Positions 1 through 58,369 of a stretch of DNA of 58,369 nt are shown piece after piece. The stretch is from assembly GCA_022842905.1 (NCBI GenBank), contig JALHOS010000003.1, positions 1 to 58,369 on the forward strand, written 5' to 3'. A model generated the notes under the pieces. It was not told the DNA's origin, ran no database searches, and saw nothing but the letters and a program-made list of their open reading frames with translations. A program made the position numbers and the translations under genes. How positions within the stretch are numbered: the first letter of the stretch is position 1; every line of letters starts with the position of its first letter. The stretch comes from Myxococcaceae bacterium (GTDB lineage Bacteria > Myxococcota > Myxococcia > Myxococcales > Myxococcaceae).

Positions 1-1
1 G

Positions 2-955
2 GCCGATCGCCGCGTCGACGTGCTCCTCGCCGGCGAGCGGGTGTCGGGTGAGCTCACCCCGCTGGGCGTGCGCTGGCAGGGCGAGGTGCCCGAGGCGGCG
101 CGCTTCGTCGCGCGCACGCTGGACTTCGCGGCGCGGGCCCACGGGGCGGAAGGGCCCGGGCTGAGCGTGGCCTTCGCGCCGTCACCGCTGATCGACGGGC
201 GGAAGCTCGGCCTGGGCAGCAGCGCGCGCGCGTGCTGTCTGGCGGCGGAGGCGGCGCGCTGGGCTTTTGGGGCGTCCTTCGACACCTTGAGGCTGGCGCT
301 GCTCGCCCACGCCGATGCGCAGGGCGGGAAGGGCAGCGGCGGAGACGTGGCGGCCTGCTTCGCCGGCGGGCTGGTCCGCTACCGCCGGTACGACGTGGCC
401 AGCTTGGCCGACGCCGGTCGGAAGCCAGGGTTCGGCTCCGCGCTGCTCGGCGCCGCGCCAGTCGAGCTGTCGCAGCTGCGCATCGGCCCGGCGCACTGGC
501 TCTACGCGTACACCGGCACCAGCGCCTCGACGCCGGTTCGCGTGCAGGGCGTCGAAGCCAAGCTGGGGCCCGAGGCCCGCCGCGTCTTCGTCGACTCGTC
601 GGATCGCCTGTCCGAGCAGCTCGAGCGGGCGCTGGTGAGCCACGACTTCGCCGATGCGGTGGCGACGCTCGCCGAGCTGCAGGCGCTCCTGAGCACGCTC
701 ACCAGCGAGCCGGACGAAGCGCTCAGCCGAATCTTGGCCATGGCGCGCGCGTTCGGCGGCGGGGGCAAGCAGTCCGGCGCGGGCGGGGGCGACGGCGCGC
801 TGCTGCTCGCCCCGTCCGTCGAAGCGGCCGCGGCCCTGCGCGACAGCCTGGTGGCGCGGGGGTTCCACGCGTTCTTCGTGCGTGCGGAACCCGGCCTGGG
901 TGGCGAAGCGCAGCCGGACGCCGAGCTGACCGCCTGGCTCGACGTCGCGGCCTGA
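2..955 (+). CDS. Phosphomevalonate kinase (GHMP family), 5' end outside window
   Basis: GHMP-superfamily small-molecule kinase, most likely phosphomevalonate kinase, which makes mevalonate diphosphate from ATP and phosphomevalonate for isoprenoid synthesis. The ATP-binding motif GLGSSA is clear, and the C-terminal SGAGGGDG motif is typical of this kinase. The frame is open back to base 2 and reads ADRRV before the first possible start (GTG at 20). This resembles the N-terminal region of the family after its start, so the true start lies upstream and 317 residues are visible. Myxobacteria are known to use the mevalonate route; other pathway genes probably lie upstream. Mevalonate kinase is the main alternative. 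Confidence 0.85.
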   Translation, partial: ADRRVDVLLAGERVSGELTPLGVRWQGEVPEAARFVARTLDFAARAHGAEGPGLSVAFAPSPLIDGRKLGLGSSARACCLAAEAARWAFGASFDTLRLALLAHADAQGGKGSGGDVAACFAGGLVRYRRYDVASLADAGRKPGFGSALLGAAPVELSQLRIGPAHWLYAYTGTSASTPVRVQGVEAKLGPEARRVFVDSSDRLSEQLERALVSHDFADAVATLAELQALLSTLTSEPDEALSRILAMARAFGGGGKQSGAGGGDGALLLAPSVEAAAALRDSLVARGFHAFFVRAEPGLGGEAQPDAELTAWLDVAA

Positions 956-990
956 GGGCAGGGCGCGCCTGAGTGCTTCGAAAAGACGAA

Positions 991-1020
991 GGGCCCGCAT
1001 CGCTGCGGGCCCCTCGGTTT
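991..1020. terminator. Shared bidirectional intrinsic terminator
   Basis: A perfect 9-bp inverted repeat (991-999 with 1004-1012) closes a 4-base loop. It is followed on the plus strand by CTCGGTTTCTT and on the minus strand by TTCGTCTTTTC. It sits between the convergent phosphomevalonate kinase gene and tRNA-Leu and could serve both; the minus-strand T-rich side is better. Confidence 0.75.
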
Positions 1021-1028
1021 CTTCAGTG

Positions 1029-1112
1029 TGCCCAGGAGAGGACTCGAACCTCCACGGCGTCGCCGCCACTAGACCCTGAATCTAGCGTGTCTACCAATTC
1101 CACCACCTGGGC
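1029..1112 (-). tRNA. tRNA-Leu (CAG)
   Basis: Minus-strand tRNA of 84 bases. The 5' acceptor half GCCCAGG pairs with CCTGGGC, and the discriminator is A at 1029. The anticodon stem CTAGA/TCTAG encloses loop TTCAGGG, giving anticodon CAG. The long variable arm fits a class II leucine tRNA, and the T loop is TTCGAGT. CCA is not encoded: the bases after the discriminator read CAC. Confidence 0.96.
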
Positions 1113-1129
1113 TTCTCGACCGCGCCGGG

Positions 1130-1158
1130 CTTCTAAGGATCCGCTCGGAGGGTGTCAA
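1130..1158 (-). promoter_or_regulatory. Sigma70-type promoter of tRNA-Leu
   Basis: Read on the minus strand, a perfect -35 TTGACA (1158-1153) is followed after 17 bases by TAGAAG (1135-1130; 4 of 6 match TATAAT). The predicted start is about 1123, some 11 bases before the mature tRNA 5' end at 1112. Confidence 0.75.
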
Positions 1159-1193
1159 CGAAAGAACGCTCAGCGTCGACGCGAGGCGCGGGC

Positions 1194-2330
1194 TCACCTG
1201 ACGGCGCGCGCGCGCTGCACCGCGATCGTCAGGGCGCCGGCCAGCGCGCTCAGCGCTTCGGCAGGCGTCTGCAGTCCAAAGGACACGCGCAGCGCCGACC
1301 GGGCCTGCTCGGCGCTCAGCCCCATGGCGGTCAGCACGTGGGACGGCGCGACGCTGCCCGACGCGCAGGCGGCGCCGGTCGACACGGCGAAGCCTTCGAG
1401 ATCGAGCGCCATGAGCAGAGCGTCGGCTGCGAGCCCGTCGAAGCGCAGGTTGCTGGTGGTGGGGAGCCGTGGGGCCGTACCGCCGGTGATCTCCACGCCG
1501 CTGATCGACGCCAGCACCGCGCGTTCGAACGCGTCGCGGCGCGCGGCGGCCGCCTCGAGCGCGCCCAGTTCAGCCACACAGAGCTCGAGCGCGAGCGCCG
1601 CCGCCCCGAGCAGCGCGACGTTCGGCGTGCCGGCCTGCCGCCCACCCTCTTGGTGCCCTGGAACGAGGGGCTCGAGCTGAACGGAAGGGGCGCAGATGAG
1701 GAAGCCCACTCCAGCCGGTCCGCCGAGCTTGTGGCTCGAGAAGGACAGGAGCGGGGCGTGTACGGCGCGCAGGCTGACCGGCACTCGCCCGACGGCCTGG
1801 ACGGCGTCGGTGTGGAAGATGACCCCCAGCCGCTCACAGCGCTCGGCGACGGCCTCCACGGGCTGCAGCACGCCCGTCTCGTTGTTCGCCCACATGAGCG
1901 AGGCGACCGCCACCGACGCATCGAGGGCCTGCTCGAAGGCGGCGGCGTCGACCACGCCGTCGGGCCTGGGCTGGACCACGCGCAACGTCGCGCCGTGGGC
2001 GGTCAACACCTTCGCCGCCTCCAGCACGCTGGGGTGTTCGATCGCGCTGACGACGACGGTGCTGCGCGAGCGGTCCTTGCGCGCGAAGAACGCGCCCCGC
2101 AGGGCGAGCGCCGCAGCCGCCGAGCCCGAGCTGGTGAAGATGAGCTCCTTGGGGCCGACCCCGAGCGCTGCCGCCGCCCGTCGCCGTGCGTCCTCGAGCA
2201 GCCGCCGCGCGGCGCGACCCAGCCCGTGCACGCTCGACGGGTTTCCGAGCTGGTCGGCGAAGGCGCGCTGGAGGTGCTCGAGGACGGCCGGGCGCAGCGG
2301 TGCGCCGGCGTTCCAGTCGAAGTGCTTCAC
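1194..2330 (-). CDS. Cysteine desulfurase, NifS/IscS-like (class V aminotransferase)
   Basis: PLP enzyme of 378 residues that removes sulfur from cysteine, giving alanine and a protein persulfide for Fe-S cluster or thio-cofactor synthesis in the cytoplasm. Visible family marks are GNPSSVH near the N-terminus, the IEHPSV segment, ANNETG, the PLP-lysine motif SFSSHKLGGP, and a C-terminal active-site cysteine loop GAACASGS followed by the helix that ends in LRVSFG. GTG start; its first four bases overlap the stop of the upstream DHH gene, so the two are translationally coupled. No iscR, iscU or sufE lies alongside, so the sulfur acceptor is unknown. Confidence 0.88.
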   Translation of the reverse strand: MKHFDWNAGAPLRPAVLEHLQRAFADQLGNPSSVHGLGRAARRLLEDARRRAAAALGVGPKELIFTSSGSAAAALALRGAFFARKDRSRSTVVVSAIEHPSVLEAAKVLTAHGATLRVVQPRPDGVVDAAAFEQALDASVAVASLMWANNETGVLQPVEAVAERCERLGVIFHTDAVQAVGRVPVSLRAVHAPLLSFSSHKLGGPAGVGFLICAPSVQLEPLVPGHQEGGRQAGTPNVALLGAAALALELCVAELGALEAAAARRDAFERAVLASISGVEITGGTAPRLPTTSNLRFDGLAADALLMALDLEGFAVSTGAACASGSVAPSHVLTAMGLSAEQARSALRVSFGLQTPAEALSALAGALTIAVQRARAVR

Positions 2331-3394
2331 GGCTCGGCGGACAGCAGCGACACGCCGCGCTCACCCTCGACGCCGAAGGCAACCTTGAACCGCCGGACGA
2401 TCTCCTGGCGCAGCGTGGCGCGCTGCTTCCGCGTTCCGGTCAACGGCAGGCGAGCGCCGGCCATGCTGCCATGACCGCCGGCCGAGCCGCCGAGATCCGA
2501 GCAGATCTCCCGGATCAGCCGCCCAGCGTTCATGCGGCGGTCGTTCACGCGCAACGACAGGAACAAGTGCGAACGAAAGCTCCCGTGGGCCAGCGACCAC
2601 TTCGCGCCTTCCAAGAAGCTCAGGCGCTCGGCGACCTCGGCGACCATGTCCGGCGTGTACACGTCGCCCAGATCGGTGATCAGCGCGCCGGGGAACAGCC
2701 GCGCCTTCTCGATCGCCGCGTGGTACAGCCGGAAGTAGCGCAGCGGCAGGGTGGGGTGCTCGATCTGCGCGAGCAGCCCGCGGTCGATGCGAGGGAACAG
2801 CCACAAGTAGCACTCGACGTCGTGCTCCTGCGTCTGCCGCTCGAGGTCCCGCGTGTCCGCTTTGATGCCGTAGTAGAGCGCCGTCGCCAGCCGAGGATCC
2901 GGCTCGAGCTTCGCCGCGCGCGCGTACTCCGTCAGCAGCGTCGACGTGGCCCCGTAGTCGCCGCCCAAGTCCGCGAAGGGGTTCTCGAGCGGCTCGTCGC
3001 GCATCGGGTGGTGGTCGATGACGATGTCGGCGCGCAGATCCGAAGGCAGGGCGTGGTTCCCGACGGACTGCTGGGTGTCGACCAGCCCGAACAGATCGTA
3101 GTCGGCCAGGTGCACGTCGTTGAACGGCTTCACGTCGAGCTCGAGCACGCGCACGAACGCGGCGTTCTCCGCTCGGCCGATGATGCCGCCGTAGGCGATG
3201 TCGCAGGGCAGGGCGCACTGGTGCTGGAGCACCGCACCGAGCGCCGCGGCGCTGGCCAGGGAGTCCGGATCGGGGTTGTCGTGGGTCAGCAGCAGGCCGC
3301 GCTTGCGGCCCTTGAAGCTGCGCTTGAGGCGGGCGACCTTCTCCTTGGCGGAGAGGCTGGCGACCGTCAGCTCCGTGTTGGCCTCGCCAGGCAC
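2327..3394 (-). CDS. DHH-family phosphoesterase (NrnA-like)
   Basis: Cytosolic Mn-dependent phosphoesterase of 355 residues, of the family that includes nanoRNase/pAp phosphatases. Motif I reads THDNPDPDSLAS and the family-defining DHH triplet is in DIVIDHHPM. The C-terminal DHHA1-type glycine-rich stretch is GGSAGGHGSMAGA. Likely substrates are very short oligonucleotides, pAp or cyclic-dinucleotide products such as pApA; the sequence does not decide among these. GTG start, 10 bases after the stop of the Fic-fold gene, with a 4-base overlap into the cysteine desulfurase gene. A c-di-AMP cyclase is encoded 45 kb away in this window, which makes a pApA role worth considering. Confidence 0.85.
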   Translation of the reverse strand: MPGEANTELTVASLSAKEKVARLKRSFKGRKRGLLLTHDNPDPDSLASAAALGAVLQHQCALPCDIAYGGIIGRAENAAFVRVLELDVKPFNDVHLADYDLFGLVDTQQSVGNHALPSDLRADIVIDHHPMRDEPLENPFADLGGDYGATSTLLTEYARAAKLEPDPRLATALYYGIKADTRDLERQTQEHDVECYLWLFPRIDRGLLAQIEHPTLPLRYFRLYHAAIEKARLFPGALITDLGDVYTPDMVAEVAERLSFLEGAKWSLAHGSFRSHLFLSLRVNDRRMNAGRLIREICSDLGGSAGGHGSMAGARLPLTGTRKQRATLRQEIVRRFKVAFGVEGERGVSLLSAEP

Positions 3395-3404
3395 GTGGGT
3401 TCCT

Positions 3405-4232
3405 TCAGCGGTACACGCGACTGAGATCGCGGAAGTACTTGAGGCCGTTGTCGAGGCCGTTGTCCATGGCGTCGAGGAGCAGGTTGGTGAAGCTCGTCAG
3501 CGAGCCCTTGAAGGCCTCGTGGTATTTCTGGCGGTCCTTGTCCACGACGACGATCGGGAAGAACCCGTTGCGCATGAGGATGAAGTTGGACAGCAGCCGG
3601 CCCACCTTCCCCGAGTGCTCGGTGAACGGGAAGACCTGAAGGAACTGGTACTGGAAGCGGCAGGACTGGAGCAGCGGGTGCATCTCCCGGAAGTCCGCCG
3701 AGGCGGTCCAGTCGAGCAGCTTCTCGAGCATGGGCTGGATCTTCGCCGGCTGCGCGATCTCGTGCGTGTACGTGCGGTGCAGCGGCATCTCCTTGCGGTA
3801 GCCCTGCTTCTCACGTTCCTTGGCGAGCTCCTTCTCGGTCCGCTCGCGGCGCTCGGCTTGGGCTCGCGCGGCCTGGGCTTCGGGCGTGGAGCCGGACACC
3901 AGTTCGTGCACGCGCTTCACCAAGGTCAGCGTGATCGCCGAGTGCTTCTTCGACGTCTTCGCTTCCTCGCGCATGGCGTCGACGGCGGCCTTGTGGTTTC
4001 GGATCTCCCAGACGATCGGCAGCAGCGACGCCTCGGCCGCGACGGCGCCGGGGTGTAGCGCTGCGGTCAGATCCGACGGCGCGTAGACGGACCCCTCGAG
4101 CGCGTTGTCGTGGTAGACCCACGACATTTCGAACCGCTCCAAGTAGTCCTGAACTTCCGGCCGACGCACCGACAGGGCTTCCCGCAGGCGCTTCGTCTTC
4201 TCCTCGATACTCTGCAACCGCTCCTTGTTCAC
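3405..4232 (-). CDS. Fic-fold protein with degenerate active-site motif
   Basis: A 275-residue protein resembling the Fic/DOC family, whose active members transfer AMP or related groups to proteins using the motif HPFxxGNGRxxR. Here the equivalent segment reads FPFTEHSGKVGRLL: the catalytic His is Phe, the GN pair is HS and the first Arg is Lys, while the last Gly-Arg and the helix after it are kept. Near residues 40-47 the segment HDNALEGS resembles the inhibitory (S/T)xxxE(G/N) helix. A charged, probably helical stretch (residues about 125-150) follows. GTG start, first gene of a three-gene run with the DHH and desulfurase genes. Either a non-catalytic binder or an enzyme with different chemistry. 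Confidence 0.7.
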   Translation of the reverse strand: MNKERLQSIEEKTKRLREALSVRRPEVQDYLERFEMSWVYHDNALEGSVYAPSDLTAALHPGAVAAEASLLPIVWEIRNHKAAVDAMREEAKTSKKHSAITLTLVKRVHELVSGSTPEAQAARAQAERRERTEKELAKEREKQGYRKEMPLHRTYTHEIAQPAKIQPMLEKLLDWTASADFREMHPLLQSCRFQYQFLQVFPFTEHSGKVGRLLSNFILMRNGFFPIVVVDKDRQKYHEAFKGSLTSFTNLLLDAMDNGLDNGLKYFRDLSRVYR

Positions 4233-4323
4233 GGCGGCGCACCTTAAAGGCTTTGGAGTGATCTGGCTAGCAAATATGGCTTAAATCGATGATATCACTG
4301 AGAAATTCGGCGGTGATTTCCAT

Positions 4324-4418
4324 CGATGGGGCATGGGAATCGAACCCACCAGCCGACGCTCGCGCGGCAACTCGCTGGTTTTGAAGACCAGGCCCATCAC
4401 CAGATGGGCCGCCCCACC
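4324..4418 (-). tRNA. selC: tRNA-Sec (TCA), selenocysteine tRNA
   Basis: Minus-strand tRNA of 95 bases. It has an 8-bp acceptor stem, GGTGGGGC with GCCCCATC, discriminator G at 4324, and a long D stem (GGCCCAT/ATGGGCC). The anticodon stem CTGGT/ACCAG has loop CTTCAAA, giving anticodon TCA. A long variable arm and the T arm GTGGG-TTCGATT-CCCAT follow. The 8+5 arrangement, G discriminator and TCA anticodon together identify selC. CCA is not encoded. The organism should therefore decode UGA as selenocysteine; selA, selB and selD are not in the window. Confidence 0.95.
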
Positions 4419-4472
4419 ACGACGGTGTGCGGCCACGGTTAACGCAGAACGCGGCGCCAGGCCAAGGCTTCT

Positions 4473-5495
4473 TCAGTCCAGCCCGCGTTCGTAGAGCTCG
4501 TCCTCGTCGAGGCCCAAGAGGTGGCCGACCTCGTGGAGCACGGTGACGCCGATCTCCTCGATCAGCTCGTCGCGAGTCGTGGCGAAGCGCTCGAGGTTCT
4601 TCTGGAAGAGCGAGATGTGCGTGGTGACGTGGTGAGCGGGCTCGCTGTCCAGCCGCTCGTCGATCGGCACGCCGCGGAAGATGCCGAGGATCGACGGCGA
4701 CACGCCTTCTTTGAGATCGTCGTCGCTCGGCAGGGGCTGCACGTCGATGATCGCGTTGGCCAGGTGTGGCTTGGCGTGGGCGGGCAGCCCGGCGACCGCT
4801 TCGGCGACGGCGGCGTCGAACTCGGTCGAGGAGAGAGACGCCGGCTCGGGGAACTCTTCGGGCGCCATGTCGCGAGCGCGGGCAAAGTGCACCTCGGCGT
4901 CGGCACCTCTTCGCTCGGCGATGAGGCCCAGGTAGTGGTGCGCCCAAGGCTCCGACGGATCCAGCGTGAGCAGCTTCTGCATCGCCTTGCTGGCCTCGTC
5001 GAAGCGCGCCAGTTCGAACAGCGCGACGCCCCGCTCGAGCATGCCCTCGAGGTGCTCCGGCTCCAGCGTGAGCACGCGGTCCAGCGCCTTGAGCGCGGCG
5101 GCGCAGTCACCCAGCTGGTTCTGGGCGATGCCGACGAGCAGGTGCCACGCAGCCTCGACCTCGGCGTCGGCGGTGACCTTTCTTCGAATGGGCTCGAGGA
5201 GCTCCAGGCCCTCTTCGATGCGCTCGCGATCGTCCCCGGGGTAGCGGATCTTCGCGTCGGCCGCGGCGAGCACCCAGGCGGGGTTCGTCGGCTCCCGCTC
5301 CATGAGCGCGTCGAACACCTCGTCCGCCTGTTCGAACTCGCCGAGCTCGCAGAGGACGACGGCTTGCAGATCCATCGCCTCGAGCGCGTGGGGATCGGCG
5401 GCGAGGGCCCGCTGCGCGGAGTCGAGCGCGGCGTCGAGCTCTCCGTCCTCGTAGGCGCCGACTGCGCGGTCCAGCCACTCTTGAGCGGAAGGCAT
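4473..5495 (-). CDS. TPR-repeat protein with C-terminal minimal zincin metallopeptidase domain
   Basis: A 340-residue protein. The first ~220 residues are tetratricopeptide-like helical pairs, recognisable by repeated A..D..LALDP patterns. The last ~120 residues match the zincin-like metallopeptidase family (PF06262 type), ending in VTVLHEVGHLLGLDEDEL, where HExxH provides two zinc His ligands and the catalytic Glu, and a following acidic residue can supply the third ligand. There is no signal peptide, so it is probably cytoplasmic. ATG start. It is followed on the same strand by selC only. Substrate unknown. Confidence 0.8.
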   Translation of the reverse strand: MPSAQEWLDRAVGAYEDGELDAALDSAQRALAADPHALEAMDLQAVVLCELGEFEQADEVFDALMEREPTNPAWVLAAADAKIRYPGDDRERIEEGLELLEPIRRKVTADAEVEAAWHLLVGIAQNQLGDCAAALKALDRVLTLEPEHLEGMLERGVALFELARFDEASKAMQKLLTLDPSEPWAHHYLGLIAERRGADAEVHFARARDMAPEEFPEPASLSSTEFDAAVAEAVAGLPAHAKPHLANAIIDVQPLPSDDDLKEGVSPSILGIFRGVPIDERLDSEPAHHVTTHISLFQKNLERFATTRDELIEEIGVTVLHEVGHLLGLDEDELYERGLD

Positions 5496-5552
5496 GGCCC
5501 GTCGTCGTCCAGGCTTGTCCGGAAGTCAATTTCGCGAGTAACACCCGCTCAC

Positions 5553-7701
<2,149 letters not shown>

Positions 7702-7718
7702 GTCGCTGAGAGTTCTTT

Positions 7719-7760
7719 GGAGCCCCGGTCCTCGCCAGTTCGCGCGGGGGCCGGGGCTCC
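7719..7760 (+). terminator. Probable groEL terminator hairpin
   Basis: A 10-bp inverted repeat GGAGCCCCGG (7719-7728) and CCGGGGCTCC (7751-7760) begins 18 bases after the groEL stop. The T tract is poor (GTCGTTG), so it may work with Rho or as a 3'-end stabiliser. Confidence 0.6.
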
Positions 7761-7805
7761 GTCGTTGCGGGACGGCGGGCAGGTCGCTAAGGGCCTTTGG
7801 GCGCC

Positions 7806-8252
7806 ATGCACCTCCACACTCGCCTCCTCTTCGTCTCGTCGGTCTGGGCCTTCCTGGGCTGCAACCAAGCCGATCCCCTGGTCACCTGTGATCCGAACCC
7901 CGCGGTCGTGACCACGGCGACCTTGCAGACCCAGGTCTTCAACGCCTGCCGCACCTGCCACAACCAGAATGACACCTATGCAGACCTGAGCGCGCCCGAG
8001 AAGTCGCAGGCCATGGTCGACAAGGCGTCGACGTTCTCCAAGGGCGTCGCCGGCAGCGAGCTCAAGCTCGTCAAGCCCAAGGACCTGGCGAACAGCTCCT
8101 TGTGGCTCAAGCTGAACGGCGGCACGTCGGCCAAGCTCGCCGGGCCGAAGATGGAGATGCTCGGCGGGATCATGCCTCCGACCGGCGCGCTGAGCGCGAC
8201 GGATCTGAAGGCCGTCAAGGACTGGATCTGCGGCGGCGCGAAGGCGAACTGA
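7806..8252 (+). CDS. Small lipoprotein with a c-type cytochrome-like CxxCH motif
   Basis: A 148-residue exported protein. The N-terminal signal ends in AFLGCNQ, a lipobox-type cysteine. The mature part contains ACRTCHN, a CxxCH haem c attachment motif, and later GGIMPPTG, where the Met could be the distal haem ligand. A final Cys is in DWICGG. This resembles single-haem domains seen in many myxobacterial lipoproteins, here probably on an envelope membrane. ATG at 7806 gives the best signal peptide; an in-frame TTG at 7797 is possible. No redox partner is adjacent. Confidence 0.7.
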   Translation: MHLHTRLLFVSSVWAFLGCNQADPLVTCDPNPAVVTTATLQTQVFNACRTCHNQNDTYADLSAPEKSQAMVDKASTFSKGVAGSELKLVKPKDLANSSLWLKLNGGTSAKLAGPKMEMLGGIMPPTGALSATDLKAVKDWICGGAKAN

Positions 8253-8267
8253 CGGAGTCGTCGAGGC

Positions 8268-9104
8268 TCAGCGCAGCCGCGCGCGGCGCTGATCCGGCGA
8301 CTGCGGCGGGAACTCGACGAAGTCGCACAGGTCGCACAGCCGGCTGTAGATGCGCTCGCCGACGCGATCGCACAGCAGCTTCGACTCCTTCGCGCCCTCG
8401 AGCAGCGCTTCGGTCGTCACCACGCCGCTGCGTTTCCCTTCGGGCGGACGCAGCGAATAGTTCGTCGCGAACAGGGTGATACGCCCCGCGTTGTAGCGCC
8501 GGGCGATCAGCTCATCGAGCGTGTCGAGTTCAAACGGGGTGCCGCGGCCCTTGCCGAGCTCGTCGATCGCCAGCACGTGGAGCTGTGCGAGCGGGCCGAT
8601 GATCTCTCCGCCGCTCTTGCCTTCCTGAAAACCGCGGCGGATCTGCGCGAAGAGCAGGCTGATCTCCACGTACCCGCAGGCGACGCCGTGCTCGAGCGTC
8701 AGGTGGGACAGCACCGCTGCCAGCAGGTGCGTCTTGCCGGTGCCCACCGGTCCGCTCAGCCCGAAGCCGCGCTTCGACGGCCAGCCGTGGGCGAACTCCT
8801 TGGCCACCTTCACCGCCTGCGCCTGCTCCGCGTTCGCGGGCTTGTAGGACTCGAAGGTCGACTGCGCGTGGACCGCCGGCACCCGCGCGTCGTTGAACAG
8901 CGCCACGCGACGCTCCATGCGCGCGCGAGGGCAGGGCGAGGCCACGTCGTAGATCCGCCCGTTCTCCTTGACCTGAGTGCGGAGCAGCCCGGTGCCGCTG
9001 CAGTCGACGCAACCTTCGACGCGCTGGGCGACGGTGGCCCTGGCGATGCCTTCGTGCCGCTCGATCGAGAACCCCGACACTTCACACGCTTTGAGGCTGG
9101 TCAC
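8268..9104 (-). CDS. DnaC/DnaI-like AAA+ ATPase (replicative helicase loader type)
   Basis: A 278-residue AAA+ ATPase. An N-terminal segment has Cys residues in CVDCSGTG and SPCPR, which could bind zinc as in DnaI-type loaders. The P-loop is GPVGTGKTHLL (residues about 148-158), Walker B is HVLAIDELGKG, and sensor 1 is TLFATNYS. Family members load replicative helicase or, in the IstB branch, help transposition; there is no transposase here, so the loader role fits better. GTG start, 13 bases after the stop of an unknown gene that is probably its partner. Confidence 0.75.
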   Translation of the reverse strand: MTSLKACEVSGFSIERHEGIARATVAQRVEGCVDCSGTGLLRTQVKENGRIYDVASPCPRARMERRVALFNDARVPAVHAQSTFESYKPANAEQAQAVKVAKEFAHGWPSKRGFGLSGPVGTGKTHLLAAVLSHLTLEHGVACGYVEISLLFAQIRRGFQEGKSGGEIIGPLAQLHVLAIDELGKGRGTPFELDTLDELIARRYNAGRITLFATNYSLRPPEGKRSGVVTTEALLEGAKESKLLCDRVGERIYSRLCDLCDFVEFPPQSPDQRRARLR

Positions 9105-9117
9105 GGTTCTCTCGGGC

Positions 9118-9753
9118 TCACCAGAAGGACGGCAGGGACAAGGTGGTGCGCGCCAACGCGGCGCGGTGGAAGCGCAGCGCCTCGCGGCGTGCCTGGGACG
9201 TCATGAACTGATGCTTCTGCACGAAGGCTCGGGCTCGCTGCAAGCACTCACGCCGTAGCCCGAACGGACTGGCGCGCAGCAGCGCGAACAGCACGAGCGC
9301 CTCGTTGCGCTCGCCGGCGTCGAAGTCGGCAGGCTCGGCGAGCGTTCGTTCGAGCCTCACGGCGCAGGCCGAAAGCGTGGGCCGCTCTCTGGCGAGCTTG
9401 CGCAGCACCGCCAACAGCTTGGCGTGCCGGGCGACCAGGAAGGACTCCGTCGGCGCGCTCGCTTCTTCGGTCTTCCCCGCCGCCTGCCTGAGGTACTTGG
9501 CGATCTCCGCGTCGACGTGGCGGCGGCAGGCCGACAGCCCCCGCACCCGCTCGGTCTCGAGCTGATCCCAGCCAAGCGCCTCGACGGCCTTCTTGATCCC
9601 CCGCGCGACGACCTCCACGGGCACGTGCGCCTCCGCCCAGCCGTCGACCAGCACCAGGTCCTTCTCGGACAGGGCCACGCCACGCCCTCGGTAGGCGACG
9701 AAGCAGGCCTGCACCTGTTCGTGGAAGGACGCGGAGTCAGGCAGCCAGCTCAT
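9118..9753 (-). CDS. Conserved-looking protein of unknown function upstream of DnaC-like gene
   Basis: A 211-residue soluble, mostly helical protein; I do not recognise the family. The N-terminal half contains a segment about 45 residues in, VPVEVVARGIKKAVEALGWD, followed by a Cys in SACRRH. The C-terminal half is Arg/Ala-rich. It starts with ATG, is first in a two-gene unit and ends 13 bases before the DnaC-like ATPase. In Firmicutes, helicase loaders are often next to DnaB/DnaD primosome proteins, so a replication-initiation partner is a reasonable but unproven guess. Confidence 0.6.
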   Translation of the reverse strand: MSWLPDSASFHEQVQACFVAYRGRGVALSEKDLVLVDGWAEAHVPVEVVARGIKKAVEALGWDQLETERVRGLSACRRHVDAEIAKYLRQAAGKTEEASAPTESFLVARHAKLLAVLRKLARERPTLSACAVRLERTLAEPADFDAGERNEALVLFALLRASPFGLRRECLQRARAFVQKHQFMTSQARREALRFHRAALARTTLSLPSFW

Positions 9754-9786
9754 GGGTCGTCACGCGCTGCCGCATGTACTGCGTTC

Positions 9787-9816
9787 TTGACAGGTTGGAA
9801 GGCACGCCGGTACAAG
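9787..9816 (+). promoter_or_regulatory. Sigma70-type promoter of tRNA-Val
   Basis: -35 TTGACA (9787-9792), 18-base spacer, -10 TACAAG (9811-9816; 4 of 6 match). The predicted start is about 12 bases before the mature tRNA. Confidence 0.7.
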
Positions 9817-9834
9817 CGCCGCGCTTTTCGCAGC

Positions 9835-9906
<72 letters not shown>

Positions 9907-9912
9907 CTCGCA

Positions 9913-9965
9913 CGCCGGAATCCACGCTCTGAAGTTCGGAGCGGCGGGTTCCGGCGTTTCGTTTT
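9913..9965 (+). terminator. Terminator of tRNA-Val
   Basis: Outer arms CGCCGGAA (9913-9920) and TTCCGGCG (9949-9956), with an inner CTC/GAG pair, followed by TTTCGTTTT. It separates tRNA-Val from thrS, so thrS needs its own promoter or reads through. Confidence 0.75.
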
Positions 9966-10012
9966 CAAGCGGACGACTTTTCCCCCAACAACTTGAGGTA
10001 GGGAGCAGCGAC

Positions 10013-11947
10013 ATGAGCGCAATGGTCGTGGTGACGCTGCCCAACGGCGACAAGAAAGAAGCGCCGAAGGGCATTTCAGTGCACAGCTTCGTGAAGGACT
10101 TCATCGGCGCCGGGCTGGCCAAGGCGGCGGTCTTCGCGAAGGTGAACGGGCAGGACGTGGATCTGGCGCGGCCGCTGGAGCAGGACGCGTCGCTGCAGAT
10201 CTTCACGTCGAAGAACCCCGAGGCGCAGGAGGTCGCGCGGCACGACGCGGCGCACGTGGTCGCCGACGCGGTGCAGCGGCTCTTCCCCGGCACGCAGGTG
10301 ACGATCGGCCCGTCGATCGAAGAGGGCTTCTATTACGACTTCTTCCGCGACCGACCGTTCACGCCGGAGGACCTCGAGAAGATCGAGAAGCTCGCCAACG
10401 AGATCGTCGCGCAGGATCTCCCGTTCGTGCGTGAAGAGGTCAGCCCCGCCGCCGCGATCGCGCTGTTCGAAGCCAAGGGCGAGAAGTTCAAGGTCGAGAT
10501 CATCAACGACATCGTCGCCAAGGGCGCCACGACGCTCACGCTCTACAAACACGGCGACTGGGTGGACTTCTGCCTGGGGCCCCACGGCCCGTCGACGTCG
10601 AAGATCGGCGTGATCAAGCTCCTCTCGTCGTCCGGCGCGTACTGGCGCGGCGACCACCGCAACGCTGCGCTCCAGCGCATCTACGGAACGGCGTTCTTCG
10701 ACAAGAAGGCGCTCGAGGCCTGGGTCAAGCAGCGCGAAGAGGCCGCCAAGCGCGATCACCGCAAGCTCGGCAAGGAGCTCGATCTGTTCCACTTCCACCC
10801 GTTCGCGCCGGGCAGCGCGTTCTGGGCGCCGAAGGGGACGACGCTCTACACGGTGCTCCAGGACTACATGCGCGCGCACACGCGGGCCGGCGGCTACGTG
10901 GAGATCAAGACGCCGCTGCTCTTCAACAAGGGGCTGTGGGAGCAGTCCGGGCACTGGGGCAAGTACAAGGAGAACATGTTCCTGGTGCAGGACAGTGAGT
11001 CGGCGGAGCTCGACTTCAGCTTGAAGCCCATGAACTGCCCGTCGCACCACCTGTTCTACGGCATGAAGAAGCACTCGTACCGCGACCTGCCGCTGCGCTT
11101 TCACACGCAGGACGTGCTGCACCGCAACGAGGCCGCCGGGGCGCTGAGCGGGCTGACGCGGGTGCGCCAGTTCGCGCAGGACGACGCGCACATCTACTGC
11201 CGGGAAGATCAGATCAGCAGCGAGGTGGAGCGCTTCGTCGCGCTGCTCAACCGCGTCTACAAGGACTTCGGGCTGTCCTACGCGGTGAAGCTGTCGACGC
11301 GGCCGCCTCAGCGGATCGGCACGGACGAGCTGTGGGATCGCGCGGAGGGCGCGCTCAAGACGGCGCTCGAGGCGCTCAAGCTCCCGTACGAGCTGGTGCC
11401 TGGAGACGGCGCGTTCTACGGCCCGAAGATCGACTTCGCGGTGAGCGACTCCATCGGCCGCAACTGGCAGCTGGGGACGATCCAGCTGGACTACGTGGCG
11501 CCTGAGCGCTTCGACCTCACGTACATCGGCGAGGACAACAAGGAGCACCGGCCGGTCGTGCTGCACCGGGCGATCTTCGGCAGCTTCGAGCGCTTCATCG
11601 CGATCCTCATCGAGCACTTCGCCGGCGCGTTCCCCGCGTGGCTGGCGCCGGTGCAGTGTGTCGTCGTGACGGTGGCCGACCGCCAGGCGGAGTACGCCAA
11701 GCAGGTGCGCGATCGGCTGGTGGGCCTGGGCTTCCGCGCGGAGGTCGACGAGCGCGGGCTGTCCATGCAGAAGAAGATCGCCGAGGCGCAGGTGCAGAAG
11801 GTGCCGTTCACGCTCGTCATCGGCGATCGGGAAGTCGAGCAGGGGGCGGTCGCGCCCCGGCGCTACGGCGGTGAAGACCTGAAGACGATGCCGGTCGATC
11901 AGCTCGTCGCCCTGCTGGAGAAGGAAGCCCGCACGCCAATGCCTTGA
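10013..11947 (+). CDS. thrS: Threonyl-tRNA synthetase
   Basis: Class II aminoacyl-tRNA synthetase of 644 residues that charges tRNA-Thr in the cytoplasm. Domains in order are: N-terminal TGS domain (1-65), editing domain with HDAAH (about residue 77) and a later C-containing loop, and catalytic core from about 260 with [11 protein letters not shown] (zinc Cys), [17 protein letters not shown] and [10 protein letters not shown]. The C-terminal anticodon-binding domain runs from about 545. Length is typical. ATG follows GAGGTAGGGA. The preceding tRNA-Val terminator leaves about 45 bases of leader, with no visible T-box or operator hairpin. Confidence 0.97.
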
Positions 11948-12024
11948 AGGTTCGGCGGTGCGCCGTTACGGTGCGCCGCCGTTTTCACTCGCCGTACCTC
12001 GCCGTTCCAAGAAGGGAAGCCGCC

Positions 12025-12354
12025 ATGGCCACCAAAGACATCCTCGAGACTGAGATCCCCGCCCGCCTCAAAGCGAAGCCGGACCTCGTCAAGGACATCA
12101 ACGCTGTCGTTCGCTTCAACATCACCGGGGACGGCGGGGGCATGTGGAGCCTGGACTGCACGAAGGCGGAGGACTGGGTCAGCGCCGGTGAGGGCGCCGA
12201 GCCCAAGCTGACCGTCACCTGCAGCGCGCAGGACTTCGAGAAGATCGTCAGCAAGCAGATGAACCCGACCATGGCGGCCATGTCGGGCAAGCTGAAGTTC
12301 AAGCCGTCGGACCAGATGGGCCTGGCGATGAAGCTCGCCAAGCTCATGGGGTGA
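12025..12354 (+). CDS. SCP2 sterol-binding domain protein
   Basis: A 109-residue single-domain protein of the SCP2 lipid-carrier fold, cytoplasmic. Typical features are the N-terminal helix, the strand segment VVRFNITGDGGGMWSLD, the acidic-to-strand PKLTVTCSAQDFEKI, and the helix KQMNPTMAAMSGKLK with the phase ending in KLAKLMG. SCP2 domains bind acyl-CoA, fatty acids or sterols. ATG follows AAGAAGGGAAG. The stop overlaps the GTG start of the CaiB/AMACR-type gene, which supports joint work on branched or CoA-linked lipids. Confidence 0.88.
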   Translation: MATKDILETEIPARLKAKPDLVKDINAVVRFNITGDGGGMWSLDCTKAEDWVSAGEGAEPKLTVTCSAQDFEKIVSKQMNPTMAAMSGKLKFKPSDQMGLAMKLAKLMG

Positions 12355-13472
12355 GCAGTCCGACGCCCCCGTTGGCGGGGCTGCGGGTGCTGGATCTGTC
12401 ACGGCTCCTGCCGGGGCCGTACGCGACGCTCGTCCTCGCCGACCTCGGCGCCACGGTTCTCAAGATCGAAGACCCCGACGTGGGCGACCCGACGCGGCAC
12501 TCTCCGCCGCTGCTGGGCGAGGTGTCGGCGTATTTCCTCGCGCTCAACCGCAACAAGCGCTCCGTCGCGCTCGACCTGAAGAGCGCCGCCGGGGCAGAGA
12601 CGCTCCGCACGCTCGCGCGCGACGCCGACGTGCTGGTGGAGAGCTTCCGCCCCGGCGTCATGGACCGGCTGGGACTTGGGCCCGCTGCGCTGCGCGAGCT
12701 CAACCCGCGGCTCATCTACTGCGCGCTCTCGGGCTACGGACAGGACGGACCCGACCGACTCAAGGCGGGCCACGACCTCAACTACATCGCCCGCTCAGGG
12801 GTGCTCGGCTACGGCGGTCCGGCTGACGGCGCGCCGGTGCCGCCCGGTGTCCAGGTCGCGGACCTCGGCGGCGCGTTGTTCGGCGTCATCGGGATTCTGG
12901 CCGCGCTCGAAGAGCGCAGGCGCACGGGCGTGGGCCGGCTCGTCGACGTCGCGCTGTGCGATTCGGCCACGGCGTTCCTGCACATTCACCTGGGCGCGCG
13001 GCTGGCGCTCGGCGGGGAAGGGCGACCGCTGACCCGCGGCGCCGACGCGCTCAACGGCGGGTTCCCTTGCTACGGCGTGTACCGCACGGCCGACGGCAAG
13101 TACCTGGCCGTGGCCGCGCTCGAGCCCAAGTTCTTCCTCAAGCTGGCAGCAGCGCTCGGCGAGCCGGACCTGGCGATCGGCGCGTGGGACACCGGAGCCG
13201 ATGGCGCCAAGACGAAGGCGCGGCTGACGCAGCTCTTCGCTGGCCGCTCGCGAGCCGACTGGCTTCAGTTCCTCGCGCCGCTCGACGTGTGTGTGGAGCC
13301 CGTGCACGAAGGCGACGACGTGCTCACCGATCCTCAGCTCCTCGCGCGCCGGCTCATCGAAGAGACCGCGTTGGGCCCCGTGCTGCGCACCCCGCTGGAC
13401 CTCGGGCGGCCCGCGGTGACGGCTGCCCCCGCGCTGGGCGAGCACCCGCCGCGCTGGCCGGGCGCTGACTGA
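12351..13472 (+). CDS. CaiB/BaiF family III CoA-transferase, alpha-methylacyl-CoA racemase-like
   Basis: A 373-residue enzyme of the family that moves CoA between acids or racemises 2-methylacyl-CoA. The N-terminal LRVLDLSRLLPGPYATLVLADLGA and the ALNRNKRSVALDLK segments are family marks. The segment LSGYGQDGP...AGHDLNYIARSG resembles the racemase branch, where a His/Asp pair is catalytic and the Asp of GHD is present here. GTG start at 12351 overlaps the SCP2 stop. Racemisation for beta-oxidation of branched fatty acids fits the SCP2 neighbour; a CoA-transferase role is not excluded. Confidence 0.85.
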   Translation: MSSPTPPLAGLRVLDLSRLLPGPYATLVLADLGATVLKIEDPDVGDPTRHSPPLLGEVSAYFLALNRNKRSVALDLKSAAGAETLRTLARDADVLVESFRPGVMDRLGLGPAALRELNPRLIYCALSGYGQDGPDRLKAGHDLNYIARSGVLGYGGPADGAPVPPGVQVADLGGALFGVIGILAALEERRRTGVGRLVDVALCDSATAFLHIHLGARLALGGEGRPLTRGADALNGGFPCYGVYRTADGKYLAVAALEPKFFLKLAAALGEPDLAIGAWDTGADGAKTKARLTQLFAGRSRADWLQFLAPLDVCVEPVHEGDDVLTDPQLLARRLIEETALGPVLRTPLDLGRPAVTAAPALGEHPPRWPGAD

Positions 13473-13515
13473 GGCCGGTGGATCGGGCGCGTTCGTGTGT
13501 AAGCTGCGGACCCGC

Positions 13516-14850
13516 GTGAGGCGCTCCATTCAGCTGGCGGTCCCCCTGGTGAGCGGCCTGGTCGTCGGGGCCGCGCTGTCGACGTGCGGCCTGCAGGTCG
13601 ACGCGCCCGCAGCGGACCGGCGCGCTTCCACCGCGCGCACCTGCAAGTCCTTCGAGCAGCTCTCGCCCCAGTTCCTCGCGGCGATCCGCGAAGGGAAGAT
13701 CGAGCCCCTGCGCCAGTTCATCATCGACCTCAACGTTCCCGAACGGCCCGGCGACGTGCCGCGCGTCAACGACGTGCTGCGCGGCGTGTTCAATGGCCTG
13801 GGCAAGCTCGCGAACAAGCCCGGAGAAGGCGGCGCCCCCCAAGGTGAGTACTGCCACCCGATCGCCACGCAGCCGCCGCTGACGAGCGCGAACGAGCTGT
13901 GTGAGATCCGCCGGTCGCTCGAGGTGCTGGTGCACCAGGGCAAGGCCGTCGACGCGATCGATCTGCTCGAGCCGCAGCTGTCGATCCTGATCGGCTACCT
14001 GACGGGGCAGGGCAACGACTGCCGTGGGCGGCCGCGGACGCCCGCCGGCCAGGCTCGGCTCAACTCGCACTACGAGGTCGCCAGCGTGTTCTCCCGGCTC
14101 TGCGCGCAGACGGCGCACTGCCAGCTCTCGAACGGGCTCGACCTGATCATCGCCCTGTCGGAGTTCGCCGCCACGCCCATGGGCAAGCAGGCGGTGGACC
14201 GCATCAACGCGCTGGCGAGCCGCTCGTCGATCTCCTCGTTCCTCGACCCGACCCGGCTGACCGAAGACCAGTTCGTCGCCATGGCGAACGCGCTCATCCC
14301 CATCGTGCAGGCCGCCGACGCCGCGGCGCTCGAGCAGGCCTTCGCCAACGTGCCGAGCCTCCCGCAGGCGGTGCGCGACGATCTGCGCCCGGTGGTCGAA
14401 GACCTGAAGATCCTCCTGGGCAAACCGGAGCTGATCGTGCCGATTCGCCGCGCCCTCGAGTGCATCAAGCTCGAGGACCCGCAGCGCCACCTGACGCGCA
14501 TGATCTACCGAATCCTCGTGCAGGAGCAGTGCACCGAGTTCGGCCTGACCAAGCTGACCAAGGTCGTGCAGGACCTCCAGGCGATCGACCAGCGCGGCTC
14601 GCTGCTCTTCGTCGCCAACCGGGTCGCCAAGGTCGTCCGCGAAGACGAGACCACGCTCGATTCCGCGGCGACCGTCTGCCAGTTCTCGCTGTCGACCGCG
14701 CCGAACGCCGACGGCGGCGTCAGCAACGCCGAGAAGCTGCTGCCGGCCGCGTACGATCTCATTCAGCGCGGCATCATCGACGAGGCGATCTGCACGTCGG
14801 ACACGTTGCTGTTCGGCTGTGACGGCGGCGCGCAGCCCGCGTGCCGCTGA
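13516..14850 (+). CDS. Secreted or lipid-anchored protein of unknown function
   Basis: 444 residues. N-terminal RRSIQLAVPLVSGLVVGAALSTCG is a signal-type sequence, with a possible acylation Cys at about residue 25. The mature part is mostly helical with scattered Cys (at least eleven), as in disulfide-bonded periplasmic proteins. It ends in GCDGGAQPACR. I recognise no domain. GTG at 13516 is preferred because it places the hydrophobic core correctly; GTG at 13495 is in frame. Convergent with the next gene, 18 bases between stops. Confidence 0.65.
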   Translation: MRRSIQLAVPLVSGLVVGAALSTCGLQVDAPAADRRASTARTCKSFEQLSPQFLAAIREGKIEPLRQFIIDLNVPERPGDVPRVNDVLRGVFNGLGKLANKPGEGGAPQGEYCHPIATQPPLTSANELCEIRRSLEVLVHQGKAVDAIDLLEPQLSILIGYLTGQGNDCRGRPRTPAGQARLNSHYEVASVFSRLCAQTAHCQLSNGLDLIIALSEFAATPMGKQAVDRINALASRSSISSFLDPTRLTEDQFVAMANALIPIVQAADAAALEQAFANVPSLPQAVRDDLRPVVEDLKILLGKPELIVPIRRALECIKLEDPQRHLTRMIYRILVQEQCTEFGLTKLTKVVQDLQAIDQRGSLLFVANRVAKVVREDETTLDSAATVCQFSLSTAPNADGGVSNAEKLLPAAYDLIQRGIIDEAICTSDTLLFGCDGGAQPACR

Positions 14851-14868
14851 GCGCCCCTTCGCCTTCGA

Positions 14869-15954
14869 TCAGCGCCAGAGCTCCAGGCCGTTCGCGGCGT
14901 GGCAGGAGTCACCGATCAGGTCCAAGTAGATCTGCCGCTGCGACGACTTGAGCGAGGTCATGCTCGCGAACGCCTTGCGCTCCTCCAGCGCCTTGACCGC
15001 CGCGTCGAGCAGCACGGTGGCCTTGAGCACCGCCTCCTGCTGCGGCTTCGTCGGCTTCCACCCGGTCTCCTTCTTCAGCCGCCCCGTCGCCTCGAGGAAG
15101 TGCCCGTAGAACTTCACCATCTGCACCAGGACCTGCAGCGCGTACTCGGGCGCCTGCTGCAAAGCGGCTTCGTACTGCCGCCGCTCGGACTCCAGTCGAT
15201 AGAAGAGCACGTCGATCTGCCGGTCGAGCCGCGCCCCCCACGCCTTGCGCACGCTCGGGTGCCGCGCCCAGCTGAACACCGCTTCGGCGAAGTGCACGCC
15301 CCCGCAGGAGTGCGCGTAGATGCCCTGCTTTCGCTTGTCGACCTGGGGCAAGCGCTTGTCCATGCCGACGAGCAGCTCTTGATCGGCGGCCTCGAGCGCG
15401 GCCAGCGCGTCGTCCATGACCTTCGAAAGCTCGTAGCGCACGCCGCCGGCGCCGACGAAGGCGTCGCCCGGTTTGTGGAGGTGGCTGAGCAGATCGAGCG
15501 TCCAGCCGATCTGCTGCCAGTACAGCGCGTCCTGCGGCCGGTGGGAGAAGCCCTGCTCGACCGCTTCGACCAGCTCGCCGAGCCGCACGTCGCCCTGCTT
15601 CGTCTTGAAGACCCGGCTCAGCGGGAGCCCCGCCTTGACGAAGGTCTTGGTGAGGAGGTTGAGGTGCGGCTCGACCGGCGTGCCGTCGAGCGCGTACTTC
15701 TGGAACGCGAAGCGGGGACCCGAGCCTCCGTCGGGCGTCGGTCGCAGCAAGAAGTCCTGCACGATCGCGTCGGCCGCCACCCGGCCGTCGGCCGTTACGA
15801 AACTGGCGCCCAGGGCAGTCATGCCATGCGCGAGCGCCCAGGGATTCGAGGGTTCCGCGGCCCACAGCAGGCAGTGATCTGCCAGCTTCTGGTGCACCGC
15901 CGATTTGGGCGCCGCTCCGAGGGAAAGCAGGGCAATGACGAGTGTGGATTTCAA
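14869..15954 (-). CDS. Exported protein of unknown function
   Basis: 361 residues from a TTG start that gives a compact signal peptide (MKSTLVIALLSLGAA); a GTG at 15984 in the same frame would add ten residues. The mature protein is alpha-helical and soluble-looking. Landmarks are the segment HSCGGVHFAEAVFSWARHP (about residues 220-240) and, near the C-terminus, DLIGDSCHAANGLELW, with His and Cys residues that could bind a metal or haem, though no CxxCH occurs. No family recognised. Divergent from the large MYXO-CTERM gene. Confidence 0.65.
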   Translation of the reverse strand: MKSTLVIALLSLGAAPKSAVHQKLADHCLLWAAEPSNPWALAHGMTALGASFVTADGRVAADAIVQDFLLRPTPDGGSGPRFAFQKYALDGTPVEPHLNLLTKTFVKAGLPLSRVFKTKQGDVRLGELVEAVEQGFSHRPQDALYWQQIGWTLDLLSHLHKPGDAFVGAGGVRYELSKVMDDALAALEAADQELLVGMDKRLPQVDKRKQGIYAHSCGGVHFAEAVFSWARHPSVRKAWGARLDRQIDVLFYRLESERRQYEAALQQAPEYALQVLVQMVKFYGHFLEATGRLKKETGWKPTKPQQEAVLKATVLLDAAVKALEERKAFASMTSLKSSQRQIYLDLIGDSCHAANGLELWR

Positions 15955-16044
15955 TCGAGTCTCGCTGTAAGGCCGCGCCCCCACTGACGACGTGGGGCAG
16001 GTGCGGACGGGAGCTTGGTTCGTCCGTTGCTACCAAGGGACGGT

Positions 16045-19000
16045 ATGCGCAGCGCTTCTATTCTGGTGAGCCTGGTGGTGGCCACGGCGGCGGGCTCGGC
16101 CCAGGCCCAGTACGTCGTCACCCCCCAGTCCGGTGTCCCGTACCCGGCGCTCACCAGCGGCACGCCGATCACGCTGACCGGCGTCGCGACGACCCCTGCC
16201 TCGGACGTCGGCCGGGCGACGGTCTCCATTCCGTTCTCGTTTCCGTTCTACGGCAACCGCTACACGAGCGTCGTCGTCCACGCGAACGGCTTCCTCGTCT
16301 TCGAGCCGCTCGGCAACGCCATGGGGACCTACGACACCAACATGGTGATCCCCAACACGACCGAGCCCAACGCCTTCATCGCGCCGTTCTGGGACGACCT
16401 CATCGGTGACAACCCGGGCAGCGCGATCCTCCAGCAGGCGGTGTCGGGACCGTACGGGCAGGGCCTGGCGATCGAGTGGAAGAACTGGAACCGCAAGTTC
16501 ACCCAGCACGACCTCACGTTCCAGGTCCGGCTGTGGGCGAACGGGATGATGGAGATCTACTACGGCACCATGGTCGGCTCCGGCGCGACCCCGACGGCGA
16601 CGATCGGCATCGAAGCGCCCGGCGGCGTGATCGGCCTCAACGGCCTGGCGAGCTGCGCGACGAACGCCTGCGCGCTGCGCGACTTCGATCCGGGGAGCAC
16701 CGGCGTGCGGATCAGCTACCTGCGCTTCGGGCCGCCGGCGGGCGCGGACCTGCAAGGGTCGGAGCTGCGGATCGAAGGCATCTCCGAAGACGCGGGCGTC
16801 ATGACGATCACCACGCGGGTGTCGATGCGGAACTTCGGCACGCTCGACGCGGGGAGCTTCACGTACCGGCTGCGGCTGGGTACGAGCACGGTGCCCGCCG
16901 CGGAGGACATTCTGGTGCAGCCCGATCGCCAGGGGCCCTTCACGCTGGGCTCTCTTCAGACCCTGGTGCACACCGCCCAGTCGACCTTCGTTCGGCCGGA
17001 CGGCGGCGAGGCCTACTACGTGCTCGCGGAGCTCGACGATCAGCAGCAGCTCGCCGAGACGCTCGAGAACAACAACCTGGTCGCGACCCCGGTGCCCCTG
17101 GCCGCAGGCGTCGATCTCGTCGCCGAGCGCGTCGTGCCTCCGCCGTTGGTCGGCCCCAACGAGACGGTCAACTTCGCGGTGTCGCTGTCGAACCAAGGCT
17201 TCGAGGCAGCGGGCGCGGTGCGGCTCAAGTTCTACGCGTCGGTGGACGCGATCTTCGACGTCGGCGACACGGCGCTGGGGACACACACGCTGAACGTCGT
17301 GGGCGGGCAGACGCTGACGGGCACGTCGGTGCCGGTGACGATCCCCGGGACGCTGCGCAACGGCGAGTACTACGTGATCATGGACGTCGACGACGCGAAC
17401 GCCATCGTCGAGCGCAGCGAGACGAACAACCGCGTGTTCAGCGCGCAGGCCATGCGGCTGCTCCAGGCCGATCTGGTGCTCGAGGACTTCCAGGTCCAGC
17501 AGCCCGTCTCGCCGTTCGACGCGACCCGGACGGCATTCTTCGGTGAGCCCATTCGCTTCGAGGTGACGATCAAGAACCAGGGCGGGGCGCGCGTGGTCGA
17601 CGGTGGGGTGGCGTTCTTCCTGTCGGACAACGAGACGCTCAACGGTGTCTCCGACACGCGCTTTGGCGACCTGGCGTTCCTCAACCTGCCGCCGGGTGAC
17701 TCGCAGCGGGTGTCCGGGACCTTCAACGTGCCCACGCGCTCCGTCAGTGGGCAGCTGCTCCAGCGCGCGGCGTACTTCATGTTCGCCGCCGCGATCGCCC
17801 CGGGAGTGCGGGAGTCGGACGCCGCCAACAACTTCCAGCGCTCCGAGCCGATCGTCGTGCGGAGCGCGGCCGCGAACCTGCGGCCGTTGTCGGTGCTGGG
17901 GCCGTTCCTGGGCGGGACGGGGGAAGCCATGTCGGTCACCCGCGCGCTCGCGAACGTCGGCAGCCGGCCCGCGTCGAACGTGAAGTACCGGTACTACCTG
18001 TCGGCGAACACGATCATCACCACGCAGGACACGCTCTTGCCGATCATCACCAGCAGCGGCGAGGTGAACGAACTGGCGGTGGGGCTGGCGGCGCTCGAGG
18101 TGAACGGCGGAACCGATCTCGTCCGCATTCCGCAGCTGGCAACCCCGGGACAGCAGTACCTGGGCGTGCTGCTCGACCCCGACAACACGATCGACGAGAC
18201 CGAAGAGGCCGACAACGGGCTTGCCGGCACGCTCATCACCGTGTCCCCGCAGTCGCTGGGCCTCGCGCAGGACACGCTGCCCGACGCGCTGCTCGACAGC
18301 CCGTACTCGGTCCAGCTCGTCGTCCGGGGCGCAGCGACCGCGACGTTCACCGCGCGCGACCCGTCCGAGCTTCCGCCGGGCCTGACCCTGTCGTCGGCGG
18401 GCGTGCTCGCGGGTACGCCGACGCGCGTGGGCACCTTCTCGTTCACGATCGGCCTCGAGTCCGGCGGTCGGCAAGCGCAGGTCCGGCGGGTCGTGCGCGT
18501 GTCCTCGACGACGGCGACGTTGGGCATCACCACCACGCTGCTGCCGGCCGCGTCGCGCACGCTGCCGTACGACGTGACGCTCGGCGTGGCCGGTGGCCGC
18601 CGCCCGTACGGGTGGACGGTGGCCGAGGGGGCGCTGCCGGCAGGCGTGCGCCTCGAGCCTGAAGGCAAGCTGGTGGGCACGCCCGTCGGTGGGCTGGGCA
18701 CGACGAGCAGCTTCACGCTGCGCGTGGCCGACGTGCTGGGCAACGTCGACGCGCGGGCGTTCTCGGTGACGGTGGTCGACGCGTCGCCGCTGCGCATCGC
18801 GCCGGTGGGCCTGCCGCCCATGACCGTCGGCGTCGACTTCGTGGCCGACCTGACGTTGATGAACTCGAACAACGGGCCGGTGTCCCGCCCGGTGCGCTGG
18901 TCGATCGTCTCAGGCGCGCTGCCGCCGGGCCTGCGGGCCGAGGCGTCGGTCACCGAGAACATGTCGCTGTCGGGAACGCCGAGTCGGCCTGGGCTGTACA

Positions 19001-19455
19001 CGTTCCGAGTCGAGGCCATCGACGCGCAGGGTCGCCTCGACGCGCTCAACTACACCGCGTACGTGGCGCCGGCGGGTGCGACGTTCTCTGGGAGCCTGCC
19101 GGCGCAGGTGACGCGCGGCACGGTGATCGACGTGCAGTTCGCGCTGTCGCCCCCGCCGCCGGGCCTTCGCTTCTTCCTGCGAGATGGATCGTTGCCGCCG
19201 GGGCTCTCGCTCGACGCCGAGACAGGGAAGCTGTCGGGCAGCATCGCCGCCGACGCGCCGTTCCGCCGTTACCCGGCCACGTTGGTCGCGGGCGCGTCGC
19301 TCGGCGAGGTCTATTCGCTCAAGCCGCTGAACGTGGACGTGGTGGAGACGCTCGTCGCGCCGAGGACCGGCTGTGGCTGCGGCGCGGCGGACGGCGGGCT
19401 GCTCGGGGTGCTCTGGCTGGTCGCGGTGGCGCGGCGTAGGCGGCGGACGCGGTGA
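16045..19455 (+). CDS. Large surface protein with CARDB and putative-Ig repeats and MYXO-CTERM tail
   Basis: 1136 residues. A signal peptide (RSASILVSLVVATAAGSAQA) is followed by an N-terminal beta-rich adhesion-type domain (residues about 20-230, with HANGFLVFEP and FIAPFWDDL). Next come about four CARDB-type beta-sandwich repeats (230-740), each ending in a D.ENN or E.NN motif (ETLENNN, ERSETNN, ETEEADN), and then several putative-Ig repeats with LPPGL..... and L.GTP signatures (740-1100). The C-terminus GCGCGAADGGLLG plus a hydrophobic helix and RRRRR is the MYXO-CTERM sorting form, cut by a myxosortase and anchored at the surface through the Cys. ATG follows AAGGGA. Confidence 0.85.
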   Translation: MRSASILVSLVVATAAGSAQAQYVVTPQSGVPYPALTSGTPITLTGVATTPASDVGRATVSIPFSFPFYGNRYTSVVVHANGFLVFEPLGNAMGTYDTNMVIPNTTEPNAFIAPFWDDLIGDNPGSAILQQAVSGPYGQGLAIEWKNWNRKFTQHDLTFQVRLWANGMMEIYYGTMVGSGATPTATIGIEAPGGVIGLNGLASCATNACALRDFDPGSTGVRISYLRFGPPAGADLQGSELRIEGISEDAGVMTITTRVSMRNFGTLDAGSFTYRLRLGTSTVPAAEDILVQPDRQGPFTLGSLQTLVHTAQSTFVRPDGGEAYYVLAELDDQQQLAETLENNNLVATPVPLAAGVDLVAERVVPPPLVGPNETVNFAVSLSNQGFEAAGAVRLKFYASVDAIFDVGDTALGTHTLNVVGGQTLTGTSVPVTIPGTLRNGEYYVIMDVDDANAIVERSETNNRVFSAQAMRLLQADLVLEDFQVQQPVSPFDATRTAFFGEPIRFEVTIKNQGGARVVDGGVAFFLSDNETLNGVSDTRFGDLAFLNLPPGDSQRVSGTFNVPTRSVSGQLLQRAAYFMFAAAIAPGVRESDAANNFQRSEPIVVRSAAANLRPLSVLGPFLGGTGEAMSVTRALANVGSRPASNVKYRYYLSANTIITTQDTLLPIITSSGEVNELAVGLAALEVNGGTDLVRIPQLATPGQQYLGVLLDPDNTIDETEEADNGLAGTLITVSPQSLGLAQDTLPDALLDSPYSVQLVVRGAATATFTARDPSELPPGLTLSSAGVLAGTPTRVGTFSFTIGLESGGRQAQVRRVVRVSSTTATLGITTTLLPAASRTLPYDVTLGVAGGRRPYGWTVAEGALPAGVRLEPEGKLVGTPVGGLGTTSSFTLRVADVLGNVDARAFSVTVVDASPLRIAPVGLPPMTVGVDFVADLTLMNSNNGPVSRPVRWSIVSGALPPGLRAEASVTENMSLSGTPSRPGLYTFRVEAIDAQGRLDALNYTAYVAPAGATFSGSLPAQVTRGTVIDVQFALSPPPPGLRFFLRDGSLPPGLSLDAETGKLSGSIAADAPFRRYPATLVAGASLGEVYSLKPLNVDVVETLVAPRTGCGCGAADGGLLGVLWLVAVARRRRRTR

Positions 19456-19465
19456 CGGAGCGGGC

Positions 19466-22255
19466 GTGAGCGGGGGGCGTCGTGCGTTCGCCTCGACGCT
19501 GCTGTTCCTCTCTGGGCTCACCGGGCTCGTCTACGAGTTGGCGTGGTCCAAGCGCCTGGCCAACGTGCTGGGCAACTCGGGGCAGGCGCACGCCGTCGTC
19601 CTGGCGACCTTCATGGGCGGCCTGGCCTTGGGCGCCTTCGTCTTCGGCCGCGCCGCCGATCGCGCGCGGCGCCCGCTTGCGCTCTACGGCGTGCTCGAGC
19701 TCGGCGTCGGCCTATATGCCCTGGTCTTTCCCTGGCTGCTGAGCGGGCTCGAGCAGGTGTACGTGGCGCTGGCGCCCAGCCTCGGAGGCAGCGTCAAGGT
19801 GAGCGCGCGGCTGCTGCTGGCCTCGGCGGCGCTGCTCCCGCCGACGCTGCTCATGGGTGGCTCCGTCCCGGCGATGACCAAACACCTGACCCGCGCGCTG
19901 GGTGGAGCGCAGCGGGAGCTGTCGCTCGTGTACGCGGTCAACAGCCTGGGCGCGGCGTTCGGGTGCCTGCTGGCCGGGCTGGTGCTGGTCCCAGCGCGTG
20001 GGCTGCTGATCACCGAGCGCTCGGCGGCGGGGCTCAACGTACTGCTCGCCGTCGCGGCGCTCGTGCTCGGTCGCCGGAGTGGGGCGGGCGCCGAGGATCC
20101 TCCGAGGAGCGAAGGCGCCGACCTGGCCCCAGCGCAGTACGGCCCACGCGCAGTGCAGATCGCCCTGGTGGGCACCGCGCTCGCGGGCTTCACGTCCATG
20201 CTCTACGAGACGACGTGGATCCGCCTGCTCTCGATCGTCATCGGGGGCACGTCGTACGCGTTCACGCTGATCCTCACCGCCTTCATCATCGGCATCGCGC
20301 TGGGCAGCTTCTGGCTGTCCCGCCGGGCGGACGACGACGCGCTGCTCACGTTCGGGCGCATGCAGCTGGCGCTGGCGGCGGCGGTCTGCGTCGCGCTGCC
20401 GACGTACGAGCGGCTGCCGTACGTCTTCATTCAGCTCAACCACGCCCTCGAGCACGCCCCCACGGCCTGGCCGCTGTACCAGTTCCTCACCTTCTTCTTC
20501 TGCGGGGCGGTGCTGGTCCTACCCGCGTTCTTCCTCGGGGCCGGCTTTCCGGCAGCCGCGCGCGTGGCGTTGTCGAGCATCGAGCGCGTCGGTGGGGAGC
20601 TGGGGCGGGTCTATGTGTGGAACACCGCCGGCACGGTGTCGGGCTCGCTGCTGGGCGGGCTCTTGCTGCTCCCGTGGCTGGGGCTCGAAGGGAACTTCGT
20701 CGTCGGGCTGGTGCTGAACGTGAGCGCCGCGGGGCTCGCGCTGCTCTTCGGTGGGCGGCCGGTCGGGCGCGCGACGAAGCTCATAGTCGCGGCGACCGCG
20801 GTGTTGGTGATCGTCTTCGCGGTCGCCAACCGCGGGTGGAGCCACACCGTCGTCTCTGCCGGGCGCTACAGCGAGTGGAAGCAGAGCTTCCCCAGCTACG
20901 CCGCGTTCAAGGCGGAGGTCGACGCGCGCAGCCAGCTCGTGTTCTACGAGGACGACGTCTTCGCGAGCGTCATGGTGGGCACTCAGCCGGAGGACCGGCG
21001 GTTTCTGCGGATCAACGGCAAGGTCGACGGTTCGAATGGCGACGACGCGGACACGCAGGTGCTCGCCGCGCACCTGGGCGTGCTGTTCCACGAGCGCCCG
21101 GTGAAGCGGGTCCTGGTCGTGGGGATCGGCGCGGGCATCACCCTGGGCTCGCTGCTGGCGCACCCCATCGAGCACCTCGACGTCGTGGAGATCTCCCCCG
21201 CGGTGATCCAGGCCGCCAAGCTGTTCGCCGAAGACAACCGCCGCGCGCTGGACGATCCGCGCTGTCACGTGCACGTGGAAGACGCGCGCACGTTCCTCGC
21301 CCTGGCGCAGGAACCGTACGATCTGATCGTCTCGGTGCCGTCCAACCCGTGGGTGTCCGGCGTCGCGGGGCTGTTCTCGACGGACTTCTTCGAGATCGCC
21401 AAGACGAAGCTCGCGCCTGGTGGGCGGATCGTGCAGTGGATTCACACCTACGCGTCGAACCTGCCCACCGTGCAGCTGGTGATCCGGACGCTGCGGCACA
21501 GCTTTCCGCACGGGACCACGTGGGTGGGCCCAGACGATCTGGTGCTGGTGGCGAGCCTGACGCCTCAGCAGTTCGACGTGGAGTCGGTGGCGGCGAAGCT
21601 CGAGCGGCCCGAGGTGCGGGACGATCTGGCCCGGGTGCGGGTGCATGAGCTGACGACGTTGCTCGCGCGTCAGGTCCACAGCGATCGGGGACAGCTCGAG
21701 GTGGCAGGGGAGGGGCCGGTGAACACCGACGATCACAACCGGCTCGAGTACGGCTCGCCCGTCGGCTACTTCGTCTCCGAGCGGGTGAGCGTGCCCGACG
21801 AGCGCACGGGCCCCTCACAGGGCTCGGCGCTGTGGCTCCACGACTACGTGAAGACACACCCGCTCACCGCGGCGCAGGCCAAGGACATCTACGGGAGCTT
21901 GGCCTGGGTGCACGCGCCCAAAGACGCGCTCAAGCGAGCCGCCGCCGAGCACTGGCTGTCGCTGTCCCCCGACGACGTGGAGGCGCGAGTCGCCGTCGCC
22001 GAGTGCGCCCTGGCTCAAGGGAACGCCGGCCGCGCGCAGGACGTGCTGGCCCCCGCGATCTCCCAAGGTCACCGCGAGCCCGCCACCGTCGCCGCCTGGC
22101 TCGACGCGCAGCGAAACCGCGTTCGCCGCGAAGCCGCTCCCTGGAACGTGGTCGACGTGGCGTCGACGGTGGAGCTCGGCCGACAGGTCGCGGCGGAGCA
22201 CCCACGGCACGAAGCGCTGCAGGAAGCGCTGCGCAGCCTGGAGGCGAGCCTGTGA
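19466..22255 (+). CDS. MFS-like membrane protein fused to spermidine-synthase-like domain, copy 1
   Basis: 929 residues. The first ~460 residues hold many hydrophobic helices arranged like an MFS transporter, starting with SGLTGLVYELAWSK and GNSGQAHAVVLATFMGG. From about residue 500 a SAM-dependent-methyltransferase/spermidine-synthase fold follows, with the nucleotide-binding loop VVGIGAGITLGS near 550 and VEDARTFL. Spermidine synthases carry a catalytic Asp in DSSDP; here the equivalent is SVPSNPWVSG, so canonical aminopropyl transfer is doubtful. The C-terminal ~150 residues are TPR-like. GTG at 19466 follows the preceding stop by 10 bases. Copy 2 follows with a 4-base overlap. Confidence 0.82.
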   Translation: MSGGRRAFASTLLFLSGLTGLVYELAWSKRLANVLGNSGQAHAVVLATFMGGLALGAFVFGRAADRARRPLALYGVLELGVGLYALVFPWLLSGLEQVYVALAPSLGGSVKVSARLLLASAALLPPTLLMGGSVPAMTKHLTRALGGAQRELSLVYAVNSLGAAFGCLLAGLVLVPARGLLITERSAAGLNVLLAVAALVLGRRSGAGAEDPPRSEGADLAPAQYGPRAVQIALVGTALAGFTSMLYETTWIRLLSIVIGGTSYAFTLILTAFIIGIALGSFWLSRRADDDALLTFGRMQLALAAAVCVALPTYERLPYVFIQLNHALEHAPTAWPLYQFLTFFFCGAVLVLPAFFLGAGFPAAARVALSSIERVGGELGRVYVWNTAGTVSGSLLGGLLLLPWLGLEGNFVVGLVLNVSAAGLALLFGGRPVGRATKLIVAATAVLVIVFAVANRGWSHTVVSAGRYSEWKQSFPSYAAFKAEVDARSQLVFYEDDVFASVMVGTQPEDRRFLRINGKVDGSNGDDADTQVLAAHLGVLFHERPVKRVLVVGIGAGITLGSLLAHPIEHLDVVEISPAVIQAAKLFAEDNRRALDDPRCHVHVEDARTFLALAQEPYDLIVSVPSNPWVSGVAGLFSTDFFEIAKTKLAPGGRIVQWIHTYASNLPTVQLVIRTLRHSFPHGTTWVGPDDLVLVASLTPQQFDVESVAAKLERPEVRDDLARVRVHELTTLLARQVHSDRGQLEVAGEGPVNTDDHNRLEYGSPVGYFVSERVSVPDERTGPSQGSALWLHDYVKTHPLTAAQAKDIYGSLAWVHAPKDALKRAAAEHWLSLSPDDVEARVAVAECALAQGNAGRAQDVLAPAISQGHREPATVAAWLDAQRNRVRREAAPWNVVDVASTVELGRQVAAEHPRHEALQEALRSLEASL

Positions 22256-25032
22256 GCGCCCGGTGGACGGCGGCGGTGTTGCTGACGCTGAGCGGCGCGA
22301 CGGGCCTGGTTTACGAGGTCGTCTGGTCGAAGGCGCTCGCGGATCTGCTCGGCAACAGCGGGCAGGCGCACGCGGTGGTGCTGGCCACGTTCATGGGCGG
22401 GCTGGCCTTGGGCGCGCTCGTGTTCGGCCGGGTGGCGGATCGGGCGGAGAAGCCGCTGCGGGTGTACGCGGGGATCGAGGCGTTCGTCGGCGTCTACGCG
22501 CTGGCGTACCCGTGGATCCACGAGCTGCTCCGCGACGTGTACCTGGGAGTCGCCGGCGGGTTCGCCGAGCGCTGGCGGGTGGTGCCGAAGCTGCTCTTCG
22601 CGGCGGCGACGATCCTGCTGCCGACGATCGCCATGGGCGGGACCATGCCCGTGATGATCCGCCACGCGACGGCGCACCCGGCGGGGCTCGGCGCGTCGTT
22701 GTCGCTGCTCTACGCGCTCAACAGCCTCGGCGCGGCCTTCGGAGGATTCTGGGCGGGCACGGTGTGGCTCCCGGCGGTGGGCCTCTGGAAGACGGCCGCG
22801 GCCGCGGGCCTGGTCAACCTGCTGCTGGCGTGTGTGAGCCTCGTGCTCGCCGGACGCAGCCAGCCAGCGCCGAAGCAGACCTCCGCGGAGCTCGCGTCCG
22901 ACGGACCGGGCCTCAGCGCCGCGCAGCGCCGGATCGTGCTGGCCTCGCTTGGGGTGAGCGGCGCCGTCGCGATGGTCCTCGAGACCGGGTGGATCCGAGT
23001 CCTCACGCTCATCGTCGGCGCGTCGACCTACGCGTTCACGTGGATTGTCACGGCATTCATCGTGGGTCTGTCGCTCGGCAGCCTGTGGGTCAGCCGGCGC
23101 ACGGTGGCGCGGCCGCTGATGACGTACGGCGCGCTGCAGCTCGCGCTCGTGGCGGCGGTGGCGCTGACCGTGCCGCTCATGGTTCGCGCTCCATATTGGT
23201 TCCTGCACCTGCGCGGCATGCTCGCAAAGACGCCGCAGGCGTTCGGGCTGTGGCAAGCGGTGGTCTTCGGACTCGCGCTCCTGGTCATGCTCGGCCCGAC
23301 CTTGATCATGGGCGCCGCGTTCCCGATCGGCGCGAGGCTCGCGGCGTCGGGTGAAGCGGGGCTCGGTCGCCAGCTCGGCCACGCGTGGGCGGTCAACACG
23401 GTGGGGACGGTGCTCGGCGCGTTGCTCGGCGGGCTGTGGCTCCTGCCCACCATTGGTCTGCGAGGGCTGTTCGATGGGGCCGCGGGGGTCACTCTGGTGA
23501 CGGGGCTGGTGCTCTGGCGCAGCGCTGCGGTGGATCGTGCCAGCCTCCTGCGCTGGGGCGCTTTCGCGACGGCGGCGTGGCTCACCATGCTGATCCTGCC
23601 CGGCGACTGGCCCCAGACGCTCATGCGCCTGTCCGCCTTCCGAGCGCACCCGATCAGCGTGCAGGGGAAGAGCTTCGCGCAGTACGTGGCCGAAGAGCTG
23701 GCCAGCGCCGAGCCGCGCTTCATTCGCCACGACACCTTCGCGTCGATCTTCGTGGGGCAGAGCACGACGGACGCTTCGCACCGGTACCTCTTGGTGAACG
23801 GCAAGCCCGACGCGTCGACGCTCCCGGCGGATCGGGTCACCCAGAAGATGCTGGGCCACGTGGGGCCGCTGCTGGCGGAAAGCCCAACCAAGCGCGCGCT
23901 CGTGATCGGCGTCGGCTCGGGCCTCACCTTGGGCTCGATCCTCACGCACCCGGTGGAGCAGGTGGACGCCGTCGAGATCGCGCCGGGGGTGATCGACGCC
24001 GCGCGCGTGTTCGGCGACGACAACGGCCACGCCTTGGACGACCCCCGCGTGGCGGTGCACGTCGACGACGCGCGCAGCTTCCTGGCGTTTCCAGGAGCGC
24101 CCTACGACGTGATCATCAGCGAGCCCAGCAATCCCTGGGTGTCCGGCATCTCCTCACTCTTCACGGCCGAGTTCATGGACCTCGTGCACCAGCGGCTCAC
24201 GCCCGACGGGATCCTCGTGCAGTGGATCCAGGCGTACGAGACGAGCGACGAGCTGATGCGGCTGGTGCTGCGCACGGTCCGGCGGCGCTTCCCGCACGCG
24301 ACCGCCTGGCAGGGGGCGGCCAACGACATGCTGATCGTCGCGGCCAAGCAGCCGCTCGCGCTCGACGGCAAGGTGCTTCGGGAACGGCTGGCCCGCGACG
24401 CAGTGCGCACGGACCTGGCCACCATTCACCTCGACACGCCGCTGGGCTTCCTGGCCCGGCAACGCGGCACGGTGAAGGACCTGGCGGCGTACGCCGGCGA
24501 AGGGCCGCTCAACACCGACGAGCTCAACCGCCTGGAGTACGGCGCGCCGCTCGCGTTCTTCACGGAAGCCGAGGCGCACGTGCCCGACTCGCGGCGCCGC
24601 GCTGGAGCCTGGCCGGAGCTGCTGATCTCACGAGCGCTGAGCGAGCAGCCGCTGACCGCGGCCGATGCCGAAGCGCTGTTCCGCGCGATCAGCATGGCGC
24701 AGGAGCTGGACACGCCGGTGCGACGCGCGGCGGCGCAGGCGTGGGCTCGGCTCGATCCACAGGCGGCCCGCCACGCGCTGACGTTCACCACGCTGCTGCA
24801 AGGTGAGGTCGAGCGTGCTCAGGAAGTCTTGGGTTCCGTCGACGATGCCAACGCCGCCCGCATCGCGCTCAAGCTCGCCCTCAAGCAGTGGGAGCAGCGG
24901 GCCGGGCCCTACGAGCCGCTGCCGACCCCTCCGGTGCCGCGCTGGCTCGAGCTGGCCGGCGGCGACGCCCGGGCTCGCGAGGGCGCCGCCAAGCTCTGCG
25001 CGAGGGTGGGGTGCGCGCTGCCGCCGCCGTAG
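22252..25032 (+). CDS. MFS-like membrane protein fused to spermidine-synthase-like domain, copy 2
   Basis: 926 residues, a full-length paralogue of the preceding gene with the same order and spacing: SGATGLVYEVVWSK and GNSGQAHAVVLATFMGG at the N-terminus, about ten to twelve membrane helices, then the SAM-type loop VIGVGSGLTLGS near residue 550, VDDARSFL, and SEPSNPWVSGISS near 625. The DSSDP catalytic Asp is again missing. GTG start overlaps the previous stop (GTGA), so the pair is coupled and probably arose by tandem duplication. Retention of both suggests a heteromer or two substrates. The C-terminal region is helical. The substrate of the membrane half is unknown. Confidence 0.82.
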   Translation: MSARWTAAVLLTLSGATGLVYEVVWSKALADLLGNSGQAHAVVLATFMGGLALGALVFGRVADRAEKPLRVYAGIEAFVGVYALAYPWIHELLRDVYLGVAGGFAERWRVVPKLLFAAATILLPTIAMGGTMPVMIRHATAHPAGLGASLSLLYALNSLGAAFGGFWAGTVWLPAVGLWKTAAAAGLVNLLLACVSLVLAGRSQPAPKQTSAELASDGPGLSAAQRRIVLASLGVSGAVAMVLETGWIRVLTLIVGASTYAFTWIVTAFIVGLSLGSLWVSRRTVARPLMTYGALQLALVAAVALTVPLMVRAPYWFLHLRGMLAKTPQAFGLWQAVVFGLALLVMLGPTLIMGAAFPIGARLAASGEAGLGRQLGHAWAVNTVGTVLGALLGGLWLLPTIGLRGLFDGAAGVTLVTGLVLWRSAAVDRASLLRWGAFATAAWLTMLILPGDWPQTLMRLSAFRAHPISVQGKSFAQYVAEELASAEPRFIRHDTFASIFVGQSTTDASHRYLLVNGKPDASTLPADRVTQKMLGHVGPLLAESPTKRALVIGVGSGLTLGSILTHPVEQVDAVEIAPGVIDAARVFGDDNGHALDDPRVAVHVDDARSFLAFPGAPYDVIISEPSNPWVSGISSLFTAEFMDLVHQRLTPDGILVQWIQAYETSDELMRLVLRTVRRRFPHATAWQGAANDMLIVAAKQPLALDGKVLRERLARDAVRTDLATIHLDTPLGFLARQRGTVKDLAAYAGEGPLNTDELNRLEYGAPLAFFTEAEAHVPDSRRRAGAWPELLISRALSEQPLTAADAEALFRAISMAQELDTPVRRAAAQAWARLDPQAARHALTFTTLLQGEVERAQEVLGSVDDANAARIALKLALKQWEQRAGPYEPLPTPPVPRWLELAGGDARAREGAAKLCARVGCALPPP

Positions 25033-25036
25033 TCGC

Positions 25037-26206
25037 TCACGCCGCCTTGCGCTCGATGAGCATGTCGGGGAACACGGCGAGCAGGGCGGCCCCGCGGGCC
25101 ACCGCCGTCTGCGGGTCCTTCTCGAGATCCAACGGCACCCGCAGCGTGTGGGCGACCGCTTCGCGGACCTGCGGAACGAAGGTCGTGCCGCCGATCATCA
25201 TCACGTTGCCCAGCGCTGCCGGCTTGATCCCCGCCGCGACCACGGCCTCACAGGCCACCGTGACCGAACGAGCCACCAGCTCACTCCAGGTCTGCGTCAG
25301 GTGTTCCCGCCGCACGATCGTATCGAGCGTGCGCTTGTGCCCGGGGACGCCGATCGCCTCGGGAATGTGAAAGCGCGCCTCTGGAGCGTGGGAGAGCGCC
25401 CGCTTCACCAGCTCACACTGCCGCTGGATGCGGTCGAACAGGAGCACGTCCTTGGTCACGTCGACGGACGCCGTTCCCCAGATCACGTTGGCGACGTGCC
25501 GCGCGAACGCCGCGTCGAAGTCGTTCCCTCCCAGGCACTCGTCACCCGCCACCGAGCGCACGTCGACGCAGCCGCCGTTGCGCTGCACCACCGTCACGTC
25601 GAGCGTGCCGCCACCGAAGTCGAAGACGAGCCGCGGCGTCTCGTCGCCCAGCGCGCCGACCAGGCCTCGCGCGACGGCGCCGCCGATCGGCTCGTGCAGC
25701 ACGCGGATCACCTCGAGGCCCGCCATGCGCCCGATGCGGAGCATGTGCTGCGGCAGCTGCGGCGGCGCGACGACCGGCATGGTCATGATGCACTTGGTGA
25801 ACTTGCGGGCGAAGCGGTGCTCGGCGCGTTCTTTGAGGTGCGCGACGATCGTCGCCGCCACCTGGCTCGCGGTGAGCTCTCCCTGGCGCGTCAGCACCGA
25901 CACCTCGCTGGGGCCCGTGCCTTTGATCCGAAACGCCGCGCCCGCATCGAGCAAGCGCGCGGCGGGGGAGTCGATGGTGCGGCCGATGACGCGCTTGATG
26001 CCGGTGATCGTGTTCGCGGGGTCCGTCGCCCGAAAGCGCTCCGCGTCGGCGCCGACGATCGGCGGGCCAGCCTTGGGGAAGTGGACGACGCTGGGGATGC
26101 AGGACTCCCCGCGGGCGTCGAGCGCGTAGTGGAGCTTCGAGTCGATCACCACCGCCGCGGTCGAGTACGTCGTCCCGAGGTCGATGCCGAGGATCGCTTC
26201 GTTCAC
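25037..26206 (-). CDS. Hsp70-family ATPase domain protein lacking the substrate-binding domain
   Basis: 389 residues that cover only the actin-like ATPase lobe of DnaK. Phosphate 1 motif is GIDLGTTYSTAAV at the N-terminus; phosphate 2 is LVFDFGGGTLDVTVV; the adenosine loop is VMMIGGTTFVPQVRE near 340. The protein ends soon after the last ATPase strand, where DnaK would continue with a linker and beta-sandwich. GTG start. No dnaJ or grpE adjoins it. It may act as a nucleotide-switched adaptor or assembly factor. Convergent with the MFS-fusion pair, only 4 bases between stops, so probably no separate terminator. Confidence 0.85.
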   Translation of the reverse strand: MNEAILGIDLGTTYSTAAVVIDSKLHYALDARGESCIPSVVHFPKAGPPIVGADAERFRATDPANTITGIKRVIGRTIDSPAARLLDAGAAFRIKGTGPSEVSVLTRQGELTASQVAATIVAHLKERAEHRFARKFTKCIMTMPVVAPPQLPQHMLRIGRMAGLEVIRVLHEPIGGAVARGLVGALGDETPRLVFDFGGGTLDVTVVQRNGGCVDVRSVAGDECLGGNDFDAAFARHVANVIWGTASVDVTKDVLLFDRIQRQCELVKRALSHAPEARFHIPEAIGVPGHKRTLDTIVRREHLTQTWSELVARSVTVACEAVVAAGIKPAALGNVMMIGGTTFVPQVREAVAHTLRVPLDLEKDPQTAVARGAALLAVFPDMLIERKAA

Positions 26207-26520
26207 GTCGCGCCCCGCGAAAAGGCAGCCAGAAAATGGCGGGGGAAATTCCCCGTCGCTTTCGAACTGGTAAGCGGCGCCCGGCGATCCTGCGCGCCAT
26301 TGATCTGACGCCAGGTCGTGAAATGTGCTTGAAATTTCGGGTGTTAGGCCGCTGCTTCGCCATGCGGCGAGAGGCCGAAGTCGCGGCGCGAGCAGGCGTA
26401 AGTCGCTGAAATGACGACTGGAATCGGCATCCTCCTGTTGACGTATGGAGGGAGAAACCTCATCCGTCGAGAATCCTCATGTACCCACCGAGGAAGTTCC
26501 CTCACCACCGGAGCGACACC
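26207..26520. other. Intergenic region between Hsp70-like gene and Flp pilin
   Basis: 314 bases between two divergent genes, visibly less GC-rich than its surroundings. It must hold promoters for both. The only clear structure is a near-perfect palindrome GGGGAAATTCCCC at 26242-26254, 36 bases before the Hsp70-like start. I could not find a convincing sigma70 or sigma54 promoter or any RNA gene or ORF with gene-like features. Confidence 0.5.
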
Positions 26521-26787
26521 ATGAGCAACACGATCACGAAGGCGAAGAAGTCCACCAAGCGCGGCCAAGGCATGACGGAGTACATCATCATCGTCGCCCT
26601 GATCGCCATCGCGACCATCGGCGTCGTGACCCTCTTCGGCGACAACATTCGCATGCTCTTCTCCGCCTCGGCCGACGCGCTGTCCGGTGACACGTCCGTG
26701 ACCCCGGACTCGGTGGCCAACCGCAAGGCCGGCAAGCCGCTGCAGAAGAAGACGCTCGAGAACTTCTCCGAAAAGAACATGTACTGA
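26521..26787 (+). CDS. Flp/Fap-type pilin subunit, orphan
   Basis: 88 residues. A short basic leader (NTITKAKKSTKRG) ends in G before QGMTEYIIIVALIAIATIGVVT: the type IVb pilin cleavage pattern, with Glu at position 5 of the mature protein and one hydrophobic helix that serves both as membrane anchor and filament core. The leader would be cut by a prepilin peptidase (TadV type). Mature tail is short and polar. ATG follows CCGGAGCG. The tad secretion genes (tadA, rcpA, tadB, tadV) are not in the window, so it must use machinery encoded elsewhere. A hairpin terminator follows. Confidence 0.9.
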   Translation: MSNTITKAKKSTKRGQGMTEYIIIVALIAIATIGVVTLFGDNIRMLFSASADALSGDTSVTPDSVANRKAGKPLQKKTLENFSEKNMY

Positions 26788-26821
26788 AGAACCCTCGCGT
26801 TCCGCCCACGCGAAACCTGTG

Positions 26822-26868
26822 CTGCGCGCCGACTCCCGACGAATGGGGGTGGGCGCGCAGTGCTGTTT
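26822..26868 (+). terminator. Terminator of the Flp pilin gene
   Basis: Long hairpin with outer arms CTGCGCGCC (26822-26830) and the matching GGGCGCGCAG (26851-26860) and an inner ACTCCC/GGGGGT stem, followed by TGCTGTTTC. Only three Ts end it. Confidence 0.6.
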
Positions 26869-26933
26869 CAAGGCCTCAGTGCGGCCGCATTTCGTGACGC
26901 GGGTCAGCTCACGCGTAGAGTGCACGCCTCTCC

Positions 26934-28250
26934 ATGGAAGGTCGGCTCGTCCTGAAGGACTGCTCGCTGTTCCGCACCGACGGGCGCGTGCGCGGGCATA
27001 TGGCCGTGGTGATCGAAGGGCGCACGATCACCCGCGTCGCTCCAGACGAAGAAGTCGTTCCGCTCCCTGGTGACTGGATCGCTCCCTGCCGCGGGCGGAT
27101 CGTCACGCCGGGCCTGGTCGACTGCCACACGCGCCTGGTCAACGGGGCCCTTGCGCCGTTCTCCGCCGAGCGACTGCTGAGCTCTCCCGATCACCGCTTC
27201 CGGGAGGACGGCCGGCTGGCGTCAGCGCTCACGCCCGGCGAGGTGGCCGCGATCACCGCCTGGGGCCTCGCGAGAGGGCTGCGGTCCGGCGTGACGTTGT
27301 CCTTCGAACACCTGCGCGCCCCGAACGCCGCCTTCGACTGCCTGGTGGCCCAGGGCAACGTGGCCCGCACGCTCGGCGCGCGCCTGGTGAGCGCTCACGC
27401 GTCGAGCAGTCGCGACCGCACGCCCGGGCCCGCACAGGTCGACGCCAACGCGCGCTACGTCGCGACCGTTCGTGAAGATCCGCTCCTGCGCGGCTCGATC
27501 GGCGTGGGGCCTTCGGCGGCGGCTGAGAACGATCTGCTCCGCGAGGCCGGCCGGGTGAAAGAAGAGGTCGCCTGCGGGGCGCACCTCAACGTCGCGGAGT
27601 CCGACGAGGACATTCTGCGGACCTGGGAAGCGCACGCCTGTCGCATCGTCCACCGCTTTGAGCGCTTCGGGCTGCTCGGGGGCGGCTGCATCGCCGCGCA
27701 CGGCCGGTCCCTCGATCGCTCCGACGCCGAGCGGCTGGCGCGCACGCGGACCCTGGTGGCGATCTCCCCGCGCGCCGGGCACCTGTCGGGAGCCCGCACC
27801 GCGACCGAGGTCGTGCTCACGTCGGACAACGTCGTCGGCCTGGGCACCGACGGCGTCTGCTCGCTGTGGGAAGAGCTGACCACGTGCTTCTCCGGCGTGC
27901 TGGCGCTGGCGCGCGCGGCGCGGACGGTGGACACCGACGCGATCATGTCGAGCTACCTCATCGGCGGGCCCGCGGAGCTGTGCACCATGCTCTTCGGGTT
28001 GCCCAGCGGCGCGGTGGCCCCCGGCGCCCTGGCCGACGTCGTCGTCTTCGATCACGTGCCGGTCGTGGACAGCGCCGAAGCCCTGCCGGCGACGATCATG
28101 GAGCTGGCCCGGACGCAGGCGGCCTGGACGATCGTCGACGGGCGCGTCGTCGTGCGAGAAGGCCAGCTCGTCGCGGGAGACGCCATTTCGCTGGCGCAGG
28201 AGAGCGCGCTGGCGATCGCTGCGGTGCAGCGGCGCGTGCTGGGCGTGTGA
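26934..28250 (+). CDS. Amidohydrolase-superfamily protein with degenerate metal site (SsnA-like)
   Basis: 438 residues of the TIM-barrel amidohydrolase fold, nearest in layout to SsnA/chlorohydrolase-type aminohydrolases: N-terminal beta domain, GRIVTPGLVDCHTRL, then HLNVAESDED, CIAAHGRSLD, VVGLGTDGVCS, and a C-terminal ADVVVFD strand. Two usual metal ligands are missing: the HxH of strand 1 is HTR, and the His three before the catalytic Glu is Asn (NVAE). The third His (AAHG) and the Asp (GTDG) remain. It may be a pseudoenzyme or bind metal differently. ATG start at 26934; coupled to the following methyltransferase by a GTGA overlap. Confidence 0.75.
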   Translation: MEGRLVLKDCSLFRTDGRVRGHMAVVIEGRTITRVAPDEEVVPLPGDWIAPCRGRIVTPGLVDCHTRLVNGALAPFSAERLLSSPDHRFREDGRLASALTPGEVAAITAWGLARGLRSGVTLSFEHLRAPNAAFDCLVAQGNVARTLGARLVSAHASSSRDRTPGPAQVDANARYVATVREDPLLRGSIGVGPSAAAENDLLREAGRVKEEVACGAHLNVAESDEDILRTWEAHACRIVHRFERFGLLGGGCIAAHGRSLDRSDAERLARTRTLVAISPRAGHLSGARTATEVVLTSDNVVGLGTDGVCSLWEELTTCFSGVLALARAARTVDTDAIMSSYLIGGPAELCTMLFGLPSGAVAPGALADVVVFDHVPVVDSAEALPATIMELARTQAAWTIVDGRVVVREGQLVAGDAISLAQESALAIAAVQRRVLGV

Positions 28251-29161
28251 AGGCACGGCTCGAAGCGATCCAGGCGCAGCTCGGGCCGGACACGACGGCG
28301 TTCCGGCTGATCGACGAGCCGGACGTCACCGTGGACTGGTTCGACGGCGTCGCGGTGCTGTCGACCTACGCCGACTTTGGCCCAGAGGAAGAGGCGCGCT
28401 GGGCCGATCGCCTCCGAGCCGAGTGCGCGGCCCGCGCCGTGTACGTGAAGCGACGACCGAAGGAAGCGCGGCACCTCTCGAACGTTCGCCCGGAGGAGCT
28501 GGCGCCGCCGACGCCGCTGGCCGGGGACTCAGTGGACTCGCTCGAGGTGCTCGAGCGCGGGCTCCGCTTCGAGATCCGCCCCAGCAACGGCCTGTCTGTG
28601 GGGCTGTACCTCGACGCACGAGACGCCCGCGCCTGGGTACAGGCGCACGCCGAGGCTCGCCGGGTCGCCAACTTCTTCGCCTACACCTGTGGCTTCGGCG
28701 TCGCGGCGCTGAAGGGGAGGGCGGCCCGCGCGGTGAACGTCGACGTATCGCGCAAGGTGCTCGACTGGGGCGCGCTCAACACGACGAAGAACCGGTTCGA
28801 GGCCAACCCGCGGGACTTCATCGCCGGAGACGCGTTCGACTGGCTGCGGCGGCTCCACAAGAAGGGCGATCGGTTCGATCTGGTGATCGTCGATCCGCCG
28901 GGCTTCGCCACCACCAAGGGCAGCCGCTTCAGCGCGGCCCAGGACTACCACCAGCTGGCGGCGCGAGCGGCCGAGCTGCTCGCGCCGGGCGGGCAGCTGC
29001 TCTTGCTGTGCAACGTCGCGGCGATGACCTGGGCGGACTTCGACGGTCAGCTCCGGCGAGCGCTCGGGCCTTCGGCGCTCAGCGGGGAACGCCTGGGCGC
29101 GAGCGCGGTCGACTTCGCCTCGACGCACCCGCTCAAGGGGCGAGTCGTCGCGGCGCCGTGA
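28247..29161 (+). CDS. Class I SAM-dependent methyltransferase, RlmI/RlmK-like
   Basis: 304 residues. The C-terminal two thirds are a Rossmann-type methyltransferase: motif I is NFFAYTCGFGVAALKG, motif II NVDVSRKVLDWG, and the catalytic-loop motif IV is VIVDPPGFATTKGSRFS, followed by QDYHQLAARAAELLAPGG. These match the 23S rRNA cytosine-5 / guanine-7 methyltransferase family of RlmI and RlmK. It lacks an obvious PUA domain of full length at the N-terminus, so the RNA target cannot be named. GTG start overlaps the amidohydrolase stop; its 3' end overlaps the convergent membrane zincin gene by 29 bases. Confidence 0.83.
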   Translation: MKARLEAIQAQLGPDTTAFRLIDEPDVTVDWFDGVAVLSTYADFGPEEEARWADRLRAECAARAVYVKRRPKEARHLSNVRPEELAPPTPLAGDSVDSLEVLERGLRFEIRPSNGLSVGLYLDARDARAWVQAHAEARRVANFFAYTCGFGVAALKGRAARAVNVDVSRKVLDWGALNTTKNRFEANPRDFIAGDAFDWLRRLHKKGDRFDLVIVDPPGFATTKGSRFSAAQDYHQLAARAAELLAPGGQLLLLCNVAAMTWADFDGQLRRALGPSALSGERLGASAVDFASTHPLKGRVVAAP

Positions 29162-30185
29162 GGGCCTCCTCGTCGTCGGGCGCGGCCTCCGCGACGTGCA
29201 CGCGCCAGGGCGGTCCGGGAGGTGGCCACCGCAAGGGCAGCGTCTCGAGCGCACCTTCGTCGTTGGCGGCGCTCGTCGGGTTCATCACGAGGTGGAGGGC
29301 GGCGTCCTCCACGGCCTCGCGCTGCGCTTGCTCGGCCCGTCGGCGCAGCACGGTGCGGCGGCGCACGAAGTGAGCGACGACCAGCAGCGCGCCCGCGACG
29401 GCCCAGGCGGCCGATTCGCTGGTGAGCACGATCCACCAGGGGTACAGGCCGGGCAGGGTGTCGCGGAACGCGCGCTCTTCCATGCCCAGGGAACGGCCGA
29501 AGGCCTTGGCGAACGCCAGCTCGAAGTGATCGCCGCGCTGCCGGTGGTCGACCAGCCGCGCGAAGCCCGCCGCGCCGTGCCGACCTTGCAGGAACTCCAC
29601 GAACGCGACCGACTGCGCGTAGGCGTACTGCACGTCGTCGGGGCGCTCGGGGAAGCGCTCGGCGAGATCGTCGAAGTGAAACAGCCGGCCAAAGGCGACG
29701 GCCTGCGCCAGCGTGGTGAACTGGGTCCAGCGGAAGCGCCGCTCGCCGGTGACGGACTGGGCGAGCCCTTCCTGGAACCAGTGTGGCCACCCGTCAGCCA
29801 GCTGGCCGAGCGCGACGTGGACCAGCTCGTGGCGCACCGTCAGCGGTCCGTCGGGCTGGTTGAGCGAGCGCCCTTCGACGAGCACGACGTTGGCGCTCGG
29901 GTACGCCAGCGCGACGGCCCAGCTCGGAGGCGTGCCACCCGGCAGCGCGATCGCCTCGTACTCCTCACGGCCTAGACCGACGCGCACCTCGGTGACGCCC
30001 GGCCAGTCGCGCCCCAGCGCCGCGACGATCTGGCTGCGCGCCGCCTCGAGTTCGTCTGCGAGCTTGGTCGCCGAACCACGGGCCGCGGCCGTCGAGCGCA
30101 CGTCGAAGTGTTCGGTCCGCGCGACGGTGCTCAGCTCCGGGGGAGCCGAGGACACCACCAGGGACAGGAGGACGGCGAGCGTCAT
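29133..30185 (-). CDS. Membrane-anchored zincin metallopeptidase (peptidase MA-like)
   Basis: 350 residues. A short signal peptide (MTLAVLLSLVVSSAP) is followed by an extracytoplasmic gluzincin domain with RHELVHVALG, where HExxH binds zinc, and WFQEGLAQS, whose Glu is the third ligand (about residues 118-145). A transmembrane helix follows at about 248-270 (WIVLTSESAAWAVAGALLVV), and the last ~80 residues, Arg-rich then acidic, would be cytoplasmic. ATG start. Substrate unknown. The tail-to-tail overlap with the RlmI-like gene is real on both strands because both proteins show family motifs well outside the 29-base overlap. Confidence 0.78.
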   Translation of the reverse strand: MTLAVLLSLVVSSAPPELSTVARTEHFDVRSTAAARGSATKLADELEAARSQIVAALGRDWPGVTEVRVGLGREEYEAIALPGGTPPSWAVALAYPSANVVLVEGRSLNQPDGPLTVRHELVHVALGQLADGWPHWFQEGLAQSVTGERRFRWTQFTTLAQAVAFGRLFHFDDLAERFPERPDDVQYAYAQSVAFVEFLQGRHGAAGFARLVDHRQRGDHFELAFAKAFGRSLGMEERAFRDTLPGLYPWWIVLTSESAAWAVAGALLVVAHFVRRRTVLRRRAEQAQREAVEDAALHLVMNPTSAANDEGALETLPLRWPPPGPPWRVHVAEAAPDDEEALTAPRRLAP

Positions 30186-30261
30186 GGGCCGTCACGAGTA
30201 ACGCACGGTTTGGGGGTGTCGAGGCAGCCGGCCCGTTCGGGCTGTGCCCACCAGCCGAGGT

Positions 30262-30732
30262 TCAGCGGGAAGGCTGGAGGAGCTGCTGGAGCCTCGGCGT
30301 GAGGTCGGCGACGGCTCCCGGGCCCTTGATCGACCCTTCGATCTGCCGCCCGCTCGCGCGCCCGTCCGCGCCAGGCACCGCGAACAGCGGGATCAGGTTC
30401 GACCGATACCCGGCGAGCTCGAGCCGCTCAGCGTCGACGTCCGAGTCGAACGTCACCAGGTCCAACTGCGGGAAGGCCGCGTCGAGCTGGCCCTTCTCCG
30501 CCGCGTCGTGGAAGTGCCGGCAGGGCTCACACCAGGTCGCCCCGACGTAAACCAAGAGCGATCGGCCGGCAGGCGCGCTCGTGCGCAGGCGCTCGGCGAC
30601 GGACGCGGCGAGATCACCGGCGTGCGGCCCTTCGATCAACCGCACCTTCCCTGAAGGCGGAGCGCTCTTCGTCGTGCAGGCCCCGAGCAGCAGCAACGAC
30701 ACCGCCACCAGGCCGATCAGCCGCGCCGTCAT
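30262..30732 (-). CDS. Thioredoxin-like lipoprotein
   Basis: 156 residues. Signal with lipobox LLLGAC at the N-terminus, then a thioredoxin fold: strand [10 protein letters not shown], active site [10 protein letters not shown] (CxxC), and the cis-Pro region [11 protein letters not shown]. It probably reduces or isomerises disulfides, or delivers electrons, on the periplasmic side. ATG start overlaps the stop of the DUF167 gene (ATGA), so it is the last gene of the proC operon. Confidence 0.82.
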
Positions 30733-31031
30733 GTGTCCGTCACTCCGACCGCCGCGAGTGCCTCCCGGACCTCGGCGACCTCACGGGCAATGGCGAGCCG
30801 CTTGCGCCGAGACGTCTGTCCGTCCACCAAGACGATCGCCGCCTTTCGCACGGCGCAGACCTCGGCCAGGAAGTCGATCAGCGCGGCGTTGGCTTCGCCG
30901 TCCACCGGAGGGGCCGCCAAGGCGATCTTCAGCCTGCCGTCGTGTGGGCCGACACACTTGGTGCGTGACGCGCGCGGCTGGACCAGCACCGAGAGCTCAC
31001 AGCCGGTAGGCGTGGCCTTCAGCCAGCTCAT
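30729..31031 (-). CDS. DUF167/YggU family protein
   Basis: 100 residues, the usual size of this small alpha/beta family. Signature segments are [20 protein letters not shown] and [18 protein letters not shown]. Function of the family is not established. Its neighbours here (proC, divIVA) are the ones found with yggU in many bacteria. ATG start overlaps the divIVA stop by 4 bases and its own stop overlaps the thioredoxin-like gene, so the three are translationally coupled. Confidence 0.88.
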
Positions 31032-31522
31032 GCCGAGTCGGACTTCTTTCGCAGGTACGCCACGTCGGCCTGCGCGGGGGTCTTGAACGTCTCGAGGAGC
31101 TTCTGGTGCGCGCCGATGATCGACTCGAGCTGCGCTTCGAACTGCACCTTCTGGCGCTTGAGCTCGTTGAGCTCTCCGACCAGGCCGACGAGGCGGTCGT
31201 TCGCGCCGGCGATGATCCGTTCGGCTTGCAGCTCGGCTTCGGCCACGAGCACCTCGGCCTCCTTCTTGGCCTGGGCCTTGACGTCCTCGCTGATCCGCTG
31301 CGCGGTGACCATGGTCTCCTGGAGCGTCTTCTCCCGCTCGAGGTGCTGCTCGAGGCGCGTCTGCACACGGCCCAGCTCGTCCTTGAGCGAGATGTTGTCC
31401 CGCACCACGTCTTCGAACTCGGCGGCGGCCAGCTCGAGGAACCCTTCGACCTCCTTCTTGGCGTAGCCGCGCAGGCTCACCTCGAAGCGCTTCTGCCGAA
31501 TGTCCAGCGGGGTCATCTTCAT
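31028..31522 (-). CDS. DivIVA-domain coiled-coil protein
   Basis: 164 residues. The N-terminal [28 protein letters not shown] is the membrane-binding DivIVA domain, followed from about residue 35 to 150 by a heptad-rich coiled coil with many Glu, Lys and Leu. DivIVA proteins sense curved membrane at septa and poles and recruit partners. ATG start. It lies 39 bases after proC and is coupled to yggU, an order also seen around the divIVA-type genes of other phyla. In Myxococcota a role in polarity or division is plausible. Confidence 0.85.
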
Positions 31523-31561
31523 GGCGGGTCTCGGGGTCCGGCTTGGGGGAAGGGAAGCAGG

Positions 31562-32386
31562 TTACGGCTTGTCGAGGAAGATCTGGCCCAGCTCTTTGGC
31601 GCGCCGGGTCGCCGCTTCGACGGCGTCGATCAGTGTCGTGCGCAGGCCGCCGGCCTCGAGCGTGTGCAGGCCGGCGATCGCCGTGCCTCCGGGGCTGGTG
31701 ACCTGATCCTTGAGCGTGCCGGGGTGGGCCTGCGTCTCGAGCAGCAGCTGGGCGCTGCCCAGCACCGTCTGCGCGGCCAACTTCAGCGCGACGTGCCGCG
31801 ACAGGCCGACCTTCACGCCCGCATCCGACAGCGCCTCGATGATGAGGAAGATGTACGCCGGGCCGGAGCCGGACAGACCCGTCACCGCGTCGAGCAGCAC
31901 CTCGTCGACGACCGTGGTGATGCCCACCGCGGCGAAGAGCTTCGTCACCAGCGTGAGGTCTTCAGGCGTCGCGTGCTCGCCAGCCGACAGCGCCGTCGCG
32001 CCTTGGCCCACCAAGCAGGGCGTGTTGGGCATGGTGCGCACCACACGCGTATTCGGGCCCAGTCGCCGCTCGATCGCCGCGATCGGCACGCCGGCAGCGA
32101 CGGACACCACGAGCTTGCTGGCGTCCATGACCGGCGCGATCTGCACCAGCAGCTTGTCGAGCGCCTGGGGCTTGACCGCCAGCACCACCACCTGTGCGCG
32201 GCGGGCGGCTTCGACGTTGTCCATGCCCACGGTGATGCCGTGCAACGCCTCGAGCTCGGCCTTGCGCTCGGCGCGCCGCACCGTCCCGCTGATCGCGCTC
32301 GGCGACACCCCGGCCCGCAGCAGGCCCTTGATCAGCGCGTTGGCCATGTTCCCCGCGCCGAGGAACGCGAACGTCGTGTCCTTCAC
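31562..32386 (-). CDS. proC: Pyrroline-5-carboxylate reductase
   Basis: 274 residues. Last step of proline synthesis: NAD(P)H reduction of pyrroline-5-carboxylate, cytoplasm. The N-terminal Rossmann motif is [16 protein letters not shown], followed by [21 protein letters not shown], and the C-terminal signature [21 protein letters not shown] with the substrate-binding Ser-Gly-Ser. Length matches the family. GTG start overlaps the HEAT-repeat gene stop by 4 bases. Second gene of an operon that continues into divIVA, yggU and a thioredoxin-like lipoprotein. Confidence 0.96.
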
Positions 32387-32961
32387 GGCTGGACTCCAGG
32401 GCGGCGCTGCGGCAGCTCGGCGACCGATCGGCGGGCCGCGGCGAGGACGGCGCCGGGGTAGTTGGTGGCGCGAGCGATCGTGTTGACCAGCCGCAGGGCG
32501 CTGGGGGTGTTCTGGTAGACGAGCAGCTCCATCGCCAGGGCCTTGGTGGCTTCGGTCGCGGCGGGGTGGTGCACGACGTTGCGAAGGATCTCCTCGGCGC
32601 GCGGGTGCCGAATGGCGCCCACCGCCCGCACCGCCGCCCGGCTGAGGCTCACGTTCGGATCGATCGCCAGCTGCGCCAGCGGGTTGAGCGCACGAGGATC
32701 ACCGAGCAGGCCCAGGTCTTCGATCGCCTGAATCCGAACCTCGAGCGGCGCGGGCTCGAACGCCCAGAGCACGCCGCGGAGCACCGCTGCCTCACTCGCG
32801 CCGGTCTGCAAGGGCTTGGGCGCCGGCGCAGGGACCGGGGCGGGCTCCGCGTCTTCCTGGCCGCCGCTCGCGAGGAGCGACGCTGGCTTCTTGGGCCCCG
32901 GCCCGGCCTGAGCGGTGAGCGCGACGAGAGGGAGGACGAGCAGCCAGCGCATGACGTTCAT
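32383..32961 (-). CDS. Exported HEAT-repeat protein
   Basis: 192 residues from ATG at 32961, chosen because it begins a good signal peptide (NVMRWLLVLPLVALTAQA). A Pro/Ala linker (PAPVPAPAPKP) is followed by HEAT-type helical pairs: IQAIEDLGLLGDPRALNPLAQLAID, then ALRAVGAIRHPRAEEIL-like repeats. Such repeats make protein-binding scaffolds. The frame is open up to 33039 but that region belongs to the divergent promoter of the J-domain gene. First gene of the proC operon (4-base overlap). Confidence 0.75.
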   Translation of the reverse strand: MNVMRWLLVLPLVALTAQAGPGPKKPASLLASGGQEDAEPAPVPAPAPKPLQTGASEAAVLRGVLWAFEPAPLEVRIQAIEDLGLLGDPRALNPLAQLAIDPNVSLSRAAVRAVGAIRHPRAEEILRNVVHHPAATEATKALAMELLVYQNTPSALRLVNTIARATNYPGAVLAAARRSVAELPQRRPGVQP

Positions 32962-33059
32962 GATGCCCCACGGGAAAAGGCGGCCAATTTTTTGCGTCGA
33001 TCCACCACGGGCGTACAACGCGTCACACGCCTGTAGCACAGCCCAAAAGGAACGAGCGC

Positions 33060-33557
33060 ATGCGCCAGCCCACCCAGTCCGTCACGCTCGAAGACGTCGA
33101 CGTCGAGTGCACGCACTGTGGGATCAAGATGGCCAGCCACAGCGGGGGTGGCGGGACGATCCTCTACTTCCACTGCGCGTCCTGTCAGCGGTGGACGACG
33201 AGCATGTACAGCGAGGTCTTCCGCGCGGACACGAAAATGCGGGCGCGCGCCAAGTCTGCCGCCGCACCTCAGCCGAACGTTGCCACGGCGGGGCGCACCG
33301 CGCTGGGCACCGTCAAGGAGCACCTCGAGCGCTGGCTGCGCGGTCTCGAGGCGCAGAACCCGTACCGGATCCTCGGCGTGGAAGCCGACTCGAGCGACGA
33401 GCAGGTGCGGGAGCGCTACCTGGCGCTGGCCCGGCAGCACCACCCTGACCGCGGCGGACAAGCCCAGGAGATGCGCCGCATCAACGACGCCTACGAGCGC
33501 ATTCGCGCCGACCGACACTTGGCTCACGCGCCGCGGCCCGCCTTCGCGACGCTCTGA
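33060..33557 (+). CDS. Zinc-ribbon plus J-domain protein
   Basis: 165 residues. N-terminal CTHCGIKM and CASCQRW (two CxxC pairs about 20 apart) form a zinc ribbon; a basic linker follows; the C-terminal ~65 residues are a J domain, NPYRILGVEADSSDEQVRERY, with the HPD tripeptide in QHHPDRGG. J domains stimulate Hsp70 ATPase. The order is reversed compared with DnaJ, which starts with the J domain, and there is no Gly/Phe region. ATG follows AAAAGGAACG. The 3' end overlaps the convergent SpoIIM-type gene by 34 bases. Confidence 0.82.
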   Translation: MRQPTQSVTLEDVDVECTHCGIKMASHSGGGGTILYFHCASCQRWTTSMYSEVFRADTKMRARAKSAAAPQPNVATAGRTALGTVKEHLERWLRGLEAQNPYRILGVEADSSDEQVRERYLALARQHHPDRGGQAQEMRRINDAYERIRADRHLAHAPRPAFATL

Positions 33558-34519
33558 TCCGCCTCGCGTCCTCGACCGGCGCGCAACAGGTAGGCCCACA
33601 GCCCGGCCCCCAAGCTCAGCCCAATGGTCGCCTTGAGCGCCGTCGGGAACAGCGGGCCTGGGCTCACGAACCCCTCGATGAGCCCGATGCCGACCAACAT
33701 GGGCGCCGAGCCGAGCACCGCGGCGATCGCCGGGCGAGCGCGAAGGCGCAGGGCCTCCATGCGCGGGAGCTCCCCGGGGAAGACCAACCCGCGAGCCAGC
33801 GCCAGGCCCGCGGCGCCGCTGATCACGATCACCGACAGCTCCACTGGCCCGTGAGCCGAGATGAAGTCGAGGATCCCCGGGAGCAGGCCGTGGTTGGCGC
33901 AATGCGCCGCGACCCCACCCAAGGACAGCCCATTGATGACGAGGGCGAAGACCGTCAGCACGCCGAAGGTCAGCCCGCCGGCGGCCGCTTGGAGGCAGAC
34001 CTTCAGGTTGTTGAGGAAGATCGTCGTCGCCAGCTCGGACGGCACGAGCTGGCGGAGCGCCCGGTCCGTCCACAGCTGCTTGTTCGCCACGCTGTCGCGC
34101 AAGTGCTGCGGCACCAGCGTGCGCGCCGCCTCGTCGTCGACGCCGACCACCAGCGCCGACAAGACCACCCCGCCGATGAAGAGCGCCGCCGAGAGCTGCA
34201 GCTCCACTCGCAGCGCGCGCAGCTGCGTGGGAAACGTGTGCGCGTAGAACTCACGCAGGCCGCCCAACACGTCGGTCTGTGAGCGGTAGACGCCCGCGCG
34301 AGCCTTGGCGCCCAGCTGGGTGAGGTAGCGCTCGACGTCGCTGCCGCCGTAGTGCGCCTGGACGAAGGCGAGATCACTCGCCGCCTGGCGGTGGAGCCGA
34401 TCGAGCCGCTGGAGATCCGCCAGCGTCTGCCGCTCCGCTCCGAGCCGAGCCAGCGCCCCGTCAAGCGCCTGCCAGTCCGCCTGACGACGCTGCACGAAGC
34501 GCGCGAGGGGCTCGGTCAT
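33524..34519 (-). CDS. SpoIIM/DUF95-family membrane protein
   Basis: 331 residues from the ATG at 34519. The N-terminal ~110 residues are soluble and helical. Then come five or so membrane segments, with the family region FLNNLKVCLQAAAGGLTFGVLTV and the end of a hydrophilic loop AHCANHGLLPGILDFISAHGPVELSVIVISGAAG, which is characteristic of stage II sporulation protein M relatives found in non-spore-formers. Start overlaps the RDD gene stop (ATGA). RDD-SpoIIM pairs are common and of unknown role, often with MoxR ATPase and DUF58 genes; those are not present here. Confidence 0.85.
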   Translation of the reverse strand: MTEPLARFVQRRQADWQALDGALARLGAERQTLADLQRLDRLHRQAASDLAFVQAHYGGSDVERYLTQLGAKARAGVYRSQTDVLGGLREFYAHTFPTQLRALRVELQLSAALFIGGVVLSALVVGVDDEAARTLVPQHLRDSVANKQLWTDRALRQLVPSELATTIFLNNLKVCLQAAAGGLTFGVLTVFALVINGLSLGGVAAHCANHGLLPGILDFISAHGPVELSVIVISGAAGLALARGLVFPGELPRMEALRLRARPAIAAVLGSAPMLVGIGLIEGFVSPGPLFPTALKATIGLSLGAGLWAYLLRAGRGREADQSVAKAGRGA

Positions 34520-35208
34520 GACGCCTTGCCCTCGAGGAAGCGCAGCAAGTCGTCCAGCCCCCCGGCCTGGGTGGCGGGATCGGCGCCGAGCTTCGCGGCG
34601 AGCTGTCGGGCCACCGCGAGCTGCGCCTCGGGGCTCAGCGTGTCCAGGCGGCGCAGGAAGCTCTGGAGCGCCTCGAGATCCTCGTGCCCCAGGCCGGCCG
34701 CAGCCTCCGTCGTGTACCCGCTGAGCGACACCTGCTGCTCTCGCACCAACACCGTGCCCGCCGCGAGATCGCCCAGCCGCCGCTGGAGCGGGTCGATGAA
34801 CATGCTCACGAGCCCGACCGGGTAGCAGGCAGGCGCGAAGTCGATGACTCGAAGCAGGTTGCGGATCGCGCTCTCGGTGACGCCCACCGGCGAGCCGTCG
34901 AGCTTCACCACGCGGATCTTCGCCCAGCGCTTGCCCGGCGTCTGGCCGTTCCACGCCACCTCGAAGGCCGTCCAGTACACCCAGACCGCGCTGAAGCTGA
35001 GGACCGCGGAGAACACGCGCCAGGCCGACGTGAGGCCGACGAACCAGCCGTAGACGTCTTCGCGGAGCAGTGAGAAGCCGAAGTAGACGACCAGCAGCGT
35101 CAGCCCGATGAGGCTCACGTCCGCCGCCTGGGCGATCGCTCTCGCACCGACCCCCGCCAGAGGGAGCTTCAGGGCGACCCGCTCAGGAGTGGCGACCGAG
35201 AGCTTCAC
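34516..35208 (-). CDS. RDD-family membrane protein
   Basis: 230 residues. The first ~150 residues form the RDD domain: GVGARAIAQAADVSLIG (the RDD arginine and aspartate positions read R and D), a second helix, then WNGQTPGKRWAKIRVVKLDG, which is the conserved loop, and RNLLRVIDFAP. The last ~80 residues are cytoplasmic and helical (LSPEAQLAVARQLAAKLGAD). Function unknown; suspected ion or small-molecule transport. It follows rsmB by 15 bases and overlaps the SpoIIM-type gene by 4. Confidence 0.87.
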   Translation of the reverse strand: MKLSVATPERVALKLPLAGVGARAIAQAADVSLIGLTLLVVYFGFSLLREDVYGWFVGLTSAWRVFSAVLSFSAVWVYWTAFEVAWNGQTPGKRWAKIRVVKLDGSPVGVTESAIRNLLRVIDFAPACYPVGLVSMFIDPLQRRLGDLAAGTVLVREQQVSLSGYTTEAAAGLGHEDLEALQSFLRRLDTLSPEAQLAVARQLAAKLGADPATQAGGLDDLLRFLEGKAS

Positions 35209-35223
35209 GCGAGGAAGGAGTGC

Positions 35224-36543
35224 CTACTTGGTGCGAGCGAGCACCGCGCCGAAGAACCCGTCGGTGCCGTGCCGGTGGGGGAAGAGGCGCAGCGTGCCGG
35301 CGATCGTGCAGTCAGTGGCGGATCCCAGCAGCGCCTGGGCGTCGACCAACGTGTACTCGGGGTGCCTCCCGAGGAACTCGTCGACGATCTCCTCGTTCTC
35401 CTCGCGGAGCAGCGAACAGGTCCCGTACACGAGCCGGCCCCCGGGCTTGACCAGGCGCGCGAAGCGCTCGATCAGCTCGCGCTGGCGCTTGGTGTGATCC
35501 GCGAGCACCTGATCGTCGAAGCGGTAGCGCGCGTCGGGTTTTCGCCTCAGCGTGCCCGTCCCCGTGCACGGCGCGTCGACCAGCACGCGCTCGGCGGTGC
35601 CCTCGAGGGCCTTGAGCGTCTGATCCGCGTCGGCAGCGGCCGGGGGCAGCACGATCGTCCTCACGTTGTGGACTCCGGCGCGCCGAGCCCGCGTCTTGAG
35701 CTCTCCCAGCCGCTTGACGTCCACGTCCAACGCGATCAGCTCACCCTTGTTCCCGAGCTGCGCTGCCAGCTGCAGCGTCTTGCCTCCAGCGCCCGCGCAG
35801 GCGTCGATCACCCGGCCCTTGGCGCCGTCCATGAGCTGCCCGAGCAGCTGGCTGCCCTCGTCTTGGACCTCGAACAGCCCCTTCTTGAAGGGCTCGAGCG
35901 CGTAGACGTTGACGCGCGTCTCGAGGAACAGGCCGAGCGGGGAGCGGGGCGCCTGTCGAACGCGAACCCCGACGGCCTCGAGCTCCCGTTGGACTTGGTC
36001 TCGGCTGGCCTTGAGCGTGTTGACGCGAACGCACAGCGGGGCGCGCTCGTTCAGCGCGTTGACCGCCGCCACCGCGTCATCGCCGAGCTGCTCCGACAGC
36101 CGCCGCGCGAGGCTGTCCGGCAGGCTGGCTTCGACGGCCAGGCGCTCGACGGCGGACAGGCTCCCCAGCGTCGACGGCCCGGTGACCTTCGCGAGCTGCG
36201 CGGCGGCCTCGCCTGGGAGCGCCAGCGCGTCGACCACCTCCGAGGGGCTCTCTCCGTCGAGCACCCGAGAGACGGCGAAGCGGAAGAGATCGACCTGCGT
36301 CTCCGGGCGCTTGTCGAGCTTGCCGAAGGCCTTGGGCAGCAGGTGGTCCACCAGGCGCTGTCGGCGCAGCAGGGCGTAGACGCGCTCGGCCACAGCGCGC
36401 CGCTCCGTCGAGTACAGCGTGCGCTTGCTGCGCAGCACGTGATCCACCGCGCGATCCGACAGCCATTGCTCGTGGCGGACCAGCCCGTACGCCTCCAGGC
36501 ACGCCTGCAGCACCAGATCTTCTCGAACCGCTCGTTTGCTCAT
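35224..36543 (-). CDS. RsmB-type 16S rRNA cytosine-5 methyltransferase
   Basis: 439 residues. An N-terminal NusB-like helical RNA-binding domain (1-150) precedes the NOL1/NOP2/Sun methyltransferase domain: VQDEGSQLLG, SAM motif DACAGAGGKTLQLA, DVDVKRLGELK, and the two active-site cysteines in VDAPCTGTGTLRRKPD and YGTCSLLREENEE. The family methylates C967 of 16S rRNA with SAM. ATG start at 36543 overlaps the stop of the upstream membrane-protein gene. Genes for an RDD and a SpoIIM-type protein follow closely, which is not the usual fmt-rsmB setting. Confidence 0.88.
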   Translation of the reverse strand: MSKRAVREDLVLQACLEAYGLVRHEQWLSDRAVDHVLRSKRTLYSTERRAVAERVYALLRRQRLVDHLLPKAFGKLDKRPETQVDLFRFAVSRVLDGESPSEVVDALALPGEAAAQLAKVTGPSTLGSLSAVERLAVEASLPDSLARRLSEQLGDDAVAAVNALNERAPLCVRVNTLKASRDQVQRELEAVGVRVRQAPRSPLGLFLETRVNVYALEPFKKGLFEVQDEGSQLLGQLMDGAKGRVIDACAGAGGKTLQLAAQLGNKGELIALDVDVKRLGELKTRARRAGVHNVRTIVLPPAAADADQTLKALEGTAERVLVDAPCTGTGTLRRKPDARYRFDDQVLADHTKRQRELIERFARLVKPGGRLVYGTCSLLREENEEIVDEFLGRHPEYTLVDAQALLGSATDCTIAGTLRLFPHRHGTDGFFGAVLARTK

Positions 36544-37121
36544 ACCGGCGCGCTCCGGTCGCCGCGAAAGACCCAGCTCAGCCCGACGGCCACCGACACG
36601 ACCACGAGGGCGGCGCCGAACACCCACGGCACCCACGGCGGCAAGCGCGACGGCTGCACCGTGACGATCGCGCCGACCACCTTCGAGCGACCGCCGCGGA
36701 ACGCGATCTCGAGCACGTGCGGGCCCTCCTGCCGAGGCGTCACCGTCGTCGTCCACAGGCCACCTTCGCCGCGCTGAACCGTCACCACCGCGCCGGGATC
36801 GTGGCCTTCGAGGCTCTCGATCCGCAGCGCCTTGGACTTGTCGAGCAGGGCCTGCACGGGCCGCAACGTCACCGTGATGGGGCCGCTGAACTCGGGCCCG
36901 TCGATCGTCCCCACCGAGAGCGACACGTTCAGGGCCTCGCCGACCCGCGGGAGCGCGGAGGACGTTGAGCCGCGCAGCCGGTGTTCCGCGTCGGCCCACG
37001 CGAGCTCGAGCACCGCGCCGGAGTCGTTCACCTTGAGCCGGTTGGCCGGGCCCAGCGCCGTGAGCGCTTCCTCAGGGGCGACCTGGCTCAGCAGAAAGGT
37101 GAGGTAAACACTCGCAAACAT
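36540..37121 (-). CDS. Membrane-anchored beta-rich protein of unknown function
   Basis: 193 residues. N-terminal signal (MFASVYLTFLLSQVAPE), a periplasmic beta-rich domain of about 140 residues that looks Ig-like (TIDGPEFSGPITVTLRP, EGPHVLEIAFRGG), then a transmembrane helix at about 165-187 (WVPWVFGAALVVVSVAVGLSW) and a short tail. No named family recognised. ATG start at 37121 lies only 39 bases from the divergent kinase start, and its first codon touches the kinase -35 element. First gene of the rsmB-RDD-SpoIIM unit. Confidence 0.65.
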   Translation of the reverse strand: MFASVYLTFLLSQVAPEEALTALGPANRLKVNDSGAVLELAWADAEHRLRGSTSSALPRVGEALNVSLSVGTIDGPEFSGPITVTLRPVQALLDKSKALRIESLEGHDPGAVVTVQRGEGGLWTTTVTPRQEGPHVLEIAFRGGRSKVVGAIVTVQPSRLPPWVPWVFGAALVVVSVAVGLSWVFRGDRSAPV

Positions 37122-37149
37122 TGTGGGATCACCTGGGCGTCCCTAGACT
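37121..37149 (+). promoter_or_regulatory. Candidate promoter of the Ser/Thr kinase gene
   Basis: -35 TTGTGG (37121-37126), 17-base spacer, -10 TAGACT (37144-37149; 4 of 6 match). The predicted start is about 37156, which leaves a leader of only some five bases before GTG at 37161, so the mRNA may be nearly leaderless. Confidence 0.45.
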
Positions 37150-37160
37150 CGGCGCCCTTC

Positions 37161-39197
37161 GTGAGCAGCCAGGCCTTCGGCAAGTACCAGCTTCTGAAGA
37201 AGCTCGCTACCGGCGGCATGGCGGAAGTGTGGCTCGCGCGGCAGACGGGCATCGAAGGCTTCAACCGGCACGTCGTCGTGAAGCGGATCCTGCCGCACCT
37301 CGCGGAGGATCCCGAGTTCATCCAGATGTTCCTCAACGAAGCGAAGATCGCCGCGCGCTTCAATCACCCCAACATCGGGCAGATCTTCGACCTGGGCGAG
37401 AAGGACGGGCAGTACTTCATCGCCATGGAGTACGTGCACGGCGAGGACCTGGGCCGTGTCATGCGCCGGGCGTGGAGCACCGGGCAGTGGGTGGCACGGC
37501 CGGTCGCGCTGCGGATCATCTCCGACGCGTGCCAGGGCCTGTATTACGCCCACACCCGCGCGGACGAGGCGGGGCGGCCGCTGCGCGTGGTGCACCGCGA
37601 CATCTCGCCGCAGAACATCATCATCAGCTTCGACGGCTCGGTGAAGCTCGTGGACTTCGGCATCGCCAAGGCGGCGGACTCGGCGTCGAACACGAAGTCC
37701 GGCGCGATCAAGGGCAAGTTTGCGTATATGGCGCCCGAGCAGGCCGCCGGCCGCGCGCTCGACGCCCGCACCGATCTCTTCGCGCTGGGGCTGGTGTTGT
37801 ACGAGCTGTTGACCGGCGTGCGTCCCCTCAAGCGCGACGCGGAGCTGGCCACGCTGCAGGCCGCGCTCGAATCGCAGATCGAAGCGCCGTCGCTCGTCGC
37901 CGACGTGCCGCCTGAAGTCGACGCGGTGGTGATGAAGGCGCTGGCGAAGAGCCCTGACGAGCGCTACCGAGACGCGCGGCAGATGCACCTGGCGATCGAA
38001 GCGCACCTCGTCCAGGAAGCGCAGATCGCCAGCTCGGTTCAGGTCTCGCAGCTGATGGAGCAGCTCTTCGCGGACCGCCTCGCCGAAGAAGCGCGCACCG
38101 GCGCGATCAACCCGACCAACTCGGTGACCAACCACCCCGCGTCCGCCGAAGATCTGCAGCCGCTGACGGCGGACGGGGTCTCGCCCCTTCTCGAGGAGCC
38201 CAGCGGCGACCCCGACGGCGGCCCGACGGAGGCGATCCGCGCGGACGACGTCCCGAAGGACGTCGTGGTCCCCAGCCGGCGCTACGCGACGCAGGCCGGC
38301 GAGCCCCGCGCGGGGCCCGCTCAGCGTCGACACACCGCCGCCGTCCCGCCGCCGCGGCGCAAGGCCACCCCGAGCACCACCGACGCCGAGTACGAGTCGG
38401 GCCCGCACCCCGTGCCGCCTCGGCGGCAGAGCAACCCGGGGCTGCGCCGTCAGTCCGGACAAGGCAAGCCGCGCCCGTCCCAGGGCAGGCTCGACGCCGT
38501 CGGGAAGCAGCCACCGTCCGAGCCGCGCCCGAACCCGACGACGGAAGATCGCATCGCCACGCGCCCCGAGGCCTCACCGTTCTCCAACTCGTTCCTGGGC
38601 GCCGCCAGTCGGCAAGATCAGCTCAAGAAGTGGAGCGCCTTGGGAGGCGGGGTGCTGCTGGTGCTGCTGCTGGCGTTGATCGTCGCGCCCAAGCTGCTGG
38701 GCGGCCGCTCGTCGGGGACGCCGGTGTCACTGACGGTCATCTCCAACCCGCGCACGCGCGTCACGGTCGTTCCGCCCGTCTCGGCGAGCAACCGGGAGCC
38801 CTTGGACCTGGGCGAGACGCCCCGCAACGCGGTGAGCGGCGCGTACGTCGGCGACACCGTCGTGCTGTCCAACGTCGAGCGCGGCATTCGCTACGAGGAG
38901 CAGATCGAACGGCTGCCCGAAAACGCGCCCAAGCTCATCGAGAAAGAGTTCCGCGAGGGCACCGTGAAGATCCGCACGTCTCCCACGGTGCGCGGTGGCG
39001 AGGTCTACCGCGGCTCGATGAAGATCGGAGCCGTCGGCATGCCCATGAAGCTGTTCGAAGGTGTGCACCGCCTCGAGATCCACGCCGACGACGTGCTCAA
39101 GTTCCCGGTCGAGTTCGAGGTGCGGCTGCTCCCCAACCAGGTCGTCGAGCAGGTCGTCGACCTCACGCCGGCCATGGGCGGGGCAGGGAAGAAGTAG
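37161..39197 (+). CDS. Receptor-type Ser/Thr protein kinase (Hanks type)
   Basis: 678 residues. Kinase domain at 1-290: glycine loop ATGGMAEVW, catalytic Lys in VVVKRI (about 40), HRDISPQNI catalytic loop (about 145), VDFGIAKA, and [10 protein letters not shown] Pro/Arg/Ser-rich disordered linker of about 190 residues follows, then a transmembrane helix (about 495-517, [17 protein letters not shown]) and a ~160-residue outer domain with PEGA-like strands. GTG at 37161 starts directly before the kinase fold. The His-Arg-Asp-Ile-Ser form is common in myxobacterial kinases. Convergent with the rhodanese gene, 5 bases between stops. Confidence 0.92.
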
Positions 39198-39202
39198 GCG
39201 CT

Positions 39203-39532
39203 TTAGTACCGGGGGATTTTGGGGTCGATTTGGAGCGACCAACGGTCGATGCCGCCGGCCAGCGACGCGGCGTCGAGGCCGAGGGACCGCGCGAAGAAGG
39301 CGGCCTTCAAGCTACGCACCCCGTGGTGGCAGTAGAGGATCACCGGGAGGTCGGCCAACGCGCGCAGCTCTTCGCTGCGTTCCGCGAGCTCGGGCAGCGG
39401 CAGCAAGACCGCACCCTCGAGCCGACACAGCTCGAACTCTTCCTCGTACCGCACGTCGACCAGGTGCAGCCGATCCCCGCGGCGCAGCCACTGGTCGAGC
39501 TCGGTCGGGGTGACTTCCAGGGGCAGCGCCAT
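39203..39532 (-). CDS. Single-domain rhodanese-like sulfurtransferase
   Basis: 109 residues, one rhodanese module. LVDVRYEEEFELCRLEGAVLLP is the N-terminal signature and the active-site loop is YCHHGVRS, with Cys able to carry a persulfide. The C-terminal GGIDRWS is typical. Likely cytoplasmic sulfur transfer; it starts 75 bases from the divergent IscA-type gene, which gives a possible sulfur or Fe-S link. ATG start. Confidence 0.9.
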   Translation of the reverse strand: MALPLEVTPTELDQWLRRGDRLHLVDVRYEEEFELCRLEGAVLLPLPELAERSEELRALADLPVILYCHHGVRSLKAAFFARSLGLDAASLAGGIDRWSLQIDPKIPRY

Positions 39533-39570
39533 GGCGGTGGCTCATAGCGACGGGACAAAGGTGGGGCCAT

Positions 39571-39599
39571 TTGTGCGTGCACCACGAAGCCGTTATACG
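39571..39599 (+). promoter_or_regulatory. Candidate promoter of the IscA-type gene
   Basis: -35 TTGTGC (39571-39576), 17-base spacer, -10 TATACG (39594-39599). The ATG at 39607 lies only 7 bases after the -10, so transcription would begin at or just before the start codon (leaderless form). Confidence 0.4.
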
Positions 39600-39606
39600 C
39601 AGCGGC

Positions 39607-39993
39607 ATGGACTCCTCCGTGCAAGCACCCCAGACGGCCCCTCAGACCGCCAGCGGCCCCGCGGCGCCGGTGTTGACCCTGACGGCTTCGGCGATCGCCC
39701 AGATCCAGCAGGTCATGCGTGAGCAAGGGTTGAGCGGCCACTTCCTCGCCGTGCGCGTCGTCCCCGGCGGCTGCAGCGGCCTGTCCCAGCACTTGGATCT
39801 GGTGAAGGAAGCGAAGGCCGGCGATCAGGTCTGGCAGCAGGACGGGCTGACGCTGTGCACCGACGCGCTGTCGGCCAGCTACCTGCAAGGCACCGTCATG
39901 GACTACGTGAAGAACGAGGTCATGGCGGGCTTCAAGTTCGACATTCCGAAGGCCACGTCGACCTGTGGCTGTGGCTCCTCGTTCTCGGCCTGA
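39607..39993 (+). CDS. IscA/ErpA/HesB-family iron-sulfur assembly protein
   Basis: 128 residues. A-type carrier that accepts Fe-S clusters and passes them to apoproteins. After a 20-residue Ala/Pro-rich leader the domain begins LTLTASAIAQIQQVM. The three ligand Cys are present in GGCSGLSQ and near the C-terminus in TCGCGSSFSA. Family length is about 107-115, so this one has a short N-terminal extension. Cytoplasmic. Followed after 6 bases by a lipoprotein gene. Confidence 0.93.
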   Translation: MDSSVQAPQTAPQTASGPAAPVLTLTASAIAQIQQVMREQGLSGHFLAVRVVPGGCSGLSQHLDLVKEAKAGDQVWQQDGLTLCTDALSASYLQGTVMDYVKNEVMAGFKFDIPKATSTCGCGSSFSA

Positions 39994-39999
39994 CCGACG

Positions 40000-40671
40000 G
40001 TGCGCGCGACGCTTGGGGGACTGGGGGCGGTGCTGGCGCTGGCCGCCTGCGCGACGACGCGTGGGCAGACCGACGAAGCGCGGCTCGACGACGCGGTGGA
40101 GCAGAAGCCCCTGCAGGGCAAGGCCACGAGCTCGGCGGAGTGTGGGACGGACCCGACCGGCGACGTGGTGGTCCTCGACGGGCGCACCGGCGCGCCCATG
40201 CCGTGCCTCCCGGTGACGATCGCCGCTCGGGCGGCGAACTGTGTCGGGGGCGAGTGTGACGGTGAGACGGTCTTCGTCGGGAGGACCGGTCCGCAGGGCC
40301 ACGCCAAGCTGCAGAAGGCGATCTCGCAGTCGAAGCTCGTAGCGGTGGCCGGCGGCTACGCCCCGTCAAGTGCCGTCACCGGCGCTCCGGGGAAGACCGT
40401 TGAACTCGAGCTCGTGCCGGAGACCGTCTTCTGGCTCAAGGTGCTCGACGCCGAAGGCAACTATCTCCCGGACGTGCAGCTGACCTTCAAGGTCGGCGAA
40501 GAGGTCCTCGCGAAGCTCACGTCGAACGGACTGGCGAACATCGTCTTTTCGCAGCGGCAGCCGTTCGCAGGCCAGGCCGTGACCGTCGAAGCCGCGGGCT
40601 ACGCTCCGGCCACGATCACCGGCACGGAGGACTTGGGGAAAGACGGCCATACGCTCGTGCTGCGCCGCTGA
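40000..40671 (+). CDS. Lipoprotein with carboxypeptidase-regulatory-like beta domains
   Basis: 223 residues. Signal with lipobox ALAACATT. The mature part starts with a linker and a Cys-containing stretch (ECGTDP, PCLPVT, NCVGGECDG). Then two beta-sandwich-like segments with the pattern G..L.DV.L and AGYAPATITG resemble carboxypeptidase-regulatory-like (CarboxypepD_reg) repeats, common in envelope proteins of this phylum. GTG start, 6 bases after the IscA-type stop, probably co-transcribed. No enzyme domain. Confidence 0.7.
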   Translation: MRATLGGLGAVLALAACATTRGQTDEARLDDAVEQKPLQGKATSSAECGTDPTGDVVVLDGRTGAPMPCLPVTIAARAANCVGGECDGETVFVGRTGPQGHAKLQKAISQSKLVAVAGGYAPSSAVTGAPGKTVELELVPETVFWLKVLDAEGNYLPDVQLTFKVGEEVLAKLTSNGLANIVFSQRQPFAGQAVTVEAAGYAPATITGTEDLGKDGHTLVLRR

Positions 40672-40716
40672 CCCGTCGTCCGGGCGGCGGCGGCTCGTCG
40701 CGCGAAGCCGATCAGC

Positions 40717-40908
40717 TCAGCTGTTCTGATGCTGGTTCAGCACGTCGTTGGGAGACGGCATGCGGCGCAGATCCGTCCGCGCCAACTTCCACGCCTGTTG
40801 GACGATCCACGAGAGCGACCGATCCTGGCGCTGCGCTTCCCGCTCGATCTCGTTGAGCATTTCTTCGGGGAAGTACAGCGACTGCTTGCGGTGATCCGTG
40901 GTTGACAT
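40717..40908 (-). CDS. TIGR04563-type small protein, copy 2
   Basis: 63 residues. HRKQSLYFPEEMLNEIEREAQ and QDRSLSWIVQQAWKLAR are the signature of a small Myxococcales family (I recall TIGR04563) that looks like a ribbon-helix-helix DNA-binding fold: one strand followed by two helices. Start codon shares one base with the stop of copy 1. The C-terminal tail (MPSPNDVLNQHQNS) differs from copy 1. Possibly a dimeric regulator; not tested. Confidence 0.85.
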   Translation of the reverse strand: MSTTDHRKQSLYFPEEMLNEIEREAQRQDRSLSWIVQQAWKLARTDLRRMPSPNDVLNQHQNS

Positions 40909-41108
40909 CAGCGATCCTCTTTCGGGTCCGGCAGGCCGGCCACGTCATTCACCGCGGGGAACGCCTTGATCCGCTCCCGCGCAATCTTCCACGCCTGCTG
41001 CACGACCCAGGACAGCGACCGGTCTTGCCGGTTCGCCTCTTCTTGGATCTCCTTGAGCATTTCCTCGGGGAAGTAGAGCGACTGCTTCCGCTTGTCGGTA
41101 CCGGACAT
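40908..41108 (-). CDS. TIGR04563-type small protein, copy 1
   Basis: 66 residues, about 70 percent like copy 2 over the core by eye: KRKQSLYFPEEMLKEIQEEAN, QDRSLSWVVQQAWKIAR. The strand-helix-helix layout resembles CopG/Arc proteins. The ATG at 41108 has TGGAGAC upstream and a sigma70-type promoter further up. It overlaps copy 2 by one base, so the two are made together and could form heterodimers. No toxin gene follows, so a toxin-antitoxin role is not indicated. Confidence 0.85.
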   Translation of the reverse strand: MSGTDKRKQSLYFPEEMLKEIQEEANRQDRSLSWVVQQAWKIARERIKAFPAVNDVAGLPDPKEDR

Positions 41109-41159
41109 GTGTTGACGGTCTCCAGGGAGGGGACTTCAAAACGTGAGAAAGCAGGAACG

Positions 41160-41188
41160 TTTATGCGACACCCGCCCGCACGGGTCAA
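41160..41188 (-). promoter_or_regulatory. Promoter of the TIGR04563 pair
   Basis: Minus strand: -35 TTGACC (41188-41183), 17-base spacer, -10 CATAAA (41165-41160; 4 of 6 match). The predicted leader to the ATG at 41108 is about 45 bases. Confidence 0.6.
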
Positions 41189-41219
41189 CCATTTCCCAGA
41201 CCTGCTAAGGCCGGCGTTC

Positions 41220-43286
41220 ATGGTGCGTTGGGTCGTCGTCTCGATGGCATGGCTGCTCGCACAGGGCTGTTCGTGCGGTGGGCAGGTGCAGCAGATCACG
41301 CCGGAGCTCGCGGTGACCCCGGCTGGGCTCGACTTCGGCAAGGTCAAGGTCGGCGGCCAAGCGACGCGCGCGCTGCGGCTCGAAGCGAAGACCAACGCCC
41401 TGGTGCAGATCACGCGGCTGACCGTCGAAGGCGCTGACGCGTCGGCGTTCACGGTCGGCGCCGTGGCGTCGGTCGAAGCGCTGGGGACCGCGGACCTGCC
41501 CGTGACCTTCCAGGCGACTGGGACGGACGTCGCGGTGGGCAGCCTGGTGATCGAGACCAACAGCCCGACGACGCCGAAGCTCACCGTCCCGCTCGTGGGC
41601 GAAGGCGCCGTCCCGACGATCGGCGTCGACCTGGAGTGCCGCGCGATGGCGCCGGACAACTGCGTGGGCAGCGTGACGGCCTCGCCGCGGGCCATCGACT
41701 TTGGTGCTGAGCCGCTGCGACGGGTGACGCCGCTCCCCGTGACTCGGCTGCCGGCCGTCTTCGTGCGCAACGCGGGGCTGGTGGACGTGACCGTGCGCGC
41801 CGTGCGGCTTGGGGGCGCCGACGCCGCGGCGTTCACGGTCGAAGGCCTGCCGCCGCTGCCACCGCAGGGCCAGGTGCTCGCCGAAGGAGAAGGCTTCAAC
41901 GTGCGCGTGCGCTTCGTGCCCAGGTCAGCCACGCAGGCGAGCTACGCCGCCACGCTGACGGTCGAGTCCGACGACGCCAGTGCCCCGGCGATCGTCATCG
42001 CGCTGCGAGGCACCTTGCTGCCCAACGCCGCGCCGCAGGTCTGCGCCAACGTGGTGCGCGTCGTCCCTGCGGCGGCGGGAGATGCGCCTCGCGAGTACGG
42101 CGGCGCGTCGTTCTGGACCACCATGCCTGGGCCGGAGGTGGACCTGAGCCTCGTGCGCGACGTGCGACCCGGAGACACCGTGCAGCTGTCGGCGACGCTC
42201 GATGCCGCCAACCCCGCCACCTGCTCCTTCGATCCCGAGGACGGTCGGCAGCTGTCGTACGCGTGGTCCGTCGTGTCGGGGCCTCCCGGGGTCCCGCTGC
42301 CGGCGCTCACTGGCGCGACGTCCGCCCTCGCGCGCCTGACGCCGGTCGCCGTCGGCAACTATGTGGTGGAGCTGACCGTCCGCGACAGCGCCATGGCCAG
42401 CGCGACGGTGCGGCTGCGCTTCGCTGCGCGGCTCAAGAAGGACCTCGTGGTGCAGCTCGAGTGGCCCGGCTACGCCAACGTCGACCTCGACCTGCACCTG
42501 GTCCGGCCGTCCGCGGTGAGCGACGTGAACGATCCGTTCAGCGGGGCGTTCTCGTACTTCGGGGCGGGGCCGTCGGGACGAACCAGCGGCGATCTCAACG
42601 GCTACGCGGCGTCGCTCGCGCGCAGCGATCCGGGCCGCTTCGACTTCGACTGGGGTGACGCGGGCACGGACGACAACCCGGCGTTGGACGTCGACGACAA
42701 AGGCATGGGTGGGCTCGTCGAGAGCGTGTCGCTGAACTACCCCGAGCGAGACGAGCGCTGCGCCACGCAGCCCTGCCGGTACCGGGTGTACGCGCACTAC
42801 TTCAAAGATCTGCGGCCGATCCCGACCGCGGCGTGCTTCGTCGACGGCGGCGCGGCCTGCGGGGACGGCGACGGCTGCAACTGCACGCCAAGCAGCCGCT
42901 GCGTCGCCTCCAACGCGGACGCAGGGGTGGGGCCGGGGCTCTGCTTCGATCAGCCCAAGCCGCAGCTGCGCTTCTTCTTCTTCGGCAGCGCGACCCCGAA
43001 CGCCGTCGTTCCGCTCGAAGGTCTCATGCCGCCCAACCGCGTCACGCTCGGCGCGCCCTGCGCGTTGATGTACCTGGCCGACGTCGTGTGGCCCAACCGG
43101 GCGCTGATCGGCTCGCTGCCAGACGGAGGCAGCCCGCCGCCGCAGGTGGTCGCCCAGGGGACTGACGGCGGGGTTCGAATTGAGCAGCCCATTGTCCGCG
43201 CGTACGGCCGGCGGGCGCTGGGGCAGGACCTTCAGTGCGTGTCCAACGACGACCGCAGCGGCACGGCCTGGTACGCGCCGCAGTGA
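41220..43286 (+). CDS. Large lipoprotein with Ig-like (choice-of-anchor D) and PKD-type repeats
   Basis: 688 residues. Signal peptide then Cys (AWLLAQGCSCGG). Two beta-sandwich repeats of the choice-of-anchor-D/ASH type follow (AVTPAGLDFGKVKVGG at about 30 and SPRAIDFGAEPL at about 160), then a PKD-like repeat (SYAWSVVSGPPGVPLPALTG at about 345). A C-terminal domain of about 250 residues begins VQLEWPGYANVDLDLHLVRP and includes a Cys-rich loop (ACGDGDGCNCTPSSRC). The DLDLHL form resembles bacterial surface proteins that bind Ca. ATG at 41220 is chosen for the signal peptide. Confidence 0.78.
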   Translation: MVRWVVVSMAWLLAQGCSCGGQVQQITPELAVTPAGLDFGKVKVGGQATRALRLEAKTNALVQITRLTVEGADASAFTVGAVASVEALGTADLPVTFQATGTDVAVGSLVIETNSPTTPKLTVPLVGEGAVPTIGVDLECRAMAPDNCVGSVTASPRAIDFGAEPLRRVTPLPVTRLPAVFVRNAGLVDVTVRAVRLGGADAAAFTVEGLPPLPPQGQVLAEGEGFNVRVRFVPRSATQASYAATLTVESDDASAPAIVIALRGTLLPNAAPQVCANVVRVVPAAAGDAPREYGGASFWTTMPGPEVDLSLVRDVRPGDTVQLSATLDAANPATCSFDPEDGRQLSYAWSVVSGPPGVPLPALTGATSALARLTPVAVGNYVVELTVRDSAMASATVRLRFAARLKKDLVVQLEWPGYANVDLDLHLVRPSAVSDVNDPFSGAFSYFGAGPSGRTSGDLNGYAASLARSDPGRFDFDWGDAGTDDNPALDVDDKGMGGLVESVSLNYPERDERCATQPCRYRVYAHYFKDLRPIPTAACFVDGGAACGDGDGCNCTPSSRCVASNADAGVGPGLCFDQPKPQLRFFFFGSATPNAVVPLEGLMPPNRVTLGAPCALMYLADVVWPNRALIGSLPDGGSPPPQVVAQGTDGGVRIEQPIVRAYGRRALGQDLQCVSNDDRSGTAWYAPQ

Positions 43287-43321
43287 GTCGGCCGGCGCCG
43301 CGATGACCACGATCGAGGCGC

Positions 43322-43357
43322 AAAAAGAGGGAGAGGCCGGACAAGCCGACCTCTCCC
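43322..43357 (-). terminator. Intrinsic terminator of the candidate sRNA
   Basis: Minus-strand arms GGGAGAGG (43357-43350) and CCTCTCCC (43336-43329), with further inner pairs 43338-43340/43346-43348, followed by TCTTTTTG. On the plus strand the hairpin is preceded by A5 and has no T tract after it, so it works mainly for minus-strand RNA. Confidence 0.8.
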
Positions 43358-43457
43358 GTGAGCCCTGGAGGGGAGGGGGGACCCCAGGGCCCAACACTTC
43401 AAAATTTCCCTCGGAACAACCACCGAGCCGCCGAGCCATTCCCACCCGGCGAAAGAC
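43322..43457 (-). ncRNA. Candidate trans-acting small RNA with C-rich loop
   Basis: Not a protein gene. The minus strand has a promoter (43464-43492), then about 136 bases with three hairpins and an intrinsic terminator with five Ts. Hairpin 1 has arms 43410-43414/43423-43427 (5 bp). Hairpin 2 has arms 43362-43368/43384-43390 (7 bp) and a 15-base loop read on the RNA as GGUCCCCCCUCCCCU. Hairpin 3 is the terminator. C-rich loops like this pair with GGAGG ribosome sites in several known bacterial sRNAs. The three-hairpin form recalls the myxobacterial sRNA Pxr, but I cannot compare sequences. It lies between the lipoprotein gene and tilS, both on the other strand. Confidence 0.6.
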
Positions 43458-43463
43458 GAAGTG

Positions 43464-43492
43464 ATCATAAGTGTCGCAGCTAGGACGAGCAA
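43464..43492 (-). promoter_or_regulatory. Sigma70-type promoter of the candidate sRNA
   Basis: Minus strand: -35 TTGCTC (43492-43487), 17-base spacer, -10 TATGAT (43469-43464; 5 of 6 match TATAAT). The predicted start is about 43457. Confidence 0.65.
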
Positions 43493-43530
43493 CCTGGCCT
43501 GTGTAGGCCGAACGGCGGGGGCCGCGAGCG

Positions 43531-44493
43531 GTGGAAGATCAGTGGGTTCACCAATTTGAGGCGACCGTCACGCAGCGCGTGCTCGAGCTGGCTGGGCCGA
43601 GTGCGCCGATCCTGATCGCGGTGTCCGGCGGCCCCGACTCCGTGTGCCTGGCGCGCGCCTGTGTCGAAGGGCCCCTGGGTCGGCGGGTGGTGTTGGCCAC
43701 GGTCGATCATGGGCTGCGTGCCCAAAGCGGGGCGGAAGCGCAGTTCGTCTCCCACTTGGCCCATGTTTGGAAGGTCCCGCACCACACTCGCCGCGTGGCC
43801 CTGGCGGACGGAGCGGGGCTCGAGGCGCGCGCACGGACGGCCCGCTACCAAGCGCTCGAAGCGCTGCGGCGTGACCTTGGACCGACCGCCGTCATCGCCA
43901 CCGCGCACACCCGCGACGACCAGGCCGAGACGGTGCTCATGCGCCTGGGTCGAGGCTCGGCGTTGCGGGGCGCTGCCGGCATTCTCCCTCGGCGCGGTGC
44001 CGTGCTGCGGCCGCTCCTGTTCGCCTCGCGCGCGGACGTGCTGCGGCACCTGCGCCTGCGCGGCGTGCCCTGGGTCACGGACGCGATGAACGTGGATCCT
44101 CGGTTCACTCGGGTCCGCCTGCGCTTGGACGTGCTGCCGAGCCTCAGCCGCGCCCTGGGCCCCGGAGTCGGCGCGTCCCTCGCGCGCTTCGCCGAGCTTT
44201 CGCGGGAAGACGACCAGCTCCTCCAGTCACTGGCAGACGCCGCAGCGCTCCGGCTGTCGAAGGGCGGCAAGCTCGAACGGGTGGGCTTCTGCGCGCTGGA
44301 GCGGCCGATCGCCCGGAGGGTCGTCGCGCGTTGGCTCGAGGTGCAGGGCGCGAGCGTGGACCTGGGGGCCGTCGAGGCCTGCCTGACGTGCGCGGCCACC
44401 CGACGTGCCCAGCCGTTGCCAGGCGACCGCCTCGTCCAGTCGGCGGACGGGTGGCTGACGGTCGTCGCCGCACCTCCCCGATCGCTTCGGTGA
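43531..44493 (+). CDS. tilS: tRNA(Ile)-lysidine synthase
   Basis: 320 residues. Adds lysine to C34 of tRNA-Ile(CAU) with ATP, changing its codon from AUG to AUA; essential. PP-loop motif is VSGGPDSVCLAR near residue 30, with VDHGLR, ATAHTRDDQAETVLMRL and RGSALRGAAG as further family marks. The length corresponds to the short form; the second C-terminal domain of E. coli TilS (about 430 residues) is mostly absent. GTG start at 43531. It lies 83 bases before ftsH, an adjacency often seen in bacteria. Confidence 0.92.
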   Translation: MEDQWVHQFEATVTQRVLELAGPSAPILIAVSGGPDSVCLARACVEGPLGRRVVLATVDHGLRAQSGAEAQFVSHLAHVWKVPHHTRRVALADGAGLEARARTARYQALEALRRDLGPTAVIATAHTRDDQAETVLMRLGRGSALRGAAGILPRRGAVLRPLLFASRADVLRHLRLRGVPWVTDAMNVDPRFTRVRLRLDVLPSLSRALGPGVGASLARFAELSREDDQLLQSLADAAALRLSKGGKLERVGFCALERPIARRVVARWLEVQGASVDLGAVEACLTCAATRRAQPLPGDRLVQSADGWLTVVAAPPRSLR

Positions 44494-44576
44494 AAACCTT
44501 CGGCGAAACGGGCACCTGGAAGCGCGTTGAGTTATAAGCGCAAGGTCCATCGCAGGTTTGGGAAAGGCAGCGGCAC

Positions 44577-46505
<1,929 letters not shown>

Positions 46506-46530
46506 GCGAGAAGGCAGGGCGCCGCGTTCG

Positions 46531-47169
46531 CTACTCGCTCAGCAGGTTGAGCGCGCCGCCTTCGCCCTTCGCTTCGAAGTACTGCAGGTCCACGAAGACC
46601 GCCGCGGCGAGCACCAACAGGCGCTCGTCCGGCGTCACGCCGGGGCCCCAGGACACGCGGAAGTTGTCCTTGTCGGTGAAGATCTCGGTCAGCGCGCCGC
46701 CCCACTTCTTCTCGATCTTCGCGACCTCCTGGCCGCCCTTGGTGAAGGGGAAGGACCAGATCTTGAACAGCCCCGAGCGCATCTCCATGACGGCGCGGCC
46801 GGACGCGTCTTCGACGTCGAACTTCTTGGTCAGGACGCCAAAGCGCTGCTGCAGCGCCCCGACCAGCCGGCCGTCGGTGGTGAACACCTCGAGCCGCTGA
46901 AAGAAGAACCGAAACGGGTGCACCGCCTTGAACAGCGGCTGCCGATCCGGCCCGAAGAACGTGACCTCGAACGAGCGCCAGTGCCCGAGCACCTGCCGCA
47001 CCAGGAAGCCCAAGACGCCCTTCTGCTGCTCGGCCGCGAAGCCGACCTGGGTCTTGTCCTTGGCGTAGATGCCGTACTTGTTCCGCGTCTCGAAGCCGAA
47101 CAACTCCGCGAGCTCGCGCTGCTGCCGCACGTACAGCTCGTCGCGGCTGGTGAGGATCTCGGTGCCCAT
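46531..47169 (-). CDS. Phospholipid scramblase-related protein
   Basis: 212 residues. The repeats of a twisted beta barrel with a buried C-terminal helix fit the LURP-one/scramblase fold: VRQVLGHWRSFEVTFFG, FKAVHPFRFFFQRLEVFTTDG, FDVEDASGRAVMEM, and near the end the hydrophobic helix RLLVLAAAVFVDLQYF. In eukaryotes this family moves lipids between leaflets; the bacterial members are of unknown role. ATG at 47169, 8 bases after the PHA-region-type gene; third gene of an operon headed by the diadenylate cyclase. Confidence 0.72.
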   Translation of the reverse strand: MGTEILTSRDELYVRQQRELAELFGFETRNKYGIYAKDKTQVGFAAEQQKGVLGFLVRQVLGHWRSFEVTFFGPDRQPLFKAVHPFRFFFQRLEVFTTDGRLVGALQQRFGVLTKKFDVEDASGRAVMEMRSGLFKIWSFPFTKGGQEVAKIEKKWGGALTEIFTDKDNFRVSWGPGVTPDERLLVLAAAVFVDLQYFEAKGEGGALNLLSE

Positions 47170-47177
47170 GGCGTCCT

Positions 47178-47498
47178 TCAGTCTTCCTCGCTCTTGATCT
47201 GCTCGAGCGTCTTCTTGGGGTCGAGGTACTCGGCGAACTTCCGCGTCAGGTACTTCTGCGCCTGCCCGCGGAGCAGCATGCCGGGGTCGGTGGCCTCGCC
47301 GAGGATCTTGCCCGGGGTGATCTCCAGGTTCCCGTCGAAGGTGATGCCCATGGCCTTGCCTTCCATGGTCGCTTTGATCCCGTTCCACGAGCCCTTGATG
47401 CCGTACTTGCGCAGCCAGTAGGCGAGCAGCGCTTCGATGCGGGCCTTCGCGTCGTCGACGGGTACGGCGTTGGGCACGTCGAACTTGATCATCTTCAT
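47178..47498 (-). CDS. Polyhydroxyalkanoic acid system family protein (PHA_gran_rgn type)
   Basis: 106 residues. DDAKARIEALLAYWLRKYGIKGSWNG, then MGITFDGNLEITPGKILGEATDPGMLLRGQAQKYLTRKF, match the small family named for its place near PHA-granule genes (PF09650 type): helix, strands with GxW, helix. Function unproven. No PHA synthase or phasin is in the window, so the name should not be taken as a role. ATG start, 54 bases after the diadenylate cyclase stop and 8 bases before the scramblase-like gene. Confidence 0.7.
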   Translation of the reverse strand: MKMIKFDVPNAVPVDDAKARIEALLAYWLRKYGIKGSWNGIKATMEGKAMGITFDGNLEITPGKILGEATDPGMLLRGQAQKYLTRKFAEYLDPKKTLEQIKSEED

Positions 47499-47552
47499 GG
47501 TCGAGCTCCGGGAGGGCGGGGTCCTTCGAGAAAGGAGGGGAGGGGACTTCGC

Positions 47553-48437
47553 TTAGGTACGGCGCGCCGTCTGGTGCAGCTCGAGGACGATGCTGCCTTC
47601 CTTGAACAGGCGCACGGCGCCGGACGTCTGGCTGACCACGAGCGCCAACGCCTTCGTCCCGGCGGTGATGCTCGCCGCGGCGGCGTGTCGCGCCCCCAAG
47701 CCGAGCGGAATGCGCACGCTGTCGTCGGTCGCGGACAGGTAGCGCCCAGCGGCCAGCACCACGCCGTCCTCACGGATCACGAACGCGCCGTCGAGCACCG
47801 AGAAGTTCTTGATCGCCTCGCGGATCTTCGGGTCGAGCACGTTGCGCTCGGCCTCGGACAGGCCCTGGAACGGGTTGATCGTCAGCTGCCGGCTCTTCTC
47901 CATGACGGCGTTGTGATCGCCGATGACGATGATCGTGCCGATCGGGTGCCCTTCGAACCCTTCCTGGCCGACCTGCAGCGCGAGCTGGATCAGCGCGTCG
48001 ACGACCTGGCTGTTGAACTCGTCGCCCAGCTTCACGCCTTCGATCGCCACGCGGTCGTCCAGCGACGAGCCGATGCGCATCTGCATGATCGTGTCGACTT
48101 CACGGCCGATGCGGCCGGTCAGGCACAGCACCAGATCGTTCTCCTTGAACGCGCCCTGGGCCAGCGCGGAGACGACCGCCATCTTCACGCGCTCGGTGCG
48201 GGCGTAGTCGTACGCGGGGATGACGATCGCCCGTTCTTTCTTCGCGAGCAGCTCGTTCGCCAAGGGCTCGAGCGTCACCGCGTAGATCAGCTTCTTGCGG
48301 CACTTCCGGCCTCGGAGGTCCTGCGGCGGGATCAGCTCGTCGGCGATGTAGAGGAGGTGATCGACCTCTCCCTGGCTGGCGAGGGACAGGGCGGCTTTGA
48401 GGAACTCGCGTTCGAAGCGGCTGGAGGACTCGGTCAT
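47553..48437 (-). CDS. Diadenylate cyclase, DacZ-like (DisA_N domain)
   Basis: 294 residues. Makes c-di-AMP from two ATP. The C-terminal DAC domain has the DGA motif in LDGAFVIREDG and the nucleotide motif GARHAAAASIT in place of the bacterial GTRHRAA. The N-terminal ~110 residues (LIYAVTLEPLANELLAKKERAIVIPAYDYARTERVK) look like a pyruvate-kinase-C-type alpha/beta domain, the arrangement known for archaeal DacZ and unlike DisA, CdaA or CdaS. No membrane helix, so cytoplasmic. ATG start. First gene of a unit with the PHA-region-type and scramblase-like genes. The Arg-to-Ala change in the RHR motif leaves activity to be tested. Confidence 0.85.
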   Translation of the reverse strand: MTESSSRFEREFLKAALSLASQGEVDHLLYIADELIPPQDLRGRKCRKKLIYAVTLEPLANELLAKKERAIVIPAYDYARTERVKMAVVSALAQGAFKENDLVLCLTGRIGREVDTIMQMRIGSSLDDRVAIEGVKLGDEFNSQVVDALIQLALQVGQEGFEGHPIGTIIVIGDHNAVMEKSRQLTINPFQGLSEAERNVLDPKIREAIKNFSVLDGAFVIREDGVVLAAGRYLSATDDSVRIPLGLGARHAAAASITAGTKALALVVSQTSGAVRLFKEGSIVLELHQTARRT

Positions 48438-48538
48438 GCGTGTGGGCCGGCAGTCTAGCGCCGTCGCGAGGCGGCTCAGCGATTCCTTTGCGGCGCGCGG
48501 ACGAATCCCCGTCGACGCCCCAGCCGTGTCCGAAGCCG

Positions 48539-49567
48539 TCAGAGGGCCGAGCAGACTTCAGGGCGGCTGGCGACCAGGCTCTCGATGCTCTGCAGCAGCG
48601 AGTCGCATTCCAGCCGCAGCTCCGCTTCCTTTCGGCGCAGCGGCCCGTAGTGCCCCGTCGAGCCCCCGGCGACGCGCAGCATGACCGCTGCGTACTCCGC
48701 CGCGAACCCGGGACAGCCCTTGGAGAGTTCTTGGAAGCGCAGGCCGGTCGCGCCGGTGCCCCAGTTCATCCAGCTGGTGGCGTTGCAGGTGACGCCCTGC
48801 TCGTAGTCGGAGCGGAAGCAGCCGGCGGTGCTGGTGTCGTACACGTTGTAGAGGTTGACCAACTCAGGGCTGAACGCCCGCGAGTTCCAGCTCGTCTGCC
48901 AGGCGCCGGCTTCGCTCGTGTCCGACGTGTAGTTGCTGGCCGAGGTGTCTCGCCCTTCGCAGTGGCGCCCCGAGCTCTCGCGCATGCCCAGGCCGATGAG
49001 CAGCGTGAAGACGTGTCGCATGGTCTCGATGCCAGCGACGGCGTTGCTCAAATTGAGCGCCTGGTATTCGGGGGCGTAGTGCGCCAGCGCGTCGCGCCCG
49101 GCGTCGGCGCTCGCGGCGCGTCGGACGATCGCGAGATCACTTCGGGCGGGCTGGCACACGGCGCGGGCGTACGTCAGCGCCAGCCCCTTGGCGTAGCCGA
49201 TCGGCATTTGCCCGCGATTGAGCCAGCGGTAGCGGTAGCACGCCGAGCCGGTCGCGAGGTTCCGCAGCGCGTCTACCGCGGCCGCCGGGTTGCCGGCGTC
49301 GGCGATTCCGGCGTCGGGGGTGCCCGCATCGGGAGCGCCCGCATCCGCCGTCGCGCCCGCGTCGGAGCCAGCGTCATGGCCCGCCCCGGCGTCGGCGTCC
49401 AAGCCAGCGTCCGTCAGCGCCCCTGCATCGCTCCCGAAGAAGGACCCGCCGTCCACGCCAGCTCCGCCCGCGTCGTCGACGAGGGACGGGAATTGGCCAC
49501 ACGAAGCTGTCAGCAGAACGACCAGCGAAACGGCGACCGCTGCGGAGGAGCGCATTCGTGCGGCCAT
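48539..49567 (-). CDS. Lipoprotein with DAG-rich linker and lysozyme-like-looking domain
   Basis: 342 residues. Signal and Cys at about 23 (LLTASCG), then a 63-residue linker of Asp-Ala-Gly repeats (31-93). The rest is a compact domain with six or more Cys. LLIGLGMRESSGRHCEG, followed by TSEAGAWQTSWNSRAFS, resembles the start of lysozyme-like domains, where the Glu in an ExS form is catalytic and a Gln-Thr/Ser pair follows; I cannot confirm the family. A muramidase-type envelope function is a guess. ATG at 49567 with an alternative 12 bases later. Divides two operons. Confidence 0.65.
   Translation of the reverse strand: MAARMRSSAAVAVSLVVLLTASCGQFPSLVDDAGGAGVDGGSFFGSDAGALTDAGLDADAGAGHDAGSDAGATADAGAPDAGTPDAGIADAGNPAAAVDALRNLATGSACYRYRWLNRGQMPIGYAKGLALTYARAVCQPARSDLAIVRRAASADAGRDALAHYAPEYQALNLSNAVAGIETMRHVFTLLIGLGMRESSGRHCEGRDTSASNYTSDTSEAGAWQTSWNSRAFSPELVNLYNVYDTSTAGCFRSDYEQGVTCNATSWMNWGTGATGLRFQELSKGCPGFAAEYAAVMLRVAGGSTGHYGPLRRKEAELRLECDSLLQSIESLVASRPEVCSAL
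49289..49477 (-). repeat. Asp-Ala-Gly coding repeat in lipoprotein linker
   Basis: Low-complexity coding repeat for residues 31-93 of the lipoprotein: recurring DAG triplets with one to three residues between. Such linkers are frequent after the lipobox in proteins of this phylum and space the domain away from the membrane. Repeat number may vary between strains. Confidence 0.8.
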
Positions 49568-49607
49568 AGCACGGCGACCGAGCCCGCCGCAGGAAGGGCT
49601 CAGCCGG

Positions 49608-50447
49608 CTACGCGTGCTCCCGCACTCGCGCGAGGACCCGCTCCCACAACGGCTCGCCGAGGCCAGCGCGGAAGTACCCCATGTGCCCGAGCGTCCGACG
49701 CCCCGGCGGCGGCGCGGGCGTCTCGAACTCCACCGGCGTGCGCGGGTAGTGCGCGAAGAATGCCTGCGCCGACACCTTGGGCGCGTACTCATCGTCCGTC
49801 GCGTTGATCGCCAGCACCGGCACCGTCACACGCTCGAACTTCGCCGCCATGCCGAGCTCCGGCAGATCGAACCAATATCGCGGCGTGTTGCAGAACCGGC
49901 GCCACTGCAGGAACACGTTCTTCGGCAGCGCTTCGCCGCCCCACAGCCACGCCGGAATGTGGTCCGTCGCCGCGAGCGCCAGCGGGCCGAGCCCGTAGAA
50001 GAACACGTTCGCCAGCGCGCGATCCTTGGCCGGCATGAAGCCGGTCCACCCCGCGCCGACCCCGAAGGCGATGAGGCCCTTCGCCTCGTTGACCCGCTCC
50101 AGCGCTCCGAAGCCTTGCCCGCCGAGGCTGTGTCCCACGACGAAGGTCGGTCCGCGCCCCAGCGCCCAGTCCACCGCCGCCGCCACGTCGACCGTCGCCC
50201 AGTCCACGAAGCTCGCCGGATCCCCGCGCAGTGGGCGTCGTCGCGACCCACCCACGCCCCGAAAGTCGAACGACAGCGCGCTGACGCCGCTGGACTGAAG
50301 AAACTCGGCGAAGCGCGCGTAGTGCCGCTGCGCGACACCCGTCGCCCCCGCGATGACGACCACCGGAGCCGACGACCCTGCGCCGAAGAAGCGCCCCGCC
50401 AGAGCGACGCCGTCGCGGGTGGTCAGCGTGACGTCCTCCGCGGCCAT
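49608..50447 (-). CDS. Alpha/beta hydrolase
   Basis: 279 residues. The fold is shown by the oxyanion strand-turn VVVIAGATGVAQRHYARFAEFLQ, LSFDFRGVGGS, and the nucleophile elbow VGHSLGGQGFG (Ser at about 114). The acid is probably Asp in NATDDEYAP and the base His in LGHMGYFR near the C-terminus. Cytoplasmic, no signal. Substrate unknown; acyl esters or thioesters are typical. ATG start. It is divergent from the acyl-CoA dehydrogenase gene, with 90 bases between starts. Confidence 0.85.
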   Translation of the reverse strand: MAAEDVTLTTRDGVALAGRFFGAGSSAPVVVIAGATGVAQRHYARFAEFLQSSGVSALSFDFRGVGGSRRRPLRGDPASFVDWATVDVAAAVDWALGRGPTFVVGHSLGGQGFGALERVNEAKGLIAFGVGAGWTGFMPAKDRALANVFFYGLGPLALAATDHIPAWLWGGEALPKNVFLQWRRFCNTPRYWFDLPELGMAAKFERVTVPVLAINATDDEYAPKVSAQAFFAHYPRTPVEFETPAPPPGRRTLGHMGYFRAGLGEPLWERVLARVREHA

Positions 50448-50537
50448 GACGCGCCGAGCTAACGGGAGGACCGGCCTCGCGCAACACCCCGCGCTGACGC
50501 TTCTTTCGCTCGCCCAATGTTGCTATTCGCCCCGCTC

Positions 50538-51680
50538 ATGAACTTCGAGCTGACCGACGTCCAGCGCGACATCCAGGCCATGTGCCGCGACTTCGCCGCC
50601 AAGGAGCTGATCCCCAACGCCCGCAAGTGGGACGAAGAGCACACCTGGCCGACGGACGCGGTGAAGAAGCTCGCGGAGCTGTCGCTCTTGGGCATCGCGG
50701 TCCCCGAAGCGCACGGCGGCGCCGGCCTGGACAACGTCAGCTACGCGCTGGCCATGGAAGAGATCAGCCGTGGCTGCGCTTCCACCGGCGTGATCATGTC
50801 CGTGAACAACTCGCTCTACTGCGATCCCGTCATGAAGTTCGGGACCGACGCGCAGAAGGAGCAGTGGCTCAAGCCCTTCGCTTCCGGACAGAAGCTGGGC
50901 TGCTTCGGGCTCACCGAGCCGCAGGCCGGCTCCGACGCCGCCGCGCAGCAGACCGTCGCGGTGAAGAAGAGCGACCGGTACGTGATCAACGGTTCGAAGA
51001 ACTGGATCACCAACGGCCCCAAGGCCGACGCGATCGTCCTCTTCACGATGACCAACAAGGCCGCCGGGAACAAAGGCATCACCGCCTTCATCGTCCCGAC
51101 GGACAGCAAGGGCTTCCGGCGCATGCCTCCGGACAAGAAAATGGGCATCAGCGCGGCCTGGAGCTGCACGCTGTACTTCGAAGACCTCGAGGTCCCGGCG
51201 GAGAACCTGCTCGGCAAGGAAGGCGAAGGCTTCAAGGTCGCCATGAGCACGCTCGACGGCGGGCGAATCGGCATCGCCTCCCAGGCGCTGGGCATTGCGC
51301 GCGCAGCCTTCGAAGAGGCCGTGCGCTATTCCGGCGAGCGCAAGTCCTTCAACAAGTACCTGCGCGAGCACCAGGCGATTCAGTTCATGCTCGCCGACAT
51401 GGCCACGGAGCTGGACGCGGCGAGGCTGCTGGTCCACCGGGCGGCGCTGCTCAAGGACAAGGGCGTGCGGCACTCGCAGGAGTCGGCCATGGCCAAGCTC
51501 TACGCGTCGGAGATGTCGAGCCGAGTCGCGAACAAGGCCCTGCAGATCTTCGGGGGCATGGGCTACTCGAAGGAGATGGACGCCGAGCGGCACGTGCGCG
51601 ACGCGCGCATCACCGAGATTTACGAAGGCACCAGCGAGATCCAACGCATCGTCATCGCAGCGAACATGCTCAAGGACTGA
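50538..51680 (+). CDS. Acyl-CoA dehydrogenase 1 (short-chain type)
   Basis: 380 residues. FAD enzyme that forms the 2,3 double bond of acyl-CoA in beta-oxidation and passes electrons to ETF. FGLTEPQAGSDAAAQQT binds FAD and substrate; WITNG, the CoA-side DGGRIGIASQALG and the catalytic Glu in IYEGTSEIQRIVIA are all present. Length and sequence place it with butyryl/short-chain enzymes. ATG at 50538 gives the typical MNFELTDVQRD start; TTG or ATG further up is less likely. Followed after 6 bases by an AgmX-type gene and then a second dehydrogenase. Confidence 0.93.
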   Translation: MNFELTDVQRDIQAMCRDFAAKELIPNARKWDEEHTWPTDAVKKLAELSLLGIAVPEAHGGAGLDNVSYALAMEEISRGCASTGVIMSVNNSLYCDPVMKFGTDAQKEQWLKPFASGQKLGCFGLTEPQAGSDAAAQQTVAVKKSDRYVINGSKNWITNGPKADAIVLFTMTNKAAGNKGITAFIVPTDSKGFRRMPPDKKMGISAAWSCTLYFEDLEVPAENLLGKEGEGFKVAMSTLDGGRIGIASQALGIARAAFEEAVRYSGERKSFNKYLREHQAIQFMLADMATELDAARLLVHRAALLKDKGVRHSQESAMAKLYASEMSSRVANKALQIFGGMGYSKEMDAERHVRDARITEIYEGTSEIQRIVIAANMLKD

Positions 51681-51686
51681 CCCACC

Positions 51687-52145
51687 ATGATCCTCACGCT
51701 CTGCTTGTCCGTCGCGCTCGCGGCCGATCCTCCTCCGCAGTCGGACACCGTGCGCAACGCGCTCAAGGACGCGGTGGGTGGGGCCGCGCAGGCAGCCGGT
51801 GGCGAAGAAGCCAAGCCCGCAGGTCCCGACGTGTCGAAGATGCCGTTCACGCCCGAGTCCATCAAGAAGGTCATGGCCTTTTACCAGCCGCAGATCCAGG
51901 GCTGCTACGAGGAGACCTTGGCGGCCAAGAAGAAGGCCGTCGAAGGCTCGCTGATGACGAGCTTCGTGATCACCGGCGAGGGCGTCGTGAAGAACGCCAA
52001 GGTGCTCAAGAAGGGCAGCTCGCTGAAGGACGGGCAGCTGCACGGCTGTGTGGTCGCGGTGCTCTCGTCGATCTCCTTCCCGAAGCCGCCGGACGGGGCC
52101 GATCACCCGATCGAGTTCCCGTTCAACCTCAAGGCGATTCACTGA
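51687..52145 (+). CDS. Small exported AgmX/PglI C-terminal-domain protein
   Basis: 152 residues. Short signal (ILTLCLSVALAAD), a flexible Ala/Gly/Pro part, then a TonB-like domain: VMAFYQPQIQGCYEETLA, FVITGEGVVKNAKVL, LHGCVVAVLSSISFPKPP. This pattern with two Cys is the AgmX/PglI domain of myxobacterial gliding-related proteins, where it normally sits at the end of larger proteins. Here the domain is alone. ATG start 6 bases after acyl-CoA dehydrogenase 1 and 10 bases before dehydrogenase 2, so all three are probably one transcript. Confidence 0.8.
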   Translation: MILTLCLSVALAADPPPQSDTVRNALKDAVGGAAQAAGGEEAKPAGPDVSKMPFTPESIKKVMAFYQPQIQGCYEETLAAKKKAVEGSLMTSFVITGEGVVKNAKVLKKGSSLKDGQLHGCVVAVLSSISFPKPPDGADHPIEFPFNLKAIH

Positions 52146-52155
52146 AGAGCGACGC

Positions 52156-53301
52156 ATGGACTTCGAGCTGAGCGAGACGCAGCGGCTGATCCGCGACACG
52201 GCCCGGCAGTACGCGAAGGACGTGGTGGCGCCGCGCGCGCGGCAGACGGATCGCGAGCACCGCTTCCCGGCAGACCTCTACAAGCAAATGGGCGAGCTGG
52301 GGCTGCTCGGCGTGAACGTGCCCGAAGCGCTCGGCGGCGCGGCGGCCGGGGCGGTCAGCTACTCGCTGGCGATGATGGAGATCGCCGCTGCCTGCGCGTC
52401 GACCAGCGTGGGCATGGCCGTCACCAACATGTGCGCCGAGCTCATCACTCAGTTCGGCACCGACGAGCAGAAGGACCGGCACGTGCGCCGGCTCGTGTCG
52501 GGTGAAGCCGTCGCTGGCGCCTTCGCGCTCTCGGAGCCGCACGCGGGATCGGATCCTGGCGCGGGGAAGACCACCGCCGTCAAAGACGGCAGCCGGTGGA
52601 TCCTCAACGGGACCAAGCAGTGGATCACCTCGGGGGCCTACGCCGGGGTGATCGTCGTCTGGGCGCGGACTTCGAACGACGGGAACAAGGGACTGTCGTG
52701 TTTCATCGTCGAAGGTGGCACCCCGGGGCTCACCGCCGGCAAGCCCGAAGAGAAGATGGGGCTGCGCGGGTCGAACACCGTGTCGCTCACATTCGAGAGC
52801 TGTGCGGTGCCCGAAGGCAACCTGCTCGGCAAGTTGGGTGACGGCTTCAAGCTGGCGATGACGGCGCTGGACGGCGGGCGGATCGGCATCGCCTCCCAGG
52901 CCTGCGGCGTGGGCCGCGCGGCGATCGAGGCGTCGGTGCGCTACGCGAAGGAACGCAAGGCCTTCGGCCAGCCGATCGGCGACTTCCAGGCGCTCCGGTT
53001 CATGCTCGCCGACATGCAGACGCAGCTGTCGGCGGCGGAGCTGCTCGCGTGGCGCGCGGCGGCCATGAAGGATCAGAAGCGGCCGTTCACGCGTGAGGCG
53101 TCGATGGCGAAGCTGTTCGCCAGCGAGATGTCGAACCGGCTGTGTGATCGCGCGGTGCAGATCCACGGTGGGTACGGCTACATCGACGAGTTTCCGGTCG
53201 AGCGGTACCTGCGCGATGCGCGCGTGCAGACCATCTACGAAGGCACCAGCGAAATTCAGCGCGTGGTGATCGCCCGCGAAGTGCTCAAGGCCGCAGGGTA
53301 G
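52156..53301 (+). CDS. Acyl-CoA dehydrogenase 2
   Basis: 381 residues. Paralogue of the first dehydrogenase, with all active-site parts: FALSEPHAGSDPGAGKT, WITSG, DGGRIGIASQACG, and catalytic Glu in IYEGTSEIQRVVIA. The two genes were duplicated and have diverged, which suggests different chain-length preference, this one perhaps for short or branched acyl-CoA. ATG at 52156. Third gene of the unit with the AgmX-type protein; a lipoprotein gene follows after 10 bases. Confidence 0.93.
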   Translation: MDFELSETQRLIRDTARQYAKDVVAPRARQTDREHRFPADLYKQMGELGLLGVNVPEALGGAAAGAVSYSLAMMEIAAACASTSVGMAVTNMCAELITQFGTDEQKDRHVRRLVSGEAVAGAFALSEPHAGSDPGAGKTTAVKDGSRWILNGTKQWITSGAYAGVIVVWARTSNDGNKGLSCFIVEGGTPGLTAGKPEEKMGLRGSNTVSLTFESCAVPEGNLLGKLGDGFKLAMTALDGGRIGIASQACGVGRAAIEASVRYAKERKAFGQPIGDFQALRFMLADMQTQLSAAELLAWRAAAMKDQKRPFTREASMAKLFASEMSNRLCDRAVQIHGGYGYIDEFPVERYLRDARVQTIYEGTSEIQRVVIAREVLKAAG

Positions 53302-53311
53302 GGAGCCCATC

Positions 53312-54694
53312 ATGTCCAGCCGTTCGTCGTCGTCGCTGATCGTCGGGGCGCTGCTCGTCTCGGCGCTGTTCGCCTGCGGTCAAACCAAGCCTCGCCCGAT
53401 CGAAGAAGAGGACGCCGGGGTCGACGCCGGCGTGGATGCGGGCCGCCCGCGCGGGGAAGATCCAGCGACCGGGTGGCGCCAGGTGTTCGCGTACCCCGAC
53501 GGCGGCATGGCCACGACGAAGCTCGGCCCTCACGTGTCGAGCGCGCCCGATCAGTTCAACCAGCCCCTGGTCGCGGCCGTGTACGTCGACCCGAGCGGCG
53601 ACGGAGACTTTGGCGACAACCGCGTCGTCTTCACGCGCTGGAACGGCACGGACAAGAAGTTCCAGGACCTCAAGACCGTGGAGGTCGTCGGAGACGTGCT
53701 CCCGACCCCTGGGTCGAAGCCCAGTCGCCAGGTGAGCGTCGCCTACGACGCAACCGTCAACCGCGTGGCGGTGGCGTACGTGAAGCAGCCGGGCGAGGTC
53801 CGCCTCGCGCACTCCGCGGACGACGGCGCGTTCTTCTCGCTGTCCACGGTGTCCACCGGCAGCGGCGTCACCAGCAACCCGGTGCTCGCCCTGCGCGGGG
53901 ACGTGACGCACCTGGTGTACCTGCAGGACGGCCAGCTCATCTACCGGAAGCGCACGGGGCTGATGGGCACGTTCATGAACGAGACCGCGCCGACGCCCGC
54001 GGGGCTGACCAAGGTGGTCGACGTGCCGCCGGCGCTGGTGCTCGACGGCAACGGCAACCCGGGCGTGGCGTATTTCGTTGCCGATCCCATGCCCATGTCG
54101 TTCACGGCCTCGCTCGTCTTCTGGCGGCCGGGCACGACGACGGCGACGGTGATCGCCTCGTCCGGCTCCACCGAGGTGCTCCAGCCCGCCTTGCTGATGC
54201 CGGGCGTGGCCCTGACGTACGTCGGGCAGCTGCCGCGCGTCGCCTTCCACCTGCGCAACACGCCCCGAATGTCGGCCATGGACAACACGAGCGAGCTGTT
54301 CTTCGCCGCCGCTTCGGACGCAGCGGGGACGATGTGGGGCACGCCGGTCGCGCTGCCGCGGAACGGCAACGGCATGACGTTCAACTCCACGCGCTGGTAC
54401 TCGGGGCTGAGCGTCGACGCGACGGGCAAGGTCGTCGTCGCCGGGTACTTCAGCGAAGGGGGCTTCACTGGTGGGCAGTGCGGCGGGCCGAAGCTCGGCC
54501 GCAGCAATGACGGCGCGAGCTTCACCGTGTGTGCTCCGGGGGACACGCCGTACAACTTCGCCGGCGAGTGGCTCACCCTCTGGCCACACACCATGGGCGG
54601 CAAGGTGACGCTGATCTTCGCGACCGACGGCGCGCGGACGCTGGGCAACGGCACCGTGCTGGATCCCGGCGTGGTGATGTGGCGCGAGCCATAA
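53312..54694 (+). CDS. Lipoprotein, probable beta-propeller, unknown function
   Basis: 460 residues. Signal with Cys in ALFACGQ, a DAGVDAGVDAG linker, then repeating beta blades with recurrent patterns such as RVAVAYVKQPGEVRLAHSAD and GNGNPGVAYF, as in six- or seven-bladed propellers of the sialidase/BNR kind, though no exact Asp box was found. Myxobacterial genomes carry many such proteins. ATG start, 10 bases after dehydrogenase 2. Downstream, near 54749-54768, a GC-rich hairpin could end the transcript. Confidence 0.68.
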   Translation: MSSRSSSSLIVGALLVSALFACGQTKPRPIEEEDAGVDAGVDAGRPRGEDPATGWRQVFAYPDGGMATTKLGPHVSSAPDQFNQPLVAAVYVDPSGDGDFGDNRVVFTRWNGTDKKFQDLKTVEVVGDVLPTPGSKPSRQVSVAYDATVNRVAVAYVKQPGEVRLAHSADDGAFFSLSTVSTGSGVTSNPVLALRGDVTHLVYLQDGQLIYRKRTGLMGTFMNETAPTPAGLTKVVDVPPALVLDGNGNPGVAYFVADPMPMSFTASLVFWRPGTTTATVIASSGSTEVLQPALLMPGVALTYVGQLPRVAFHLRNTPRMSAMDNTSELFFAAASDAAGTMWGTPVALPRNGNGMTFNSTRWYSGLSVDATGKVVVAGYFSEGGFTGGQCGGPKLGRSNDGASFTVCAPGDTPYNFAGEWLTLWPHTMGGKVTLIFATDGARTLGNGTVLDPGVVMWREP

Positions 54695-54795
54695 GGCTGG
54701 CTGTCACCCGTCTGTCACGAGGCCTGTGGCCTTCCTCGACAGCGCCGGGCGGGGCTTGCGAAGCCCGCTCGGTCTGACTTGTCGGAGGTCACGCC

Positions 54796-55812
54796 TTGTA
54801 CCTGCACGCGCTCGGTCACTTTCACCCGGCGAACATCATCGACAATGGGTTCTTGACGGGCCTGGGCATCGACACGTCCAACGAGTGGATCCTGGAGCGG
54901 GTGGGCATCCACACCCGGCACACGGTCCTGCCGCTCGACTACATCCGCTCGACGAAGAACCACGATCCCCGGGCAGCGCTGGAGGCGGCGGAGCTGTCGA
55001 ACGCGCAGACGGGCGCCAAGGCCGCGACGATGGCGCTGGAGCGAGCGGGCCTGAAGCCGTCCGACATCGGCCTGGTGATCGCCGGCTCCTGCACGCCGGA
55101 CGAGTGCATTCCCGCGGAGGCCAACCGGGTCGCCGAGCTGCTGGGCATCGACGCGCCCGCCCTCGACATCGCCAGCGCGTGCTCGAGCTTCTGCTCGCAG
55201 CTCTACTTCCTGGAGGGCATGCGGCCGGAGCGCCTGCCGGACTACGTGTTGGTGGTGAACCCGGACAACTCGACGCGGGTGGTGAACTACGCGGACCGCT
55301 CGTCCTGCGTGCTGTGGGGCGACGCGTCGACGGCGGCGATCGTCAGCCCTCGGGTGCCGGGCCGGTTTCGCGTCACCCAGACGTACTTGAAGGGAGATCC
55401 CAGCGGCGCCGACAAGGTCAAGGTGCCCATGGCCGGCCACTTCACGCAGCAGGGCGCCGAGGTGCAGAAGTTCGCGGTGCGCCGCGCCACCGAGACGTTC
55501 GAGGTGCTGCGCGACGCGTACCTGAAGGCAGGGGCAGGGCGCAGCCCGAGCCAGCTCACCTTGATCGGCCACCAGGCGAACCTGCGCATGCTCGAGGCGG
55601 TCGCCAAGCGCTGTGAGGTCGGCGCTGAGCGGCACGCGTACAACGTGGATCGCCGAGGGAACTGCGGCGCTGCGGGCGCTCCGTCGGTGTTCTCAGAGCG
55701 CTGGGACGACGCAGCGCTGGGCGAGGCGATCGCCATGTGTGTCGTCGGCTCGGGGCTGACCTGGGCCGGCGCGCTGTTCGAGCGCACCGAGCCCCGTCAC
55801 TCCGCGGTGTAG
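54796..55812 (+). CDS. 3-oxoacyl-ACP synthase III family protein (FabH-like)
   Basis: 338 residues, thiolase fold. Joins acyl-CoA and malonyl-ACP to start fatty acid or related chains. The Cys-His-Asn triad is visible: DIASACSSFCSQ (about 130), IGHQANLRM, and RRGNCGAAGAP. The start codon is TTG: the clear ribosome site GGAGGT at 54784-54789 lies 6 bases before it and no ATG/GTG start fits better. A family variant of KAS III acting on an unusual primer or in a secondary pathway is possible. Convergent with the small lipoprotein gene (16-base overlap of the 3' ends). Confidence 0.88.
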   Translation: MYLHALGHFHPANIIDNGFLTGLGIDTSNEWILERVGIHTRHTVLPLDYIRSTKNHDPRAALEAAELSNAQTGAKAATMALERAGLKPSDIGLVIAGSCTPDECIPAEANRVAELLGIDAPALDIASACSSFCSQLYFLEGMRPERLPDYVLVVNPDNSTRVVNYADRSSCVLWGDASTAAIVSPRVPGRFRVTQTYLKGDPSGADKVKVPMAGHFTQQGAEVQKFAVRRATETFEVLRDAYLKAGAGRSPSQLTLIGHQANLRMLEAVAKRCEVGAERHAYNVDRRGNCGAAGAPSVFSERWDDAALGEAIAMCVVGSGLTWAGALFERTEPRHSAV

Positions 55813-56231
55813 GAGAGCCGCGTGAGGTTGAGGCGCACCGCGCCGCCCGGCTCGAGCAGCTGCAGGCGGCCTTCCTTGAACTCGTAGGAATAGAAGCCCG
55901 TCGCGGCGCGCACGGTGCAGGTGATCTGCACGCTGCCCGTGGACGACTGGGTCGCGTCGATCGGCTGGAGCACCTCGAGCACCCCTCGCGCGGTCGGGCT
56001 CATCAACGCCGTGCCCGTCGCCTTGAGCTGGGGAATTCCGTCGTAGTTGCACGTCGCCGACTTCTTGAGCTGGCTCTTGGACCAACTCCAGGTGCGCACG
56101 ACGCGCGCGCACTTGGCGTTCACGCAGAGTGTCTTGGTGTCTTCCGGCTCCTGCCAGGTGCCCTCGTAGGTGTCCGGGCCGCAGGCGGAGAAGAGCGCGG
56201 CGGCTGCCGTCACGACTCGCAGCGCGCTCAC
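55797..56231 (-). CDS. Small lipoprotein of unknown function
   Basis: 144 residues. Signal with Cys in LFSACGPD, then a domain with four Cys (LCVNAKC, TCNYDG, ITCTV), mostly beta. I recognise no family; its size and layout recall small lipid-anchored beta-barrel (lipocalin-like) proteins with the first strand YEGTWQEPED. GTG start at 56231 overlaps the aminopeptidase stop (GTGA), so translation is coupled to it. Its 3' end overlaps the fabH-like gene by 16 bases. Confidence 0.6.
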   Translation of the reverse strand: MSALRVVTAAAALFSACGPDTYEGTWQEPEDTKTLCVNAKCARVVRTWSWSKSQLKKSATCNYDGIPQLKATGTALMSPTARGVLEVLQPIDATQSSTGSVQITCTVRAATGFYSYEFKEGRLQLLEPGGAVRLNLTRLSYTAE

Positions 56232-58369
56232 TTCTTCTTCCCCTTGCCAGCGTCCTTGCCCTTGACGTCCTTGGCCGGCTCCGCGGCCTTGGGGGCGGGG
56301 AAGTTGGAGTCCAGCAGCAGCGCCGCGTCGTGCTTGAGCCGCTCGGACTTGGCCTGGGCGGCGATGGCGGTCAGCGAAGCCTTGGCGGACTCGGTCTTCA
56401 CGTCGTCGAGCAGCGACAGCAGGTCCGCCCGCATCTCTTCGCCAATGGCCTCGTCGAGCGCCCACTCCTGCACGAGCGCAGCGAACTCCTTGGAGTCCTT
56501 GAGCGCGCGGTTGTCGTTGATCCGCCCGGCGATCGTCTGGAGCAACTCGTACGACAGCGCGCTGCCCTTGAGCGCGTCCTTGAGCAGGGGGACCGCCTCG
56601 GCGGACGGCACCGAGCCGATCGCCTCCGCCGCGCGACGCCAGTAACCGTAGCCGCGACCCTTCTGGTTCACCAACGCCGAGCGCAGGGCAGCCAGACCGG
56701 CCGGCGTGTTGAGGCGCGCGACGGCGGCGCTGAAGCCCGCCACGTAGTTGAGGTCGAGCTCACGCTTGGCGGCCTCGTCGCGGAGCCACGTGTGGCCTTC
56801 GGGTGACTCACAGCGGGCGAGCGCCTCCATCGCCGCGGAGCGCACGCGAATGTAGCCCTGGGGATCTTCGTTCATGTCCGTGGGGCGCTTGGCGAGCGCG
56901 AGGATCGACTTGGTCAGCGGCGGCGGGAGCTTCTTGAAGCGGGAGTTCACCAGCCGGCGCAGCACCGCCTCGCGGACGAAGGCCGACGGATCCTTGTCGA
57001 GCACGTCGATCACGGCGTTCAGCGCGGCGTCCGTCGGCAGCGCCTCGGTCGTCGCGTCCGGGTTGCCCAGCTCACCGAGCAGGTTCCACGCGGCGATGAG
57101 CCGCCACGTCGGATCCGGATCGTTCCGCGCGGCGTGCGTCCACGCGTCTTCGTTGATCACCGACGGGTTGATGCGGACCAGCGCCGCGAAGTCCTTGTTC
57201 CAGTTCACCCACTCCGGCAGCGCCGGCACGTCGAGGTCGATCTTCACCTCGGGCTTGTCGACGGTGAGCAGCTCTTCCTTCGTGTACGCCGGCTCGTTGG
57301 CGCGGTGCAGGACGATCGGCAGCTTGAAGACGAAGTGGCCCTTCTCGTCGGCGCGGTTGGGCAGCTGGCGGATCGTCACCGTGAGCTTTCCGCCGCCATA
57401 CGTGAAGGTCGGGGAGATCACCGGGTAGCCCTTCTTCGTCAGCCACGCGTCCTTGAAGGGCTTGAGCTCCTTGTCCTTCTTCGTCGTCTCGAAGACGACC
57501 TTGAAGAAGTCGTCGCTGGTGACGGCCTTGAACGCGTGCTTCTCGAGGTAGGCCTTGAGCACCTTCTTGAGCTCGTTCTTACCCAGCCACGTCTCGAGCA
57601 TGCGCAGCACCGCCGCGCCCTTGGTGTACGACGTGGCGTCAAACGCGTCGGCCGCCGAGGCCACCTTCGACGACAGCGCCCGCGCGCGCGGGCCGGCTTC
57701 CTGCCGGAAGTACTCTTCGACGAGCCAGCGGGTGTTGAGGATCTCCGCTTCTTCGTTGTCGTTGTACGAGTCGAGCGCCTTCATGCCCAGGTACTGGGCG
57801 AAGCCTTCGTTGAGCCAGGTCTCGTTCCACCACGCGCAGGTGACGTCGTTGCCGAACCACTGGTGCGCCAGCTCGTGGGCGAGCAGCGAGACGATCGGCG
57901 TGCGGCTGTTCTGATCGTTCTTGTGATCCAGCACGACGCGGCTCTCGCGCTGGAAGATGAGGCTCGCGTTCTCCATGCCCGCCCAGATGAAGCGGGGCAG
58001 CACCACGACGTCGGCCTTCTTCCACGGGTACTTCACGCCGACCAAGCCGGCTTCGGTGCGCAGCACTTCCTTGAGCGCGTCTTGGGCCACGAACGCGCGC
58101 TCCTTGGAGCCGGGGACCACCCACAGCGTCGCGGGTGGATCGTCGGACGCGACCACCGCCTCGAACTTCCCGACGGCCAGCGCGAACAGGTACGTGGAGA
58201 TCGGCTCTTCCTGCGACCACTCCACGCGGCGCAGGTTCTTGCCCCCTTCGGAGTACGCCTCGTCCTTCGTCTTCGCGCCGTTGGACAGCACCGTGTAGGC
58301 CGAGTTGACGACCGCGGAGAGCTCGAACGCCGCCTTGTCCGCCGGCTCGTCGTTGCAGGGGAAGAAGCG
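56228..58369 (-). CDS. M1-family aminopeptidase, 5' end outside window
   Basis: 713 residues seen, with the coding frame open to the window end. Zinc aminopeptidase: exopeptidase motif AGMENASLI and the zinc site LAHELAHQWFGND with the Glu in WLNEGFAQY. Before that, RFFPCNDEPADKAAFEL marks the N-terminal domain, so some residues with the true start lie beyond 58369. A bowl-like helical C-terminal half with HEAT-type repeats follows, ending in Lys-rich GKDAGKGKKK. Similar to myxobacterial secreted or lipid-linked M1 enzymes, but the signal region is not visible. Coupled to a small lipoprotein gene. Confidence 0.9.
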   Translation of the reverse strand, partial: RFFPCNDEPADKAAFELSAVVNSAYTVLSNGAKTKDEAYSEGGKNLRRVEWSQEEPISTYLFALAVGKFEAVVASDDPPATLWVVPGSKERAFVAQDALKEVLRTEAGLVGVKYPWKKADVVVLPRFIWAGMENASLIFQRESRVVLDHKNDQNSRTPIVSLLAHELAHQWFGNDVTCAWWNETWLNEGFAQYLGMKALDSYNDNEEAEILNTRWLVEEYFRQEAGPRARALSSKVASAADAFDATSYTKGAAVLRMLETWLGKNELKKVLKAYLEKHAFKAVTSDDFFKVVFETTKKDKELKPFKDAWLTKKGYPVISPTFTYGGGKLTVTIRQLPNRADEKGHFVFKLPIVLHRANEPAYTKEELLTVDKPEVKIDLDVPALPEWVNWNKDFAALVRINPSVINEDAWTHAARNDPDPTWRLIAAWNLLGELGNPDATTEALPTDAALNAVIDVLDKDPSAFVREAVLRRLVNSRFKKLPPPLTKSILALAKRPTDMNEDPQGYIRVRSAAMEALARCESPEGHTWLRDEAAKRELDLNYVAGFSAAVARLNTPAGLAALRSALVNQKGRGYGYWRRAAEAIGSVPSAEAVPLLKDALKGSALSYELLQTIAGRINDNRALKDSKEFAALVQEWALDEAIGEEMRADLLSLLDDVKTESAKASLTAIAAQAKSERLKHDAALLLDSNFPAPKAAEPAKDVKGKDAGKGKKK

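What the first reader, a model, noticed from the sequence alone, without database searches (positions are those of the whole stretch)
3405..4232. Fic-fold protein lacking the catalytic histidine
The motif segment reads FPFTEHSGKVGR, against HPFxxGNGRxxR: His is Phe, GN is HS, Arg is Lys. The overall helical pattern and an inhibitory-type helix (NALEGS) are kept. Loss of the base rules out the classical AMP transfer, yet a few Fic relatives (AvrB, for example) do other chemistry without that His. It starts a coupled three-gene set with a DHH phosphoesterase and a cysteine desulfurase.
Basis: partly seen in the sequence, partly recalled or inferred. Interest (0 to 1): 0.6.

Follow-up and report, generated by a model that had tools for sequence, protein, structure and literature searches.

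The report
Conserved Fic protein without catalytic histidine
This gene makes a relative of the human chaperone-modifying enzyme FICD that lost its catalytic histidine long ago and was then kept, with a rebuilt active-site region, across nearly a whole bacterial phylum, so it probably does a different and still unknown job.

Summary
ORF 3405-4232(-) encodes a 275-aa Fic-fold protein whose motif reads FPFTEHSGKVGR. It is neither decay nor sequencing error. Orthologs occur in 176 of 195 held Myxococcota genomes at E<=1e-30, and all 102 distinct sequences read carry Phe (95) or Tyr (7) at the His site. Rare orthologs exist outside the phylum (2 of 189 genomes). Close pairs are under purifying selection (47 pairs, median dN/dS 0.10).

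The nearest solved structure is human FICD, not AvrB: Z 29.4 against 11.9. The loss came with other changes. The Ser/Thr of the inhibitory helix is always Asp/Glu, Asn of the anion loop is mostly Ser/Thr, and the flap gained near-invariant His and Tyr. The inhibitory acid (46) and second Arg (212) are kept in 102 of 102.

The neighbours DHH, cysteine desulfurase, endonuclease IV, ilvE and an AAA ATPase recur but change between families.

Best explanation: an ancient FICD-type pseudo-AMPylase that binds a partner or phosphorylated ligand. Main rival: an enzyme with a new active site built from the His/Tyr flap. Function is untested. I rate it a new variant of a known kind: His-to-Gln Doc proteins were already described.

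The parts
3405..4232 (-). His-less FICD-type Fic protein, 275 aa
   Evidence: Pfam Fic; AF2 model pLDDT 87.9; FICD Z 29.4; orthologs
3597..3632 (-). degenerate Fic motif FPFTEHSGKVGR, residues 201-212
   Evidence: sequence; Phe/Tyr at position 201 in 102 of 102 distinct relatives
3762..3797 (-). remodelled flap, residues 146-157 (R146, H152, Y155, H157)
   Evidence: R146, Y155, H157 102/102, H152 101/102; canonical Fics mostly have Ile/Val at 152 and no Tyr among the commonest residues at 155
4092..4112 (-). inhibitory-helix motif HDNALEG, residues 41-47, with Asp/Glu in place of Ser/Thr at 42
   Evidence: position 42 D61/E41 and position 46 E86/D16 of 102; S/T at 42 in 22 of 23 canonical rows
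2327..3394 (-). DHH/DHHA1 phosphoesterase-like gene, starts 10 bases after the Fic stop
   Evidence: Pfam; same strand downstream at 38 of 73 loci
1194..2330 (-). NifS/DndA-like cysteine desulfurase gene, overlaps the DHH gene by 4 bases
   Evidence: Pfam and NCBIfam; same strand downstream at 37 of 73 loci

Best explanation
The gene encodes an ancient FICD-type Fic protein that stopped using the AMP-transfer chemistry before or near the base of the Myxococcota and has been kept since as a core, largely vertically inherited gene. Shown: fold, absent His, fixed Phe/Tyr, purifying selection, concerted rebuilding of pocket and flap, and retention of the inhibitory acid-Arg pair. Inferred: it does not transfer AMP. 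It works as a binding module in which the locked Fic pocket and the His/Tyr-rich flap hold one specific partner, either a protein segment or a phosphorylated ligand, and pass this on to a process that differs in gene neighbourhood between families.
For: Phe/Tyr at the His site in 102 of 102 distinct sequences, plus Met and Tyr in the two orthologs outside the phylum. His-less rows form one side of a branch, 99/97; SH-aLRT 98 with the motif columns left out. dN/dS median 0.104, range 0.027-0.224, over all 47 pairs above 85% identity. Present in 176 of 195 phylum genomes at E<=1e-30, including a 1.3 Mb genome rated 99% complete. FICD is the best structural match for two orthologs, Z 29.4 and 25.8. 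Catalytic parts are lost or loose: His 0/102; Asn 3/102; first Arg/Lys 89/102; Mg acid 83/102. The inhibitory acid at 46 and the second Arg at 212 are 102/102. By analogy, FICD His363Ala forms a long-lived complex with AMPylated BiP (PMC8373988, passages read), so loss of this His can turn a Fic protein into a binder.
Against: No binding partner is known or tested. Near-invariant His152, Tyr155 and His157 look more like a working site than a passive surface. Neighbours change between families, so no single partner is implied. The tools gave no model coordinates, so distances between the conserved residues were not measured. In the wider set of 495 pairs, median dN/dS was 0.52; most of those pairs are distant and dS is near saturation there, so I rely on the close pairs.
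Confidence: 0.55

Rival explanations
1. It is an active enzyme with a new active site. The flap residues H152, Y155, H157 and R146, with H41 and the acids at 42 and 46, replace the lost His and catalyse another transfer or hydrolysis, perhaps with a metal.
For: H41, Y155, H157, R146 and the D/E pair at 42 and 46 are 102/102, H152 101/102. The S/T-to-D/E swap and the I/V-to-His swap are specific to this subfamily against 23 canonical rows. AvrB shows that a Fido fold can rhamnosylate (PMC10866546, listing and passages read) although it lacks the motif (PMC4454073, passages read).
Against: H41 and H157 also align with His residues of human FICD, so part of the set is inherited. The flap is a less confident part of the model (pLDDT blocks 71-77). 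No geometry was measured.
Confidence: 0.27
2. It is a ligand sensor: the pocket still binds a nucleotide or an isoprenoid diphosphate as FICD does, without transferring it.
For: Human FicD binds farnesyl diphosphate in the ADP position through N369, R371 and D367-Mg (PMC12974487, passages read). The matching acid and basic residues are kept in 83 and 89 of 102.
Against: N369 is Ser/Thr in 98 of 102, 13 of 102 have no Arg/Lys at the first Arg site, and an extra acid stands at position 42 in all.
Confidence: 0.1
3. It is still a weak AMPylase that works without the His.
For: A His-to-Ala mutant of IbpA kept some activity, as reported in PMC4454073 (section 6 read). Pfam still scores all 56 members tested as Fic.
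Against: His, Asn and, in part, the first Arg are all replaced, while the inhibitory acid-Arg pair is fixed.
Confidence: 0.05
4. Local decay or sequencing error in this genome.
For: The organism's other Fic proteins keep HPFxDGNGR (two read), so a lone oddity would look like decay.
Against: Same substitution in all 102 distinct relatives, open frames, dN/dS about 0.1 in close pairs.
Confidence: 0.01

Closest known systems
FICD/HYPE, metazoan AMPylase and deAMPylase of BiP (Fic class II, N-terminal inhibitory helix)
   Same: Whole core aligns: Z 29.4, rmsd 2.2 over 244 residues; family profile E about 1e-36 over positions 5-238 of 257. Shared YH..A.EG helix, PF, G, second Arg, R..YY.
   Different: Catalytic His363 is Phe/Tyr, Asn369 Ser/Thr, Thr of the inhibitory helix Asp/Glu, flap rebuilt. 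No TPR domain or membrane anchor in the 275-aa protein.
BT_2513 and other canonical bacterial class II Fic proteins (PDB 3cuc, 4rgl)
   Same: Fold and domain order; Z 25.3 and 24.2.
   Different: The 23 canonical rows I used carry the His, nearly all as HPFxDGNGR; they fall on the other side of a 99/97 branch.
Doc clade D2, His-to-Gln (Khater and Mohanty 2015, PMC4454073)
   Same: A described Fic/Doc clade in which the His is replaced throughout.
   Different: Doc-type single domains with Qx[F/Y]x[D/E][G/V]NKR (45 sequences in that paper). Here the parent is FICD-like and the residue Phe/Tyr.
AvrB
   Same: Fido fold without the canonical motif; catalyses rhamnosylation (PMC10866546, passages read).
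   Different: Only Z 11.9, 9% identity. No specific link found.

Membership tests
Fic/Doc fold family (Pfam PF02661) | score above the curated cut-off | tested here: met
   38.6 bits against 24; 56 of 56 members match at E<=0.01
Fic/Doc fold family (Pfam PF02661) | Fic helical fold | tested here: met
   AF2 models of two orthologs, FICD Z 29.4 and 25.8
Fic AMP transferase | invariant catalytic His of HPFx[D/E]GN[G/K]R | tested here: not met
   Phe 95, Tyr 7 of 102 distinct sequences
Fic AMP transferase | Asn and both Arg of the anion loop | tested here: not met
   Asn 3/102 (Ser 87, Thr 11, Ala 1); first Arg K74/R15, 13 others; second Arg 102/102
Fic AMP transferase | transfer of AMP to a hydroxyl of a target | not testable with these tools
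   needs a biochemical assay
Class II Fic with N-terminal inhibitory helix | [S/T]xxxE[G/N] N-terminal to the core | tested here: not met
   helix and G47 kept, acid E86/D16 of 102, but Ser/Thr is D61/E41
FICD orthologs | TPR domain fused to the Fic core | tested here: not met
   275 aa; alignment begins at FICD residue 190; only Fic found by Pfam
AvrB family | specific similarity to AvrB beyond the shared Fido fold | tested here: inconclusive
   Z 11.9, rmsd 3.4, 9% identity, far below FICD
Fic toxin-antitoxin module (class I) | separate small antitoxin gene carrying the inhibitory helix | tested here: inconclusive
   the inhibitory helix lies in the same chain and the recurring neighbours found were DHH, desulfurase, endonuclease IV, ilvE, AAA and TPR genes; ORFs under 60 aa were not scanned

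The most novel reading that the evidence does not exclude
A phylum-wide core enzyme family has built a new active site on the FICD fold. The catalytic His was exchanged for Phe while a His/Tyr flap and a second acid in the inhibitory helix appeared, giving a Fic-fold protein with a reaction not known for any Fic protein, in a gene set with nucleic-acid phosphoesterases.
Probability: 0.2. Interest if true: 0.8.

Novelty: new variant of a known kind. Interest (0 to 1): 0.55.

Why it matters
Fic proteins are usually treated as AMPylases, toxins or effectors defined by one histidine. Here a lineage-wide, probably housekeeping member lacks it and has been under strong constraint. That is a clean natural case for asking what the Fic fold does without AMP transfer, and what FICD-like autoinhibition is for when there is nothing left to inhibit. 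It also marks a likely mis-reading: such proteins match the Pfam Fic model, so readers will assume AMPylation.

Tried and rejected
Decay or error: rejected. AvrB-like origin: no specific signal. Toxin-antitoxin or defence module: PADLOC gives only general Fic models (PDC-S04, PDC-S24, SoFic) and the desulfurase cross-hits SspA and DndA. Selenium link through the tRNA-Sec gene next door: it is near the Fic gene only in the window's close relatives, on either strand, and was not seen at the other loci, so I treat it as chance neighbourhood. AAA ATPase as obligate partner: found in 109 of 195 genomes against 176 for the Fic protein, and not detected in many genomes that keep the Fic gene. Plasmid search gave only relatives below 60% identity, the 15 rows shown at 24-27%; I read no motifs there. 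Paper searches found no description of this subfamily; the library holds only open-licence papers.

Limits: motifs were read in 102 distinct sequences, not in every genome that matched. Dropped before that count: L003 (duplicate of the window gene), L052 (ends before the motif), L147 (fragment of another Fic gene), identical sequences, and the 30 loci L094-L123, whose motifs I did not tabulate. The tally of 178 includes two genomes, G117 and G175, that drop out at E<=1e-30; I use 176 (185 matches less the 9 outside the phylum). In one search the own-genome locus L002 did not reach the threshold, so its motif was not read.

Full report
What is there. ORF 3405-4232 on the minus strand encodes 275 residues that score as Fic in Pfam (38.6 bits, cut-off 24). 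Residues 201-212 read FPFTEHSGKVGR. The best AlphaFold2 model has pLDDT 87.9 and pTM 0.87. VIA-align places human FICD first (7b7z_A, Z 29.4, rmsd 2.2, 244 residues), then C. elegans Fic-1 (Z 27.1) and BT_2513 (Z 25.3); AvrB is at Z 11.9. Foldseek agrees on FICD, E 7.7e-11. A second model, of a distant ortholog (L053, 37% identical), is weaker (pLDDT 71.6) but again gives FICD first, Z 25.8. A profile of 56 family members finds FICD at E about 1e-36 over nearly the whole length.

It is conserved, not decayed. 59 of 60 near relatives have a match at E<=1e-5. In the phylum, 178 of 195 genomes match at E<=1e-12 and 176 at E<=1e-30. One 1.3 Mb genome rated 99% complete keeps it. I read 102 distinct sequences. 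The His site is Phe in 95 and Tyr in 7, never His. Codons there are TTC 71, TTT 24, TAC 4, TAT 3. For the 47 pairs above 85% identity dN/dS is 0.027-0.224, median 0.104. An earlier run on 495 mixed pairs gave a median of 0.52; most of those pairs are too distant for the method.

Outside the phylum, 189 further genomes were searched and 9 matched at E<=1e-30. Seven of these carry a canonical motif with His and GNGR, and two do not: G321 reads MPYGRFSGRLAR, and G284 reads YPFSAWSGIVGR in a gene that is broken across two contig ends. A tree of 57 His-less and 23 canonical Fic sequences puts the two groups on either side of one branch (ultrafast bootstrap 99, SH-aLRT 97). This stays at SH-aLRT 98 when the motif columns are left out. 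Several rows have long branches, L182 and L001 among them. The branching mostly keeps genomes of one family together, as expected for a largely vertical gene.

The loss came with other changes. Position 42, Ser/Thr in 22 of 23 canonical rows, is Asp (61) or Glu (41). Position 207, Asn in 21 of 23 canonical rows, is Ser (87), Thr (11), Asn (3) or Ala (1). Position 206, Gly in all 23 canonical rows, is free. The flap, V/I-rich in many canonical Fics, reads P-L-H-R-T-Y-x-H: H152 101/102, Y155 and H157 102/102. H41, G47, R146, P202, G208, R212, R234 and Y237 are 102/102; several of these are shared with FICD in the printed alignment. The acid at 46 (Glu 86, Asp 16) and the second Arg, which form the autoinhibitory salt bridge in Fic proteins (PMC5033356 and PMC12974487, passages read), are kept in all. 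The Mg acid (83/102) and the first Arg/Lys (89/102) are not. So the parts needed for AMP transfer are gone or loose, while the lock and a new flap are fixed.

How it most likely works. Shown: fold, loss, constraint, rebuilt flap. Inferred: no AMP transfer, because the His is the general base and is also needed for deAMPylation in FICD (PMC8373988, passages read). FICD His363Ala forms a long-lived complex with its modified client (same source), so a His-less FICD fold can hold a partner rather than turn it over. I therefore favour a binding role (0.55) over a new active site (0.27), a diphosphate sensor (0.10) or residual AMPylation (0.05). The sensor idea rests on farnesyl diphosphate binding by human FicD (PMC12974487, passages read).

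Neighbours. In the window, DHH starts 10 bases after the Fic stop and the DHH and desulfurase ORFs overlap by 4 bases. Across 84 loci from 29 families, same-strand neighbours were: ilvE upstream at 35 of 77 loci (11 of 27 families); AAA ATPase upstream at 24 of 77 (6 of 27); endonuclease IV downstream at 22 of 73 (6 of 27); DHH at 38 of 73 (8 of 27); cysteine desulfurase at 37 of 73 (9 of 27); a TPR protein at 7 of 73 (5 of 27). Denominators count loci with at least 2.5 kb on that side, and many loci are from the window's own family. In G284, outside the phylum, endonuclease IV also follows the Fic piece by 20 bases. The gene set is thus old but loose, and suggests no single pathway.

Known or new. 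Khater and Mohanty (PMC4454073, section 6 read) described a Doc clade with His replaced by Gln and suggested functions other than AMPylation. The idea of a His-less Fic/Doc clade is therefore in print. I found no account of this Phe/Tyr, FICD-like, phylum-wide subfamily in searches. Of PMC12409994 and PMC6408439 I also read passages; they treat the His as invariant or essential.

Noticed in passing
window 4324-4418 (-): A tRNA-Sec gene lies about 90 bases upstream of the Fic-like ORF. In close relatives it is nearby on either strand; it was not seen at the other loci.
   Followed up: partly
L165:1227-2807, L166:757-2586 (G029, G014, window's family): Another Fic paralog keeps the His but has GS for GN: HPFAVGSGRMGR.
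   Followed up: no
L128:4704-6053, L084:5423-6757: A roughly 450-aa AAA ATPase directly upstream of the Fic gene in six families; weak Pfam AAA and weak IetA-like hits, often two or three copies per genome.
   Followed up: partly
window 4473-5495 (-): TPR protein with a C-terminal zincin-like metallopeptidase domain (Zincin_1), just upstream of tRNA-Sec and the Fic gene in the window's clade.
   Followed up: no
L053:5893-6858 (+): A distant ortholog carries a long acidic, low-complexity C-terminal tail.
   Followed up: no

What the first reader, a model, noticed from the sequence alone, without database searches (positions are those of the whole stretch)
43322..43492. Unannotated small RNA with promoter, C-rich loop and terminator
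The minus strand carries TTGCTC-17-TATGAT, then about 136 bases with three hairpins, then an 8-bp terminator stem with TTTTT. The middle hairpin exposes a 15-base loop rich in C with CCUCCCC, complementary to GGAGG/GGGGAGG ribosome sites. Nothing on this strand within the gap encodes a protein, yet promoter and terminator agree in direction and spacing. C-rich anti-SD loops are a known sRNA device. Three hairpins also describe the myxobacterial sRNA Pxr.
Basis: partly seen in the sequence, partly recalled or inferred. Interest (0 to 1): 0.8.

Follow-up and report, generated by a model that had tools for sequence, protein, structure and literature searches.

The report
Conserved C-rich-loop small RNA of myxobacteria
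The gap next to the tRNA-modifying gene tilS encodes a small RNA kept at the same place, with a nearly unchanging C-rich loop, throughout the myxobacterial class Myxococcia; it probably blocks ribosome-binding sites of messenger RNAs and matches no RNA family that I could find described.

Summary
Minus strand 43457-43322 carries a TTGCTC-17-TATGAT promoter, a 12-bp hairpin with an 11-base C-rich loop, and a 12-bp terminator stem with a U tract. A covariance model of hairpin plus terminator finds it in 126 of 145 genomes of the order and 127 of 147 of the class, almost always one copy, next to and divergent from tilS, and in no sampled genome of other classes of the phylum. A DNA-pattern scan of about 85,000 species genomes hit only myxobacterial DNA. 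Over 79 distinct sequences the stem pairs in 99.6% of cells, with two-sided changes at 9 of 12 pairs, while the loop word CCCCUCCC never changes. G-U pairs fix the transcribed strand as minus. Rfam 15 has no match. It is not Pxr: Myxococcus genomes hold both at separate loci; they share only the C-rich-loop design. Hosts tested lack Hfq. Most likely it is a trans-acting, Hfq-independent small RNA whose loop imitates the anti-Shine-Dalgarno sequence and prefers G-rich ribosome sites (inferred; loop-SD energies computed; no conserved target found). Expression and targets are untested here. New member of a known kind.

The parts
43464..43492 (-). Sigma-70-type promoter TTGCTC-N17-TATGAT of the small RNA
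   Evidence: Read directly; TTGNNN-16..18-TANNNT in 56 of 87 distinct homologous upstreams vs 2.6% of shuffles
43322..43457 (-). Small RNA gene, about 136 nt (start inferred about 7 nt after the -10 hexamer)
   Evidence: Promoter, terminator and conserved core agree in direction and spacing
43396..43457 (-). Variable 5' domain; holds a partly conserved GRAAU motif (GGAATG, 43442-43437) 47 nt before the core
   Evidence: Alignment and folding of 30 homologues
43359..43393 (-). Core hairpin: 12-bp stem, loop UCCCCCCUCCC at 43381-43371; invariant word CCCCUCCC
   Evidence: 99.6% of cells paired, 9 of 12 pairs with two-sided changes in 79 distinct sequences; CCCCUCCC in 79 of 79
43322..43357 (-). 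Intrinsic terminator: 12-bp stem 43357-43329, tail TCTTTTT
   Evidence: six outer pairs covary

Best explanation
It is the gene of a stand-alone, trans-acting small RNA of about 136 nt, made from its own sigma-70-type promoter divergently from tilS and ended by an intrinsic terminator (gene and structure: shown by comparative sequence analysis; transcription: inferred). A long covarying stem presents an invariant CCCCUCCC loop. The loop imitates the anti-Shine-Dalgarno end of 16S rRNA and, without Hfq, pairs with G-rich ribosome-binding sites (GGGAGG to GGGGAGGGG), repressing their translation (inferred). By computed energy it beats 16S rRNA on G-rich sites and loses to it on the canonical AAGGAGGUG, so it would act on a subset of mRNAs rather than on all.
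For: Class-wide single-copy presence at one locus; two-sided covariation of the stem with an unchanging loop; strand fixed by G-U pairs, 99.6% paired on the minus strand against 84.2% on its complement; promoter conservation; Hfq absent in 5 of 5 hosts with a working control, in agreement with PMC5684412; duplex energies GGGGAGGGG -20.5 with loop vs -10.9 with 16S, AAGGAGGUG -9.0 vs -13.9 kcal/mol; GGGGAGGGG-N2-10-ATG is about 3 to 9 times commoner than the reversed control in five hosts; C-rich regions of RoxS, FsrA and PmaR are shown mRNA-binding parts in other bacteria (PMC8216469, PMC6234868).
Against: No transcript data were available. No gene with a perfect 9-base site at its ribosome-binding site is shared between hosts except one yraN pair of two related genera, so no conserved target supports the loop. 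The G-rich enrichment is expected for SD sites in general. An unchanging loop without a conserved target also fits protein binding.
Confidence: 0.6

Rival explanations
1. A small RNA that acts by binding a protein: the C-rich loop on a rigid stem is a decoy or scaffold for a C-binding protein (Rho, a cold-shock protein or a KH/RRM protein), so the loop is held constant by the protein and not by mRNA targets.
For: Loop word constant in 79 of 79 while stem and 5' domain drift; no conserved target found; unpaired C-rich RNA is the known binding preference of Rho (established knowledge).
Against: C-rich loops of known small RNAs usually pair with mRNA; no protein partner is evident.
Confidence: 0.25
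2. A cis-acting element: leader or attenuator of the TIGR04563 ribbon-helix-helix genes that lie downstream on the same strand in many relatives, or an element of tilS.
For: TIGR04563-type genes follow the RNA in many relatives, including M. xanthus and the window (40717-41108).
Against: In the window and its closest relatives a convergent choice-of-anchor D gene of about 2.4 kb lies between them; two terminators separate them in M. xanthus; other families keep the RNA without the neighbour being detected; tilS is on the other strand and the strand test excludes a plus-strand RNA.
Confidence: 0.08
3. Only a strong terminator or boundary between divergent and convergent genes, without RNA function.
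For: Every copy ends in a terminator-like stem; the terminator sequence itself is free to change.
Against: The C-rich hairpin before the terminator is much more conserved than the terminator, has no terminator role, and has its own conserved promoter.
Confidence: 0.03

Closest known systems
Pxr small RNA of Myxococcus xanthus
   Same: Myxobacterial, Hfq-less host, long stem with a C-tract loop (Pxr loop CCCCCCCACCCC), intrinsic-terminator end
   Different: Other locus, sigma-54 promoter, not alignable, middle letter of the C tract is A and not U, so its loop is not complementary to GGAGG; found in Cystobacterineae in the literature while this RNA is class-wide
RoxS/RsaE and FsrA (Bacillus, Staphylococcus)
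   Same: C-rich regions pair with G-rich mRNA sites (PMC8216469)
   Different: Unrelated sequence and several C-rich regions; no Rfam match here
PmaR of Agrobacterium
   Same: Single-stranded C-rich loop on a long stem that binds targets (PMC6234868)
   Different: Unrelated; mostly activates and binds away from the ribosome site
Alphaproteobacterial CCUCCUCCC-loop RNAs (CcsR1, Rfam RF02791; cuckoo RNAs)
   Same: Anti-SD-like CCUCC loop (from knowledge and the Rfam title)
   Different: No Rfam match at this locus; the one weak CcsR1 score is elsewhere in L020 and far below threshold

Membership tests
Pxr | Sequence similarity to pxr (SL1 and SL2 conserved in myxobacteria) | tested here: not met
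   Best local alignment of two Pxr-ancestor pieces to the window RNA is no better than shuffles: 12% and 61% of shuffles reach it
Pxr | Locus next to nla19/pxrR | tested here: not met
   This RNA lies by tilS; Pxr is found at another place in G022, G034, G048 and G037, which also hold this RNA
Pxr | Sigma-54 promoter | tested here: not met
   Conserved TTGNNN-17-TATGAT is sigma-70-type
Any Rfam 15 family | Covariance-model score over the gathering cut-off | tested here: not met
   No match over the element at gathering threshold in the window; at E<=5 in 8 loci the only score there is suhB, 23.1 bits against a cut-off of 41, over the terminators of L006
Trans-acting C-rich-loop small RNAs (kind, not family) | Own promoter and intrinsic terminator in an intergenic region | tested here: met
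Trans-acting C-rich-loop small RNAs (kind, not family) | Conserved single-stranded C-rich loop | tested here: met
Trans-acting C-rich-loop small RNAs (kind, not family) | Regulation of mRNAs by pairing at or near the SD | not testable with these tools
   Energies are compatible, conserved targets not found
Trans-acting C-rich-loop small RNAs (kind, not family) | Detected transcript | not testable with these tools
   No RNA-seq on hand

The most novel reading that the evidence does not exclude
A core, Hfq-independent regulator of translation of a whole bacterial class: one RNA with a fixed anti-SD loop that competes with 16S rRNA for G-rich ribosome sites, with Pxr as a second RNA of the same design whose C tract differs by one letter (A for U) and so reads other targets.
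Probability: 0.2. Interest if true: 0.85.

Novelty: new member of a known kind. Interest (0 to 1): 0.62.

Why it matters
Pxr is the only regulatory small RNA of myxobacteria that I found studied in the papers searched, and these bacteria lack Hfq. A single-copy RNA kept throughout the class, with a loop that does not change over distances at which the neighbouring TilS protein is about 40-50% identical, points to a basic function. It also gives a tractable gene, present in M. xanthus, for testing how small RNAs work without Hfq.

Tried and rejected
Pxr homology: rejected for membership; the model scores Pxr weakly (12-18 bits) because of its C tract, and unrelated CT-rich hairpins (L166, L167) score higher. 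Coding function: C-tract length varies and the ORFs are shadow frames. Plus-strand RNA: rejected by G-U asymmetry. Target search by a perfect 9-base site before ATG in five genomes gave no conserved target; most but not all of the listed sites were fetched. Weak Rfam scores for suhB and CcsR1 are below cut-off and not at the core hairpin. Laying the whole genome for genome-wide target prediction was not possible. Literature searches for a description of this RNA found none; the library holds open-licence papers only, and the main paper on candidate bacterial RNA motifs that I asked for was not held.

Full report
OBSERVATION. The gap between a convergent choice-of-anchor D gene (40902-43286, +) and tilS (43531-44493, +) carries on its minus strand TTGCTC (43492-43487), a 17-base spacer, TATGAT (43469-43464), a folded stretch, and a 12-bp terminator stem (43357-43329) with TCTTTTT. 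The fold of 43462-43320 is -71 kcal/mol, z -2.9, with a 12-bp stem that shows an 11-base C-rich loop, followed directly by the terminator.

CONSERVATION. BLAST with the 221-base stretch found bases 126-198 (C-rich hairpin and terminator) conserved in the family and the order. A pattern for the hairpin found exactly one copy in 57 of 98 relatives and none with the reversed control, and 54 contigs of a collection of about 85,000 species genomes. All are labelled as myxobacteria or as broad Proteobacteria/Deltaproteobacteria bins, except one labelled Comamonas, whose DNA carries the same myxobacterial tilS-ftsH neighbourhood and so looks mislabelled. M. xanthus, Corallococcus, Archangium, Pyxidicoccus, Hyalangium, Citreicoccus and Anaeromyxobacter are among them. 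A covariance model (R1) found it in 126 of 145 genomes of the order, 127 of 147 of the class and none of the listed or tallied sampled genomes of other classes of the phylum. Single copy is the rule; G058 has two C-rich hairpins in tandem, each with its own terminator-like stem (L145). A few extra low-scoring hits in single genomes are unrelated CT-rich hairpins.

ABSENCES. Of 12 order members without a hit that were examined, three also lack a tilS match, so their locus is probably missing from the assembly (G031, G040, G111). In two others a degenerate C-rich hairpin is seen when filters are off (G033, where it lies just upstream of and divergent from tilS, and G077). The rest, among them small genomes of genera g20 and g35, appear to have lost it or changed it beyond recognition.

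NEIGHBOURHOOD. In every locus with a readable neighbour the RNA is divergent from tilS, 110-360 bases from core to TilS match. TIGR04563 ribbon-helix-helix genes lie downstream on the RNA's strand in M. xanthus and in many relatives. In the window and its closest relatives a convergent gene lies in between, so the RNA is not their leader.

STRUCTURE. On 79 distinct sequences the 12-bp helix is paired in 99.6% of cells, 9 of 12 pairs have changes on both sides, and the covariation score of the whole structure is 0.442 against 0.208 +/- 0.008 for shuffles and at most 0.168 for slid partners. That alignment was fitted to the model; the unfitted MAFFT alignment of 30 sequences also pairs all 12 in all rows. 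The word CCCCUCCC is in all 79 sequences. Read as the complementary strand, only 84.2% of helix cells pair, because G-U pairs become C-A. So the functional RNA is the minus strand. The 5' domain is variable and holds a GRAAU motif 37-59 bases before the core in most of the 30 loci examined.

PROMOTER. TTGNNN-16..18-TANNNT occurs in 56 of 87 distinct upstream regions (shuffles 2.6%), the stricter form in 40 (shuffles 0.7%), most often as TTGAAG/TTGCTG-17-TATGAT. Most loci of the Anaeromyxobacter family, of family f7 and part of genus g26 do not show it; their promoter is unknown.

MECHANISM. Shown: a conserved, structured RNA gene with its own promoter and terminator signals. Inferred: transcription, and repression of translation by the loop. 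The hosts tested lack Hfq (0 of 5, control positive), as reported for M. xanthus (PMC5684412). Computed duplex energies favour the loop over 16S rRNA on G-rich sites (GGGGAGG -13.9 against -9.8; GGGGAGGGG -20.5 against -10.9) and 16S over the loop on AAGGAGGUG (-9.0 against -13.9). Each of five hosts has 8 to 52 sites GGGGAGGGG-N2-10-ATG, more than a reversed control, but among the sites followed by a plausible gene only one yraN pair is shared between genera. The pairing targets therefore stay open, and binding of a protein by the loop is a real rival.

KNOWN RELATIVES. Rfam 15 has no match. Pxr is a different gene: G022, G034, G048 and G037 hold both at separate loci, and Pxr has a sigma-54 promoter and other neighbours (PMC5568312). 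Pxr's first hairpin has a C tract broken by A (CCCCCCCACCCC) where this RNA has U. The resemblance is one of design; the model scores it at only 12-18 bits, below unrelated CT-rich hairpins. RoxS/FsrA and PmaR are working precedents for C-rich loops in other phyla.

VERDICT. A real, class-wide, apparently undescribed small RNA family, new member of a known kind; its mode of action is a reasoned proposal.

Noticed in passing
window 4325-4418 (-): Selenocysteine tRNA gene (Rfam RF01852, 71.9 bits).
   Followed up: no
window 40717-41108 (-): Two adjacent TIGR04563 ribbon-helix-helix genes; the same kind of pair lies just downstream of the small RNA in M. xanthus (L068).
   Followed up: partly
L145:986-1163: In genome G058 the C-rich hairpin and terminator are duplicated in tandem, 98 bases apart.
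   Followed up: partly
window 43442-43437 (-): GGAATG motif in the 5' domain, partly conserved among homologues and sometimes in a hairpin loop; role unknown.
   Followed up: partly
L289-L292: Pxr SL1 loop is CCCCCCCACCCC in four genomes: the same C-tract design with one middle letter changed.
   Followed up: partly
L071: Record labelled Comamonas sp. KCTC 72670 carries the myxobacterial locus; probably a mislabelled genome.
   Followed up: no
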